From NCBI GenBank assembly GCA_012862575.1, contig BLSF01000004.1:1-64000 (forward strand): a stretch of DNA of 64,000 nucleotides, read 5' to 3'. Positions 1 to 64,000 of the stretch are shown in pieces. Every line of letters begins with the position of its first letter. Within the stretch, counting starts at the first letter, position 1. A model generated the notes under the pieces. The model was not told where the DNA came from, made no database searches, and saw nothing but the letters and a program-made list of their open reading frames with translations. Source of the stretch: Parietichytrium sp. I65-24A. Taxonomy: Eukaryota > Sar > Bigyra > Thraustochytrida > Thraustochytriidae. Position numbers and translations under genes: made by a program.

Positions 1-134
1 TTTTAGTCCTTCGCCCAACGAGCTCACACACCAGAACCTCGACTTGACGCCACAAATATACCGGTCTTGGTGCCTTCCCATCTTTCTCCGTTGTGTCAGC
101 CTCCAGAACGCTTCGATCGCAAACAAGGACACCT

Positions 135-200
135 ATGACCTCCACAGCCTCCGAACTGGTGTGTCCGCGTTGCGGTGCGCCTGAAAATTTATTCAAATGA
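135..200 (+). other. Short zinc-ribbon-like ORF, probably a truncated gene start
   Basis: An ATG opens 21 codons that include a CPRCGAPE motif, the usual first half of a CxxC zinc ribbon, and then meets TGA at 198. The following DNA is AT-rich and has no matching second CxxC in this frame. This could be the first exon or the severed 5' end of a zinc-finger gene, or chance. Only the motif supports it. Confidence 0.2.
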
Positions 201-1005
201 TAGTCCATATTATAGTTTTGTGTATCAAAAAAGCAATTATGGAAAATCTAACAGGGGGAGCCTGAGGTGGGGGGAGGCAATGAGCCAACCCACAGAATTT
301 CAGGGGTATGTACTTACTATAACTGAGTTAACAAGAATGTTAAGCAAGCTTAGTCAGAACTTAGGTACTAAAACCCATAGGTTAGAAGTGTGTGCTGTGC
401 GTGCTTAGAGAAGCGGAAGAGGAGACCCTAAGAAGGGTACTACAGTATGGAAGTGCAATAGCCGACTCTAGATACTAGTAGACGAAGTTGCAATGCAGGC
501 AGATGCAGGCAGACTCCAATGAAAGAAAACGAATTCCACTTTTTTTACTTGCTCACAAAGTCTACTTACCTCACTCGCTCCAATCTACTGTCATTTTCAC
601 ATAATCAAAAACGCTGGCCAATGGTGTCTGGTTGAACTTTCTACCAATTTCAAATGCAAAAACCTTCTACTAATTTTACATGATCAGAACTACTGGTATC
701 CGCTGGTAGTCGCATCAATGACATGATTCACCAAGTCTGCTCAGGAATCCCACCAAGATTTCTCTCCGAGTTTCTTTCAAATTTTGGACCTACAGACGGG
801 CTCTGGGCAGAGACCTGACCCATGTGATACCTGTGGTAACAGCAATCTTATCTCGATAAGGAGAGAAGGAAGGATACTAACGGGGGTAGAACCCCCGGGT
901 CAGAAGTGCGTGCCTAGTAGCTAGTAGAGAGATAGTGGAAGAAGAGATGATAGGAACGATTAGTAATTGGAGTAGCCGAGTAGGTAGCTGTTTGTGTTGC
1001 ATTTG
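201..1005. other. No gene seen
   Basis: I find no convincing reading frame here. The stretch is AT-rich, carries short fragments only, and lies next to decayed coding sequence. Confidence 0.6.
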
Positions 1006-2526
1006 CTATGTGTTGGCAAACGAATACAACGAAAAGCAGAAAGGATTGTATTTACAAGACTCGGATTTACAAGACTCGGCCATGCTTGTACTTCTAGGAT
1101 TATTCGAGGGTGTCACCTGCCTACTTATACATGTGGTGCCGTCTTCAAGCTTGAAAGTTTTGGTCCGCTTCCGAAAGAGCTTCACGCAATTTGGAGGCAA
1201 GCCATCGATATGAAATGGCTTTGGCGGGGAGGAAATTTCCATCGTCATTGAAAGCGGTTGCCTCCTCAAAAAGACTACTTGCTGACCTTGCGCCGGCGCT
1301 GGCTCTTTCGGGTGAAACTCAATACCTATGGCGCGCGCTTCTCCTTGATTTATCCATCCCACCCGCTTCAAGACATTTTGTGAAAAGACATACTGCGCCC
1401 CGGGAAAGAACACGTAATACTTGAAGCACTCTCCCGCCTTGCGAAAACATAATTCATTGGTCATGAGTTGCTGAGATTAGGTTACTCTACCGATTAAGTT
1501 AGCCAAACCATACTGCTAAGACCCCGCAACACTTACCTCTTTCTTAACACCTTCTTAGTTAGGAATCGTTTACAGCCTGGTAGCCCCGGGAGGCCCTAGT
1601 GGCACTCGTACGGGTTTTCCCTATATGGCACACACGTCCAGGGGTAAGGTTTATTTAGACTCTCTTCTTCTTCATAGGCATGGCATCCATTTTGTGGCAT
1701 TTGTTTTGACAGAAAATGGATGGATACTGCTTTGCGACTGTGTCAAAAGCTGGTCTTTACTCGCAAAACTACATGTCTCGCGCAATACAAAAGTATGTGA
1801 TCATGGGCTTATCTCTCGGTCTATCGAAAAGCTTACCCCACACTCCTATACTGTGCGATACCTCCTGAATACCAATCTGTTTTCGTAGGTTCAAGCTATG
1901 AGAATGCATAAGGCAACCAAGACTAATACGTTTATACCCAAACGTNGCTGACAACCTTGCGTTCTTGTGTGTATCAATGTCCAAGGAAGGCCGAATGAAA
2001 ACTTGCTTGCCTTGCGCCAACCTTCTGCAATTTGCATATGAACAGCCACTTCAGAGAGAACCAAATTTCTAGAGCTTAGAAATATTGGAGGCAGATCTGG
2101 CTTGCTGAACAGCTCGACGCCGTCTGACAAGGTGCGACTATTCAGCAAATCCAACGTCTGCTCCGACAAGACGCCGCGCCGAAGGTCGAGCACAATTTCA
2201 GCCAGCTGTCTGCCGCCTGGCGTTGGGAGGAAGCGATTCACCTCGTACAGCTGGCAAACGTCCATTTGGAGCCATAGTTGCCGCCCGAGAAGCTGCAGAT
2301 TATTTTGTTGTCTCCTCTCGTCGAATCCTGCTGAGATAATGTCCGTTGTACACTCGTTTGGGTGGCTTTTCCAGAGTGGTGCTGCCAAAACGAGCTGCGA
2401 AGTGTCCCCGAAAGCAATGATGCACCTCCCCCCGAAGCCTTCTGCTTGCGTGTTGGCGCTCGAGTTGGTGAACTGGTTGCTAATGACTGCCAAGAAATCA
2501 CTAGAGATGAGGGAAGCAAATAGCAA
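1006..2526 (-). pseudogene. Decayed PIF1-family DNA helicase
   Basis: Minus-strand reading from 2526 to 1891 gives helicase-like segments in the PIF1 order: a GRCIIAFGDTSQL block (motif III, GD-x-x-QL), then QLYEVNRF, a leucine-rich stretch ending LLNSR, and a block like the post-LLNSR region (PPIFLSSRN). Reading resumes in another frame at 1464-1006 with a WINQGEARAIGIEF block, as in the C-terminal beta-barrel region of PIF1 and Helitron-type helicases. The N-terminal Walker A part is not seen. Frame changes, stops and an ambiguous base at 1946 separate the pieces. PIF1 proteins unwind DNA in replication and repair and are also carried by Helitrons. I see no Rep domain or ends, so the origin (cellular copy or mobile element) is open. 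Confidence 0.5.
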
Positions 2527-2608
2527 CAGAGCCTAACGACTCCTTATGCGCTCTACATGGACTAACCATGATTATAATTCCATAAGCTTCCTTAAGCTCG
2601 TGGACTTT

Positions 2609-2745
2609 GCTTGCGTTTACCACCTCTATTCGAGGAGCTGATAGCATCATCAGTTTCATAGTCATTACATAAAGTTTCTTACGATGAATGACTGCGCTTA
2701 CGTTTACCACCTCTACTGCAAGGGCTGATGCTATCATCATGTTTG
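2609..2745 (+). repeat. Two imperfect 50-bp direct repeats
   Basis: Copies at 2609-2657 and 2696-2745 share the pattern GCTTRCGTTTACCACCTCTA followed by a GCTGAT-ATCATCA core, offset by 87 bp with a few substitutions. They lie just upstream (minus sense) of the helicase remnant and could be part of an element end or a local duplication. Confidence 0.6.
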
Positions 2746-2887
2746 GTTTTGGACTTTTGGTCCTTGCTGAGCGTCATCTTTGAACCTCCTCAACTCTCGA
2801 GGGACCGCGAAGAAAACGAAAGAAAAGAAAACCCAAGAGAAATTACATTCTGTAAGAGGGACTGCAAGGCAAAGTACTAAACCAAGA

Positions 2888-4035
2888 ATGTTCAAGGCCG
2901 GGCCGGCAAAACGAGGTGACGATGCGAAAGACGACATTGTGCTCTCGGATCCAAGCCCACCCAAAAGGAGAAAGACACCAAAAGAGGTCCATGAACTTGA
3001 GGCCAAAAACTTCATGAATTGGAAAGACGCATGGCCGAAGCAATGAAGAACCAAATCAACCACGCAATTCAAGAATTGGCAAGGTCCTTGAAAGGCAATT
3101 CATCAAGTACTCACAGCGAAGAAAATGTTCAGGACCTTCCCGAGCAGACAGTCGCTGATAATGCGCCGCCCATGCAGTTCTCCCATCCACTGGACTTGGA
3201 CGAGCGTTCTTCAAGTTCAGGAGATGACGTACAGGGTCAGCGAACAACCCAGCTCGAGGACACTGTTGACGGGCCAAAGACGCCAACGCCAGAGCCTACG
3301 ATCGTGGCGGCAGCAACACCACCACCACCACCACCACTTCCCTCTGTAGCGGCGGCGGAGTCTACGACTGTGGCAGCAGCAACACCAGCACCACCACTTC
3401 CATCTGCAGCAGCGGCGGAGTCTACGACTGTGGCGGCAGCATCACCACCACCTCCACCACTTCCATCTGCAGCGGCCGTAGAGCCTACAACTGTGGCGGC
3501 AGCAACACCACCACTACCACCACTTCCCGCTGTAGCGGTAGAGCCCACGACTGTTGCGCCCGCTGTAGCGGCGGTAGAGCCCACGACTGTTGCGCCCGCT
3601 GTAGCAGCGGCGGCGACAGCAGCACCACCACCTGCAGTGACTCCTCCTCTGCCGCTCACCCCCGACGATCCGTCTGCGCACACGAACACGTCACTGTCTC
3701 CGGGCAACAACGTTTCTACTTCATCCCCTCTCGAAAAGCTGTTCAACACAGCTCACCGGCCTATACAGCGAAGTGTCCAGGTGCCTCGGATCACGAAATA
3801 TCCGGTTCCTTCCTTCAGTGATCTTTCTTTACATTTGCGCGAGAAGGCATCGGAGTACTTTACAGCCAAGTTACACCCTCGCGGAAATCAGACCTACAAC
3901 AGGGTCATCCGTTTTCAGCTCTCCCCAGCGTCGAGCACTGATGGAATAGACAGCGTTTTGATCTTCGGAAACTTTCCGTTCAAGAAAACTTTCTACCTAT
4001 CGAGATCCAAGCTCATTCCTATTCATTCCTGCTGA
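2888..4035 (+). pseudogene. Proline/alanine-rich protein gene with an apparent frameshift
   Basis: From ATG 2888 the frame encodes a lysine-rich, KKRRK-like N-terminus and stops at 3046. A second frame continues from about 3013 with an amphipathic helix (ERRMAEAMKNQI), a serine/acidic stretch, four to five copies of an approximately 20-residue Thr-Val-Ala-Ala-Ala/Pro-rich repeat, and a 100-residue non-repetitive C-terminus ending at 4035. The two frames overlap at a 23-bp near-duplication (2990 and 3013, both CATGAA), which would explain the frameshift. An intact reading from ATG 3031 alone (335 aa) is the alternative. No known domain recognised. Whether it is expressed is unknown. Confidence 0.35.
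3300..3640 (+). repeat. Imperfect approx. 60-bp tandem repeat, Ala/Pro-coding
   Basis: Units start at GAG(T/C)CTACGACTGTGG-like sequence and encode TTVAAATPPPP-LPSAAA. The last two copies (about 3540-3600) are shorter, at about 45 bp. Unit length stays a multiple of three, so the downstream frame is kept. Confidence 0.7.
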
Positions 4036-4911
4036 AAAGAAGAAGGAGAAAGGTTCAAAGTTCCCAGGGTTCCCAGAACAAGAAGCTCCTAGCTACGAGG
4101 CCCATCTCAAGAACCCATAAGTGGGACAGGAGCGGTTACGCTGCCGTTATGTGTTTGCTGTTGGTCGGTTACGCGGCCTCCTGTTTCTTTGACTGGAAAA
4201 GACCTCTTTGCACTGGCGAACCAGCGAGATCGTCACGGCTCTCACGTGAAAGCCGGAACAGCCCCGACAGTCGCAGCGGTGCGAAACGCGATCGGAACGG
4301 AAAGCTCAACCTCAATCTTTACTAGCATACTACGCATTTTTGCAATCTCCTCCGTGAATTGACATACCTTTCCATGCAACATCATGCAACGCTCCCATTC
4401 TCCGCAGGGATATTTCTTGTGTACCAGTACTACGCACGAACTACCTGCTAAACTAGCACTGCGATACTTTTGCAACATGTGTGTCAAAAGTTCAAGAACA
4501 ACCTCGGGTGTGTATTGTTACCAGTATGGCTTATAGTACCGGTAGAGGAGGTTCACTGGCAATTGGCTCTCACGTCTCTCACGACAGGAAAGTCTGGACA
4601 GACCACGTGTGTACTGAGTACACAACTGAGGATGAGATTTTACGGCATGCGAGAGCCATATTGATCACCGTACTGTTCGCCGCACCAAAACTTCACGTAT
4701 CATGAGCTTACTGTTAGTTTGCAGAGTTCAGAACAGCTTTCTTTTTTAATGTCCAATGCGGCCTGATGGGCTGGCGGTACTAGCGCATTGACTGCTGAAA
4801 GGAGAACGTGCGGCTCTAATGCAACACTTTGGGAGGAAATGCTCTCAAAGCACACTTGCAACGAGTGACAGCAGACCTTGATCCAAGCAGATCAACAACC
4901 ACGAGAGCAAC
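4036..4911. other. Intergenic, no gene seen
   Basis: Only short frames without recognisable motifs. The last about 100 bp is the likely promoter and leader of the secreted protein gene at 4912. Confidence 0.55.
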
Positions 4912-6221
4912 ATGTTGTTGAAATCTTCTCTTCTCAATTCCATTGGCCTCTGCCTCCTTCTTCAAGCAGCGGATGGACTCTACCATATCCAGACGGTCAC
5001 CGAGGAAAACAGCGCGGACGGTAATCAATTCGGGAAAAGCTTTGACGCAAGCGCTGACGGCAGCGTGCTTTGCATTGCGCGCTCAAGCCCAACAGAGGCT
5101 TCTGGAGCCGCCAAGGTCTACATCTACGACTTGGACAATGGCGAGGAACGATGGAAACTGTCCAACACGTTTACTTCCCCGCTAGCAGACAAAAGATACG
5201 GGCATTCTCTTTCCATGAATAGGGATGGGTCGGAATTCGTGGTACTCAAAGAAGGTCAGACTGCCGCCAAGAGCGGATTCGCTTGGTATGCCATGATAAA
5301 CGGCGGCTGGGTTTCGCGACCAGGCCTCGATTCATCTCCTATTCAAAAGGAGTTCCTGAGGATTTTCCACGGAAGCTCCGGAGTGATTGGTCTGACCACG
5401 GCAACCACAATTCATGACTACGTGTTCAAGGAAACGTATTGGTCTCACAAGTTGTATCAAATCGGACAAGAGCTGTACGATGTGCAGGACGACTTCTTTT
5501 TCTTGAAAAGTGGCACACCCCAAGTCTGGCAGGTAGTTTCGAACCCTACAGCCTTTATGAACAATATCCCGCTCAAAAAATATACAATCGAGACAGTGCC
5601 CAACACTGCAAAATTCCCAAGCAATGCGGTTGCTTACAACTCGACGTTGTTTGCGATCAGCGATCTGGGCAACGAAGAGGTCGCAGGATCGATTCACATT
5701 TATTCGCTTGATACCACGAGCGATTCCTTTGTACTGGAAAAGTCCATCACTGGTGCAACCTCCGGTTTTGGCGAATACTTTTCACTGTCGGCAAACAAAC
5801 TGCTTGTGCGATCAGCATCGGGCGAACAAGCCTATCTTTATGAGCGCGACGTTGGCGGGGAGAACAACTGGGGTTTGGAGCAGACAATAGCTATTGGTGA
5901 CGCTTCTGTGGAGGCAAACTTGACCGGCCCTGTTCTCGTGACTGAGCAATACGCTTTCATCTCCGTCCCAAGCGGTGCCGGAAGAGTTCTGGTCTATGGG
6001 CCAACGTCGCCGCCGACACCTCAACCGACAGCTGGTGGAGAGACTCAGCCGCCAGCTGANATGGAGGGACTCAGCCGCCAGCTGATGGAGAGACTCGAGC
6101 TCCGACAACATCTTCAGTGGCTACAAAGGAGCCCACATCGGGAACGGCGGGCTTGGCGGGAGCGTCAGCAATTCTCTCATTCATCCTTGCAAAGCTTGTC
6201 CTGGAAGCATGTAATCCTTGA
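4912..6221 (+). CDS. Secreted, probably membrane-anchored beta-propeller-like protein
   Basis: ATG 4912 is followed by a clear signal peptide (hydrophobic SIGLCLLLQAADG, residues 10-22). Residues about 25-365 hold repeated units of the type GxxFGKSFDASADGSVLCIA and GFGEYFSLSANKLLV, with Y-I-Y/Y-L-Y strands, as in FG-GAP/Kelch-like propellers. A Pro/Thr-rich linker with a 24-bp repeat follows. The base at 6060 is N. After it the coherent frame is shifted: the shifted frame continues the repeat, then ends in a hydrophobic tail (ASAILSFILAKLVLEA) and TGA at 6219. The unshifted frame runs to 6246 with an unlikely Arg-rich end. The tail suggests a GPI or C-terminal membrane anchor on the cell surface. 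Ligand unknown. Intronless. Confidence 0.75.
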
Positions 6222-6762
6222 GTCGTTCTCTTTGTCTGGTCCGTGAAGGACATACAAACGAAACAGATCATTAGATTTGGAACTAATGTTTAATTTGGTC
6301 AAGGAGGAAAAGAAATTGAAAATACGACTCCTAGCCTTGGAAGAAAAAGGTTGCCAATCATGCTTTGTAAGCACGAAACTCTTTCTTCTGTTAGACAACA
6401 AATAAAAATCTAACAGTTTCCGGCCATACTTTTGCGGACTAGAAGAAGTGAATCAGATTTCACCAGTTGAAGTTCTGTCTGTACACCCTGGAGCATCGCT
6501 TCTTCATTTGCTGTGTGCGTTTTCTCAATTGAGAGCCTCCTACGAACCGCAGTTCCACTTTGAAAAAGTTCTGCTCGACCGCACTCTGTGTCAGACCAAT
6601 AGCATGCCTCCCCTACTTCAGAACGAGTCGCCTCTGCACTCTCTTTCGCGCCTCCTGCTGTGCAAGCGCAAGACATTTTCCTCACAATGAGCTCCCCCTC
6701 TAAATGCTTCTTTTCCATCTCCGAATAGTACGACTGTACTTTGTTCGGAGTCCAGGTCTGGA
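6222..6762. other. Intergenic, no firm gene
   Basis: A minus-strand open stretch (6410-6718) follows directly on the eIF2B-like remnant but shows no conserved motif. An AATAAA-type sequence lies at about 6400. Nothing else recognised. Confidence 0.5.
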
Positions 6763-7260
6763 CTACTTGCTAGGAGCTAACAAAAGCAAATAGTCTTGCG
6801 AACTTGAAGCCATGTTGGCCTCCGACACAAATACTGGAATACCGAAAAACTTGGCAAATGCTGCGTCTTGGAGACGCCACTGCGAGTTCCGGCTGCGTCG
6901 AACTAGATATCATATCTTGCGAGAAAAGCCCTCCCGTTGCATGAACAAGCTCTGCATTCTCTGCAATAGTTGGCACTCCTCACGGTTTTTATGTAGCGAC
7001 AAATCTGGATGCACGGAGCTTGGTCTCGCTCATTGCAAGACCCAAAGGCAGGTGTAAGAACCTTCTTTGTACGAGGTGCTGTACCCGGCACCTGGCTTGA
7101 AAGCCTTGCCCTTGAGTCTCGACTACCGCTTTAAAACCAAGGCTGGATAAGTCTGGTGTCTCTCCAATTATTTTCGTGAGTTTGGACGCTAACTCTCCCA
7201 ACATTATCGTTCCCAGCAGGCAGACATGAACGCCTCCATGACCTAAGACTGGCGCGCAAG
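6763..7260 (-). pseudogene. Remnant resembling an eIF2B-alpha-type subunit
   Basis: Minus-strand pieces in different frames recall the C-terminal half of the eIF2B alpha/beta/delta family in the right order: a GETPDLSSLGFKAV segment (compare the family's E-x-x-P-x-x-x-G), then ENAELVHATGGLFSQDM (family VENGGIIN), AKFFGIPVFVSEAN (family AK-x-x-x-KPFYVVAES), and, one frame over, GFKFARLFAF (family FKFVRLFPL). Frameshifts and stops separate the blocks, so it cannot encode a working subunit unless several introns are hidden here. eIF2B is the exchange factor for translation initiation factor eIF2. The match is from memory of the family pattern and is weak block by block. Confidence 0.4.
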
Positions 7261-7324
7261 CAGATGCTCCTCATGCGGGATACAGCGAGACAAGCAACTA
7301 CTGTAGCCCAACCTAACCTAAACC

Positions 7325-7483
7325 ATGACTGCCGCGCCGAAGAAGGCTCGAACGCAAACCAAAAAGAAGAAAACATCGTCCAGTTCAGCTGCGCCGGCCG
7401 AGCCACCCAAAGCCCCTCGGCAGAAATTGCCGCCAACGCAGATCACCATGTCGGATGCCTACTGCTCATACATTCAATGGTAG
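7325..7483 (+). CDS. Possible first exon or small lysine-rich ORF (52 codons)
   Basis: ATG 7325 opens a very basic N-terminus (KKAR, KKKK, Ser/Ala/Pro-rich) of 52 residues ending SYIQW and TAG at 7481. The stop sits inside a possible splice donor (CAATG|GTAGGT), and a CACAG acceptor near 7538 would add about 20 codons. No homologue is recognised. The composition looks coding-like, but this may be chance. It is divergent from the remnant at 6763-7260. Confidence 0.25.
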   Translation: MTAAPKKARTQTKKKKTSSSSAAPAEPPKAPRQKLPPTQITMSDAYCSYIQW

Positions 7484-8600
7484 GTTGCCAAAACTGTTCA
7501 AACCGTTGGAGAATCACAACGTGAAGGCGTGCCGTCACAGCATCAACGCTCTTCATCAGCAGGTGAAACTGCAATCGTCGACTCAGGCTCAGACTCGGCA
7601 CTAGATTCCACCAATCTCGTTCCGCCCGAGTGTAACGCCTCAGCCTCCACTTCTCCAGCGCCTGCCTGGAAGCCGTGCGATGTCGCCCAACCCGACAGCC
7701 GTTGCACCCACGTTTTCCCTCCCACCTACTCCACTGAGAGCTCCACACTCTTCGCCGTCTCCTGGCGTGGAGGGTTCTTGCCGCAGTCTGTTTCGTTACC
7801 CAAGTGCGACTTTCACAGCAGTGGCGCCTCCATCGGCAACCCGCAAGGTACCCCGGTGAATTGGCAGCCAGCCAAACCTTGTCGCCCTTTCAAGCAATCA
7901 CTGTCCCGTCTGCGAGGCAGGCGGAACAGCAGCGAGCTGTTGTAAGCACTGACTTTACCTACAAGTAGGCATTACGTCAAGTAGCACTGAGGTACTACAC
8001 CAGCTCCGGGTATTCAAAGGGTAACAAGACCAAAAACAGAGTTCTCAGAGTCGAGCTGCGCGCACTTGGCAAAGGACGACTTTAATCGACAGAGCGCTCG
8101 TATCAGATACGGGGCACGTATACGCCCACAATGAATGGAAAACTCGTCACTGTCGAGTCTAAGAAGAGCAATTTTCCTGAGGAGGACGCTATGCAATACG
8201 AAAGTCACTTCCAGGTTAGGTTAGCTCTCAGTGCAGTACCGGTAAAGGTATGCTATCAACTTGGCGTCGAAAGAGTGCGAAGCAGAGTAAAGGTAGGAAG
8301 TGTGTCGCCGTGGCGTGGGGAGCGCCAAAGAGGATCCACAAGACTGGGGGCTTTGGCTGTCGATCAAGTCGGCCAATCGTGTCAATTCTGCCATTCTGCC
8401 AGTTCTGTCAGAGTCTGTGAAACCGGCGCCTTGATCGATCGGAACGGGCCCAGTCGAACCAGTAGTCAGCCGAGCTCAGCGCAGCGCGAGCGAGCGGAGG
8501 AAACGGCGCACTGAACGCTCGGTTGAATTGCAGTGCACATGCCTCGTTCCGGACAGCTTGGAAGCCAGCTAGCTTAGAAGGCGCAAGGGCTGGGCTCGGG
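7484..8600. other. Intergenic; Ser/Pro-rich open frame of doubtful status
   Basis: One plus frame stays open over 7529-7945 (no ATG start; Ser/Pro-rich, no motif) and probably reflects composition. The last few hundred bases should hold the calpain promoter. Nothing else recognised. Confidence 0.5.
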
Positions 8601-11600
8601 ATGGGTGACAAGCTGAAGCTTTTGTATGATACTGGCTTCGAGTGGGCAGCTCGGGCGCAAGAGGAGGAGCAAGATGCGGCCAAGAAACGTGTGTGCCTGA
8701 AAGGGGCTGTCGAGGCATTTGAGGAGGCTCTTTCGCTGGAGGGTAATGCCAAGCACTGTCAAGTGTTACGGACTCAGATTCTGAACTTCAAAGAGCAGAT
8801 CAAAGAGCTAACTGAGGCTGCTCTCGCCCTGCCAGAAGCGGATAACATGGTGAAAACTGCGCTAGAGTCTGACCAGGCGAAGGACAAATCTACTGCTGAG
8901 AAGCTTTATCTCAAAGCTGCAGAAATATATCTTCAGGCACTGCAACGAGAAGGCGTGTCCCCCGAGCAAGCCGCGCGTTGGAAAGCGAGAGCTGGGAAAG
9001 TCATTCGAAGGGTTGAGGAATTGAAGACTTCCAGCCCGCCCCCGAGTGAGGTGTCGGCCCTCCCGCCTAATGCCACCAAGAGAGGGAGTGACACAACCGA
9101 CAAAAATAGACAGCAGCTCGATCAGACGAGGTACTCAGATGAAGAGATCAAAGTACTGCGGGAGTCGAGTTGGATAAATGGCAAATTGTTCGTTCCTTGG
9201 AGCGAGCGAGATGCAAGGCAAGAGGAATACCGATCCGAAAGAGTTTTCAAGGATCCGGACGGAGACCTTACGCTTTCTGAGAAACAGATGCGTGTCTTTG
9301 CCAAATGGAAGAGGGCGCCAGAGATTCTCGGTGAGAACCCACGCATGATCGTGAACATTAATGCACAGAACATCACTCAGGAGATTGTTGCAGACTGCAG
9401 TTTTGTCAGCTCGCTTTGTATTGCTGCTCATCATGAGCAAACGTTCAAAATCCCGCTCATATCCAACATCATTTATCCTCAACGGGACGACGGAAAACCA
9501 ATCTTCAATCCGAGCGGCAAGTATGTAGTGAAGCTTTGGTACAACGGTTCTGCTCGCCGCGTTGAGGTGGACGACCGCTTTCCTGTTTCTCATAATTCAC
9601 ACTGGCTATGCAGCTATTCTTCGGTGCCAAACGAGCTCTGGGTAAGCATCATAGAAAAGGCCTACATGAAATTAAATGGAGGGTTTGATTTTCCAGGCAG
9701 CGTCTCGGGCATAGACCTTTATGCGTTGACTGGCTGGATCCCGGAAGTATACCAGATCCATCGCAACGGAGAATCCGATGAAGCAAGCTCCCCAGGTGTC
9801 TCACGGATGAACGAGGAAACGTGGGCCAAACTCTTATCTGCCTCTGGTCATGGCGACGTTCTTACAACGGTTTCAACTGGGCACATCTCGGATGCCCAAG
9901 GCGAGGCGCTTGGGCTTGTTCCAACTCACGCCTATGCAGTCCTGTGCGTTTGCCAAGTGGAAGGGAAAAAGTTGATTCAGCTTAAAAACCCGTGGTCTCG
10001 CCTTTGCTGGAAAGGCAAATATAGTGCTTTCGACTCCTCGAGCTGGACGACTGAGCTACGAGCAGCGCTCCGGTATGACCCTGAGGCAGCCAAGAAAAGC
10101 GACAAGGGTATTTTTTGGATCGATTATGATTCTCTCTTGGAAAATTTCCAAGTCATTTACATGAACTGGAACCCCAAGCTCTTTGCATCGCGTTTTGTCA
10201 TTCATAGGCAGTGGCCGCAAACCGATGGGCCAGTGGACGATTCCTACAATGTCGGCGAGAATCCGCAGTTCCGCCTTACCGTAAACGTGCCCGTGGAAAC
10301 AAATGGCAGAGTAAAAAGCGAGGCTGGCATTGTCTGGTTGCTGCTGACAAGACACGTCACAGATAAACGCCAGCTCTTAAGCCAGGACAAGGGAGATTTC
10401 CTGACTCTGAACGTTTACGATCGCAAAAACGGTCGCCGAGTGTTTTATCCTGAAAAGGCTTTAATAAGAGGGGTGTACAGTAACAATCCACACACTTTAG
10501 TTGCATTTCAGGCAAAGCCGGGGAAAGCTAGGTACACGCTGGTCGTCTCTTTATTTGAGAAAACTCGGGCTGTCAATTACACGTTGATCGTTTATGCATC
10601 GCAACACTGCTCTCAGCCTGCGCCAGTTCTCACAGAAATTCCAATGCACTTGAGCTACTGTAAACAGCTCAAAGGAGGGTGGGATAGTGGATCGAGTGGA
10701 GGGTGTCCACGATATCCAGGATATTTCAGCAACCCGCAATGGAGAATTCGGCTAAAGACGGCTCCGCCTCATGGAAAGTCAACACTGCAGTGCAGACTAC
10801 TCGCCCCGAAAGAATTTGCAGTGAATCTTCGGCTGTTTCATTTGGACGAAGATGCTCTCCTCCGAGCAGGGAGAGTCGACACCGCCGACCCGTCCTTGGA
10901 GGTGGGCTCCTCCGGGGCATATAGAAAAGGTTTCTGTATTCTCGAATTGCCGTCTTCGTCTACTTCCAGAGAAGGCCCCGCTCCCACATGGGAGCCTGCG
11001 GCCAAATCAACGTACACTTTGGTAGCTTCCACCTTTGAGCCTGAGCGAAGAGGGCCCTTCTTTTTGCACGTCGAGATGGACGTTCCATTCTTGATAGAGC
11101 CTATAGAACCTGAAGGCTCAGGCATGCTGAGACATGACATTTCCGGAGATTGGATAGAGGGTGTTTCTTCCTTTGGATCTCCAAATCATGCTGCTTATCA
11201 TCGTAACCGATCCTTTGTCTTCCGTGTGTCATCACCCATCATAATGATGGCACGCTTGCAGTTCCTTCCCGAGAGCTCGGTATCTTTTGAATCGGTTCGA
11301 TGGCCTTCACTGAATCTTGCCTTGTATCCTGTGTCGGAAGAGAAGAGGTTGAGCGCTGGAATAAACTTGGGTGATGCCATATGTGCCTCGAACGGTGGGG
11401 TATATATCAATGCGCCTTGTGGCGCTCTAGTTCCGAAATGCCCCCTCGGTTCTGGTTTGTATGCGCTTGTTCCAAGTACCTTTCGGCCCATGTCTGGCCG
11501 ATTTATTCTCACTGTATATTCTTCAAAAGCCATCAGATTTCGCGACGAGCTCGAGAATGGCAGTCCCAGCGATAATTCGAGTGCTTCCGCGCCTGAGCCT

Positions 11601-11630
11601 CCATTCAACCCCACAAGAACCTATTTATAG
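8601..11630 (+). CDS. CAPN7-like: Calpain-7-like cysteine protease (PalB/CAPN7 family)
   Basis: A 1009-residue intronless protein. Start chosen at ATG 8601, the first in-frame ATG, giving MGDKLKLLY, the beginning of an MIT-type helix bundle; two MIT-like segments span about residues 1-145 (AxxLYLKAAEIYLQAL). The CysPc domain covers about 180-530, with all three calpain catalytic residues visible: Cys266 (ADCSF), His443 (THAYAV) and Asn463 (KNPW). Two or three C2-like beta-sandwich domains fill the C-terminus. This is the MIT-CysPc-C2L layout of calpain-7/PalB, which in animals and fungi binds ESCRT-III and works on endosomes. There is no EF-hand penta domain, so it is not a classical calpain. 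Convergent with the Sfi1-like gene. Confidence 0.88.
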   Translation: MGDKLKLLYDTGFEWAARAQEEEQDAAKKRVCLKGAVEAFEEALSLEGNAKHCQVLRTQILNFKEQIKELTEAALALPEADNMVKTALESDQAKDKSTAEKLYLKAAEIYLQALQREGVSPEQAARWKARAGKVIRRVEELKTSSPPPSEVSALPPNATKRGSDTTDKNRQQLDQTRYSDEEIKVLRESSWINGKLFVPWSERDARQEEYRSERVFKDPDGDLTLSEKQMRVFAKWKRAPEILGENPRMIVNINAQNITQEIVADCSFVSSLCIAAHHEQTFKIPLISNIIYPQRDDGKPIFNPSGKYVVKLWYNGSARRVEVDDRFPVSHNSHWLCSYSSVPNELWVSIIEKAYMKLNGGFDFPGSVSGIDLYALTGWIPEVYQIHRNGESDEASSPGVSRMNEETWAKLLSASGHGDVLTTVSTGHISDAQGEALGLVPTHAYAVLCVCQVEGKKLIQLKNPWSRLCWKGKYSAFDSSSWTTELRAALRYDPEAAKKSDKGIFWIDYDSLLENFQVIYMNWNPKLFASRFVIHRQWPQTDGPVDDSYNVGENPQFRLTVNVPVETNGRVKSEAGIVWLLLTRHVTDKRQLLSQDKGDFLTLNVYDRKNGRRVFYPEKALIRGVYSNNPHTLVAFQAKPGKARYTLVVSLFEKTRAVNYTLIVYASQHCSQPAPVLTEIPMHLSYCKQLKGGWDSGSSGGCPRYPGYFSNPQWRIRLKTAPPHGKSTLQCRLLAPKEFAVNLRLFHLDEDALLRAGRVDTADPSLEVGSSGAYRKGFCILELPSSSTSREGPAPTWEPAAKSTYTLVASTFEPERRGPFFLHVEMDVPFLIEPIEPEGSGMLRHDISGDWIEGVSSFGSPNHAAYHRNRSFVFRVSSPIIMMARLQFLPESSVSFESVRWPSLNLALYPVSEEKRLSAGINLGDAICASNGGVYINAPCGALVPKCPLGSGLYALVPSTFRPMSGRFILTVYSSKAIRFRDELENGSPSDNSSASAPEPPFNPTRTYL

Positions 11631-11857
11631 AAATTCTCTAATAAGATAAACAGCAAGTCGGAGCTTTCGTTCTTTATGTTGTTTATGAATGCGAATGTTG
11701 TGACGGTCTATGGCACACCTAGCAATCACTCTCCTGTCCCAAAAAGTACAAGCCCGGAAAAGGTGAGTGGAGTTTCCTTATGTACCGCAGTACCAGACTG
11801 CACAAACCGACTTGCCTTGATCGATTGCGAGTCCTTTTCACTTGTGAGATTTTCATC

Positions 11858-14800
11858 TTACAGGATGGACGCACTCTTTCCCAGCACAGTTTTTGCCTGC
11901 CAGTTAGCGTGAAATCGGTAAAAAACCCGACGCTTCAAAATGGTGCGGCGGTACTCCAGAGCAGCCAACGCCAACAATTTTTGACGTGATCTATGTCGCG
12001 CAAAGTCGGACATGCGAAGAAACACTCTTCGCATCGTCATTTGCTTCCATATTTTATGGACCTTAAAAAGTAGACCCTCAAATCGATCTCGCTCCCTCAC
12101 TGTAGATGAATGCCAATGCCGAAAGACAACCGATAGCTTCCTAGCCGCCATGTTGCAACTAAAGGTGCGATATGCCTGTGCTCTCCTTGCCGCAGACTCT
12201 TGTGCGACTTTTCTCCACTCCTTCAAGACGCGATTCTGGGTTTCGAGCTCCAGTACCAACCTACGATGATAAATTCGAAAGCCCACATCCAAGACTAGCC
12301 TTCGAAGCGCGAAGCGCTTGTGCTGCTGGCTTGCAGCACGCGAGGCTTGGGTTCGCCTTGCCCAAGCGTGAAAGACTTGTTGGGCCAAGCGACGCGCGTG
12401 TTGATGATCCAGCCTCTCCGCCAGGAGCAACGAGTCCCGCTGTCTAGATAAGATGCGACGAACATTAATTACTCGAAGAGTCCATTGCTTCCAAGACACG
12501 AATGTTTGCAACACCAAGCCGACTGATTGATTCCACCCTTTCCATCGGGCCCAGGCTCTCTTCTTTGAGACACTCGCGAATATGTGCCCCAGACGCCACA
12601 CTCTCTTCCAAACTCGCCAAACCCAATTCTTCAATATAATCGCATGCACGCTAGAGATCTTTCGTGCCCCATCTATTCGCGTTTGCCTGGAGTAAGAGAC
12701 AGAAGCTTTCCAGGCGTCGAATGCGGTATGCAGATACTTTCGACGTAAAAGTCTTTTTGCGCGAAGCACCCCGAGCATGTGATCCCTGTTCGCTTTCGCG
12801 AGGCACAATTGACGCCACCTCTGGTACACTTCGTGTAATGCTTTTTGTCGTAGTGCCGAGCTGTGTCGTCTCCAGAGTGTGAAAGATTTTCGAATCGCCA
12901 GGCATCGCAACTTTTTCATGAGAAAGGCAATCTTCCACGAAAACCAGACGCTAGCCTTTACGGACCTTCTGATGATATTGGAGGCAATCTGTCGAGCTCG
13001 CGATGCGGACGCTTTTTGGTGAAGGGTTCGCAGAGCTTTCCGTAGGTAGTGATCATTCGCGCGGTGCATGGATACCTTCTGCATCTGCCTAGAATGCCCG
13101 AACGAAACAAGTGCGGAGAGGCCCCTACGCTGCAACGCATTCTTCTGTATCTTGCAAAGAAGCTCTTCCGAGGTCCAAGGGAAACTGGGATATCCGACAT
13201 TCAGGGCCGTAGCACCATGTCGAGTAAATTCTGACCTAATGAGGCAAGCGAGAAGCTGTTCGCGCCACCTTCGTTCGCCAAGGGTATGCAACCTCCACGC
13301 CTGAAACGCGTTATCCAAGGTCGCAATGCTCTCCCGCAATTGTGATATTCTTGCTGACAAACTTGCATGCCGCCAAGATCGCCAACACCGTGCCTTCAGA
13401 TGATATTCAAACGAGGCGATGGCGCGCTGCATCACTGCGTGTCGACACGCATTGCCTGCAATCGAAGTCAAGCCTTTTCGCTTCAGCCGGGTATGATGCC
13501 ACTGAGAAGCTAGATTCAAAGAGCTCGCACACGCCCGTCCGATCAATGCCCACTCACTCCAAACACGTTCCATATTCCGTCGCCCTAGCTTTGCCTCGTT
13601 GCGCAAAACCTTGGTGCATACCTTCCATGCCTGGAAAGAGCAACGAAGGCTGCGGAAGTACCAAGCGTGGGACGCCTCCAGAAGCTGACGACGTCGTGCT
13701 TTTTGGTTCGCTCTTCTGTGAGACAGCATTCGAAACAAGCGAAGTTTTCCTTGCTTCTCGCTATACTCTCTTGCAACACATATGCTGTACCTTTCCCTCT
13801 TGCGCAACCGCGCATGGTCAGTCAGATTCCGTAAAGCCCGCTGCAGATGATAGATTCTGACTCTTTGAGCACAAATGGCCCTCGCCCGCCAGCTCGCGAC
13901 CCACAAGCCCCATACTTGCTGTGTCAAATTGCGCGCAAGCATTTGCTCCGCAAGGTATCTTCCGGCTCTCCTCTCATGGCATTGGCGAACGTTTTCTTGA
14001 AGTCGCCAAAGCGCCTTTCTGCCTAAAACCATGCGAAACGACTTACAGCTATGACGAATCCGTTGTTGAGAATACCGATTACCTTGCAAGCACGAGAAAG
14101 CGTTCAAAAGCTGAGACTTTATGCGAGCGAGTTCAAAAGACCGTGCCCCCCGGGACAGCTCTGTAGCCTTTCTCCAGCTGGAGAAACTTCGCCACAGGAT
14201 GGCGCGACGTATGACCTTTTCTTTTCGCCCCAGCAGAAGACGCTTTCGCAAACCTCTGAAGAGCCGCTCCCCGGCAATTCGCCGTCGGTATTGATCTCCC
14301 ATGCATGTCGTGCGTGCTCGTTCACACTCTTGCTTCAATGCACTTATCGCCCGTCTGGTTCGAAGAGCAGCCAGGGCTTGGTTGAGCATTTCCGAGGAAT
14401 AATTAATGCAAAGCTGAGACTCTCTGTATCTTCTCAAAGAATCGAGGCCTTTTCGTGTAGCAATTTTTTCTAGATGCTCTTTGGCTAGATATTCATTTCG
14501 CCGAGACTTTAACCGCAACAGCTTCTTCAGACAGCGGATAGCACGCTGCTGCAAACTTTTCGGACCGTTTACGCGCGAGTGCCATTCTATTGTTGCACGA
14601 CAAAGAAGTTTTGCCTTCAGTGCCTCCTTTCTCCGCAACGCCAGGGCAGATAGAAGAGCCTTGAATGCACTCTTTGTCCACAGCACCGTCGCCTTTTTTA
14701 GGCCAGCTTTGCGAGTCCTGTTTTCGCGTAACTTCACCAGGGCTCGCTTTTTCCATGCAACTTGCACAGCTTGTAAAACTATTTCGCGCCTGAGCTTTTC

Positions 14801-16276
14801 TGCGAAGTTATATTGCTGGGCTCGAAGTCTTGCATCGCGCAGGCCTCGGAGTACTTTTCTTCCCGCACGGCGTTTCCTCAGCTCATCAGCCGCGGCCACG
14901 GTAAGAGCAAAGCCTCTCCGTTCCATCAATCCTCCCAACAGTCGATGGGCATGATAGTGCTCAAAGTGTTTCTCGGCCGCGAGAAGAGATAGCTTCTTAA
15001 GAGATGCCTCTCGGACAGCGCAGCGCAACGCAAAGAATACCCTTCGTCTCATCGACTGCTTCCAGTGTACTTCAGCCTTATGGCATTTTCTGCGATTGCT
15101 GAGATTTTCCCGCAGTCTGCATAGAAGATGCTGTCCCCAAAAACTCTTCAGTATTTGGTTGTTGCATCTGACTTGGCTGACTTTGGCGGCATTCTCTTTC
15201 AGTCGCAGGAGTGCTCTTTGGGCTTTTCTACGCTCCCATAGTCGTGAAATTAGGTCGCCGTACTTTCGTTCGCGAATTAATTGTGTCAGGTTCGACAAGA
15301 TAACCTTTCCCCATTTTCTACGCGCACCCAGCCGTCCAACGCGGCGTTGTCCTTCGCGCACGGCATTGCTTTGAAGTGCGCTAATGCATCGTCGAGTGGC
15401 ACGTAACCACCAATGTACAGTAGCGTCCCGAAGGATACGCTGTCTAGCTGCATTTACGCATAGTTTCGACATTGTCATGCGCTCCGCGTACATCGTTCGA
15501 TGGGCATCGCTGGCCTTGAGAGCGTGGACACGCTTCAGAAATTCTTTCAGCTTTCGAAAATGTTTGAGCAAAAGGATTCGGGACTGATGAGCATTCGCCA
15601 ATTGAGCGAGGCGGGCTTTGGACAGGTTTCGGTGCAACCTTTTGCATACGAGACGCATCATTTTTACTCTCCAGGCACTACACGCAACTCGCTCCACACG
15701 TTTCTCGGCGCAATTGTGCCTGAGCGCGATAAAATATCGCTTCAAAGTGGTCAACGTGCCAAGTTGAGCAATCTCTTTCATCAGTGACGACCGAGCCAGA
15801 TTTCTCCTAAGGGCTTTGATAAATTTAGACTTTAGCTTTGCGCGATAGAGATAGTCGCCGACTTCGCGCCTTTGTGCGTTAATTCGCCCATGGCGAACCT
15901 TGGCAAGCAACCTCAGCAACACTTTTGCCCTAGCTCCATCCTCCCAATAAGCCTCACATTGCTCCTTGATCAGCTCTCCTTGCTGCCTGCAAATCACTCG
16001 GGCTCTCCAGTGTCTGAAAGCAATGGTCACGGCCCAAGCGTCCGACAGCGCCATAGCATGCAACGTCAGCGGCCTGAAGAGACTCGGCACAAAAGGCAAG
16101 CAAGGTAAAGATCCTCGTATCCAACGAAAAATTGCTCGGATATGAACCGGGTGCCTTAGCGCCGCTACCTCAAGGCGGCGTACTGCGGACCATCGTAACA
16201 AGAGCGATTGCGCAAGCTTATTCTCTTCGGATGCCAACGTTCGCCTCTCGCTTAGTGCAGTTTGAAGTGCCTCCAT
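11858..16276 (-). CDS. Sfi1-like centrin-binding repeat protein
   Basis: A 1472-residue intronless protein starting at ATG 16276 and ending TAA at 11858. Throughout, it consists of Arg/Lys/Trp-rich helical repeats of about 25-40 residues with the pattern F/W-x-x-W-(R/K) and L-x-x-L, for example AFDAWKASV, VYQRWRQL, VWRVWKRVW and SWKQWTL. This is the Sfi1/spindle-body pattern, in which one long helix binds many centrins. It is basic, with no other domain. Sfi1-type proteins sit at centrosomes, spindle pole bodies and basal bodies. The length is larger than yeast Sfi1 (about 950). Exact partner and site are inferred. 227 bp separate its stop from the calpain stop. Confidence 0.75.
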   Translation of the reverse strand: MEALQTALSERRTLASEENKLAQSLLLRWSAVRRLEVAALRHPVHIRAIFRWIRGSLPCLPFVPSLFRPLTLHAMALSDAWAVTIAFRHWRARVICRQQGELIKEQCEAYWEDGARAKVLLRLLAKVRHGRINAQRREVGDYLYRAKLKSKFIKALRRNLARSSLMKEIAQLGTLTTLKRYFIALRHNCAEKRVERVACSAWRVKMMRLVCKRLHRNLSKARLAQLANAHQSRILLLKHFRKLKEFLKRVHALKASDAHRTMYAERMTMSKLCVNAARQRILRDATVHWWLRATRRCISALQSNAVREGQRRVGRLGARRKWGKVILSNLTQLIRERKYGDLISRLWERRKAQRALLRLKENAAKVSQVRCNNQILKSFWGQHLLCRLRENLSNRRKCHKAEVHWKQSMRRRVFFALRCAVREASLKKLSLLAAEKHFEHYHAHRLLGGLMERRGFALTVAAADELRKRRAGRKVLRGLRDARLRAQQYNFAEKLRREIVLQAVQVAWKKRALVKLRENRTRKAGLKKATVLWTKSAFKALLSALALRRKEALKAKLLCRATIEWHSRVNGPKSLQQRAIRCLKKLLRLKSRRNEYLAKEHLEKIATRKGLDSLRRYRESQLCINYSSEMLNQALAALRTRRAISALKQECERARTTCMGDQYRRRIAGERLFRGLRKRLLLGRKEKVIRRAILWRSFSSWRKATELSRGARSFELARIKSQLLNAFSCLQGNRYSQQRIRHSCKSFRMVLGRKALWRLQENVRQCHERRAGRYLAEQMLARNLTQQVWGLWVASWRARAICAQRVRIYHLQRALRNLTDHARLRKRERYSICVAREYSEKQGKLRLFRMLSHRRANQKARRRQLLEASHAWYFRSLRCSFQAWKVCTKVLRNEAKLGRRNMERVWSEWALIGRACASSLNLASQWHHTRLKRKGLTSIAGNACRHAVMQRAIASFEYHLKARCWRSWRHASLSARISQLRESIATLDNAFQAWRLHTLGERRWREQLLACLIRSEFTRHGATALNVGYPSFPWTSEELLCKIQKNALQRRGLSALVSFGHSRQMQKVSMHRANDHYLRKALRTLHQKASASRARQIASNIIRRSVKASVWFSWKIAFLMKKLRCLAIRKSFTLWRRHSSALRQKALHEVYQRWRQLCLAKANRDHMLGVLRAKRLLRRKYLHTAFDAWKASVSYSRQTRIDGARKISSVHAIILKNWVWRVWKRVWRLGHIFASVSKKRAWARWKGWNQSVGLVLQTFVSWKQWTLRVINVRRILSRQRDSLLLAERLDHQHARRLAQQVFHAWARRTQASRAASQQHKRFALRRLVLDVGFRIYHRRLVLELETQNRVLKEWRKVAQESAARRAQAYRTFSCNMAARKLSVVFRHWHSSTVRERDRFEGLLFKVHKIWKQMTMRRVFLRMSDFARHRSRQKLLALAALEYRRTILKRRVFYRFHANWQAKTVLGKSASIL

Positions 16277-18325
16277 TGCACCCCAGCTTCTTAGTGTACA
16301 GAATTGCAGCCGACTGAGTCATGTGCTCCTTGCCCCGCGCCAAAGACGCCGGGCCGCCGGTTCCGCGGCAATTCTTCTTGGCGTGAGTTTGCGAGCCCCT
16401 CGGCGAGGATGGCCGCGGTTGCAATTCTTACTCTTCGAAAGTCTACCTGTCTCACTCAGTATAGCTGACAACTGATCCTTGGTAATTAAAAAAAAAAGCC
16501 AAACTTGAAGACACACAGAAATTGCGCCAGCTTGTTCAATTTTCCCGCTCGAGCCGCGGCGCGTGACTGCGAGTCACCTTGGCTTCTTCCTTTTGCGTAC
16601 CCGGCCCCGCAGCGGGTACCGTTGATTCACTGTTCGCTGCCGGGCGTATCTCCTGCTTACCGTGCAATAAAACACGCTTGTTAGTTCCATTGCCTCTCCT
16701 GTTGCCAAGCCTGAATGCCCTTGCAAACCATGCGCTCACTTGAAACGATGCACTCACGTTAAAACACTCTCTCACGTTCACAATGTCAATTGTCTCTGCT
16801 CTTGCTTGCCCTTGCAGGACCACGTCCAGTTACTGTCTGGTACCGGTACTGGTACGCGTTTAACTTGAGACTGTCACGTTGCAGAGTAGACGACCTACTT
16901 TCCATTATGAAAATAAAACACGTGGAAAATGTAGAGTCCGCTGCCAATCAAGTCTTTCGACTCCCCCTCAACGGTGCTGTCATCGCCGAATCGAATTGTT
17001 TTCGAGCAGATCCGTCAATGTCTTCTTCATGACTGCGCTCAGTGGCTTTCTCTTAGCGCCTTTACTTTCTCGTCCGCCATTTGTGACGTATGGAAGGATA
17101 CCATCTTCTATCGTCCATCGTCTATCTTTTCCGTCACTCATTGTCCATCGGTGTCGATTGCGCGTTCTTCTTCAATGCTTCACAGCTCGCTCTACCCAAA
17201 AAGAGGCGAATTTCACGAGCACGTCATAGACATTGAGGCAAGGTCACGGAAACTATGGGAATCTTGGAACCGAGGTTTCACTGGCAGTGGGGAAGCAAAG
17301 CCGCGTCCTGATCCCTCTTCAGCCACCCCGACAATGCCAAACCATTGGAACTACATTGCTTCGGCGGCCAACAATCGACAAGGAGGCAACAAAAGAGCAA
17401 GAATACGCAGTGGCTTGCAGCAACACCGACAAAGCCCCATCCTTCGAGGCTCTCTGCATCCACTGGCCTCCATCTCGGGAAGATCCAAGGCGGTTCCAGT
17501 GGTTCGGAGCTCGCTTTGCGGCAGGGATGGCCACACCAGCCGAGTAGTCAGTCATTCTTCGCTGCCAAGACTTGTGCGAGAGAAACGACAACGTCGCACA
17601 GTACCTAGAAGCCTTTCAGAAAAGATAGAAGATGGAGCACAACCCTTTGGTCGGCCTTGAGCTGGTTATCGCCAAAAGGAGAACCACAGAGGAATGCAAA
17701 GGACCGTTCTGTCAGTCATACAGAAAAAGTGGAAATTGGAAAAGATACGAGTCCAACCTGAATTCTAAAATCAAGTGAAAATTCGAATTCAAATTTCGAT
17801 TTGAAAAAATTTCCCCCCAAATCTTCTTTCTACCTACCACTCTAGCTAGTAGCTAGATAATCGCACCACTAATAGCCTCCTGCTATCACCATCTACCCTC
17901 ATCCCCATCATCCACCAATACATAAAACCCTCTACCACCAGCAAATGGCCCTCTATCTCCATCCTACCAACTATCATAACCATCGCTAACCTAAGCCGCC
18001 GAGGCGCTAGTACCCTCGACAGATTTTCGCCTCTCTATACTCTCTATTCTCTATTCTCTCTATCAAAATACGAAGGCACTCTACAACCAATAGCAGGAGC
18101 GCTAGCAGCTAGCTAGCAAAAGCTGCTGTGACTTGTGATGGTGACTTGTGATGATGACTTGTGAATTTTGACAGAGCAGAGAGAGAGAGAGGAGCGCGAA
18201 TAAGGGCAAGAAGCGGCTGAGGAAGAGAGTGGCTCTAGCACAGACGCAAGGTGCGCGATCTCGTACCAACTTGGGAGGCACTGTGAGAGTGAGAGTGAGA
18301 GTGAGAGAGATAGAGGCGGGCGACA
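16277..18325. other. Intergenic between divergent Sfi1-like and ARM genes
   Basis: No firm gene. One plus frame (17233-17778) stays coherent but has two TAGs and no motif. A CT/GA-rich segment and a GTGAGA repeat (18282-18311) lie just before ATG 18326, probably in the 5' leader. Confidence 0.55.
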
Positions 18326-20350
18326 ATGGTCAGCGAGGCGTCGGAGGTGACGGCCAAGCCGGAGAGCGAGGGTGCCGGCGCGCAGGGAGAGGCCGGTTCG
18401 GAGGCCGATGTGCAGGCGAAGCTGTCAGAGGTATTGAAGATGATCGATAGCGTGTTTGAAGAAGGGCTGGCGTACCTCAAGTCGTTTGAAGGGGCGGAGG
18501 CGCAGATCAAGAAATTGTACGAGACGGCGCTGCTGAATAATCTGAGCACGGAGAATATCGAAGAGGCTCTGAATCACAAAAAGATTGAGATGAGACTCAA
18601 ATCGAACGAGGAAATCGTCACGGAGTTTCCGAATCCTCTTTCGCTGCTTAGCCGGCGCCTATTGACGCCGATTCTCTGCGACTCGAGGTTTGCCAAGACA
18701 ACCTCGCGTAAAGACAAGGACCATCAAGGGGCAGATACGGCTCCTGGGAGCAAGAGTGGCTCTGCGGAGACGCTTCCAGATGGAAAACTAGACCCTCATC
18801 TGATGGAGCCTCACGAGCTGATGGACTCGCTCGAAGCCAACCTGAAAGACATTGACTGGGTCCTCAAATGTGTGCGCGCTATGAGGGAACTAGCGAAAGA
18901 GAACGCCTCTTTCTTGAACTCGTTCATGAGCCATCATCGCTGTGCTACGCTCCTAATAGAAGCTCTGCGAGTGAACAACTGCCAGAACCGTGCCTTGTGC
19001 AAAGCCGCAATACCGCTCCTCGAAGCACTGGCTCCCTCAGAGAAAGCGAAAGAAGATCTCGTTGGCCAAGTGGGAGTTGTGAAGGTAGTCTTGGATGTGA
19101 TGGCTGCCTGTCCCGAGGCGACTCAGGTGCTCGTGCACTGCTGCCATTTCTTACAACAGTTGTCGAGCGTCGCACCATTGAAGACAAAATTAGCAGAGTT
19201 GGGAGTGGTGGAAGCGGTGGTGACGGCGATGCGGTCTTCTAACTGGACTGAGCTGCAGCAAAACTCATGCACTATCTTTTGGAACTTGAGCTTTCATCAC
19301 GACGAGAACAAGGCTTTGCTGCGCAAGCTGGGGGCGTTGGATCAGTTGGCAAACGTTCTGCAATCGCAGGTCTGGAGCTTGGCGCAATCAACCACAGCCA
19401 TAGGGGCTCTCGAATCCCTCTCAGTTGATGCAGAAAACGAGGCCCGAATCATTGAGCTTTCAGTGGTTTCGCATCTTGTTCGCTCGATGGAGAAGTGGAG
19501 AAATAACACTGTTGTTCAAAGCCGATCCATCGGTCTGTTGTTCAACTTGTGCTTTGGCAAAAAGTATGATGCAGAGCGGGCTATGGATATCGTGAGACAG
19601 AATGGGCTGGTGGCGCTAAATCATATCCTTGCCAACTATGTCTCGGAGCATTCTTTGATCATGAGCGCTATGGGCTGCATACAATATTTGGCTGCAGACA
19701 AAGTTCTAGTTGAGGAGCTCGAAAAGGCTGGTATCCTTGCAAGGACAAAGGAGCTCAAGGCCGAATACGCGTTGATCAAGCCGAGAAGCGATGCGATCGG
19801 CATGTTGCTCAAGCAGATTGAAAACACTTTGTCCGCCGTGAAGAGTGCAGAGAAAAAGAGCCCACAAACAGCTGCTACGGTCGCAAAGGCCGAGGAGGAA
19901 GAGCTGGTAGCGAGCGAGGAAGATGCCGACACCGCCAAAGCGGTTAAGGTTAAAGCTGAGCAGGCCACAACAGTGCGCGCTACGAGCAAGACTGGCAAAG
20001 CTGACAAGAAGAAGCTCAAAGCGAAGAGAAAGAAGACCAAGAAAGATGTAGAAGGAGAGAAAAATCAGAACGGTGTCGCAGAAGGCGATGGGAACTCGTC
20101 CAAGGCACGAAAGCGCAAGCGAAATGATGACAAAGGAGAAGACGACGTAAGTGTAATGGTGGACCTGAAGAAAAAGAAACTGGAGTATACAAAATGTCCC
20201 CAAAAGCATGGGTTGCAGAGAATTGCAATCGAGCAGACTGGCCTCAAGTGTGACAAGTGCGACAAAAGTTTGGACGAGGAGAAGTGGACATTTTCTTGCA
20301 TCAAATGTGACTACGACATTTGTCAAACTTGTGCGACAACCCCTGCCTAG
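18326..20350 (+). CDS. Armadillo-repeat protein with C-terminal Cys-rich zinc domain
   Basis: A 674-residue intronless protein from ATG 18326. The N-terminal 150 residues are acidic and helical. About 170-490 is an alpha-solenoid of armadillo-type repeats (CKAAIPLLEALAPSEKAKEDL, NSCTIFWNLSFHHDENKALLRKLGALDQLANVL, GCIQYLAADKVLVEELEKAGI). A Lys/Glu-rich linker (about 520-620) contains KKKLKAKRKKTKK and KARKRKR, likely nuclear signals. The last 53 residues hold CPQKHGL, CDKC, CIKC and CQTC, a paired-cysteine zinc-binding fold like the C1/ZZ class. The combination suggests a nuclear scaffold, but the function is unknown. Convergent with the heat shock factor gene. Confidence 0.8.
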   Translation: MVSEASEVTAKPESEGAGAQGEAGSEADVQAKLSEVLKMIDSVFEEGLAYLKSFEGAEAQIKKLYETALLNNLSTENIEEALNHKKIEMRLKSNEEIVTEFPNPLSLLSRRLLTPILCDSRFAKTTSRKDKDHQGADTAPGSKSGSAETLPDGKLDPHLMEPHELMDSLEANLKDIDWVLKCVRAMRELAKENASFLNSFMSHHRCATLLIEALRVNNCQNRALCKAAIPLLEALAPSEKAKEDLVGQVGVVKVVLDVMAACPEATQVLVHCCHFLQQLSSVAPLKTKLAELGVVEAVVTAMRSSNWTELQQNSCTIFWNLSFHHDENKALLRKLGALDQLANVLQSQVWSLAQSTTAIGALESLSVDAENEARIIELSVVSHLVRSMEKWRNNTVVQSRSIGLLFNLCFGKKYDAERAMDIVRQNGLVALNHILANYVSEHSLIMSAMGCIQYLAADKVLVEELEKAGILARTKELKAEYALIKPRSDAIGMLLKQIENTLSAVKSAEKKSPQTAATVAKAEEEELVASEEDADTAKAVKVKAEQATTVRATSKTGKADKKKLKAKRKKTKKDVEGEKNQNGVAEGDGNSSKARKRKRNDDKGEDDVSVMVDLKKKKLEYTKCPQKHGLQRIAIEQTGLKCDKCDKSLDEEKWTFSCIKCDYDICQTCATTPA

Positions 20351-21286
20351 CTCTCTGTGTGATTTCTCCCTGCCGCTGCTGTCTCATCCTGTTTCTGGTT
20401 TGATGAGGCTGTGGCAGTAGGGCCAAGCAAGATGGTTGAGATGAATTGTTTGCACGAATGCCAAATGGAGGTGGTTCTCCTGGCAAGCGAGAGGTTTTGG
20501 GCCTGTGCCTGGGCGCGAAGGCAACATTTTTTCATTATTTCTCTCACCGCCAAAGGGAGCTTGTGATTGATCGGCTACTCAAGAGGGCGAAGTGCCGAAT
20601 CTTTTAAGAGTATTGCAAGGGATTATTTGGAGGAGCAAAAGTGTGTACGAATTACTCCAGAAGAATTTTTTGATCTTGATTTCTATGTGTCGCAGTGACT
20701 TTTTTCCTCTTTTTTTTGTTTTTGTTTTGTTTTGAAACTTGAGTCCTTCCAAAGAAGGGGACGAAAAAGCTGTTGTGCATCAACGTTTCATACAAAACAC
20801 CAGCGGAGGATTTTGTTGAACTCGAAGAGCGATGTTTCTCTCTGACGATGCAGTTGGAGATTGGGCCACGAGGCCAGCGAAGCGTCTTGATCGACGATCT
20901 ATTGCTTGACTGTCATACATTATTCGAGAATAGCGGGAGAAGGACATTGCAAAGAGCGTTGCTGGTTAGTTCTGTCATCTTTAAAGACAACAATGAAACA
21001 GACACCTTGCTGTATACCAAAAGTATATATAAATTCTTTGTTTGTTTTTTCCTGGAGGGGGAAAAAAAATCAACTAGTGAAACGAGCTACTAAGGCTGCT
21101 CCACTAGCTAGCTAGGAGTGACGTGAAGAAAGAAAGCGTTCTGCAGCACAAACACACAAAGTGTTGCGTGCACGAAGCGCTTGGATAGAGAGAAAAGTGC
21201 AGTATTTTAATGTGTGAATTCGATCCACAAGTCAAGCAATTTGTCAGCAGTGCAAGTGAAGAAGATAGAAAAAGGAGACTTCCCGC
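20351..21286. other. Convergent 3' flanks, no gene seen
   Basis: Holds the 3' ends of the ARM and HSF genes. A T-rich tract at about 20700-20740 follows the first gene. Short frames only. Confidence 0.6.
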
Positions 21287-22045
21287 TCAGATCTTCGCAG
21301 AGGTTAGTTTTGCAGCTTCGGCATCACCAGCAGCAGCAGTCTTTTGCCTCTTTGGCTTGCCATCTTCGTCCAGGGATTCATCTCCTACGCTACCCTCGCG
21401 ATCGCGCTTCTCTGGTTCAGGACTTCCGTTCGTAGACGTGTTTGGCGGCAGAATCTCAGCGTCTGCAGGCAGTTCGGAAGTGTGCACTTCCTCCTCCTCC
21501 TTCTTACTGTGCACAAAATCGTGAAGATTTATTACCATCTCGCGAAGCTCTGTGAGCTCCTTGCGCAAGTCAGAGAGCTGGCGAAGCTCTGCGATTTCCC
21601 GGCGCATCTCAATGATGTCAGCGCGGAGAGACTCCCGTTCGGCAAGGTCTGTCTGAGTGGTCCGCGTTTTCCGAGTGATCTGGTGGAGCAAATGAGGACT
21701 GTCACGACGAAATTTGGGATGCGAGAACGCCCATTTACCATTCTCCTCCCCGATCTTGCGAAACCCGTAAAAATGCAATTGGCGAACAAAGGTCATGATG
21801 TTGCCGCCATGATAGTGTTTCTTGATCATCTCCTCCTCAAACTTGTCGCTGCGGACCTCAAACTTGGAACCATCTTCGGTCCACCCACAGACCTTGTCGT
21901 TCTTGTCTTGAGTCAGCTTCCAAAGCTTGGAGAGAAATGCCGTCAACACGCCTGAAACCTGCTGCTTGGGCGCAGCCTGCGCCTGCGATGGAGGCGCAGG
22001 TGGCGGCACCGAGCTTTCGATGGAATCTATATTCTCGTACGACAT
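21287..22045 (-). CDS. HSF: Heat shock transcription factor family protein
   Basis: A 252-residue protein. The first in-frame ATG is at 22045 (MSYENID); an upstream GTG is not used. Residues about 33-120 are an HSF DNA-binding domain: FLSKLWKL, then the recognition-helix region with NIMTFVRQLHFYGFRKI (residues 82-98), close to the family signature (F-x-R-Q-L-N-x-Y-G-F), with His replacing the usual Asn in QLHFYGF. A leucine-rich coiled coil (about 135-180) fits the trimerisation domain. The C-terminus is acidic, with a KPKRQK nuclear signal. It is short for the family and shows no clear activation domain. It should bind nGAAn arrays as a trimer. Intronless. Confidence 0.9.
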   Translation of the reverse strand: MSYENIDSIESSVPPPAPPSQAQAAPKQQVSGVLTAFLSKLWKLTQDKNDKVCGWTEDGSKFEVRSDKFEEEMIKKHYHGGNIMTFVRQLHFYGFRKIGEENGKWAFSHPKFRRDSPHLLHQITRKTRTTQTDLAERESLRADIIEMRREIAELRQLSDLRKELTELREMVINLHDFVHSKKEEEEVHTSELPADAEILPPNTSTNGSPEPEKRDREGSVGDESLDEDGKPKRQKTAAAGDAEAAKLTSAKI

Positions 22046-22551
22046 CTTCGCCCGACGGACCACTCAAGACACAAAACAACACCTCGTCTTTTCAACCTTC
22101 TTGTCCTACGAGACACATGCATTCCCAGCCGTCATTGATCCCATTCACCACGCAATTCCACACACACACAAAGCCAGCACCAACATGAACATCACATCAA
22201 AAACATCCCATCACATCAAAATCAACATCAACACATCACACAGAAAAACACCACTATTCGTCAGCTCTCACGTTCTCGTCCAACCATCACCACCAAACTC
22301 GCCACAAGATTTCCTTCCGTGCTTCGCAGGAGCCTCTTCTCTCCCTCTACTTCACCTTCACCCACCCACCCACTCGCTCAGCGCGCGAGAGTGAGTGAGT
22401 GAGTGAGTGTGGAGGACGAAAGGAGAGGACGAACAAAGGAACAAATCCAAGGACCCCGCGCGCGACGACGGGGCCGCGGGCAAGTTGAACCAACACGCGC
22501 AACTTACCGGAACAGCGAATGGCCCGAAAGTTTGGGGACTGACGGCCGCTC

Positions 22552-22580
22552 CCTCTCTCTCTCTCTCTCTTCCTCTCTCT
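22552..22580 (+). repeat. (CT)n microsatellite
   Basis: About 14 CT dinucleotides with one interruption, in the upstream region of the heat shock factor gene. Confidence 0.9.
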
Positions 22581-23063
22581 CGCACTGTCAATTGAAAATA
22601 TGTTGCCACACTTCTCAGCTCGCCTCCTTTTTCCCTCTGGCGCCTAGCCCTCGCTACTGCGCGGTAAGACCGCGGCTACGGAGTACTCGGTAGTCGCAGG
22701 TAGGGTTCGTGTTTTTTTGGGAGAGAGAGAGAGGGAGGAAGAGGTGCGTTTCACGCGGCCCTCCCAGTTTTTTTCCCCTCGTAGCTGGCGGTTAAGAGTG
22801 TTAGTGGGTCGAGGTTTCCCCGTCTCACAACGATGATGTGAGGGCGCTGAAGACGAGGCCTCGCGTTTTTCCCTTCGTGAGGCCTACCAGTCGGGTAAGA
22901 GAAACTGGAGCAGCTGTTTGTTCGCTATGGTAAACCGTTGAGTAGATTAGCGCCGGGATTTTGCCGTGTGCCAGTAGCAGTCGCTTGTTTTTGAGAATCA
23001 TAAAATTTTGGGGCAAAGATCACAGCTGGAATTGACTTGTGTTTAAAGAGAAAAGACAAGGCT

Positions 23064-23093
23064 TCCTCTCTTTCTCTCTCTCTCTCTCTCTCT
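23064..23093 (+). repeat. (TC)n microsatellite
   Basis: About 14 TC dinucleotides in intergenic DNA. Confidence 0.9.
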
Positions 23094-24670
23094 TGCGCAG
23101 AGTTTGCTCCAGAACTTTAAAAGAAAAAATTACCTCAGAAAAACTCAGAACAGAGAGAACGAATTGAGTCGGATGAGTGAGTAGCGATCGATATTTTTAT
23201 TTCCATGGAGGAGAACCGAGATGTATTTACAAGTACATTCCAAGTTCCACTTCACTCATCCCGCAATCCCACCCAGTTGAGCGATACGCAAAAACAGTTC
23301 TTGGTTTAATAAAAACTTTTCTCAAATCAAGAAAAACTATCTGTGTAAAGCCTTTCCCTCTCAGACCCAGAGTGATCGACAGAGGGTGTGGGCGAGTCAT
23401 TCAAATCCCGAGAGACCCGTGAGTTGGAGAAAGGAAGAAAAGGAACAACCAAACGCTGACTGTTAGCTAGAATTCTGTTTTGTTCTCTCTCGAGGTGACG
23501 ACGCAACTCTTTCAGAACTGAATGAAAAAGAAGTTTGGTGGTTCGTGAAGAAAAGGAAGGAAAGAAGAACGCGAAGCACGAGAACAACAGCGAAGGACAA
23601 CCACCGCCAGTAGTGCCAGTAGCCTGGCTACTCAAACCGTTACCGATTAACAGTATCCAAGCATAATAATTTCTACCGACCCAACGATGAGTCAGTAAGT
23701 GGTGCTGGCATCTAAGCGCTTGGTAGGGTTCCGACTGAGTGCTGTAAGACGCTGTAAGACTCGTATGAGAGGTTGTGAGGAGGGCGGGGTTGAGGCTCGC
23801 AGTAGGACAGTGATAGGGGATGGTAAGAACGTGGAAGGAAATTATAATTGTTCCGGAAAGGGGATTGTTCTTCTCTCGGACTTTTTCGTTGTTCACGTTC
23901 ATTTCTGTTTTTCTTTTGTTCCAAGCCTGGTAGTAACCAGATGCTAGAGGAATCTATAATATTTGGCTCACCCAATCCACTCCCTATCGCCACCAACGAA
24001 CGAATCGCTGATTCGCCACCTATCATAGGCTTTACTATGCTTTGGATTAAGGTCTTGCAATGGGAGTTTGGGATTTGATCAGGACTTTTCTGAGGTCTGA
24101 AATCGTCTTCGACGCGCGTGGTATTAGGATAATATAGAATATACTGTAATGGAAAAACTGGTTTCGTGTAGACGACAAGTAACGATTACAATAGCGCGAA
24201 AAGGAGGGGGGAACTCTCGGTTCGAATCACGGTCTCAGTTTCCAGGATCCAGAACCAAACGGGTTCTTGGTACTTGGTTCTGGTTACCAGAAGCTGGTCG
24301 CAGCTTGTCCGAACCGAGAAAGGTGCTCGACGAACGACGGAGTATCAGGCAACCTATCGTCATTCGTTCACAGTGGACAGTGGACCTTGAAACAAACATT
24401 AAAAAAAGGCCGCATTTTGCTTTCTTTGATCAATGTTATGTATGATAAAATATCGTGTAAAAAAACCAAGACCACGGACGGGATGGGGTCTTGGTAGAGT
24501 ATTGCGGAGTTGCCACGAGATGAAGGAGCCTTTCAAAGGAAGACATCTACATACTTGCTGTTCAATGAATTCCCGGCGGCTCTCGCTTGAGAGAACAGAG
24601 GAGGAAGATCAAGAGACGGAACAATGCACCGGAACAATGCACCGGAACAATGCACGAATTGTGTCTACAT

Positions 24671-26899
24671 TTACAGCCCGATGCTGTTCATGCACTCCAT
24701 GAAGCGGTTGTAGGTGAGTTTCTCGCCGCCTTGCCTGGCCATCTCTACAACCATTAAGAGACGCTTGACGGGAATGGGGAATTTGCAGTCTTGGCTAATC
24801 AGCTCGAGTTCGCCCTGCTCAACCTCGAGCGCGTCTTTCTGCTCGTTCATGAGATGCTGCAACACACGCTCCACCTCGCCCGGTGACTCCAGCATTGGCA
24901 GGCTGAGCTCGACGTTAAATACCTGTGGCAGTCCAAGCTCGGAAAGTTCCACCGGCATGCTGCTGGTTCCAATGATCATTAGCTTTCTGTCTTCCCGAGG
25001 GGGCGGCCTGTTGATTAGAACCAAGAGTGCCTGAAGGACAGGGTTCAAAAATCTTGGCCCGACGCGAATGTATTCAATGATGCGCTCGAGGTCGTCCAGT
25101 AGAATCAGCGAGAGCGGGGACTTGTAGGCGTCCTCGAAAATGGAAGCAATGTGAAGGCTCTTCTGGTTGTCACCCATTCCAATCATGTCTTCCGCGGAAA
25201 CAAGTTTTGTGAACGGAAAGCCCGACTCGGTGGCGAGCTTGCCGAGAAGAGCAGTCTTCCCGCTGCCCTTGTCGCCAGTCAAAAGCACCGACAAAAGCGG
25301 CGTACGCTCTGAAGTCTGCGATTGGATGGCCAAAGACTTGAGGGTGTTGTGAAGGTGCTCAAAAGCATCGTTGTACGGAATAATGCCGCTGCGAAACAAA
25401 CCCTTCAACTCGTCCTCTGCTTGCAAGCCAAATGCTGGATGGACCTCGTCCAGTGCGTTGTAAAAGTCAGACGCCGTGACAGAGATCTTGTCGGCGTCTA
25501 GCAATTTGCTGAGGTCTGCGACATTGATGTGGCGCTGCGTGGCGAATGACACCGCGGATTTTACCAACCCTTCGATTTCTGCTCCACTAAAGTTTTTCGT
25601 CTCCCGAGCTAGCTCACTAAGATCCACATCGCCCGACAAGCAGTCTCCCTCCCGCATCGATTTGGTATGAATGTTGAGAATTTGCAACCGGCCAGGCTCT
25701 GTGGGAAGGCCAATTTCAATTTGCACTTCAAACCGACCGGGGCGAAGCAAAGCAGAGTCGATCATGTCTAGCCTGTTGGTCATGCCGATCAGTAATACGT
25801 TGTTCAAGGAGTTGACACCGTCAATCTTCGCCAGTAACTGATTCACCACGGAGTCGCCAACCCCAGTACCGTCACGCTTCGTTCCTCTCTGCCGACAGAT
25901 CGCGTCGATCTCATCGAAGATGATGACATGAAGTTCGCTATCGTCGCCTGCCTCCATCTGCTCCTTTTCTGCCTCGGCAAACAATTCACGGACATTTTTC
26001 TCACTGTCCCCGACGTATTTGGACAAAATTTCAGGGCCGGAGACGATTTTGGGCTCGCGCGCAGTCTCTCCACCTTGCAATACTTTGCTAATTTGGCGGG
26101 CAATCAACGTTTTACCACACCCTGGTGGGCCATACAGCATCATACCGCGGACGTGCTTGATGCCAAGTTTGCGAACGACATCGGGAGGCAGGATGCGAGA
26201 CACGAATGCACGACGGAAAATGTCCCCAAACTCCTTGTTGAGACCGCCGATCCCGAGTTTCTCAAAATCGGTGTTTATCATGTTGCTCGCCGACTTTTTC
26301 TGGACCTGTCCTGTGAGCCTCAGTGGAGCGTCTCCAGCTTTGGTAAACGTCATCTGCGTATTCTCCGTCAAGATCCCGCCGAGGCCACCCCTCAGCGCGG
26401 AGACTATCGGGTTACTGCTGGTCGATTTTTCTTCCTGGTTGCCCACCTTTGGCAACAATGCAAGGTCCAGAACCTTGATCCTCAGAAGGCGTCCCATAGA
26501 GGTCGCAAGTTGCATCCCTTGCTGGATGACTTTACCAGAAAGCGCTGCCACGAGCTTTGCCGAGAGATCACGGCAGTCGATCTCCACCACGTCGGGCGCC
26601 TTGCCGATTTGCACAGAGAGGCTCAGCGTATCGAGATAAAGGCCTTCGTCATTCGGCAGCGCAAACGGCCTCACCTCCACCGCATCGTTCTTCTCAATGT
26701 TGAGGAAGTTTCTGATCAAACTCGACATTTGCAGCGTTCCTTTCTGGGCCGCTTGCAGCGGCTCCAGCTTGTACACCGTCCCCTTCACTTCCACATTTCC
26801 TCCAGCCCTGCTCAGCAGCTGATAGTCCTCTGGGCAACAGTACAGCGAGTTGGAAAACACCAGTTCGTTCGACTCGGTGGCCACAACCTCCAAGTTCAT
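24671..26899 (-). CDS. NSF: Vesicle-fusing ATPase NSF/Sec18
   Basis: A 742-residue protein; start at ATG 26899 (MNLEVVATES), since the GTG 12 bases upstream is not a normal eukaryotic start. N-domain at about 1-200. The D1 AAA domain has Walker A GPPGCGKT (257-264) and Walker B IIFDEID (326-332), followed by the arginine-finger region (LLRPGRFEVQIEI) and sensor. The D2 domain has Walker A GDKGSGKT (542-549) and LLDDLERI (599-606), the degenerate acidic box typical of NSF D2. The full length agrees with animal and yeast NSF (about 745-758). It disassembles SNARE complexes with alpha-SNAP after membrane fusion, as a cytosolic hexamer. Intronless; no missing catalytic residues. Confidence 0.97.
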   Translation of the reverse strand: MNLEVVATESNELVFSNSLYCCPEDYQLLSRAGGNVEVKGTVYKLEPLQAAQKGTLQMSSLIRNFLNIEKNDAVEVRPFALPNDEGLYLDTLSLSVQIGKAPDVVEIDCRDLSAKLVAALSGKVIQQGMQLATSMGRLLRIKVLDLALLPKVGNQEEKSTSSNPIVSALRGGLGGILTENTQMTFTKAGDAPLRLTGQVQKKSASNMINTDFEKLGIGGLNKEFGDIFRRAFVSRILPPDVVRKLGIKHVRGMMLYGPPGCGKTLIARQISKVLQGGETAREPKIVSGPEILSKYVGDSEKNVRELFAEAEKEQMEAGDDSELHVIIFDEIDAICRQRGTKRDGTGVGDSVVNQLLAKIDGVNSLNNVLLIGMTNRLDMIDSALLRPGRFEVQIEIGLPTEPGRLQILNIHTKSMREGDCLSGDVDLSELARETKNFSGAEIEGLVKSAVSFATQRHINVADLSKLLDADKISVTASDFYNALDEVHPAFGLQAEDELKGLFRSGIIPYNDAFEHLHNTLKSLAIQSQTSERTPLLSVLLTGDKGSGKTALLGKLATESGFPFTKLVSAEDMIGMGDNQKSLHIASIFEDAYKSPLSLILLDDLERIIEYIRVGPRFLNPVLQALLVLINRPPPREDRKLMIIGTSSMPVELSELGLPQVFNVELSLPMLESPGEVERVLQHLMNEQKDALEVEQGELELISQDCKFPIPVKRLLMVVEMARQGGEKLTYNRFMECMNSIGL

Positions 26900-28350
26900 G
26901 CTTCTTCCCACAGCTAGCTCTTTCGACGCCGCCTGCCGCCAGACTTTCCCAAGTCACCCACACTTACTCCAACCGCGCACTTTGGTCTTTGGTACGCGCC
27001 GCGTACTAGTACTGACTGTGCGAGTACGTACACAGCGCTCGCGAAACTGTCTTGATCGTCTTGATCGTCTTGATCGTCTTGATCGATCGATATGGAACTG
27101 CCTGAAAGAGTTGATCAATCTCAAGAAAGACAGATATTTTCTCGTGCATTGGACTCATTAGCCGCATGACCTACCTCCCGCTAAGACCGGCCATCGGCTG
27201 GGTAGCATCTGTTAGCGTTGCCGCTTAAGAGTGCTCTTGCTTCACCGGTCCTGGTACTCGAGAAGATAATAGTAGTCATTAGTCGGAGTGATAATGGTGA
27301 GGACCGTGCCGAGTGGAGTGCAGAACCTGTGAGTCACTCTCCGTTGGCTACTTTTTGTTTTGACGTTGTGAGTCTGAAAAGCGTTTCTTGTTGTTTTGAT
27401 GTTACGGGTTCTTATACTTGGCAAGTTCTGCAAAAGTTCAGAACTTCATACTTTCAGATTCACAAAAGAGAACAAACTAACTTGTTAAAATTCATTCAGC
27501 AGAGTGAATGGGTTGGTACTTGGTACTAGCGACGCCTACTGGCTTGCCTGACCACGTGGACGAATGTGGACGAGAGGGCCAAGAACGAACTAGTAGTGTC
27601 GTGGCGTAACAAGGTGGTAGATGAGCTACTGGATTTCCTAAACTTGTGTAAACAATGTAGTAAACATGTGTAAACTGTGTAAACTCGGCTAGCAAGGAGG
27701 AAATGGTGGACGTTTCGCGACACGTAGACGTCTCTGTGACGAGCAGTTTACACAATTTACATCATTTACGACCATCTACATTCATTTACTCGAGTTTGGT
27801 TCTAATTTAGACAAACATCTCTTGCGGAATAATAATCCGGAAAAAGAAAACAATAATAAATGTGAATCGCTTCGAGCTCGAGTCGGCGCTCATAGACCCC
27901 GCACGCACTTGCTCCTTTCGCCAGGATCCTGCCTTCATTCCGCGGGTCCTCGGGTCCGCAGGTTTCGGTCCTAGGGTTCCAAACTTTGACGCGCCGCCGG
28001 TAGCTGCAACTTTGATGCTCTGTCCTCTATGAGCTTTAATATTTTCGCCGTGCTCGCGATCTCTTGCTCTTGCTCTTGTTCTTCTGTCACATTTCCAATT
28101 TGCAAACTCTGCCGTGCACTGGCGGAAGAACGCGAATTGCATTGTACTTTGCAGGCAAGTCAGCGCCCTGCGTCCCTAATCTGAACTTACGAGTCTCTAC
28201 TCACAAGGTACACCCGGTTAAAGGCCGCCGCCCTCGCCAAAGGGTGGCGATGAAGCGCATTGAGCATTGAGGAGGAGCAGGTGTTGCAGGTGTAGCATTT
28301 GAAGCGTGCGCTGTGAAGAGGACGGTTTACCGTTTACTGTTTCACTTGCG
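26900..28350. other. Divergent promoter region, no gene seen
   Basis: Separates NSF (minus) from the gene at 28351 (plus). Contains a 9-bp tandem repeat at about 27051-27087 (CTTGATCGT, four copies). Confidence 0.6.
27051..27087 (+). repeat. 9-bp tandem repeat CTTGATCGT
   Basis: Four near-perfect copies followed by a GATC run, about 150 bp upstream of the NSF start codon (minus gene). Confidence 0.85.
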
Positions 28351-29204
28351 ATGGAGCAGCAGCGAGATGGAAAGTCGGCGAAGCGATCCGCGCTGAAGAA
28401 GCCAAAGCGGCCGAGGCTGATCAGTAACAGTGAGGTTTTGGAGCTGGTGGAGCTGCGGCAAGCGCTGCATAGAGGGTTTCGCGAAGAAGACCGTGACGTG
28501 GGCGTTGACATGCTGTTCGCGTCGTTGCAGCACAATCTCATGAACGCGGAAGGCATGGGCTTTACGCCGAGAGCGTCGCTGGATAGTGGCAATCCGCTGG
28601 AGTGCGACCCGACCACTCCGCTCAAGAGCGCGGTGATGGCGGAGTTTGTGCGGCGCGCAAAACAACTCGTGCATGAGCACTCGGACGGGCAGATACGAGT
28701 GCTTTCCTCGGAGCTGCTTCAGATGCTCAATATTCGCCCCACGCTTGATGGTCTTGTAAAGCTGGTACGTTGCTTTTTCCTGGTTTGGCGTTGTTTTAAT
28801 GATGGTTTTTGAGCCCTGTGGCGATCGTCCTGACGCATTGCGTTTTCCTTGAAACCAACCATACATGTCCGCTATAGATCATGCCTGAGCGTGGCGTTGC
28901 CGGGGTGAACGAAGAGGCCATGCACGAGGCTTTGGCGGCGCTGGTGAAGGAAGTGCTCTGTGACCCAGATTCACTGCGAACATCCGCTCTAGCAGATATG
29001 GAGGGCGCTCCATTTGAGGAGGAGGAGGAGGCTCAGAGAGGCCCAAGTAAAGTGGTGCGGATTGCCGGGCGTCAAGACTCTGCCGACCAGCTGGGAGAGG
29101 GGGAAGATGAGGACGTAGACGAGGAAGACGATGTTGCTGTCGACGAGATGGAAGAAGACTTTGTACAGGACGGTGGGGAGGACGGCGGCGAGGAGAATGA
29201 CTAG
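28351..29204 (+). CDS. Unknown protein with acidic C-terminal tail, two exons
   Basis: Exon 1 is 28351-28764 and exon 2 is 28878-29204; the 113-bp intron begins GTACGT and ends CTATAG, phase 0. The total is 741 nt, so 246 residues. The N-terminus is basic (KSAKRSALKKPKRPR, a nuclear-signal-like cluster). The middle is helical (ELVELRQALHRGF, KSAVMAEFVRRAKQLVHEH, VNEEAMHEALAALVKEVL). The end is strongly acidic (about 40 residues mostly Asp/Glu). This is typical of nuclear or nucleolar factors, but no family is recognised. Without splicing, both halves would be truncated, and the helical segments join smoothly across the junction. Confidence 0.7.
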
Positions 29205-29539
29205 ACTGAGGAAATATATTATATGCACACAATGAATGCTTGATTGATAAAATGGGATGAGTCACGAAGCTTAAAAGAAATCAGGCAAAAGTGAGTCGCG
29301 AACAAATACAGGCAAACAATGAAACACCTAGAATGTAAGAACGAATTTGTTGTCTCCCACGCCCCTGTCCAGCAAGCAAGCCACTTTTTTTTGCTGAAAC
29401 GGATACATGACGCCATGAAGAGAAGCACCAGAGAAAGAGCCCGGATTTGCGGAAAAAGCTGTCCGCAAGGCCGCAGTGCCTCAGAGGGCCGAACTCACGA
29501 AATCAACAATCGACAAGAAATAAAGTTAAGACGCGAGAC
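29205..29539. other. Convergent 3' flanks
   Basis: AT-rich stretch (about 335 bp) between two converging stops. No gene. Confidence 0.6.
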
Positions 29540-29893
29540 TCAAGCCTTGGGGACCTTGGTCTTCACCTTGATGCTGTGCATGCCGGCAATGTCTTCGTCC
29601 AAAACTTTGTGCACAGCCCTCGCCTGCTCGATCCTCGACATATTTGCGAAGAATGGGGACTCCACTTCGACGGTGTAGGCGCTTCCACAGCCGCCCGAGA
29701 CGTCCTCTACTTTTGCTAAAGTGCCATTTCCGAAGGCGCCTTCCAGCTTGCTCTTCATGCCTTGCTCCACAGTGCCGCCCGTGGATTGGGACTCGGTGGA
29801 AAGTGACCGGAGCCAAAAGCTGCCTGCTGAAGAGAGACCTTTTCTTGAACCAGCGCCAAAGACCGCGCCCCGTCCCGCCAGTGCAGACAACAT
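29540..29893 (-). CDS. BOLA3-like: Mitochondrial BolA-like protein (BOLA3-type)
   Basis: 117 residues from ATG 29893. The first about 35 residues are rich in Arg, Ser and Ala without acids (AGSRKGLSSAGSFWLRSLS), a mitochondrial presequence. Residues about 45-117 follow the BolA fold: KLEGAF, then VEDVSGGCGSAYTVEVES, then the helix-turn with VHKVLDEDI and the conserved His in GMHSIKV (His106). Cys69 is in the [H/C] loop position that binds iron with a monothiol glutaredoxin. The family delivers [4Fe-4S] clusters to lipoate synthase and respiratory proteins. Length is normal, intronless. Confidence 0.85.
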   Translation of the reverse strand: MLSALAGRGAVFGAGSRKGLSSAGSFWLRSLSTESQSTGGTVEQGMKSKLEGAFGNGTLAKVEDVSGGCGSAYTVEVESPFFANMSRIEQARAVHKVLDEDIAGMHSIKVKTKVPKA

Positions 29894-32404
29894 TTTCTCA
29901 AACGACAGATGATTCGCAAAGTTGGCGATACCTACGATCCCTTTTCACTACGCCTGTTTTCTTTGCTGTCTTTGGTCTCGCCCAAAGTGTCAAAAACTTT
30001 CTCTTTCGTCTGCGTCTGTGTCTGTCTGTCTTTGTCTCTCCACAACTTTCGTCTCGTTCATTCAATGAACATACATGCTATAGCTTAGTTCTCTCTGACT
30101 TGTCCAGAATTAGGTAAAACTAGCGACTGCAGAAATACCTTACAGCCTTCCTCTAAAAACCACCCTGAGAACAAGATTTGCTTCACTAACACTCTTGATA
30201 GGAAAAGGAGTTCATGAACCCGGAAGAATTCGATGAACAGATTTTGCTTCACTGCGACATTTTTTAGCGTCTCGGATGCAAATGAGTCACATGGACGAGC
30301 ATTACGTCGTGGACCAGCAACGGGTGCATAGCCTAAGCCCTCATTGTAGCTGGTGTTACCACATGATTAGTTGTAGATACGACAGCTTATAATGCTCTTG
30401 GAAGTTTGCGACAAGGCCATTGTATATCATTACCGTATCTTAGTAAGCGGCCCATTAACTTTGACATAGGGAAGCTTAAGAGCTGATTTCTTACGTCGAT
30501 ACTTAACGTGATTTCAACGAATAACAGTAAATCCGAATGAGTCTTCCCACACCAGTTAGATGAAATAGACTTTTCCCTACTCCTCAGTGATCCAGACATA
30601 TCCTTGCTTTAATCAATCAGACTCACAAATTTTCGAATACCTGCATAGAGAAAACAGTAATTGAAGGTAGTATGTCGCTAATGACATGAAAGTATCGAAA
30701 ATTCTTGCATCCCCTCGGAGATAATGCAGGGAGTAGCGAGGGATTAACTGAACTCAGAAAAAAGCCAAAACTGCACTAGGCCATAAAATAAAAAGAAGTC
30801 TCCTCCACCGTACTGGAAGTAGTTACACAGACTGTAGTCGTCTTTTAGTTGATGAATCGGTCGTATACACACCTACTGTAAACCCAATATCATAATCCTA
30901 GAAGGCTGTTCGCAAACGCAATCTACGCACTCCCCAAACCAACTCCCGCTACGACTGTTAACTCGTTTCCAGCAGGTATCCAAGAACGCTCTACTCGAAG
31001 TTGGTCTGAGTGACCGTGCTGATTCTAGGAAAAATAAATTTCTAAAACCAACAAGTGGAGGAAAAAAAAAGCAAACTGAGAGTTGATGAAAAATAACCCC
31101 CTCCCTACAAAAATGCCAAAGCTTCTCAAACTTCCAGTCGGAGACTCGCCACTTACGCCACTGATGCCACACATCCTCCTCAGTCGCACGTTTGTGCTGT
31201 GTTGAGAGGCTGTTGTTGTCCCAATGCCTCTTGTAACGTTTATGTTAGGAATTCGTCTGACGGCTGCACAAACGCTGATGCAGTCCATTCAAATTTATTT
31301 TATGGTGATTCATTTTCTTTTTCTAAGGGAATTTTGAGTACTCGAGTACCAGTAATTTATGTAGAGAGAAGGAAAGCGCGTGTGGCCGATGACACCGCCT
31401 CGAAGGGGCAAAGGAGATTCCCTCTTGGCTGGATCGTGGGAGGAGAGCATTTCTAGTCCTCCTTGCATTGACAGGAATTTCGATTGCTGGCGGCGTGAGG
31501 GAACCGCAATATTTGACTTCTTGGAAAGTGCCTATCGAATGATTAAGAGTGAACGAGAAAACAAATTCACAAATTAAATTTTCCTGGAACGCAAAGCTTC
31601 GCTCGCTCTAAATTTCAAACTTCTACAATTTTTACTCTTTTACAACTCTTTTTACAATTTTTTAAAATGCTGTGTGGCGAATTGAGTGCCAGTGGTGCTG
31701 ATTCAATCAATATCGCGCATGTTTCACAAATCACTATGCTTTGATTTTTACTAGCGTTGAACTTGACTGCGCTCAGGCATTGCAAATTTGACAATGCATT
31801 GTACTAACTACAAGTACAGGTATCAGTACAAACTGGGTACAGCGTTGAGTTTGCTGCGCCTCGTTCCAAATAATTCATCCCAATCATTGTTAGCGCTGCA
31901 GCAACCCACCCACTCACTCACTCCGACCAAGTCTCTTTTTCCCTTCTTTTTTCTCGCCCTTCGTGAGAACCAGGATGACATTTTTACCACACTCTGGCAC
32001 TATCAGCCATGACAGTGCCAGAATCCATTCTTTTGACCGAGATGAAAAGTGAACATGCTCTGAATTCTGTTCAATCAAAGGTAAATCAAATCAACTTGAA
32101 ATTTTTACTGGAATTTGATTATAGAGTATGTGCTATCCCGTAGCAGCTCGTGCGTACACTAGACCCAGGGTAGCCTGTGGTTAATGTTTCAGAGGTGTTC
32201 CAGGTGCGCTCTTTTGTTTTCAATCCCCCACATTACTAACAACAGCTTATGATTTTCGGCTACTGTTAGCTAGCACAGTGTTAAAGTTATGAATATTAGC
32301 CGCGTCGGTAGTAGTGCCGGAATGTCGGAGTGTTAGAGTAAACAAGAACAATGAGAGGAGCCTCTTTTTCTTCATGTCAAAAAAGCATTCGGCGCGCCAT
32401 GTAG

Positions 32405-32660
32405 TACAGTTTCCAGGTGCTGAGGGATTAGGCAGCTACCGCTGTGGTGTGAGGGCAGCTACCGCCGAGGTGTGAGGGCAGCTAACGCCGAGGTGTGAGG
32501 GCAGCTACCGCTGCCCGTACCGTACAGTTTCCAGGTGCTGGGGGATTAGGCAGCTACCGCTGCCTTTTCGCCGTACAGTTTCCACTTGCTGGGGGATTAG
32601 GCAGCTACCGCTGCCTTCACCGTACAGTTTCCACTTGCTGGGGGATTAGCCAGTGCGTGC
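32405..32660 (+). repeat. Minisatellite with GGCAGCTACCGCTG core
   Basis: Repeats combine CGTACAGTTTCCA(C/G)(T/G)TGCTG, GGGATTAG and GGCAGCTACCGCTG units in about 58-bp periods (copies near 32518, 32572 and 32620), with shorter 25-bp GTGTGAGGGCAGCTA units at about 32446-32505. Non-coding. Confidence 0.85.
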
Positions 32661-35600
32661 TCATTTTTTTAGCTTGTTTAATAATAAGAAGGGCTCGTAG
32701 TTCCGTCTCTCTATAGATGAATTTTTAAGCGACTACAAACGAAAAAAGTTTCGAAACGTCCCACTGCCCTCCATGACTGACATGTGAATTCCTTTTTCTT
32801 TCGAGGGGGTTCCACTGTGATGCGTCTCCGAGAAGGCTATCGGCGCCGGTAGTTCGCAAATTCGCACTATTACCCAAACTCTAGGTTTCTCTAGAGAATG
32901 CGGTACCAATACTACGCCGAGAAGTCGAAAAACTGAACTTACTTTCCGCGTAATGAAGTGGTAAGCTGACTGTCCTCTTTTTGTGGGACGTGGATGTTAC
33001 CATTGTTCTATCATCATGTTAGCATTCTTTTGGCCAGAGGAAGCGGGGTTTCAGATCCAGCTCAACTTTTGCGGTAGTTTGATGAATTTAATAATCGACT
33101 ATGGTCAAGAGCAGATGCCCCCTCCCCATTGGTTGTGTACCGATACTCAGTACTGCACGGCTGGCGGTATATGTGCATGTGCACCTTCACACGTTCTCCC
33201 GAAGTTGATCAAATGCCATTGCAGACGCTCTTCATGGGGAGTGTGGGGTTTCGAATGATGTCACATCATTCCAACTCAACAGGTGTTCACAGGCCATTCA
33301 ATAGTGAGTTTAGTGGCTGAAATTATTGTTTCAATTGTTTTCCATTTTTGAAGTTTAATACCAAGATTTGGAAAATATGAGCGCACTTCTTCGCTCATAG
33401 TCACTCTTCTTCACCATCGAACCGAGCAACCTGAATAGACTCCCCAAATAAATGCTCTGAGGGTATTGCTAATTCAATTGTATAAAAAATTCTCTATTCG
33501 AACAGCGCATCACCACGAGAACTCGTAAGGGACCTCTGCGCCTTTTGGAGAAAAGACAAATCGGACTTGCGACTGCACACTATCGGGGCTATCGGGACTC
33601 AAAGAGTTTGATGACGGGAATTGCACGTATACCGATTGCGGGAAAAAACTTGCACCCGATCGATGAAGAGTGAACAGCCTCGACTGCCAATAACTGAAAC
33701 GTTTATACTCCTCACTACAAAACCGACTTCCAATAATCTTTCTTCACTGTGGGGGGCTCTTATTGCTCGGCTAATCAAAACCTACTATACGCGCTTACTC
33801 CATCGCTACGCTCCTCCGTCCTCATCCTGAAAATCTTTCTGCTCTTGAAATGTTATTGTATTCTTGTCGTTTCAGGTAGTGGCCCCGCACCAGGCCTGCC
33901 TCACACGGGCAAACATTTCCTTCACAAGTAGGAGGTGATAATTGAAACCTTAATCCGTGTAGCTTGTAAACCAGAAGCTCGCTCTGCTTTTCGTTTTCTT
34001 CCGCCCGCTTCTCCACTCGCACCACGCCTTCTCCGAATCAGAACTTGGAGCTGCTGAGGCTCAGCGGCTTTTAGAAAGTTCATTAAAAATGGAATTTGAG
34101 AAAACAAAGGGAGGAAAACAAAGTTAATACACTTTTATACCAAGTATAACCAGCCAACCAACCAACCATGACAGAAAGACTCAGCGCGAAAGAGACATTT
34201 GACTTTTAGCAACCGCAATCGACTTCTACCACCACTCATCCAAATGATAAACAACATCGCCACCATTGCCACCGCCTCTCCACTCTCCTCCACCGACCAA
34301 CTCCGAAGCGCCCCGAGCTGACGTGCTCCGAGCCGAAGAAGCAGTCAAGAACAGCAGAAAAACCTAATTCACTGTCAGGTAAATTTTCAAAGATTTTCAA
34401 GCCTCGCCTAAAGCAGCTCTTAGCGTTCTGTAAAGCCGTGCGCTAGTCCGGAAGGACATATGGCCTCAATTTGAAAATACAGGAAGAAGGATTTGTGCAA
34501 CTGCAACGTCACATGCGATGGTTGGGAAAGAGAGGCTAGAGAGAGCGGAAAAAGAACGGAAAGAAGGATTTGAATAAAAAGGAAAAAAAGCAACATTCTG
34601 GGATTCAGAATTTTAAACGAAGGGGGGGAAAGAGAGCGATCGGAAACCTTCTGGTGTTGGACTCACTCTGAGCAGGATCCTCACACAGCTGGCAGGATCC
34701 TAGTCGTTCAGCTGGCCGCCACCCTAGCTTGCTAAAAGGAATCAGCAACAAGAGCTGTCAAGAGTAACAGATTAGTAAGGAAAACTATCCATCCTCCTCT
34801 CCTCCTCACGGTGTCGTCACGTGAGGGGCGGTAGTCTCACTTATCGACTCATTAATTGACGTTTATAATTATTCAAGGCCAGCGAGGAGTCATTTTTCTC
34901 CCCACACGGGTTTTACGCGCGACCCTAATCATCCGCTATTGTTCGGTACATGTTTAAACACTCTTCATGTAAAAAAATTCGAAGGATCTGCTGGACTACT
35001 TGTATATACGGACTAAACGATAGGACTGTGCGACGCAGTAACTCCTTATTTCCGTAAAGCCATTGCTCCTTTCTTCGAGTACAGTTGGTTTGTTTCACTG
35101 GAAGAATTGTGTGGCGCTCGGACTTGGCAAACACCGCCGCCCTCTACACTGACAACTGGGAAAATGTTGGAGTGCTCTGTGTGTTGACCTCGCTTTGCGC
35201 TGAGCAGCAAAGTGGCAACTCGAGGAGCTCATACAGTACGGAGAACCAAAAGGCAAACCGGAAATTTAGAACTTGGAATAAGCTCGAAGCGGAGAGGAGT
35301 TGCGAACACATCGGGGCTTCCAGTAGTCGCCACCTCCGAGCATGTGGAGGCCCTGAGAAGCTTGCTGGGTTGAGATTCCTTTGCCGCAGCTAACACTCCT
35401 GTCATACACAGTACTACTGGAAGAACTCCCACTTTCTTCCCGATTCTCCTCTATACCTTCCACCGTCTTCAGACTTTCTCGTCCGAAACTACTAGAGTAT
35501 CATTTAATGACTGGCTGGTATCAGCTAGGAGGAAGGGATTACCCGCACCATGGCAACAAAGAGGACTGTGAGAGAGTGTTGCTGTGAGGGGCTGGAAGAA

Positions 35601-35839
35601 GGAAGAAACAGTAAATGTTATAGGATACTGCAAGGTGTGGATGCGGAGAACTCGTCAGTAAAAGGAAAGCAAGGCAAGACAGTACCATGCAATTGTTCCT
35701 GTCGTCGCCAGAAATCAAAACTCAAATGCTTACCACGGGGTTTTGCAACATCGCCTAAAAGTGAAATTCCAATTGCCTCTCAGCACTTCATTCCTCACAC
35801 TACCCCCTCCTTTGTCTCCATCAGCCCTCCCACCATCCT

Positions 35840-36720
35840 GTCTTCCTCACACACTCTCCCTCTCTCTCTACTCTCTCTCTCTCTCTCACGCCATCTATCT
35901 ATCTGTCTATCTGTCTATCTATCTATCCTTCTGTCTACCTTTTCATCAAACTATCTATTCCTCTTTGTCTTCTCCCGCTATCTCTTCCCTCCTCCTTCCT
36001 TTCCTTTTCGCTCCTCACACCACCACTTCCCTCACGCATAGCAACCCCTACTCTCTCACAGTCTCTCTCCCTCTCTCTCTCTCTTTCCTCACCTCGGAGA
36101 ATGACAGCCCCGAGTACCATACAACACCTAGACGCTCATTCTCCTTCTCATTCCCATTCGCGCCCTCACTCACTTCCTCTCTCTCACACTCACAACACTC
36201 ACATGAAGGAAAAGGAGAAAGGAGAAAGGAGAAAGGAAAAGGAAAAAGAAACACGGCGCCCTCCAAGCCAGGCACACAGCGAGAGAGGAAGAGAGAGACA
36301 GAGAGACAGAGAGACAGAGAGACAGAGCGAGAGTCGGAGTCCGAGGAAGGTCTTCGTGTGGGAACGACGAACAGTGCAACCCGAGCGTCCTCCGACGTGA
36401 CCAGCAACTCCGACGCGGAGAAAGAGAGAAAGAGAGAAAGAGAGACAGACAGCCATACAGAGACAGAAGACGCAGAGAGAGAGAGAGAGAGAGAGAGACA
36501 GGGAAATAGCCACGCGGACACGGTACTGCGGGGCGGGCAAGAGCGCGGATATTGGCGTTGCAAAAGCAGAAGCGCAAGCATTTTACGAGGGAAGAGAGAG
36601 AGGAGTTGCTGAGCGAACAGAACCGTTTGGTGCTGGGGAGAAGAGAAGTGAAGTGAAGAGAGCGAGAAGGAGGAGAGCAAGTGCGGGCGTGGAGTTGATT
36701 GAAGAAAAGAAAAGAAAACA
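35840..36720 (+). repeat. Polypyrimidine block followed by polypurine block
   Basis: 35840-36200 is CT-rich with (CT)n and (TCTA/TCTG)n (35888-35935). 36205-36720 is GA-rich with GAGAGACA repeats (36291-36330) and (GA)n (36472-36498). Plus-strand pyrimidines followed by purines could pair with each other in an imperfect hairpin. Confidence 0.8.
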
Positions 36721-37153
36721 CAGAGGCAGTGGAGGTGGCCAGTAAGGCAGTTCTTCCATTTTTCTGGGTCGATTCGGCCAAGGTTGAAGGTTGAAGCTGT
36801 GGTTTGTAACAGCAATTGAAGTTGTTTGTTACAGCAAATCGGAAACCCGGGCTTGGACCCAGCGAGTGAGAACGCAAGTCGTTGTAAAAGCGCTCTGCCA
36901 GCTGCGGTGGTGTGCGGTTGCAGTCGCGAGGCGTTTGCGCTGACCTTCTTTCCTTCATCAACCTCCGGGAGTTGGGAGACACTTTGGTCAAAGCATTACA
37001 CGACCCACGGGAGGTTTCCTTTTTCTACAACCTGCCGGCATTTGCCCGACGGTGTGGCAGCTTTTATCGTGGTGAACTCCGTTCAGCTGAACGGAAAGAA
37101 AGGAAAAGGCAAAGGCAGCGTCGTGACCGTGGCATTAGGATACAGATGCCACT

Positions 37154-38872
37154 ATGGGAGGAGGTATTGCGCAAGGATCAGCGCCGCACAAGCAGCACAG
37201 GCAGCGACGTCAACAGAGACAAGTTCGGTCCGATCGCAAGAGAGAGCATGCGTCTTCGCAATCTGGCAGACGGCAAAGGGTTAAATTAGAGGCAGACTAT
37301 GCGCAGCAGCACTTGCTACTGCAGCAGCAGCAGCAACAACAACAAGAGCAGCAGCAACAACAACAACAAGAGCAGCAGCAGCAGCACGGCGGTGGCTACG
37401 AGCAGTTCACCTCGAACGACCATGCTCGACGCGCGCAGTTGCAAGGGAAATTAGCGAAGGATGAAGGCAAATCTCTCTGTTTTCGGGAGGCGCCAGATGA
37501 AGAAGAAGGCGTTTCTAGGTTTGATGGAAGTAGCGGACAGGACGAAGATGTGAACGAACTTATGAATATCTTATTTGACAGCTCCAGCAGTGGGGGGTCA
37601 GCCCCCAGGCGACAAGGGCGGCATCAGCACGTTCATCACGCCGAGACTTTCACAGATGAAGGCGGGTGGGGTCAGATTGACGAGGAGTACATGCCTCGCC
37701 CAACGGAGCCTAAATTCGTGACCGTTCCTGCGGTCTCCAGGTCCGCGCAACCTCCGCTTACGTCGTTCCAACCAGAGTATATGCAGTATCCAGAGCAGCA
37801 GCAGCAGCAGTCGATGCTAATGCCGATGGGGTCAACGTCTTCGTCGTCTTCGTCGGCCCCTAGTTCGGGCGCGTCCTTATCGAGGACTTTCAGTAAAAAT
37901 AATGCTGGGCCACCCCCGGCTCAGCTCCCAACAGAGGTTTTGCATCAGCCGCCTCAGCAAGGATTCATAACAGTCGAAAATATGGGTGGCGGAGCTTCGG
38001 AAATATTGCCTCCGGGGCCATCACGCAAACGGAGCAGGAAATCACAATCGATTTCCGAATCTCTTCCAAGAGGGTTTCTGCCACCTCCTTTTCAACGCCT
38101 TCCATCGCCTGCACTGCCGCCTAGCCACATGATTCACTCGTCCGTGTCGCCCAGCTCCAACAGCATGATCCAGTCGGCAATTTCGCCCAGCTCCAACAGC
38201 ATGTCAAATGACCTTCCCAACTCGCCGTCTTCCATCTCAAAGAAGAATTCCAAGCTGGACAGGTTCTTTTGGAGCGATCAGCAGCACTCGCTGTTTCTTC
38301 AGGCCATGTTCCGTCTTGGTCTCACCGAGCAAAAGCCTGACGAAGTAATGTTGATAATGAGCCTGACAAAGCCAGACGGAGCTTTAATGCTGTGCAAGAG
38401 CACAAAAGAGATGGAGCTGATCTTGAAGCGGCTGCTCAACTCGATGGAAGCCATGGTGGAGGTTTTCGCAGTGCAAATGCAGATTGCGTGCAGGCAGGCC
38501 CCGTCGCGGACGAACATTAACGAGAGGAAGGGAGGGCACCCATCCTTTCATGTTTACCCGTTCCCTGTTCGCGAATATCCGTGCGACCCCGTCGTCGCAG
38601 AGGTGGTTGGCCTGGATACCAGCGCCGATAAAACTTTTTGTCAGAGGCTGATGGCTGCCGTCTTTGATCTTGGGCTCAAGTACGCTCGCCCAAAGACTCT
38701 ATTTGCACAGATGCAGCCATGTGCCGAGCAGTTGACATCTGGTTCCATAAAATCTCACTTGCAAAAGTACAGAGCCAATTGCCGCTCGACGAGAAGAATG
38801 TTTCTTGAGCTCTTTGGGCCAAACGAGGCCTGCAGAGCAGAGTCGGTTGACTTGTACCCCACTCGTACTTAA
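37154..38872 (+). CDS. Q-rich regulator with two GARP/MYB-like modules
   Basis: A 572-residue intronless protein from ATG 37154. The N-terminus is basic (residues 14-45), then a poly-Gln tract coded by CAG/CAA (about 51-77). The middle is Ser/Pro/Gln-rich and disordered. A module at about 367-430 begins DRFFWSDQQHSLFLQAMFRLG, like helix 1 of GARP/MYB domains (W-x-x-x-x-H-x-x-F). A second module at about 490-540 has FCQRLMAAVFDLGLKYARP, then SIKSHLQKYR (residues 531-540), the GARP signature that contacts DNA. GARP proteins are transcription factors of plants and many protists. The first module lacks the SHLQKYR end and the second lacks the Trp, so they may act together. Target unknown. Confidence 0.7.
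   Translation: MGGGIAQGSAPHKQHRQRRQQRQVRSDRKREHASSQSGRRQRVKLEADYAQQHLLLQQQQQQQQEQQQQQQQEQQQQHGGGYEQFTSNDHARRAQLQGKLAKDEGKSLCFREAPDEEEGVSRFDGSSGQDEDVNELMNILFDSSSSGGSAPRRQGRHQHVHHAETFTDEGGWGQIDEEYMPRPTEPKFVTVPAVSRSAQPPLTSFQPEYMQYPEQQQQQSMLMPMGSTSSSSSSAPSSGASLSRTFSKNNAGPPPAQLPTEVLHQPPQQGFITVENMGGGASEILPPGPSRKRSRKSQSISESLPRGFLPPPFQRLPSPALPPSHMIHSSVSPSSNSMIQSAISPSSNSMSNDLPNSPSSISKKNSKLDRFFWSDQQHSLFLQAMFRLGLTEQKPDEVMLIMSLTKPDGALMLCKSTKEMELILKRLLNSMEAMVEVFAVQMQIACRQAPSRTNINERKGGHPSFHVYPFPVREYPCDPVVAEVVGLDTSADKTFCQRLMAAVFDLGLKYARPKTLFAQMQPCAEQLTSGSIKSHLQKYRANCRSTRRMFLELFGPNEACRAESVDLYPTRT
37318..37385 (+). repeat. CAG/CAA repeat coding poly-Gln
   Basis: A run of CAG and CAA codons with GAG interruptions, in frame in the GARP-like protein; likely length-polymorphic. 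Confidence 0.9.
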
Positions 38873-39405
38873 AAGACGTCTCTCATCAACATCCTGGATG
38901 GCTGTGCATCCGCTAAGTTCTCGAAAAGTAGCACGGCGCTTGTTTTCCTTTTCCGGTGGAGCGGCCACCAAGCAGTCGTTTTCTTTTCTCCACCAAATTT
39001 TGGCTATAGTAGGGAAGCTGTTCTTCTACGCTTGTCATTGAGGCTTTCGCGCCTTCAGAACCTTACCTGGCAGATTCCCCTACAGTAATAATTCATGCGT
39101 GCCTCCTTGTGCACAAACTGACTGACTCATTGACTGACCTGTGCAACGGTTATAACCTTTTGGTCGACACTACAAATCCAAAACATATGATTCTTTGAAA
39201 CCCGTTCTTTCTTTTAGTTCTTTGCAAAATTCAGTTGAAATAGTGCACGGAATAAGACACACATAATTTTAATTTTGGTTGACAGATTGCGTAAAACAAA
39301 AAGAGACAATAAGAGCAAATAACTGGACGACTTTGCTTTTGACCATGCGCATAGGCTGTGGCTCGCTGGCTGGTGAGGGGCGGGTGCTTGCGCCGGACTC
39401 TGCAA
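38873..39405. other. Convergent 3' flanks, no gene seen
   Basis: 3' regions of the GARP-like (plus) and membrane-protein (minus) genes. No motif found. Confidence 0.6.
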
Positions 39406-41475
39406 TTAATAGCACACCGGAATGACGAAAAAGCCGAAGGCAATGAGGAGTGGGAAACAAAGCTGCATCATGAAAGATACCCATTGGAAGATCCCGTCGA
39501 TCGTGTGGAATGGCACTCGTTGGGGCAGACCTTTGCTAACACTACCCCTCACATCCTTCACTAGCTGCACACCGAAAAGTACACGCACAATATCCTTCAA
39601 AAATTTGCGCGACGTAGATTCTGGGATACTGTAGTTTTTGATCCGCATATTCGGAATGTCATGCTCAATGTCAGTAATTTCCTCAGGAATCCGTGACATG
39701 AAAATGACTTTGTCCCATCGAGACCACGTGCGGTATTCGCGATACTTGTCAAAGATTCCAGAAGGATTGCGCGCAAAGTAGTTGAGGAATGTGTCGAAAA
39801 AGGAGAATGACACAACGCGCTTTTCAAACTGCTCGATGCCGTCCTCGTTCCCTTTTTCCCTCGAGTATTTGGCGCACTCGCTGAACAGAGCGTCTTCTTC
39901 TGACATGAACTGCGGGTTCCTGTCGTCCTTGCGAGCCAGGCTTGCCTTCTTCAGCTGCGGGAGAAAATACATGGCGCCGCCAAGTTCATCGGCGTATTGC
40001 TTGGTGTCAATGTCGTAAGCCTTGCAAAAGGCATTTGGATTGCTGATCAAGCGGAGCCGCAGAGACGACTGAAGCACAAGCTGCCAAGCCCCGGCATTTA
40101 GCCAGCGATTACCCTCGTCATACCATTCGGAGGCAGCTACCTGCTCATCAATCTGGTGAATGAACTCGCCCGCCAAAGCGTTCAAGATGACGTCGAGTAC
40201 CTCCTCGGTATTGAATAAAATGAAAAGCATGATCGAGTACAGAATGCACACAAACGCTGTGTTCATGTAACGGTCCATTTTGAATCCAAGCTGCTGTAAA
40301 AATGTATCGTCCCCTTGCTCCCACACCACCTGCCTCAACGAATTGAGTTTGCTGTATGTCGTGTGCGCGTCTCCTGTGGTTCGGTAGAATTTGCTCAAGT
40401 TGTCTGGCACGACGGTGAGGATGTACACGGACAGCACCGCAAGAACCATGAGCTTTCCGGTCATGTTTCCTGATGTGTGGCAGAACTGCTCCCAACTGGT
40501 CTCGATGCTAAAGTTCTCCCAGCTGTCGTCTATTTCAAAGCGATCCGAGTTGACGAGGGCGTTGAACAAGAGAAGCACTGGGATCAAAAGTTGCACCACG
40601 AAACAGAAGAGGGCGAAGAAGGATCCGCTGCCCAGAATGGAGAGGTAAGTGTAAACAGACATGTCATCGTCTTCGAAATGCCATTCGTCCTTGTCCTCTG
40701 TGATCTTGTCCAGCAGCTCGAATGGCGTGATGAGATGGTTTAGCAACATCTCCTGGACATTGTGCGTTTGCTTCTTGTAGTGACGCAGGAAGTCCGCGTT
40801 GCGCTCATCATTCAGCCACTCGTGAAACAAGTCATCTGCGTATTTTTGACAGTCCACCTCCATAAAGTCGCGCTCATGATCGCGCTGGAACCTCACGTGT
40901 CTCTCCAGCTTAAGGAAGCAGTATTGTTGCCACACCCACGGTCTTGAGCCAAAGATGGCTTTCAGCCCTTGCTCTGTGGCGCGGATTTTCGTTTCGAAAA
41001 GCATATTTGCGCCGTCCACATTGTAGTATGTGTCGTACTCTGGCTCTTTTCCAGCATTGTCAGGATCATTCCAGTCCCAGGAGTCAGGCGCCTGCTTGAC
41101 CACCCCGCGGATCTGCGTGACATGCCACTTCATATCGGAGCCAATGTATTCCACCCAGTCTCCTCTCGAATACACTGTCGTGGTCTTGTCCGTCTGGTGA
41201 AGGATGCTTCGCACAAGCTCTCTCACCTTCGGCGCCGCAGAAATCTCTCCGTACAGGGACTTGACGATCTTGCGTGCTTGCGCCCTAATGTCGTCCATGT
41301 CCATTTCGGAAGCTTCGCTGAAAGTGTCAGACTGCTTGACGTAGATCGACACCGCGTGGTCCAAGAGCTTTTGACGGTTCCTGCCGCGCTTGTCCATGCG
41401 GCCCGAGTTATCGCTCTCCTCTTCCGCCTCTTCCACGGCGGGGTCCATCGCAGGGTCCTTTTCGTCGTCCGGCAT
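39406..41475 (-). CDS. Multipass membrane protein of unknown function
   Basis: 689 residues from ATG 41475, intronless. The N-terminal 270 residues are charged and cytosolic-looking, with a possible small barrel at about 103-126 (RGDWVEYIGSDMKWHVTQI). Four hydrophobic segments at about 283-308 (FFALFCFVVQLLIPVLLLF), 339-357, 403-422 and 665-688 suggest an integral membrane protein with a large loop between TM3 and TM4. I recall related proteins of unknown function in diatoms and other stramenopiles, but this is from memory and unverified. Not a known channel or transporter family that I can name. The upstream 8-bp repeat (41576-41646) may be in its promoter. Confidence 0.6.
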   Translation of the reverse strand: MPDDEKDPAMDPAVEEAEEESDNSGRMDKRGRNRQKLLDHAVSIYVKQSDTFSEASEMDMDDIRAQARKIVKSLYGEISAAPKVRELVRSILHQTDKTTTVYSRGDWVEYIGSDMKWHVTQIRGVVKQAPDSWDWNDPDNAGKEPEYDTYYNVDGANMLFETKIRATEQGLKAIFGSRPWVWQQYCFLKLERHVRFQRDHERDFMEVDCQKYADDLFHEWLNDERNADFLRHYKKQTHNVQEMLLNHLITPFELLDKITEDKDEWHFEDDDMSVYTYLSILGSGSFFALFCFVVQLLIPVLLLFNALVNSDRFEIDDSWENFSIETSWEQFCHTSGNMTGKLMVLAVLSVYILTVVPDNLSKFYRTTGDAHTTYSKLNSLRQVVWEQGDDTFLQQLGFKMDRYMNTAFVCILYSIMLFILFNTEEVLDVILNALAGEFIHQIDEQVAASEWYDEGNRWLNAGAWQLVLQSSLRLRLISNPNAFCKAYDIDTKQYADELGGAMYFLPQLKKASLARKDDRNPQFMSEEDALFSECAKYSREKGNEDGIEQFEKRVVSFSFFDTFLNYFARNPSGIFDKYREYRTWSRWDKVIFMSRIPEEITDIEHDIPNMRIKNYSIPESTSRKFLKDIVRVLFGVQLVKDVRGSVSKGLPQRVPFHTIDGIFQWVSFMMQLCFPLLIAFGFFVIPVCY

Positions 41476-41575
41476 CTTTCCTCGCTTCTTCTTCTTCCAC
41501 CCTCTTTACCAACGCGGACCCAGCCCAACAAGCCCACTAACAGACCGGCGCAGTCCTTCTCTGTTCTCGCACTTT

Positions 41576-41646
41576 ACGTTCCCACGTTCCCACGTTCCCA
41601 CGTTCCCACGTTCCCACGTTCCCACGTTCCCACGTTCCCACGTTCC
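41576..41646 (+). repeat. 8-bp tandem repeat ACGTTCCC, about 9 copies
   Basis: Nearly perfect array of ACGTTCCC starting 101 bp upstream of the membrane-protein start codon (minus gene). Perfect spacing of 8 bp suggests a regulatory or unstable array. Confidence 0.9.
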
Positions 41647-42338
41647 GACGCACTGCGCATGCGCCAAGACTCGCTGTGTGACTGAATGTGTCTGGCTGTG
41701 TGACGGAATGTGTCTGGCTGTGTCTGAATGTGACTGCCTGCGAAGGCAATGTCCACGTTTCCTCTCTGTCTCTCTCTGTCAATCTCAAGGGCTCAAAAGT
41801 CTTCTGTTTGCCACTGCAATGTATATGACTATCTGTTTATGTCTCTCTCACTCTGTGTGCACTAGACCAACCCGTATTGTGTCCTACTGATTCTTGAGCT
41901 GCTCTTCACTCTCTCTCTATCAGTGTGGTTGCATTGTCTTGCACAGCGCGGTAGAAGGGCCCATTAGGAGGATTCACAAATCGGTTCAGAATTCGCAGTT
42001 TGCTGTTAGCAAGATGCGGTAGGAGAAGACTGAGAAGACGGACACAGCTATTGTGATGAGTAACGCCATGGGTAGTATGGTGCGGAGGAGCTAGTGGCGG
42101 GTAGTGAGTAGACTAGCTACTACAGGATAGTCAACTTTTGTTGGGTGTTGTCGCTGCTGCTGTGGCCAGGAGACTTGGAGATAGATTGTTGTTCACATGT
42201 CAATAGGAATGTTCATTGAACTGTAAGTTTACTGCCAATTGTTGCTTCTGCGAAGTTACTCAATTGGAATAAAGTCTGTGGTACTGTCTGTACCAAAGAG
42301 AGAATCGAAACCGATAAAAGCATTTGTTGTGGATGAAA

Positions 42339-42371
42339 GGATGGATGGGTGGATGGATGGATGGATGGATA
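42339..42371 (+). repeat. GGAT microsatellite
   Basis: About eight tetranucleotides with one G substitution. Confidence 0.85.
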
Positions 42372-43232
42372 GAGAGAGATGCATAAGCTTACGCCGCAGG
42401 CAGGCCCTGAAAAAAAAACAGGGTCAGCAGCTTGTATCCAAAGCCGAGGTTCACGCAATATCCTCTCTTGGACGCAGGTTTGATTGGTGAAATTTGTGAA
42501 ATATTTGCGTCGCGAGAGGCTCAAAATTCGAAAGAAAAAGGGTGGGGCGAAGCTACACAGCATCTATTATAGTTTTCGTTATCCCATTCCCATGGTGTGC
42601 ACACTATTATTAACAAGTAGCATTCTACCTCCTCGTGTAAATGATTGATAGTGCTGTACGAGTAGTGTATCTTAGCCTCTGGTATGTGCCTCTACTGGGT
42701 TCATAAGATGTTGCTACTAATTTTTTGATCCTTGAATTTGACTGAAAGTGTGCACCAGTTGATGAATAAGACTTTGAAAGTTTCAACTTGCAAGCTGTGC
42801 GAAGCTATGCGCAGCTGCTAGCTACAGCGAGCGGGGTGTCTGTCAACCAAAAGTCTTGGTGGGGTTCTGTTCAGCTGGCAGGTAATTGATTTCTGTACGC
42901 ACTGGTACCTCACTGGAAAAGAGTTATGGGAAATCATATCGCCTATGAATATTAGATCGCAGTTGGGAACGATTTGGTACAAAGATAAAGACCTTCCCGC
43001 TGGAACTTTTGGCAGTCACTCTTGGCAGTCATGTTTTTATCAGTTGCGCGCTGGTTCTTGCGCGGAGAACCGTAGTCTCGCGCCTGTGTTGTATTGCGCG
43101 CAAATCCCGTCAAAAAGGGCGAGAAGTTCGCACCTGGTTTGAAGAGGTGGTGCAGTCCCGCAGTCGCTACATATCACAGATTTATCGTTTTAAAGAGTTG
43201 CACTATACAAGCTGAGCCCAAGAGTGTCTGCA

Positions 43233-45401
43233 TCAAGCCTTTTTGGTTTTGCGGTTCTTGTCCTGGGTACTGACAGCCTTTCTGTTGTTCTTCAAGCCCT
43301 TGTTCGCGTTCGCTTTACCTTTGTGGTTCTTCTTGGCGTTCACGCGGTGCTTGTTGCGATGGTTACTATCAATTTCCTCGCCAGCAGGAAGAGGCTCGGC
43401 GCCAAACTGGTTCGCGTCCGCATTCGACTTCATGTCCGCAGAAGTCAAGAGCCCTTGCTTGATCATAGCGGTGCAGCGATCACGCAGTTTTACGAGGTTT
43501 TCTTTTTGTGCCGCAGTGTGCTCAAAGCGCCAAGCCAGCCACAGCGCGAGATCGATGACGTGATACTTTCTTTCTAGCTCGCCAACATCACCTGCGGTCG
43601 TAGCTGCGTTGCGTACTGGGCGAAGCCTCACGCTTGGCAAATTGATTCGGCGTTCCACGTGCGCTGGGGAAGAGCCGTCATAGGCTGTGTAACTAGCGAA
43701 GAGCTCGTGGTAAAAAGGGTCCGCAAAGGAGCCTTCAATAATGTCAGCCGCAGACTTGGCGTGCTGCTGTGCGTAAAACTGATAAGCGCGTTTAGCGAAC
43801 TCATCATCCAAGTTGACTGGCGCGTCGCAGAGCGTCTGCAAAGTCTTGATATCAAGGGGAACCCCATCAAGCGCGTCTAAGCGCTCCAACCTTTCCTTGG
43901 AAAGGGCTACGACAAACGAGGACTTGGCTTGCTCTCCCTCTGCGGACTTGTCGGTCACCTGCCTCGTAGCATCCACTTCTTGCAGCACCCTACGATACGA
44001 GCGGTTGACCGCCCTTCCGACGACCTTGTCCGCTTGCTCTGCGATATCGACCCGGTGCTTGGCGATGGCGCGCGACTTTAGAGATTGCATCTCTTCCTCG
44101 GCAGAGTCCAGATATTCTTCGAACTTGGGTAGCGCTGCTTGCAAGGCGTCCACGAACACATTGTGGAACCGTGTGCGTAAAAATTCTTTGGGTGGGTAAA
44201 CGTACGCGGTTCCGACCTTGATTGGCGCGCTGATCGCGATCGCTTGCTTGATCACGGTATGGTCCTCTGCGTTCATTCCCGCAGCGTACCCAGTATCCGT
44301 ATCTGCGCGGCCAAATCGCCCGGCCCTGCCTGCGATCTGCTTGATCTCCCTCAAATTAAGCTTGCGCTCTCTCTTGCCGTCGTATTTGACCAGAGTCTGA
44401 AACAGCACTCTCTTGATGCTGAGGTTGAGCCCCATGCCGATGGCATCCGTGGCAACCAGTATGGGAAAGTCCTTGCCCTCGTTGAAGAGGATGGCTTGCT
44501 GCTTTCGAGTCTCCGGCGGAAGACTGCCGTACACGATGGCGCACTTGTGCTTGGTGAGCGTCTCGATCTGCTGCTTCATGGCGTACACCTGGCGCCTGGA
44601 GAACACCACCACAGCGTCACCGGGCTGCACTTTGGCCACTTCCGTCACCGGGTCGGGCGAGTGCGTGAGCGGCGACAGTCGCTGGTATCTGTTCACGTGC
44701 AGCTCATCGCCAGTGATCCTGCATATATGCTCAATCAGCTCCACCACGCCTTCCTCCCCACACAGATGAATCTCCTTGGCGCGCAGTCCCAGCAGCGCTC
44801 TGCTAAACGAATCGCCCCTGTCCTCGCTGGAGATCAGCTGTATCTCATCCACCACCGCGCAGTCATAATCCAGCTCCAAATCGCACATCTCCACCGTGCA
44901 GCTCGTCTTCCCGCTCCCATCCACGCGAACAGTTTCCTGCCCCGTCACCAAATTGCACGCCAGATCGTTCGACACCTGCCACGCCAGCAGCCTCAGCGGC
45001 GCGCAGTACAACCCCAACTCCGCAGCTCTCAGCCGCTGGATCGCCTGGTGCGTCTTCCCCGAGTTGGTGGGCCCCACGTGCAAATGGATCTCGCGCCGCT
45101 GTCTTCGCGCCTCTGGGAACCACAGGTGCGGCGTCTCCACGTCCACGCGCGAGAACGACGCCAGGGTACGCGCGCCCATGGCCATGCTCATTGCGCCCAT
45201 GGAGTCATCTTCGCCATACGTTTCCACCGTCTCCAAAGTCTCCACGTGACGCAGACGCGTGCCGCCGTCCCCCGCACCTGGGGCACCTGCCGAACCTGTT
45301 ATCGTGCGCGAGGACACCGCGCGAGCGAGAAGGGGGGTCCTCGCTGTGGGGAACGATTTGGCAAAGCCAGAGGCGCGCAGCAGCGAGAGGGAGCGCCGCA
45401 T
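43233..45401 (-). CDS. SUPV3L1: Mitochondrial SUV3-like ATP-dependent RNA helicase
   Basis: 722 residues from ATG 45401, intronless. The first 40 residues are Arg/Ser/Ala-rich (a mitochondrial presequence). The helicase core has Walker A GPTNSGKT (110-117), motif II VVDEIQ (183-188), the SUV3-typical YCAPLRLLA, motif V (LVATDAIGMGLNL) and motif VI QIAGRAGRFG. Residues about 440-640 include a SUV3 C-terminal helical domain, and the last about 35 residues are Lys/Asn-rich. SUV3 unwinds RNA in the mitochondrial degradosome with a 3'-exonuclease. Catalytic motifs are intact. The long basic tail is the only unusual point. Confidence 0.93.
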   Translation of the reverse strand: MRRSLSLLRASGFAKSFPTARTPLLARAVSSRTITGSAGAPGAGDGGTRLRHVETLETVETYGEDDSMGAMSMAMGARTLASFSRVDVETPHLWFPEARRQRREIHLHVGPTNSGKTHQAIQRLRAAELGLYCAPLRLLAWQVSNDLACNLVTGQETVRVDGSGKTSCTVEMCDLELDYDCAVVDEIQLISSEDRGDSFSRALLGLRAKEIHLCGEEGVVELIEHICRITGDELHVNRYQRLSPLTHSPDPVTEVAKVQPGDAVVVFSRRQVYAMKQQIETLTKHKCAIVYGSLPPETRKQQAILFNEGKDFPILVATDAIGMGLNLSIKRVLFQTLVKYDGKRERKLNLREIKQIAGRAGRFGRADTDTGYAAGMNAEDHTVIKQAIAISAPIKVGTAYVYPPKEFLRTRFHNVFVDALQAALPKFEEYLDSAEEEMQSLKSRAIAKHRVDIAEQADKVVGRAVNRSYRRVLQEVDATRQVTDKSAEGEQAKSSFVVALSKERLERLDALDGVPLDIKTLQTLCDAPVNLDDEFAKRAYQFYAQQHAKSAADIIEGSFADPFYHELFASYTAYDGSSPAHVERRINLPSVRLRPVRNAATTAGDVGELERKYHVIDLALWLAWRFEHTAAQKENLVKLRDRCTAMIKQGLLTSADMKSNADANQFGAEPLPAGEEIDSNHRNKHRVNAKKNHKGKANANKGLKNNRKAVSTQDKNRKTKKA

Positions 45402-45463
45402 TTATGTATGTATATATGTAGATATGTGTGTGTTTATGTATGTGTGTGTATGTATGTATGTAT
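45402..45463 (+). repeat. GTAT/GTGT microsatellite
   Basis: Alternating TATG/TGTG units directly upstream of the SUV3-like start codon, probably in its 5' leader. Confidence 0.85.
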
Positions 45464-46198
45464 GAAAGTGTACGCGCGGGGGGTGAGGAACGTTGCCGGA
45501 ACCGTCGCGCTCGCACTCCCTTCCTGTCTTGCCAATGAGGTAAAACTCTGCTAGTCGATGGCAGAACCCGAATATTGCATTGGGGATAGCGTTTGAAGTA
45601 GATAGAGACTTACCTGGGGAGAACCAGTGATACATGCACGTCGAGCGCAGCGTGCACGTATCGCGTAACTGGGGGTATTGATGTTACGGAGGATATTAGC
45701 CGTTATGTAACGGCAGCCGTTACGCAAGGTGAGACCATCAGCAATGGCGGGAAAGACTTTGTAAAGACAAACAAAACAGAAGACAACGAAAGACAAACAT
45801 AATTAAACAAAAGACAGCAAAACCAACAAAGACAACAAAACGAAACGAAACAAAACGAAAGACATAGACATATAAATGACAACAAAACAAAAAACAACAA
45901 AACAAATACAAACCAAACCAAATCAAATCTAAACTAAACTAAACTAAATACAACCACAACATCAAATGAATCCATTACAGAACAGCTTGGCGCTGACCGC
46001 GGGAAAGGGTATGTACGACAGGGTCCTCAAAAGAGCAGTGTACCGGTACTCGAGTACGCTTCCTGTTCGCAGTCAGTTGAGCGCTTGTTCTCCCCTGACC
46101 ATGGCACTGTAAGTGCAGAATTCAGAAAGGAGTGGCGTGTTCTTCTTGCTCCTGCCGCGGTTGCTGAAGCGAGTACTCAGTACATAGTGGTGAGACCG
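45402..46198. other. Divergent promoter region with GTAT and AC-rich repeats
   Basis: Between SUV3-like (minus) and DCC-like (plus) genes. 45402-45463 is a GTAT/GTGT microsatellite; 45761-45960 is almost free of G and T on the plus strand (A/C-rich). No gene. Confidence 0.65.
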
Positions 46199-46984
46199 AT
46201 GTGGCCGCGGAGTTTCGCAGCTGTTGACCTGCTGCTTGCAGTGGTCTTTTGCGCGCTTGGTGCACTTGTTGCGGTCTTCGATGCGGGGTTTTGGGCTTGC
46301 AGATGGTGCACAAGACGCCGGCCTACACAAGCGTTGGGCGAAGAACGCCACTGTGGTGCGAGAAGGATTGTGATCTTTGACGGCGTGTGCGTGATGTGCA
46401 ACCAGTTTACGCGATTTGTGGCAGCGAGGCTGGTGAACGGAGGCGAGGCCGTTAGATTCGTCGCTCTGCAGGACAGCAAGAGTGTTGGCGAGCTGCAAGA
46501 GGAATTTGCGTTCCGGCAGCGAGATGTGGAGGCGAGGTTGGCCTGCATTGACGGGTCCGACATTTGGTTTGGGGCGGGTAAGAGAACGACAATTTGACCG
46601 AACACAGAGATGCATTTAGAATGCTAACGCCAGGTTTGTTGTTGGGCAATGCCAAGATGCTGTAATGCAAATTGCCACGGTAAGTGAAACTCGTTCATTC
46701 TACATTTATACATCGCCTACGTATAAAGTTTTGTAAAGTGGGGCATGAAAGTCTGAGCTTAACCTTGTCCCGCCTGGGTTTCTTTCTGTTTGACCGATAT
46801 AAACCGATTGCAGTGGTGTGGTCCCCCGTACCCAATGTTCCGGGTGTTAGGCAGCATTGTGCCAAAGCCCTTGCGAGACAAAATTTATGACACCGTGGCG
46901 AGCAACAGGTACAGGTGGTTCGGCATTCAGTCGTTAGTTCTGGGAGACACACCCGTGTGTGAATCTTGTCTCAAGGAAAGTTGA
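46199..46984 (+). CDS. DCC-family (DUF393) thiol-disulfide protein, three exons with a 23-nt microexon
   Basis: Exons 46199-46577, 46657-46679 and 46814-46984; introns of 79 and 134 bp (GTAAGA...CCAAG, GTAAGT...TGCAG). The total is 573 nt, 190 residues, frame closed. The start is the first in-frame ATG. A membrane segment lies at residues 9-31, then FDGVCVMC with the redox-type pair Cys64 and Cys67, the DCC signature. VRFVALQDSKS follows, as in plant and bacterial DCC proteins. The 23-nt exon codes DAVMQIAT, the conserved DAV helix, so the family itself supports the microexon. The C-terminus has RVLGSIVPKPLRD, also family-like. Redox role inferred. Its stop is 18 bp from that of the next gene. 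Confidence 0.8.
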
Positions 46985-47002
46985 TCAAAACATGATTTTC
47001 TC

Positions 47003-47941
47003 TTAAACTTTCCAGTCAGTAATTACAAATTGTGTGACCAAATCCAAGAGGAGAAAGGCGGCCATTCCAGCAGCAAAAGAGCTCTCCATTGTCTTTCGCA
47101 AAGACCAATTGGTGGACTTGGTCTCGTCCATGGCGTACACCATGGGAAAACTCGCCACAAAATAGCACGCATAGCAAGGAGCGCCCCACTTGAGAGCCCA
47201 GTCAAGGTCTCTGTACGTGAACTGGTCCTTGATGGTATCCATTGTGGTTCCATAGATTTCGCCCCACGAAAACAACCATGCCGCAAAGCAGGTTGAAAAT
47301 ACATTGGCGATCAAGGGCATATCGCGAAACAGAGGTGCAGTTCGGATCGCTCGAATGAAAATGACAGAGCATGTGTGATATGTCATGAAGAAGTACCACG
47401 CGTGGACGTACATCATGATTGGGACCACCTGTTTTCCAGACCCAACAAGCTCCGAATCTAAATTCCACGAGAGGTGAGGGAAATTATACACCATCCCCAG
47501 CACATCGAAAAAGTACTCGGTAAAGAAGTAAGACGCCAAAAATGAAAAGTTCCAGATCCAAACGGAGAATTTGAACCAATAGGTCTCGTACCAGGGCTTG
47601 GACGATGGGCACCACACCATCGGAACGATCAAGTTCGGCAAGGCCACCAGGATCGTGACAGCCATGTTTCCCACATCCCCGACCACCAGGTGGTATCCCG
47701 AGGCCGTCCACAGCACAAACAGCAGCGGCCACACCGGTGAGTATGCAAGGAAGCACTTTTCCGCCCACGCCTTTTCTTCATTCTCCGAAAACAGTCTCCA
47801 GCATTTACCCCCGTCCCACTTTCCCGCTTGCTTCCTGCCGACCTCGGCTACTCGCCCATCCTTCTCCTTCTTCGCACCACCGCCTCCTCCCAGGTCAAAC
47901 TTGACCTCCTTCCGCTGGGCCTTGCTCGTGCGGAGAGCCAT
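47003..47941 (-). CDS. CPI1: Cycloeucalenol cycloisomerase (cyclopropyl sterol isomerase)
   Basis: 312 residues from ATG 47941 (an in-frame TTG 33 bases upstream is not used). After a Gly/Lys-rich N-terminus come about five to six membrane segments. The family pattern is clear: YWFKFSVWIWNFSFLASYFFTEYFFDVLG, here only partly quoted as SYFFTEYFFDVLG, then MVYNFPHLSWNL, and near the end APCYACYFVASFPMVYAMDE. The enzyme opens the 9,19-cyclopropane ring of cycloeucalenol to obtusifoliol in sterol synthesis from cycloartenol, at the ER membrane. It is found in plants, algae and several protists, not in animals or yeast. Length is slightly over the plant enzyme (280), due to the N-terminus. Confidence 0.9.
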   Translation of the reverse strand: MALRTSKAQRKEVKFDLGGGGGAKKEKDGRVAEVGRKQAGKWDGGKCWRLFSENEEKAWAEKCFLAYSPVWPLLFVLWTASGYHLVVGDVGNMAVTILVALPNLIVPMVWCPSSKPWYETYWFKFSVWIWNFSFLASYFFTEYFFDVLGMVYNFPHLSWNLDSELVGSGKQVVPIMMYVHAWYFFMTYHTCSVIFIRAIRTAPLFRDMPLIANVFSTCFAAWLFSWGEIYGTTMDTIKDQFTYRDLDWALKWGAPCYACYFVASFPMVYAMDETKSTNWSLRKTMESSFAAGMAAFLLLDLVTQFVITDWKV

Positions 47942-48521
47942 TCTGAGTGCGTTTCGTATGATCCAAAAAGCCAAAGAGGCGCCTGATCGCGCGGTCCACG
48001 TTTCCCTCCACGCCGGCCCCTAATTCCGGGCGGCTCGACTCTCTCGACTCTCGCGACTCACCAAAACTTGAGCCAAAGTTCGAGCCATTTTACCGCCAAA
48101 ATCAACTCGAGCTACTCGATCGCGCCATCATCCCTATCATTCTTATTGTGAACATCTCTGTTCATCTTCATTATCTTCATAATGAATATGAACTACTCAT
48201 GAGTAGACTTAGCAGACTGGTGTTCGACACTTGTGACTCTTGTGACATCTTCTGACACACTTCTGACACTATGCGAACTATGCGAACAATCCGAACGAAG
48301 AGGACGAGCGGGCGTCACACTGCATCTCACGTGACGCGAAACGACACCGAGTCACCGTAAAGTGAATAGATGTAAATAGTGTAAAATGTGCATGTTGTAT
48401 GTTGTAGATGGTATGTTGCGATTGTTGTGCATGCTTTCCAGCGATTTGCAATGAGTTGCGACTTGGCTTGTGGAATACGAGACCAGGAAGCGAAGAAAGG
48501 ACGCGGAAAGTGCCGGCGAAG
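47942..48521. other. Divergent promoter region
   Basis: Between CPI1 (minus) and the small gene at 48522 (plus). No motif recognised. Confidence 0.55.
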
Positions 48522-48830
48522 ATGCAGCACGAGCAGGCGGTGCGGCCCGCGGGGATCGAGGCGCTGCAGAGTGGCGCTCATATTGGCCAGGAGGGGCAGG
48601 CCGGCGCTGCGAAGCCCTCGGCAGCTGGCGCCTGCGCCCAGAAGAAGAGTGGGGCCAAAGTGAGCAGAGCGCGCCAGATTGACATGGAAGAGGTTCTGGA
48701 TAATTTGCTGGATGAGAGTGAGACGAATGGCTGCAGCAGGAAGGCCCTGCCCGCGCCTGTGCCCCTCGGGATGATGATCGATGTGCTCGTGGACATTTGG
48801 GAGGCAGAAGGGCTCTATGACAATGTGTGA
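48522..48830 (+). CDS. Small protein of unknown function
   Basis: 102 residues. ATG 48522 is chosen because the frame upstream of it is not otherwise conserved-looking. The first half is Ala/Gly/Gln-rich and likely disordered; the second half is a helical, acidic segment (QIDMEEVLDNLLDESE, then PVPLGMMIDVLVDIWEAEGLYD). No signal peptide or membrane segment. Not recognised. An N-terminally longer form from a TTG is unlikely. Composition differs from the flanking non-coding DNA, which supports it as real. Confidence 0.5.
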   Translation: MQHEQAVRPAGIEALQSGAHIGQEGQAGAAKPSAAGACAQKKSGAKVSRARQIDMEEVLDNLLDESETNGCSRKALPAPVPLGMMIDVLVDIWEAEGLYDNV

Positions 48831-49850
48831 TCGTGGAAGAGACTGAGGTCTCCTGTGGTGCTACAGTCGCCACGGACGGACTCCTTTTGGAGGTCCAGTA
48901 TTGCAGAGCTTTGTTTTTCGAACCGGCGCCGACCGATAATTGGCGAGGGAGAGATTAAAGAGTAGACGCCTTGGCAGCCGAGAACCATCTTGTCCTGTTA
49001 AAAATTCTCTTGGCAGTTCAGTCTCAATGCTAAAGCCTTGGCAGAATAACTATTGTTGAGCTCATCGTCTAAGCTCAACCGAAATTAGAATTTGTTTTTG
49101 CGAGACGGTAAAACAAGGCGATCAAAATTATCTTCCACCCAATTATTTTCCACCCAATTATTCCCCTCGTATCTGCCCACAACAGCCAATGGCCTTGGCC
49201 AGCAATTTGAGTTCAGTCTAACCTTATTCGTGGCGAGGCTTGAAGCGACTCAACATGATTGAATGTCCCTAAACCAATCGGCGCCTCGGTCCAGAAGAGG
49301 GCAAACGAGCGCAAAGAACATCAGAGCATCACGCGCACGAAATTGAAGACTGACAAGCTCCACTAAACACAACAACAACACGGGCAAGTACGATGCGGTT
49401 CCAAGCTGAGGATTCCAACTGTGGAGACTTTGACGGACGAGGTCGATCACGTACCCACGAAAGACCGATCGGCTGGCCCATTCGATGGACCACATAATCT
49501 CCCACCTCAATCTCCTTCTCGGGCTATTAATCAACAATCACATCTCCGAATCCTGAGACATCGGCGATGTGGACTCACCATCACAAACGTTTCGCTTGCC
49601 AACTCCAACTCCGGACGAGTCGTAGACCCAGCGACTACATCATCCGCTACCGCTAACAGCTGGGTCTCGTTGAAATACAAGCTCGAACTTGCCTGACAAG
49701 TTTTGGAGATCGAAGCAGGGAGCGCAAGGCGCGATAGGCGATGTATGTGCGGAGAAGTACGTACAATTGGCGCGAGCTCGTTAAAGCGTGTTGCGGCGGC
49801 GCAGTGCCGGGTCTACTTGTCTGCTGTAGAAACTGGTTGGTCGGAAGAAG
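48831..49850. other. Intergenic, no gene seen
   Basis: Contains short frames without motifs, the likely terminator region of the small gene and the promoter of the gene at 49851. Confidence 0.55.
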
Positions 49851-50786
49851 ATGCCACTCTCCAAGAGAGCGCAAGGGATGCAGTTTGAGCCGCACCGGAA
49901 GCAGCTCAACGTACCGTGGACGATGAACATGAGCGCAGGTTGCCAGGACGCATCGGACCTCTTTCTAGACACTCGGCATGGCAGAGTGCCTTTTGCACAC
50001 CCACTGTTCTTGGCGACGACTGCAGAGTTGCTCTGCACATTCACGGCCATCAAAAACGCAGGGGTAACTCCTGAAGAAATGGGCCGTTTTGCGTTTGTCC
50101 ATCATGTGTGCGACTTCTCCCTCGAGCGCCTGTTGCGAGCGGACGAGACCGTGACCAGCAGCGCGCGCATTTGCAAGGTGCAACAAAGGCGGAATGGGGT
50201 CCACATTGGCGTAAGGATTGACCACGTCGACAAATCCGGGGCAAGCGTCTCTCACGGCTATTTTGGGGGGATTTTCCTCGGGATGACAGGTGCAGAGCAG
50301 ACCGCGGCGTACCCGCCGGCTTGGGAGCCCGAGGTGATTGCTGTGCGACCTGGAATGAGGCTGACCCGCCTTGTGACCATCAACGTGCCAGCAACTGCTG
50401 CACATGTCTGGGATGCCTGCGTGCACAACCCGTTTGATTCGACGAATCCTGCAGCAGCAGTCAATGTCCATACGAATGTCGGTCTTGCAACAAAGGTGGG
50501 CCTCCCAGCTCGAACTATGAACGGCATGGCCATCCTCGGTATTACGCTTTCTAGAATATCTCGAGAATGCATCGAGGGGAGATCGGACCGCATTCGCAGG
50601 GTGTCGTGCACCTTCTCCAGTCCTGTATATCTAAACGAAGAAGACGTTGAACTGCAGCTCCACCTGCCCAGCGAGCCCTTTGAGGATAAAATCTTCTTCC
50701 AAGTTAGCTCTGCTGACGGAAACATGGCTATTAAGCACGGCGTTGTTTTCTTGCGTCAGCCTCTCGCAGGCTCTTCCAACCTGTAA
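49851..50786 (+). CDS. Hot-dog fold, MaoC-like hydratase family protein
   Basis: 311 residues from ATG 49851, intronless. Two hot-dog-like halves: residues about 55-160 (RICKVQQRRNGVHIGVRIDHV, a typical central strand-turn) and about 165-305. The second half has VNVHTNVGLATKVGLPARTMNGMAILG, the MaoC/hydratase-2 motif (N/D-P-x-H-x-x-x-x-A-x-x-x-G-L-x-x-x-x-x-H/N-G), so the enzyme probably acts on enoyl-thioesters. The usual Asp and final His are replaced (Asn/Ala before His; Asn in MNG), so activity may be altered. The C-terminus is SNL, a non-canonical PTS1 possibility, which would suit peroxisomal fatty-acid metabolism. Confidence 0.7.
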   Translation: MPLSKRAQGMQFEPHRKQLNVPWTMNMSAGCQDASDLFLDTRHGRVPFAHPLFLATTAELLCTFTAIKNAGVTPEEMGRFAFVHHVCDFSLERLLRADETVTSSARICKVQQRRNGVHIGVRIDHVDKSGASVSHGYFGGIFLGMTGAEQTAAYPPAWEPEVIAVRPGMRLTRLVTINVPATAAHVWDACVHNPFDSTNPAAAVNVHTNVGLATKVGLPARTMNGMAILGITLSRISRECIEGRSDRIRRVSCTFSSPVYLNEEDVELQLHLPSEPFEDKIFFQVSSADGNMAIKHGVVFLRQPLAGSSNL

Positions 50787-51786
50787 TCACTGTGCATCAT
50801 ACCACCAACGCGTCCATCTTCCGGTCTCGCTCTTCTGTCTTCTGTCTTCTCTCTACTCTCTGCTCTGCATCCCAACCACCCTCCCGATCGCGCATCGAAC
50901 GACCAGCGCATCCATCTCTCCACAATCTAACCGACCCAATCGAGCAAGAAGAGACCCTCTGCACATCGAACGACCGGTGCATTTCCATCTCTTGATCCTG
51001 CTCCAACCTCCCCGTTCCGGCCAGGCCATTTCCACGCACCTCTTCACCATCAAAACCAAAACGCTTTGTAGAATATATTTAGTTTAGAAAAGCAATCTTT
51101 TCCATCATCTCTGAGACATGTTTTCAATCAATGTTCTGTTCAATGAACATTGACAGTGAATGTGTAATTTTCCCATTCTGTGCAATTCACCAACTCCTAC
51201 CCCTTCTCTAACCCCTTCCTACGCCACGTCTACGACCCTCTCCACTACCTCTTAAGCCTCTAAATTTCGAGCCAACCTGCGAAAAACGCACACTGGTGTG
51301 TCCTCGCTCCTCTGTGCGCGCACCCCCCTCCTAGTGCGCCCTGCTGAGTTCTATAGTTTTGGCTATGAAAGCGCCGGGACGCGCGTAGGAAGAAGGTTGG
51401 CCGGTGGAAGGGACAAGTTCAAGTTGGGCGTCGGGTTGGAAGCAGGAGAAGGACTTGGACTACTTTTAACTAAACTACTTGGACGTTGCTCGTTGGAAAC
51501 AAAGAGCGAGCGGTGAGAGAGAGATAGAGAGAGAGGAAGGAGCCAATTTGCTTGAAAGTGCGGAGGTCTTTGTTGGATTATCGCGCGTGTGTGCTTTGTG
51601 TTGTGTGCTGTGTGTATGTATTCGTACGGGCGCATACTCTCACTGAAAAAAGGATTGCGGGCCAGGGCTGGGCTTGTGTTGTTTGTTTGTTTGGGAATCA
51701 AAGGAAGAAGGTGAAGAGAGCGATTTAAGCTTTTATCGGGGCCGTCAAGGGTTCTGCGAGGTGCGAAAGTATCGACACGCCAACGG
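50787..51786. other. Intergenic, no gene seen
   Basis: Between two plus genes. Pyrimidine-rich at 50820-50870; GA-rich at about 51510-51540. No motif found. Confidence 0.6.
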
Positions 51787-54273
51787 ATGCTGCACAGCGC
51801 ACATCGCTGGACGGTGAAAAGACAGCAGCCTGGCCGCCGGGGCCTTCATGCCAAAACCGGCTTGACGGACGGCCCGGAGATGCTTCCGGTGACCATGCGG
51901 TCGGCTGGGGTGGAGGTGCGGGGCGAAGATGGAGGCGGCTGGAATGCTCTGCACACGGACGTTCTTGTTGACTTGATTCTGCGAGACCGCTTAATGCCAC
52001 CAGAGACTCGAGAGAAGCTCGTTAGAACACAGTCGTACGAGAAAAAGCGGAAATTAATCTACATGCACAATCTGGCGAAAGGCGAGTTTCAGTCCAACGC
52101 GCAAGACGGAAATAGCAGCGGGGTTTTGCGGCTCGACAGCGTGGCACCAGTGGCGCAACTAAGGTTGGATTTGCAGAATGCACACGCGCTCTTGAGAACC
52201 GCCGACAGAGACACCACAAAAGAGTTCTTCCGACAAAGTGGCTCCACGCTATTGGAAATATTGGAGCTATGCGCTTGCAAGGAGGTGATGAATTATGAGG
52301 AAGCGCAAGTCATCAAGAGCGGGCTCGTGTGCCTCGAGACGGTAACGGATCACTGCTATGGCACCAATCTGGTCAAGTCCATGGACAACGGTGTGTTCGT
52401 CATGGCAATGTCTATTAACCCTGCTCCGACGATAGCAGCAGCCGGAACCCGCGATCTGCGCAGCTCGTTGTATCAGGAATGTGTTCGTAACTCCATTATC
52501 GCTATTCACATTCTGATTCGCATAGCGTGGTCGCAGACACAAGGCGCCAATTTATTGTGGGATGCAATGGAGAAGGCAAATAAAGTCCGGCGGAACGTTG
52601 GGGGCCCATTGTTCTTGCTGCGAAGGCATGCGGGGTTCTCGCATCTCTTTTCCGTTAATCCATATTTGCTTGGAGTCCTCCTGTTGCAACATTGCAAATT
52701 TCTGAACGCGCTGGTGGAATCGGAAGACTCCGTCGCCAAGAGGATCGAAATTCGGCAAGGAATAGCCGACATGGAGCTAGTGGAAACGTCGCAACACTTT
52801 TTGGAGATGCTAACTTCCGAGTACTCGGCCAACCTTCAAGCAAGCACTGCTGATAGGGCTGTTGCCTGCAGATGCGTGGACGAGGATTGTACATCACTAT
52901 CAAATTTAATATCTGTGATAAGGACTCAAATACAAGTGTATCATATGCGTGGGGAGCGAGATGCGGAAAATGAGAGGCACACAAATTCCCAGCGCGACCT
53001 GCAGTTTGGTCTCTTCAGAAAAGACGAGGACTGCGATCTTTGCCACCACGAGGATGATTGGAGCCGCGTCTACATGCTCTTGCAGATGACCCAGCTATTA
53101 GAATTCGCGGAGGTCATATTTGAGCAAGGCTTCGATACCACGGACAAGCTTCGCGTCGCATCGGACAAACGCCTCGGAGGTCTTGGACTTGGACCGGAAA
53201 AGATCCGCCAGTTGCGAAAGGTGTTGTTTCACGCGCACGCCCGCAAGCTGAGACGGACACGGCAAATCTCCCCCACGATGGCATGTGCCCTCGCCGGGTT
53301 GTTTGCGGTTGCTCAAGGGCAGGATCCCGCTCTCTATTATGAAAAAAAATCGCACTCCAAACGATTTCGTCACAAGCCCCTTATTTTCAAGGTGATTCCG
53401 AAAGCCGCTCTGGATGTCCGGGAGATCATCGGAGTCGGAACGTTTGGCGAGGTGTACAAGTGCATGTACCACGGGGCAGTTTGTGTGGCAAAGAGGATCA
53501 AAAGAAGCAATACTGCTCCCGCTCGGACCGAGCCGCTCTCAATCCTCAGAGAGGCGGAAACCATGGAACTTGCCAAGAATCATCCGCACGTTGTGAGCTT
53601 GTTTGGTGTGTGCCTGGACTCTGGGGAATTTATGCTCGTGAGCGAGTACTGTGAGCTGGGCTCCTTGTTCAGCCTGGTTGTGAGCCCGCGGCGACCTGCT
53701 TTCACAACGCTTCAGGTGATTGAGCTGGCGAGACAGGGAGTCTGCGGACTCGTGCACTTACATTCTGAGCATATTGTACATCGCGACATTGCCGCGCGAA
53801 ACTTTTTGATGCACCGCGACGGCACCGTCAAGGTGTGCGACTTTGGCCTGGCAAAAATAAAACAGGACACTCAGCGGGCGAACAGTCGACTGAGTTCCAA
53901 TCTCAACCCGGTCCGATGGGCGGCTCCAGAAAGCTTGCGGGACAACACCTACTCAACCGCGAGCGATGTGTATATGTGCGGCATCTTCCTCTGGGAAATG
54001 CTCTTCAGGAGCATGCCGTACCCTGAGATCTCGTCCAGCTTGGAGGTGACGCAAAAAGTCGTCAACGAATCCTTGCGACCCAACATTGGTGGCGACCTGG
54101 AACCCGGAATCGCCCATCTTTTGCGCCAGTGCTGGGATGCCCTACCCGAGAAGCGGCCCTCCATGTTACAAATTATGGACACTCTGCAAAAAATTGTAGA
54201 CGAGCCCAAATCCTCCCAACACCCACTGGCCTCCAAACCGGCTGCCAACCATTACTCTGACTTTGGACAATGA
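51787..54273 (+). CDS. Tyrosine-kinase-like protein kinase with formin-type GBD/FH3-like and SAM regions
   Basis: 828 residues from ATG 51787, intronless. About 55-340 resembles a formin GBD/FH3 region: LILRDRLMPPETREKLVRTQ and later GLVCLETVTDHCYGTNLVKS, helical repeats. A SAM domain lies at about 425-485 (LEFAEVIFEQGF, then GLGLGPEKIRQLRKVL). The kinase domain covers about 545-805: glycine loop GVGTFGEVYK (549-558), VCVAKRIKR (catalytic Lys), HRDIAARN catalytic loop, DFGLAK, and WAAPESL. All key residues are present, so it should be active. HRDIAARN is TK/TKL-like. Formin N-termini bind Rho-type GTPases, so a GTPase-regulated kinase is plausible, but the FH3 call is weak. Confidence 0.8.
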   Translation: MLHSAHRWTVKRQQPGRRGLHAKTGLTDGPEMLPVTMRSAGVEVRGEDGGGWNALHTDVLVDLILRDRLMPPETREKLVRTQSYEKKRKLIYMHNLAKGEFQSNAQDGNSSGVLRLDSVAPVAQLRLDLQNAHALLRTADRDTTKEFFRQSGSTLLEILELCACKEVMNYEEAQVIKSGLVCLETVTDHCYGTNLVKSMDNGVFVMAMSINPAPTIAAAGTRDLRSSLYQECVRNSIIAIHILIRIAWSQTQGANLLWDAMEKANKVRRNVGGPLFLLRRHAGFSHLFSVNPYLLGVLLLQHCKFLNALVESEDSVAKRIEIRQGIADMELVETSQHFLEMLTSEYSANLQASTADRAVACRCVDEDCTSLSNLISVIRTQIQVYHMRGERDAENERHTNSQRDLQFGLFRKDEDCDLCHHEDDWSRVYMLLQMTQLLEFAEVIFEQGFDTTDKLRVASDKRLGGLGLGPEKIRQLRKVLFHAHARKLRRTRQISPTMACALAGLFAVAQGQDPALYYEKKSHSKRFRHKPLIFKVIPKAALDVREIIGVGTFGEVYKCMYHGAVCVAKRIKRSNTAPARTEPLSILREAETMELAKNHPHVVSLFGVCLDSGEFMLVSEYCELGSLFSLVVSPRRPAFTTLQVIELARQGVCGLVHLHSEHIVHRDIAARNFLMHRDGTVKVCDFGLAKIKQDTQRANSRLSSNLNPVRWAAPESLRDNTYSTASDVYMCGIFLWEMLFRSMPYPEISSSLEVTQKVVNESLRPNIGGDLEPGIAHLLRQCWDALPEKRPSMLQIMDTLQKIVDEPKSSQHPLASKPAANHYSDFGQ

Positions 54274-57200
54274 TATAGACCCCTTCGTCCTCATTGGTCC
54301 GACTGGAGACGTTTGTTTGTTTGTTTGTTTGTTTTCCTTCGAACTCTCTTGAAATTGATACTTATCAAAAATTTGCTCACACCCGAAAGCTCGATTGACT
54401 ATGAACTGTAAACTGTGAACCATTAACGATTTTTGTTAAAGTGAAAAGCTTCTTTCGAGCCAGTCATAGTCGGGACGATGGTGGCAGAGTTTTGAGCTGC
54501 TCTGCAGTGACAACTCTCTTCATAATGTCGCCTCGTGCCCGTTAGATTCGCTCGAATTCAAGCTGGCTAATATCGTCGTAAATCGTTGATCCGGCCCAAA
54601 ACTGCAGTCGACATCGTGCGCACTATTTCATAATCTCTTGGACCACATCGTGATCTCGAGAGTCGTGACCACTGACAGTACGTCCGGAACGCGATGGTAG
54701 CGATGGTAGCGATTGTAGCGATGGTTTTGAAACCCCCGAGAAAATGCTGCCGCGGAAACGGCGAATGGGTGGACCAAATCGATCCATGCAGCCGTTCGAC
54801 AGCATACACCAGTCATGAAAATGCCTTGGGCTTGCTGGAAACCTCGGAAAGAAAGATTCGAGGTAATTCACTCGGAGCAAGCCGAAAGTTACTGCTGCGC
54901 TTCATGTTTCTGACTCGTTTGAATGGTTTGATGGATTTGACCCAAGTAAAAAAGAAAAACTTTGTCTGTCTGTTGGGTCCCATTTCTTCCGAGCAAACAG
55001 TTCAACAACGGCTAATCTGTCCTACGACCTATGAATTACCTTACCCAGCTGATAGCTTAAACCTAAAGCAAATCAGTTACTGCGAGCTGCGTAGTCGGAC
55101 TCAGGTGGTCACATAGTTGGGATGGATGCAACTTGCTGCCTACCCAAAACGTTATCCCTTCTTACGCCACAAATGAATCTCCCAAGTACATTTTGGGTGA
55201 GTAGGAGGTCCTAGTTCTGACTGTGCAGTTTGTCAGTAGCCTCGACTACATCATTGCAGTAGGACTAAACTGTGCCCCCCACTTCCTCTCATGCCTTTGT
55301 TCACATAAGCATTACTTAGTATCCGCTAGCCACTGGAACTGTAAGAAGCCTCGCACTTTTGGTACCACTAATCCTAGTGGCTAGCTACGAAAAGGACCAG
55401 TGTATTGCGCACAATGCACTGCCATAAACGGTAGAAAGGGTAGAGGGGAAGAATGCATTAGGGAAAAGGCTAGGTGTCTGGGTTGGAGAGACACTGCACC
55501 TCTCGTCCATGGCCGTGCATCAGTTGATCAATGATTTCCTTTGTTGTCACATTCACTCAGTCAGTCAGTCAATCATTTGATCGAGTGAACCACTGTGATA
55601 AATCGCAACAAAGTAAACAAAGTTGCAAAGAAAAGAAGGAGCCAAGAAAAGCACAGAAGAATTGGTCCACTTGACCATCTTCATCCAATCACTCACTCAT
55701 TCACAGTAATTTTCACCTCATTCACGAGTCGTCGTCCTAATGCCCTCTACACCACTTCGCTACGAGCTCACGAAGAAATACTCGCACACCGTGTTCCTTA
55801 TCGTATGGATCTGATAGACTTTGGAGTAATGTACTTCTTCGACGCCATCATAGATGGGCTTAAGGTTACAGATAACCGTGCCATAGTCTCAGGGAAGTGA
55901 AAACTGCACGGAAAGTGCGTACTCGAGTTAAGATTTGACAAAAAAACTCTGCTTTGCTTGAATTGGTTGTTCCCACCAACCGGATGGCGAAGTGATTCGT
56001 TTTCCTTTTTTGTTGTTAGAATAATTTGGAATTTAGAGTTTAGAGAAGGAGCGTCAACACTTATGTTCCATTCAACTGCTTCCAACTCGGCTTTGATAAA
56101 GTCTGCTTGGCATTGGCACTTGGCAACTTCACTCAGCAACGATCAAAAGTAAGACGAGACTACCCCTACTTACCCACACATACACAACGCCTATTCTCTG
56201 CCTAGTAGTACTCGGAAGAATTGGGACAACCCTCTCAGAACCGCCCACAATCACAATTACCCAATCAGCTAGTCACTCATAGCGCAGCTGCGAATAGGTG
56301 TCGGGACTGTTAGGTACCAGTCGTACTATCCCCCTTAGCGCCGGGTAGCGACTACAAAAAACTTTCTTCCCTCTCCTCTCTCTTACTCGCCACTTCCGCT
56401 GGCGTTCTCCTCACAAGAGAGTGTGAGGCACGAGGGAGACAAAAGAGAGAGAATGGAACGCGTGTGAGGGCGCGAGAGACTACGTGAGAGAGAGAGAAAG
56501 GGGGAGGTGGCATATAAACTTCTTCCCGGCTGTGAGGAGTGTGGACAAGTGTGGCGTCTCGCAACAGAGGAAAAAAGAATAAGAAAAGGAATACAACAAC
56601 TCAATTTCAACAATTTATTTCTTCCTGCGATTGCGATGGAGACTATGCAAACTATGCAAACTATGCAAACACTGAAATGGGTCCTCTAAACACTCCCAAA
56701 ACAGCTCAACGCCGCTCGCGAGAAGCATGCCATCCATCATACATCCAACATCATCCAACATCCATTCAGACAGAGACAGACTCTCACTCACTTCTCTCAC
56801 GGCATTGCAGGCACAGGCTTCGCAGGCTGCCTCTTAGCAAGCACAGATATGCACAGATGATCACAGATGGTCGGTGGTCAATAAAGAAAGTAAGAGTTGA
56901 TTGTGTTACTCACCGTCAGTACTGATTCCGATTGACTTGGCCTTAAAAGCAGAGTTAGAAAGAAGCCTTGCCAAGTGAAGACGGAAAGAAACGATCAAAT
57001 CCTAAAGTGTTTCTGGCGCACTGTCGGCTCATCGCTGCTGGCGTACTGTGTAGACAGTGTAGACAGTGTAGGTGGGAGAAGGGCACCCCAGGGACTTGAA
57101 GGACCTCGGCAGAAACGGTCATCTGCGGCTGCTGGAGTGGTGGAGCTGCTTATCCATTGGTGCGAGAAACTGGGACTTGGGCTCAGCTTTCCCGTGGCGC

Positions 57201-57589
57201 TATTCCTCGTGTTCGTGGCCGTGGCAGACTCCCAAAGAAGGTCGGTGCCTCCAACCCCCTCCTCCCCTTCCTCCCCACACTCCCTCCCACTCGGCGACTG
57301 TGGCTGGCTTAACATCTATCTGCCTGCCTTGTGTTGCTCGATCATCAGATCTCAGATCTCAGGCGGAGGCCAACAAGAGTGAAAGGCAAAACTCGAAAGG
57401 GAGCGTCGAAACAGAGCAGTCCCTCTTCGCCAGTATTCCATATCGGCGTTTGCCTCGCAGCCTGGTGCCGATCTGGAGCTGTGAATTTGCGCGCTCCACA
57501 ACACTCGATCTCGGCGCTGCCTTTTCGGTGGCTGCAAACTTCAAAACTTGTGCTTGGCGCAGTTGGTGTAAAATCTGTGAGCAGGAAAT
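54274..57589. other. 3.3-kb intergenic, no gene seen
   Basis: Holds (GTTT)n (54313-54335), a GCGATGGTA 9-bp repeat (about 54691-54720) and an ACTATGCAA repeat (56642-56669). Short frames only. The last about 500 bp precede the transporter ATG; an unseen leader exon is possible. Confidence 0.55.
56642..56669 (+). repeat. 9-bp tandem repeat ACTATGCAA
   Basis: Three copies of ACTATGCAA plus a partial one in gene-free DNA. Confidence 0.85.
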
Positions 57590-60500
57590 ATGTTGAACGA
57601 GTCGAGCCCCAGCACGGTGATCTACCGCAAGGAGAATCGAACCTCTTTGCGGCAGCTCATCGACTCGGTGGCAACTCAACAGGATCCCTCCAACAACAGC
57701 TTTGTTGCAATGGATGATTCCGATTCCCCAGCAAGCGCCGGAGACATAGAATCTCCCGATGATAAGGACAGGTCAGGAAGTGTCCCCGTGACGGGAAATA
57801 AGCTAGGATGGGTGCAAGGTGTGTTTATACCTTGCCTTCTCAATATCTGGGGAGTCATCATGTTCCTGCGCCTTGGTTGGGTAGTGGGCCAGGCCGGAAT
57901 TGTGTTTGCTTGTCTTATTGTAGTTTGCTCCAAAGTAGTCACCACAGTCACTGCTCTCAGTCTTTGCGCAATTACGACCAATGGGGAGGTGAAAGGAGGT
58001 GGTGTTTACTTTCTCATTTCTCGCGCACTCGGACCTGTTTTCGGAGGCACTATTGGCGTCCTCTTCTTCCTCGCCCAGGCCGTCGCAACCAGTTTGTACG
58101 TGATTGGTTTTGCAGAGGCTATTGTGTTCCTTCTTAAAGATAGTGGCGTGGGATCGTTCACTGGTGATTCACTGAACGACTTGCGCATCATCGGCCTCGG
58201 GACCAATCTGATCCTCCTCTGTGTGGCCCTCATTGGCGTTGGCTGGTACGCGAAATGCCAAGTTGGACTCCTCGTCACTCTAGTCATTGCCATGCTGTCT
58301 GTTGTCGTTGGAGCCTTTGCACCTAGCGTGCCCAACGAAGAGGCAAATATCGAGGCTGGATTTCTTGGCTTCAAGCCGGATGTCAACAACTGGGGCCCAA
58401 ACTTCTTAAATGACCCTGACACCCCAAGCCTGACCCAGAACTTTTTCACCGTGTTTTCGGTGTTCTTCCCTGCTGCTACTGGTGTTATGGCTGGCGCAAA
58501 TCTTTCAGGGGATCTGAAGGACCCTAGCTCTGCCATCCCGAAGGGTACCTTGGGCGCCATCTCTCTTACATTTGTGTCCTACATCGGCCTCATCTTTGTC
58601 GTTGGTACTACCTGCTTGGCGTGTTCAGATTCCGAAGGGGAGTTCTACTGCGATTTGACTACAGATCCGACCACGTGGCAAAACGCGATCGCAAACGACG
58701 AGATTCCTACCGGTGGTCTCATTTTCAACAAGCTCGTCATGCAAAATGTGAGCATCTGGGCACCCTTGTTCTATATTGGTGTCTTTGCTGCGACGCTGTC
58801 TTCCGCCCTCGCTTCCTTGGTCGGAGCGCCTCGCATCTTGCAAAGTGTAGCATCTGATCAGCTTTTCCCTTGGGAGTGGTTCAATTACTTTGGAGCTGGA
58901 AAAGGACCTGGAAATGAGCCTGTTCGTGCTTACTTTTTGACCTTTTTCATCTCCTCCGGTTGCGTGGCCATCGGAAAGCTGGACGTCATCGCACCACTTA
59001 TCAGTAACTTTTTCATGCTGTCCTACGCATTCACAAATTACGCATGCTTTGCGTCTTCCTACGCGAACTACCCTGGATGGAGGCCGTCTTTCAAGTACTA
59101 CAACAAGTGGCTCTCACTGTTTGGGTTTGTGCTGTGCATCGTGGTCATGTTTCTGATGGACTACGTCACGACACTTATCACCCTCGCGTTGGGGAGCACA
59201 TTGTACGCATACTTGCATATCCTCGATCCAGCAGTGGATTGGGGTCCAGCCGGTACTGCGCGCCTCTACTTTAGCACGTTGCAAGGCTTGGAGAAACTTC
59301 AGGGCACCAGCACCGACCATGTCAAAACCTACCGACCGCAATTTCTTATCATGGCCGGGCAGCCTGGTCAGCGATCCCAGCTTGTCAAGTTCACGTCTTT
59401 GCTTAGCAAAGGCGGTGGCTTGTCCATTTGTGGAGACGTGATTCTGACTTCGGAGATCGACCGCAAACATAAGGATTCAAACGTGAGCAGGGTTCTAGAT
59501 CCAGTTGCCGGCGGTGTGCGCCTTGAAGGAATCACCGAGGAGGAGACCGAGGACGATGAAAAACAGGACGCACATTACGAGCTCGCTGCTAAACTCGCCA
59601 CCCGGCTCGCCGCCGTGAACGAGCGCAGAAAGACCGGCGACGAATATCTTCAGAACAAGCGAATTTGGGGCAAGCGATGCCTGCACACCTTTTACGAATG
59701 CGTCGTCGGGGACTCGCTTCTCCAAGGTTTCGAGTCGCTCCTTGAAACTGCTGGAGTCGGTAAAATGCGCAGCAACGTCGTGATCATTGGTTTCAAGTCG
59801 AACTGGCAGACTGTGGACATTCAGCAGCTTAAAGAGTGGGAAAGCATGGTTCGGATCTCTTTGGCTAGCGGCCTCGGCGTCGTAGTTCTGCGCGACGAGC
59901 AAAATCGTTATGACTTTGACTTTTCCGGCAAGAAGCGGTACAACAGTGTTGCATCTGCTGCTGAGTTTATGCAAGACCCTGCTCAAGAGTCACAGGTCCC
60001 TGATGATGAGGCAGGCAGCGACAGTACCAGCCTCAACAGTGTGAATGCTGACCAGCATAAGAAGCCAATCATGAACGTTAGCTCGTCAAGCTCGACAACC
60101 CGCGACATTATTCCAGCGAACCCAACCAACAGCATCCAGGGAGAGTATCTCGACGTGTGGTGGGTCGCTGACGACGGTGGCTTGACAATTTTGCTCCCAT
60201 TTTTACTGACCCAGCACCGTCTTCTGCGGGGTAACAAGAAGCTGCGCGTCTTCACAATTACGAACTACAATAATCAGGAGACCTCCAGGTTGCAAAAGAC
60301 GGAATTCAGGATGGTGCACCTCCTGCAAAAACTTCGTATTCAGGCTCAAGTGATTGCTGTAGAGGCTAATCTCTCGACACCTCCGGGCGAAGCGATCGTT
60401 AATGAATTTGAGGGTCTCGACGCAGTTTCCCGCGAAGCTCTTACCTCGGACGAGCGCGCCAAAACCAACCACATTCTTCGTCTCGCAGAGCTCGTTCGTG

Positions 60501-60670
60501 AGAACACCGATGACAAATCGGGAACCGTGTTTATGACTCTACCCCTCCCAGACACTGGCATGCCAGTTAAATTGTACACAAGTTGGATGCACATAATGAG
60601 CTCTAGCGTGCCATGCCCGATGGGATTCATCCGTGGGTCTGGGGAGAAGGTGGTCACCTTCGTGTGCTAG
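57590..60670 (+). CDS. SLC12: NKCC-type SLC12 cation-chloride cotransporter
   Basis: 1026 residues from ATG 57590, intronless. About 73-545 is a 12-helix amino-acid-permease-type domain. IWGVIMFLRLGWVVGQAG (TM1 region, 86-103) matches the NKCC/KCC signature, and TGVMAGANLSGDLKDPSSAIPKGT (about 297-320, TM6) is the family's conserved ion-site loop. The C-terminal cytosolic domain has DVWWVADDGGLTILLPFLL near 855 (closer to NKCC than KCC) and MVHLLQKLRIQAQV. It moves Na+, K+ and Cl- across the plasma membrane or an organelle membrane. Residues 1-72 have Ser/Thr-rich stretches that could be phosphoregulated. Exact ion set cannot be read from sequence. Confidence 0.93.
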   Translation: MLNESSPSTVIYRKENRTSLRQLIDSVATQQDPSNNSFVAMDDSDSPASAGDIESPDDKDRSGSVPVTGNKLGWVQGVFIPCLLNIWGVIMFLRLGWVVGQAGIVFACLIVVCSKVVTTVTALSLCAITTNGEVKGGGVYFLISRALGPVFGGTIGVLFFLAQAVATSLYVIGFAEAIVFLLKDSGVGSFTGDSLNDLRIIGLGTNLILLCVALIGVGWYAKCQVGLLVTLVIAMLSVVVGAFAPSVPNEEANIEAGFLGFKPDVNNWGPNFLNDPDTPSLTQNFFTVFSVFFPAATGVMAGANLSGDLKDPSSAIPKGTLGAISLTFVSYIGLIFVVGTTCLACSDSEGEFYCDLTTDPTTWQNAIANDEIPTGGLIFNKLVMQNVSIWAPLFYIGVFAATLSSALASLVGAPRILQSVASDQLFPWEWFNYFGAGKGPGNEPVRAYFLTFFISSGCVAIGKLDVIAPLISNFFMLSYAFTNYACFASSYANYPGWRPSFKYYNKWLSLFGFVLCIVVMFLMDYVTTLITLALGSTLYAYLHILDPAVDWGPAGTARLYFSTLQGLEKLQGTSTDHVKTYRPQFLIMAGQPGQRSQLVKFTSLLSKGGGLSICGDVILTSEIDRKHKDSNVSRVLDPVAGGVRLEGITEEETEDDEKQDAHYELAAKLATRLAAVNERRKTGDEYLQNKRIWGKRCLHTFYECVVGDSLLQGFESLLETAGVGKMRSNVVIIGFKSNWQTVDIQQLKEWESMVRISLASGLGVVVLRDEQNRYDFDFSGKKRYNSVASAAEFMQDPAQESQVPDDEAGSDSTSLNSVNADQHKKPIMNVSSSSSTTRDIIPANPTNSIQGEYLDVWWVADDGGLTILLPFLLTQHRLLRGNKKLRVFTITNYNNQETSRLQKTEFRMVHLLQKLRIQAQVIAVEANLSTPPGEAIVNEFEGLDAVSREALTSDERAKTNHILRLAELVRENTDDKSGTVFMTLPLPDTGMPVKLYTSWMHIMSSSVPCPMGFIRGSGEKVVTFVC

Positions 60671-61279
60671 ACCAAACCAACCAAACGCGTATAGCCTGTA
60701 AATTACACGAATTCATTATTCCAACCGATTCAATCAATCACGAAAAGTTAAATTAATTCTCCTCGTCCTGCAATCTACATGCAACCCCCTGCCGTCGCAT
60801 CTTTGTCACTCTCTTTCTCTCTACCGCATGCTCAATGCATCAAGGACCAAATCGCTTCCTCGCATTTCCCATCGATCGACCACACTACTCACCGTAGCGC
60901 AGCTCTGATCCAATCCTAACAGTTTGTCTAGTTTTGGTCTCTCTAAAAGTTGCCAAAGCAGCCAAAGCTATCTTATTTTAAGCCTCGTGTCTCGAGGTGT
61001 CGAACGTGGCGGGACCGCCAAGCTACAAATGTCACACGCCCAGATCACCCAGGGAAGAGGAGAATACACCAGGTTACCAGGATTGGCCTAGATTGCAGTG
61101 GACCGCAGTGGATTGGACTGGATTGGCGCTCGCGTTGCAGGAGCTATGGAGCTGTTCGTGCCTGGCAGGTAAGTGGCGCAGGCTGGCGTGGAGTGGAGCG
61201 GCAGAGACGCTGTGGTTTGCTTGCTTGGACGATCGATGTGGGGGACGTTGAAGGTGGAAATGCTGGCCTTTACGGCGCG
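60671..61279. other. Intergenic / possible leader of next gene
   Basis: Frames at 60950-61279 run into the start of the next gene, so extra 5' exons there cannot be excluded. No separate gene. Confidence 0.5.
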
Positions 61280-63497
61280 ATGGGTGGACCTGGCTCGAAG
61301 GTTATAGTGGGGCGGCGATGGAAGCGTGATGCTGAACGAATCGAGTGGTGTTGTGACTTTGCTAGGGTGTGCCTGCTCGGCGAACACTCGGACTGGTAAG
61401 TTGGTGTCTTTCGGGCTGCGGGATTCCAGGCAGTAAAGTGGATAACATGTGGACTGTATTCCTCAGGGCTGGAGGGTTCCAGAGATTCAACAAAGAGATT
61501 GACCATGGAGTCACTCTTGTAACGGGGACGAACCAGGGCGTCTTTGCGAAGGTGAAAAAGCACCCTTCGCTGATGGTCCTCACAGCCACAGACAACAATG
61601 GGAACAAGCAGCACGCGTCCTTCAGCACCGACAAGGAGACGTTACTCCAAGTGGCTCGCGAAGGCGGATTCTGGAGCTATATCGCAGGAGTCGCCTACAA
61701 AATGTCTGAAGATCACATCATTGGGGGCCTTGAGCTGGACAATTACATGACAACTCTGCCCCTAGGCAAAGGGCTCTCCTCCTCGGCTGCGATCTGCGTC
61801 CTCACCGCCAGGGCATTCAACAAGCTATATGATCTTCGCTTGACCACCAGAGGTGAAATGGGTAAGTTTCTCCAAACACGAGTCTGTTTCTCTTTTGCAG
61901 GGCTGCGAAGATTCTAAGTGGATTGCATGCCAAAATAGAGTATGCTTATCAGGGGGAGCTGATCACCCCTTCACAGTGCGGGCGACTGGACCAGGCTTGT
62001 GCATTTGGGAGTACAGCCGTGCGGATGACCTACAGCGGAGAGTTCACTGGAGTGGAGAAAATTAGCGTAGCTGTGAAGCTACACTACGTTGTAGTCGATC
62101 TCAAAGCAGAGAAGGACACGACACAAATTCTTAAAGGCCTTCAAAGTGCTTATCCTTTCGCACAGAACGAGATACAGAGGAATTTGCACCATTGTTTGGG
62201 AAAAGCGAATTTAGAAATCTGTGGTAGAGCCCAAAAGCTGATTTCGGGCACAACGATTCCGCCACTCTCTGCGGAAGAAACGATCAAAGAGCTCGGGGAG
62301 CTGATGAACAAAGCGCAAGATATTTTCGACAAGTACGCAGCCCCGCTTTGCCCTGCACAGCTGACTGCCCCTGTACTACACAAATGCCTTCAATACGAGC
62401 CGATCCAGCACCTTATTGCAGGTGGTAAGTACGTAGGTGCTGGTGGAGACGGGACCGCACAAATTTTATGCAAAAACGCCGCCGCACAAGATGAGGTTGC
62501 TCGGATCGTCAAGAACGAGCTAAATATGGACCCCCTTTTGCTTACTATTAGCCCCAGCTCTCGCATTCAGACTGCGGTGATACCTGCTGGTGGATTTGCA
62601 GCTGCGTTGTTTCCAGCTAGTCACGCTTGCAAAGCCGAATTGTTCCCCATACTAGACCCAAAGGACGGAAGATGCAAGCCTCTAATTTTGCACACAGTGG
62701 AACAGCTTCTTGAAGCGGGTATCGAGAAAATCATCATTATCGTGCAACAAGATGATCTTCATCAGTTTAAGCGATTGTTTGAAGAGTCACTGCCGATATC
62801 AAAGCTGCGTAAAATCCCGCAAAGCGAGAGCACAAGCGACGCTGGGCCGGAGAGAGGGACTTATGCGCGTAGCATCATTGACCTTGGCAGGCACGTGCAT
62901 TACGTGGTGCAAGAGAAACAGGCGGGCTTTGGGCACGCCGTGTACAGTGCCAAGCAAGTTGTCGGCCAAAATCCGTTCCTCCTCGTACTTGGACACCACC
63001 TGTACATCTCAGACCAAAATTCTCGCGCAACTTGCGCGGAGCAAATAATCGAGGCGCACAGGTCACTTGGCAACAGTGTAGTCGGGCTAAAGCATACGCC
63101 GCTGTCACAAGTTGACCAGTTTGGAGCAGTGGGGGGCTCGCTAAAGGACGGAAATGTGGTTGCTGTCTCCACCGTTCACGAGAAGCCTTCGCAAGCCCAC
63201 GCTATGGCGAATTTGCGCATCGAAGGTTTGCTAGATGATAGTTTTCTTACAATGTTTGGCATGTACGCTTTAGAGCCGCGAATTTTCGACATTCTCCACG
63301 AGCACGTCGTCCATGATCTTCGGGACGCCAAGGGAGAAATCGCATTCACACCAGCTCTTGACCAGCTCCGACAGGAAACCGGGTTGTACGGATCGATCAT
63401 ACAAGGCGAGCGTCTAGCGATCTCCAATCCTGAGGACTATATTCGCACCAATCAGCGTCTCTTGGAACTCCATGACCTTCAGCGGACGATATCATAG
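61280..63497 (+). CDS. Fusion of GHMP sugar kinase and GalU-like nucleotidyltransferase domain, three exons
   Basis: Exons 61280-61395, 61467-61861 and 61939-63497 with introns of 71 and 77 bp (GTAAGT...CTCAG, GTAAGT...AATAG). The total is 2070 nt, 689 residues. The first exon ends LLGEHSDW, and the junction gives GEHSDWAGG, the GHMP kinase first motif. The second motif PLGKGLSSSAA is near 135-147, and YVGAGGDGTAQ near 325-340. The second junction gives RGEM-EYAYQGELITPSQCGRLDQAC, a family block only formed by splicing. From about 385 a nucleotidyltransferase fold of GalU type follows (ILDPKDGRCKPLILHTVEQLLEAGIEKIIII). Signature residues of GalU look replaced, so the second domain may be inactive or altered. 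Likely substrate: a sugar or sugar-1-phosphate. The start is uncertain. Confidence 0.75.
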
Positions 63498-64000
63498 GCG
63501 ACGCGTTTGCTCAACACCACTCAGGCCGTTCAACAAGTTCACGTATTTAAACAAACTCTAATTTTGCCAAACACAATCCATCGCCGTGGCCATCGCGAAA
63601 GTGAAGTGCGTTTGACTATGAATGCTAAAGCTGCAAACTCTTTATCTTCACGCTTTGGTACTCAGTATCGTCACATGCACCATATCCCCACTCGATCGGC
63701 AGTATTTGTTCTTCAGTTTAATACTGCCAAGCTCCGAAGCATTAGAAGCATTCCAAAGTTTCCGAAGATTTCCAAAGATTCCAATTCGGAAACCGCCGAG
63801 TCACTTGTGGTCCTCGCGTTACGACGACCGCCCCTTTTCCACGACGGTTCACTTTCATACAAATAATACAAATCCTACAAACTACAAACTGTTCAAGTCG
63901 CGAAGACAAGCAGTGACAGAGTGACTCGCAAGTTTGGAGAGCAGTTCAAGTGCTGGCGCACCAGCCATGCCAGACCGCGATGCGGCGCTCATACAAGCGA
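63498..64000. other. Downstream flank, no gene seen
   Basis: Short frames without motifs run to the window edge. A gene may begin beyond it. Confidence 0.5.

Follow-up and report, generated by a model that had tools for sequence, protein, structure and literature searches.

The question raised by this locus is what role a GalU-type nucleotidyltransferase domain plays when it is fused to a sugar kinase and most of its catalytic set has been replaced. The window, i.e. the whole 64,000-nucleotide stretch of DNA that was analyzed, encodes a protein of this kind, in which four of five catalytic transferase residues differ from the canonical ones. Judging from its motifs and predicted fold, it is likely to be a bacterial-type bifunctional sugar-activating protein with an intact kinase and a dead GalU-type half that is kept as a structure or as a sensor.

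The gene is placed at 61146-63497 on the forward strand and is predicted to encode 668 amino acids in four exons, separated by three GT-AG introns (Table 1). This splice model was derived from homology and the GT-AG sites, with bacterial homologues guiding the splicing. The preliminary description had let the gene start at 61280, which is wrong: roughly its first 28 residues belong to intron 1, and the true start in our model is at 61146 (MELFVPGR...). The corrected N-terminus, MELFVPGRVCLLGEHSDWAGG, aligns without gaps to the Nostoc kinase MRIFVPGRLCLFGEHSDWAGE, and the junction of exons 3 and 4 reads ...GEMEYAYQGE. A third intron at 61862-61900 was rejected because it breaks the reading frame, and was replaced by the one listed. 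Since three GT-AG introns are required and the neighboring genes include an SLC12 transporter, a calpain, a Suv3 helicase, and a protein kinase, the window is eukaryotic. The calpain (8523-11630, forward strand) shows an N-terminal MIT domain match slightly under Pfam's cut-off. Four long open reading frames of the window have no Pfam match at E 0.001: 11858-16276 (–, 1472 amino acids), 37154-38872 (+, 572), 39406-41475 (–, 689), and 4912-6246 (+, 444).

Table 1. Features of the predicted kinase-GalU fusion gene (window coordinates).
Feature	Position	Strand	Remarks
Exon 1	61146..61168	+	MELFVPG + 2 bases; N-terminus matches Nostoc kinases MRIFVPGR
Intron 1	61169..61365	+	GTAAGT...TAG, 197 bases; encloses the start at 61280 of the preliminary description
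Exon 2	61366..61395	+	(R)VCLLGEHSD(W)
Intron 2	61396..61466	+	GTAAGT...CAG, 71 bases
Exon 3	61467..61861	+	Kinase ATP loop PLGKGLSSSAA
Intron 3	61862..61938	+	GTAAGT...TAG, 77 bases
Exon 4	61939..63497	+	Remaining kinase (catalytic D167 in CGRLDQ) and entire GalU-like domain; stop 63495-63497
Modelled GalU-like domain, predicted pseudo-uridylyltransferase (residues 352-668)	62544..63494	+	AlphaFold model and solved GalU matches

The N-terminal half (residues 1-356) is a GHMP sugar kinase that retains its catalytic motifs. Pfam GHMP_kinases_N (PF00288) matches it with an E value of 1.8e-10; this search, which also gave the NTP_transferase match, and the NCBIfam, plasmid, and single-protein viral-contig searches used the earlier, uncorrected N-terminus as part of the query, whereas the alignments with the genome loci are based on the corrected one. 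The ATP loop PxGxGLSSSAA, the N-terminal R..GEHxD, and the catalytic Asp in CGxxDQ are present. R8, E14, H15, D17, S122, S124, E156, and D167 are kept in the window protein and in all of the 97 distinct sequences among 106 full-length bacterial and phage copies, on which the residue counts are based (the partial loci L126 and L127 were left out). The E-H-x-D set is galactokinase-like, and the nearest PDB sequences are the galactokinases 1s4e and 2cz9. By spacing, R8, D17, E156, and D167 are equivalent to Arg592, Asp601, Glu751, and Asp762 of the L-fucokinase/GDP-fucose pyrophosphorylase FKP (PMC11982464). We infer from these motifs that the kinase half is active. The Pfam matches and the kept residues bear out the original proposal of an intact kinase that continues in the same frame into a nucleotidyltransferase domain.

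The C-terminal half (residues ∼357-668) is a GalU-type nucleotidyltransferase (NTase) domain. It is matched by Pfam NTP_transferase (E 5.5e-17); the best NCBIfam model is galU with 131.5 bits (E 3.9e-38), which is under the model cut-off of 326.8, and the nearest PDB sequences are YngB of B. subtilis and other GalU proteins. An AlphaFold model of this half, based on an alignment (A3) of the window protein with 67 of 78 homologue rows (76 genome loci plus the viral contigs L088 and L089), is confident, with a mean pLDDT of 91.3 and a pTM of 0.90, and is weaker locally in the blocks 21-30, the signature loop (pLDDT 67), and 91-100 (pLDDT 55). Against solved GalU structures the model reaches Z scores of 28-32, the top match being 5i1f (Z 32.4, rmsd 3.0, 281 residues aligned), and 3juk_D gives a Z of 31.8 (rmsd 2.1, 262 aligned). 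For the bacterial fusion L007, modelled with 42 other rows, pLDDT and pTM were 89.9 and 0.74.

While this fold is kept, the catalytic residues are mostly gone. The signature had been quoted as GGFAAALFPASHACKAELFP and the metal site as LGHHLY, and both are found in the sequence. We assigned equivalent residues by motif alignments with GalU-type sequences from the PDB. The GxGTR triphosphate loop reads GFAAA in the window protein: Gly370 (95 of 97 bacterial and phage copies) and Arg372 (84 of 97) are both replaced by Ala. Further along, Lys378 (94 of 97) is His, and Lys382, which is invariant in all 97 copies, is Ala; located ten residues after the Arg, it is presumably the catalytic Lys, as in RmlA. 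Both metal positions differ as well. Asp502 of the LGD motif (97/97) is His, and Asp643 of the FDxG motif (97/97), which we take to be the second metal Asp by analogy to RmlA, is Ala; Gly645 (97/97) is Ser. Not one of the 97 homologues lacks K382, D502, or D643, and the aligned motifs contain no replacement acidic pair for the metal site. The sugar and base sides of the pocket are retained: Lys565 of the sugar-phosphate EKP motif (97/97) is kept, and so are Gln474, presumably the base-site Gln as in RmlA, and a GxGHA stretch. RmlA Q83 variants with dGTP and dATP are among the structure matches, which fits this role of the Gln.

Checking the retention in homologues confirmed that the losses of the signature Arg and Lys noted in the preliminary description are real, whereas the proposed loss of an Asp-Asp metal site stands in part. 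D502 is gone, but the second position, 503, is His in 96 of the 97 copies; since the family site is thus G-D-H, only one Asp of the quoted pair was lost, and the additional lost metal Asp, D643A, had been missed. Loss of the Arg is weak proof on its own because 13 of the 97 copies also lack it. These 13 fusions carry Q, H, D, K, G, or N instead (examples are L012, L015, L016, L024, L026, L043, L008, L075, L027, L085, and L100) and keep Lys382 and both Asp residues. In the Pontiella genome (L015), a separate GalU-like gene is located ∼2.4 kb from the fusion.

Studies on GalU (PMC4643126) describe a decrease of Vmax by about three orders of magnitude for T20M/R21H and an ∼500-fold lower specific activity upon mutation of Thr20/Arg21 in the loop. 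According to the same text, the EKP Lys binds Glc-1-P, and D142 binds the metal in GalU of C. glutamicum. For the window protein, the replaced residues make a loss of pyrophosphorylase catalysis a strong inference, and the assignment as a kinase with a predicted dead transferase is well supported. Because the shape is kept and nearly all catalytic residues are lost, the transferase half is probably structural or sensing.

The fusion itself, which had been regarded as notable, turned out to be a common bacterial architecture. When bacterial and archaeal genomes were scanned with a kinase alignment, at least 572 relatives were obtained among at least 590 stretches; the best 80 were examined as loci and do not represent a census. 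The kinase-GalU order, colinear over residues 1 to ∼653, occurs in many bacteria (Chloroflexota, the PVC group, and others): 76 of the 80 loci are single-frame fusions aligned over about this range with 44-49% identity (tblastn with the whole protein as the query). The four exceptions are L028 and L072, which run into a contig end, and the cyanobacterial loci L062 and L079, whose kinase match does not share a frame with the transferase match. In the phylum to which Pontiella belongs, 41 of 288 sampled genomes match at E ≤ 1e-40, some of them only through the transferase half; of 30 loci extracted, 28 are full-length. We found no name for these bacterial fusions (L006-L085 and L098-L125) and no description of a kinase-first GHMP-GalU fusion among the papers listed from open-licence full text, where subscription papers are largely missing. 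They share domain order, colinearity, and all eight kinase positions with the window protein and keep Lys382, Asp502, Asp643, and mostly Arg372, whereas the window protein has lost all four. The analysis thereby brings to light a widespread bacterial fusion, and in these bacteria a single enzyme might lead from free sugar to UDP-sugar.

Relatives were also present in viral contigs and plasmids. The kinase-alignment search of viral (phage-like) contigs gave four loci: L088 and L089 (6001-7917) carry the full fusion with 35% identity, while L086 (5983-7140) and L087 (5998-7023) encode a kinase, and no transferase is matched within the stretches examined there. With the single window protein as the query, three stretches but no relative were obtained from viral contigs. 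By eye, the neighbors of L086 resemble lysozyme-type, radical-SAM, and glycosyltransferase open reading frames, and phage-borne sugar activation is possible. In the plasmid search, 246 records match, none of which covers 80% of the query. Three Nostoc plasmids that we viewed carry the kinase with no GalU neighbor listed in their gene table, which is incomplete, and a Sphaerospermopsis plasmid (L002, 8974-10731) carries a kinase cut to its C-terminal half beside a GalU-like gene that is complete and has the canonical residues. Around the 80 genome loci, the most frequent neighbor clusters are a nucleotide-sugar epimerase/dehydratase-like protein and TIGR03790, found in seven cases each, and a GmhB-like phosphatase was found in four, each cluster being named from one representative. 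No conserved operon was seen around these loci, and their neighborhoods give no consistent lead to the sugar. Based on the bacterial, phage, and plasmid collections, the gene was probably acquired horizontally from bacteria.

Both halves of the window protein have diverged. On average, it is 51% identical to the 78 homologue rows over the kinase half and 44% over the NTase half, compared with 68% and 60% among the rows themselves; because both values drop in proportion, the NTase half shows no disproportionate drift. Near-invariant positions (≥97% of the 78 rows) are kept at 101 of 114 sites in the kinase and 50 of 64 in the NTase half, so that the kinase, too, has lost 13 such residues. The five catalytic residues carry more than their share of losses (Fisher's test, p = 0.025 and 0.031 at two conservation cut-offs), while for a wider pocket set p was 0.035 at one cut-off and 0.175, i.e. 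not significant, at the other; these tests used 77 rows, as L089 is a duplicate of L088 and was dropped. Statistically, this concentration on catalytic sites is modest. For this one eukaryotic sequence, the unbroken frame over 668 codons, the proportional divergence, and the confident model fit an NTase half that is kept for a non-catalytic purpose.

Several known systems resemble this protein in part. GalU and YngB share the fold, the EKP Lys, and the base-site Gln with the window protein, but are free-standing and possess the GxGTR loop, the Lys, and the metal Asp that it lacks. FKP combines both activities on one chain, similar to the domain pair described here, and shares by spacing the kinase Arg, the Asp base, and the sugar-binding Asp; according to PMC11982464, its order is reversed, with an N-terminal pyrophosphorylase that uses GTP and a C-terminal fucokinase, and both halves are active. 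The eukaryotic fusion DrGKUP of zebrafish likewise joins a GHMP kinase to a bacterial-type NTase, but with the NTase first; PMC3938481 describes its pyrophosphorylase activity as barely detectable, with a small signal after a 70 h assay, and its kinase as found by homology to Arabidopsis glucuronokinase, with several substrate residues conserved. Functional precedents for an NTase homologue with weak or absent catalysis are GalF, a natural low-activity GalU homologue (PMC4643126), and GMPPA, a non-catalytic, GDP-mannose-binding feedback inhibitor (PMC11228364), both of which are separate proteins with no fusion to a sugar kinase.

In the proposed mechanism, the anomeric, galactokinase-like GHMP kinase half would make a sugar-1-phosphate, and UDP-sugar formation would be completed in trans by UDPGP-family enzymes of the host. 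The latter step could occur because the genome contains such genes (five UDPGP-family matches, the best being C34 with 463 bits). The dead domain would then bind the sugar phosphate or UDP-sugar without turnover, thereby stabilizing or feedback-controlling the kinase; such binding may occur because Gln474 and Lys565 are kept while the triphosphate and metal ligands are lost. We hypothesize a regulatory role of this domain as one of the leading readings. Its specific form, a built-in product sensor in which UDP-sugar made in trans binds the kept base/sugar-phosphate pocket and throttles the kinase, is put forward only tentatively. If true, it would represent a GMPPA-like feedback device inside a single, horizontally acquired polypeptide.

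The NTase half could instead be a structural passenger that serves kinase folding or oligomerization and has no ligand-dependent role, which we regard as a serious possibility at somewhat less than even chances. This alternative shares the dead domain with the preferred explanation and disputes only its role, and the confidences in the two overlap. The persistence of the fold after loss of the catalytic residues speaks for it, yet retention of Gln474, the EKP Lys565, and GxGHA in one pocket is more than scaffolding needs. The kinases seen on their own, on the three Nostoc plasmids and two viral contigs, bear on it in both directions: the module can stand alone, but a scaffold is then not strictly required.

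An active transferase with an altered mechanism or a different substrate is improbable. The fold and the sugar-side residues would allow it, and His502 could in principle bind a metal, as the metal site of FKP probably includes a His (PMC11982464). However, Ala has taken the place of the catalytic Lys, the Gly and Arg of the triphosphate loop, and Asp643, and His that of Asp502; neither metal Asp is left, and the aligned motifs offer no substitute acidic pair. Evolution of the domain for another substrate, as suggested initially, is likewise unsupported, since what has been lost, both metal ligands and the catalytic Lys, belongs to the general catalytic machinery and does not determine sugar specificity. 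That the entire gene is decaying, either as a pseudogene of recent origin or as an artefact of the assembly, is most improbable of all: the window protein is placed on a long branch with no starred support in a quick kinase tree of 85 rows (2.42 compared with a median end branch of 0.21), but three canonical introns, the open frame, the retention of all checked kinase catalytic residues, and a base composition resembling that of the adjacent genes argue against it. A sequencing error, which the preliminary description had allowed for, is implausible given that the NTase half differs at 14 of its 64 near-invariant positions while the frame stays intact. Under the preferred explanation of an intact kinase with a dead GalU-type half, this eukaryotic relative, in which the predicted fold persists, provides a natural test of a metabolic enzyme domain turning into a non-catalytic partner.

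The genome that contains the window comprises 42.5 Mb in 172 contigs. At E 0.001 the window protein matches itself alone in it, with no canonical paralogue seen; a conventional galactokinase is encoded on C95 (324 bits), and PF00483 is found in three places, two of them outside this gene (C57 and C52). Searches of the genome gave no light-harvesting match and no PfaA match above the cut-off of that model; an elicitin search, in which no control gave a signal, also had no match. The 18S rRNA 3′ end may be of the labyrinthulomycete type. Elsewhere, the stretch L093 1-1670 (G000 C16) shows, by eye, Copia-like reverse transcriptase/RNase H coding sequence beside the 3′ end of an 18S rRNA. At G000 C66 8562-22499, a 5583-amino-acid open frame with four matches to one PfaA model segment resembles a very large modular polyketide synthase.
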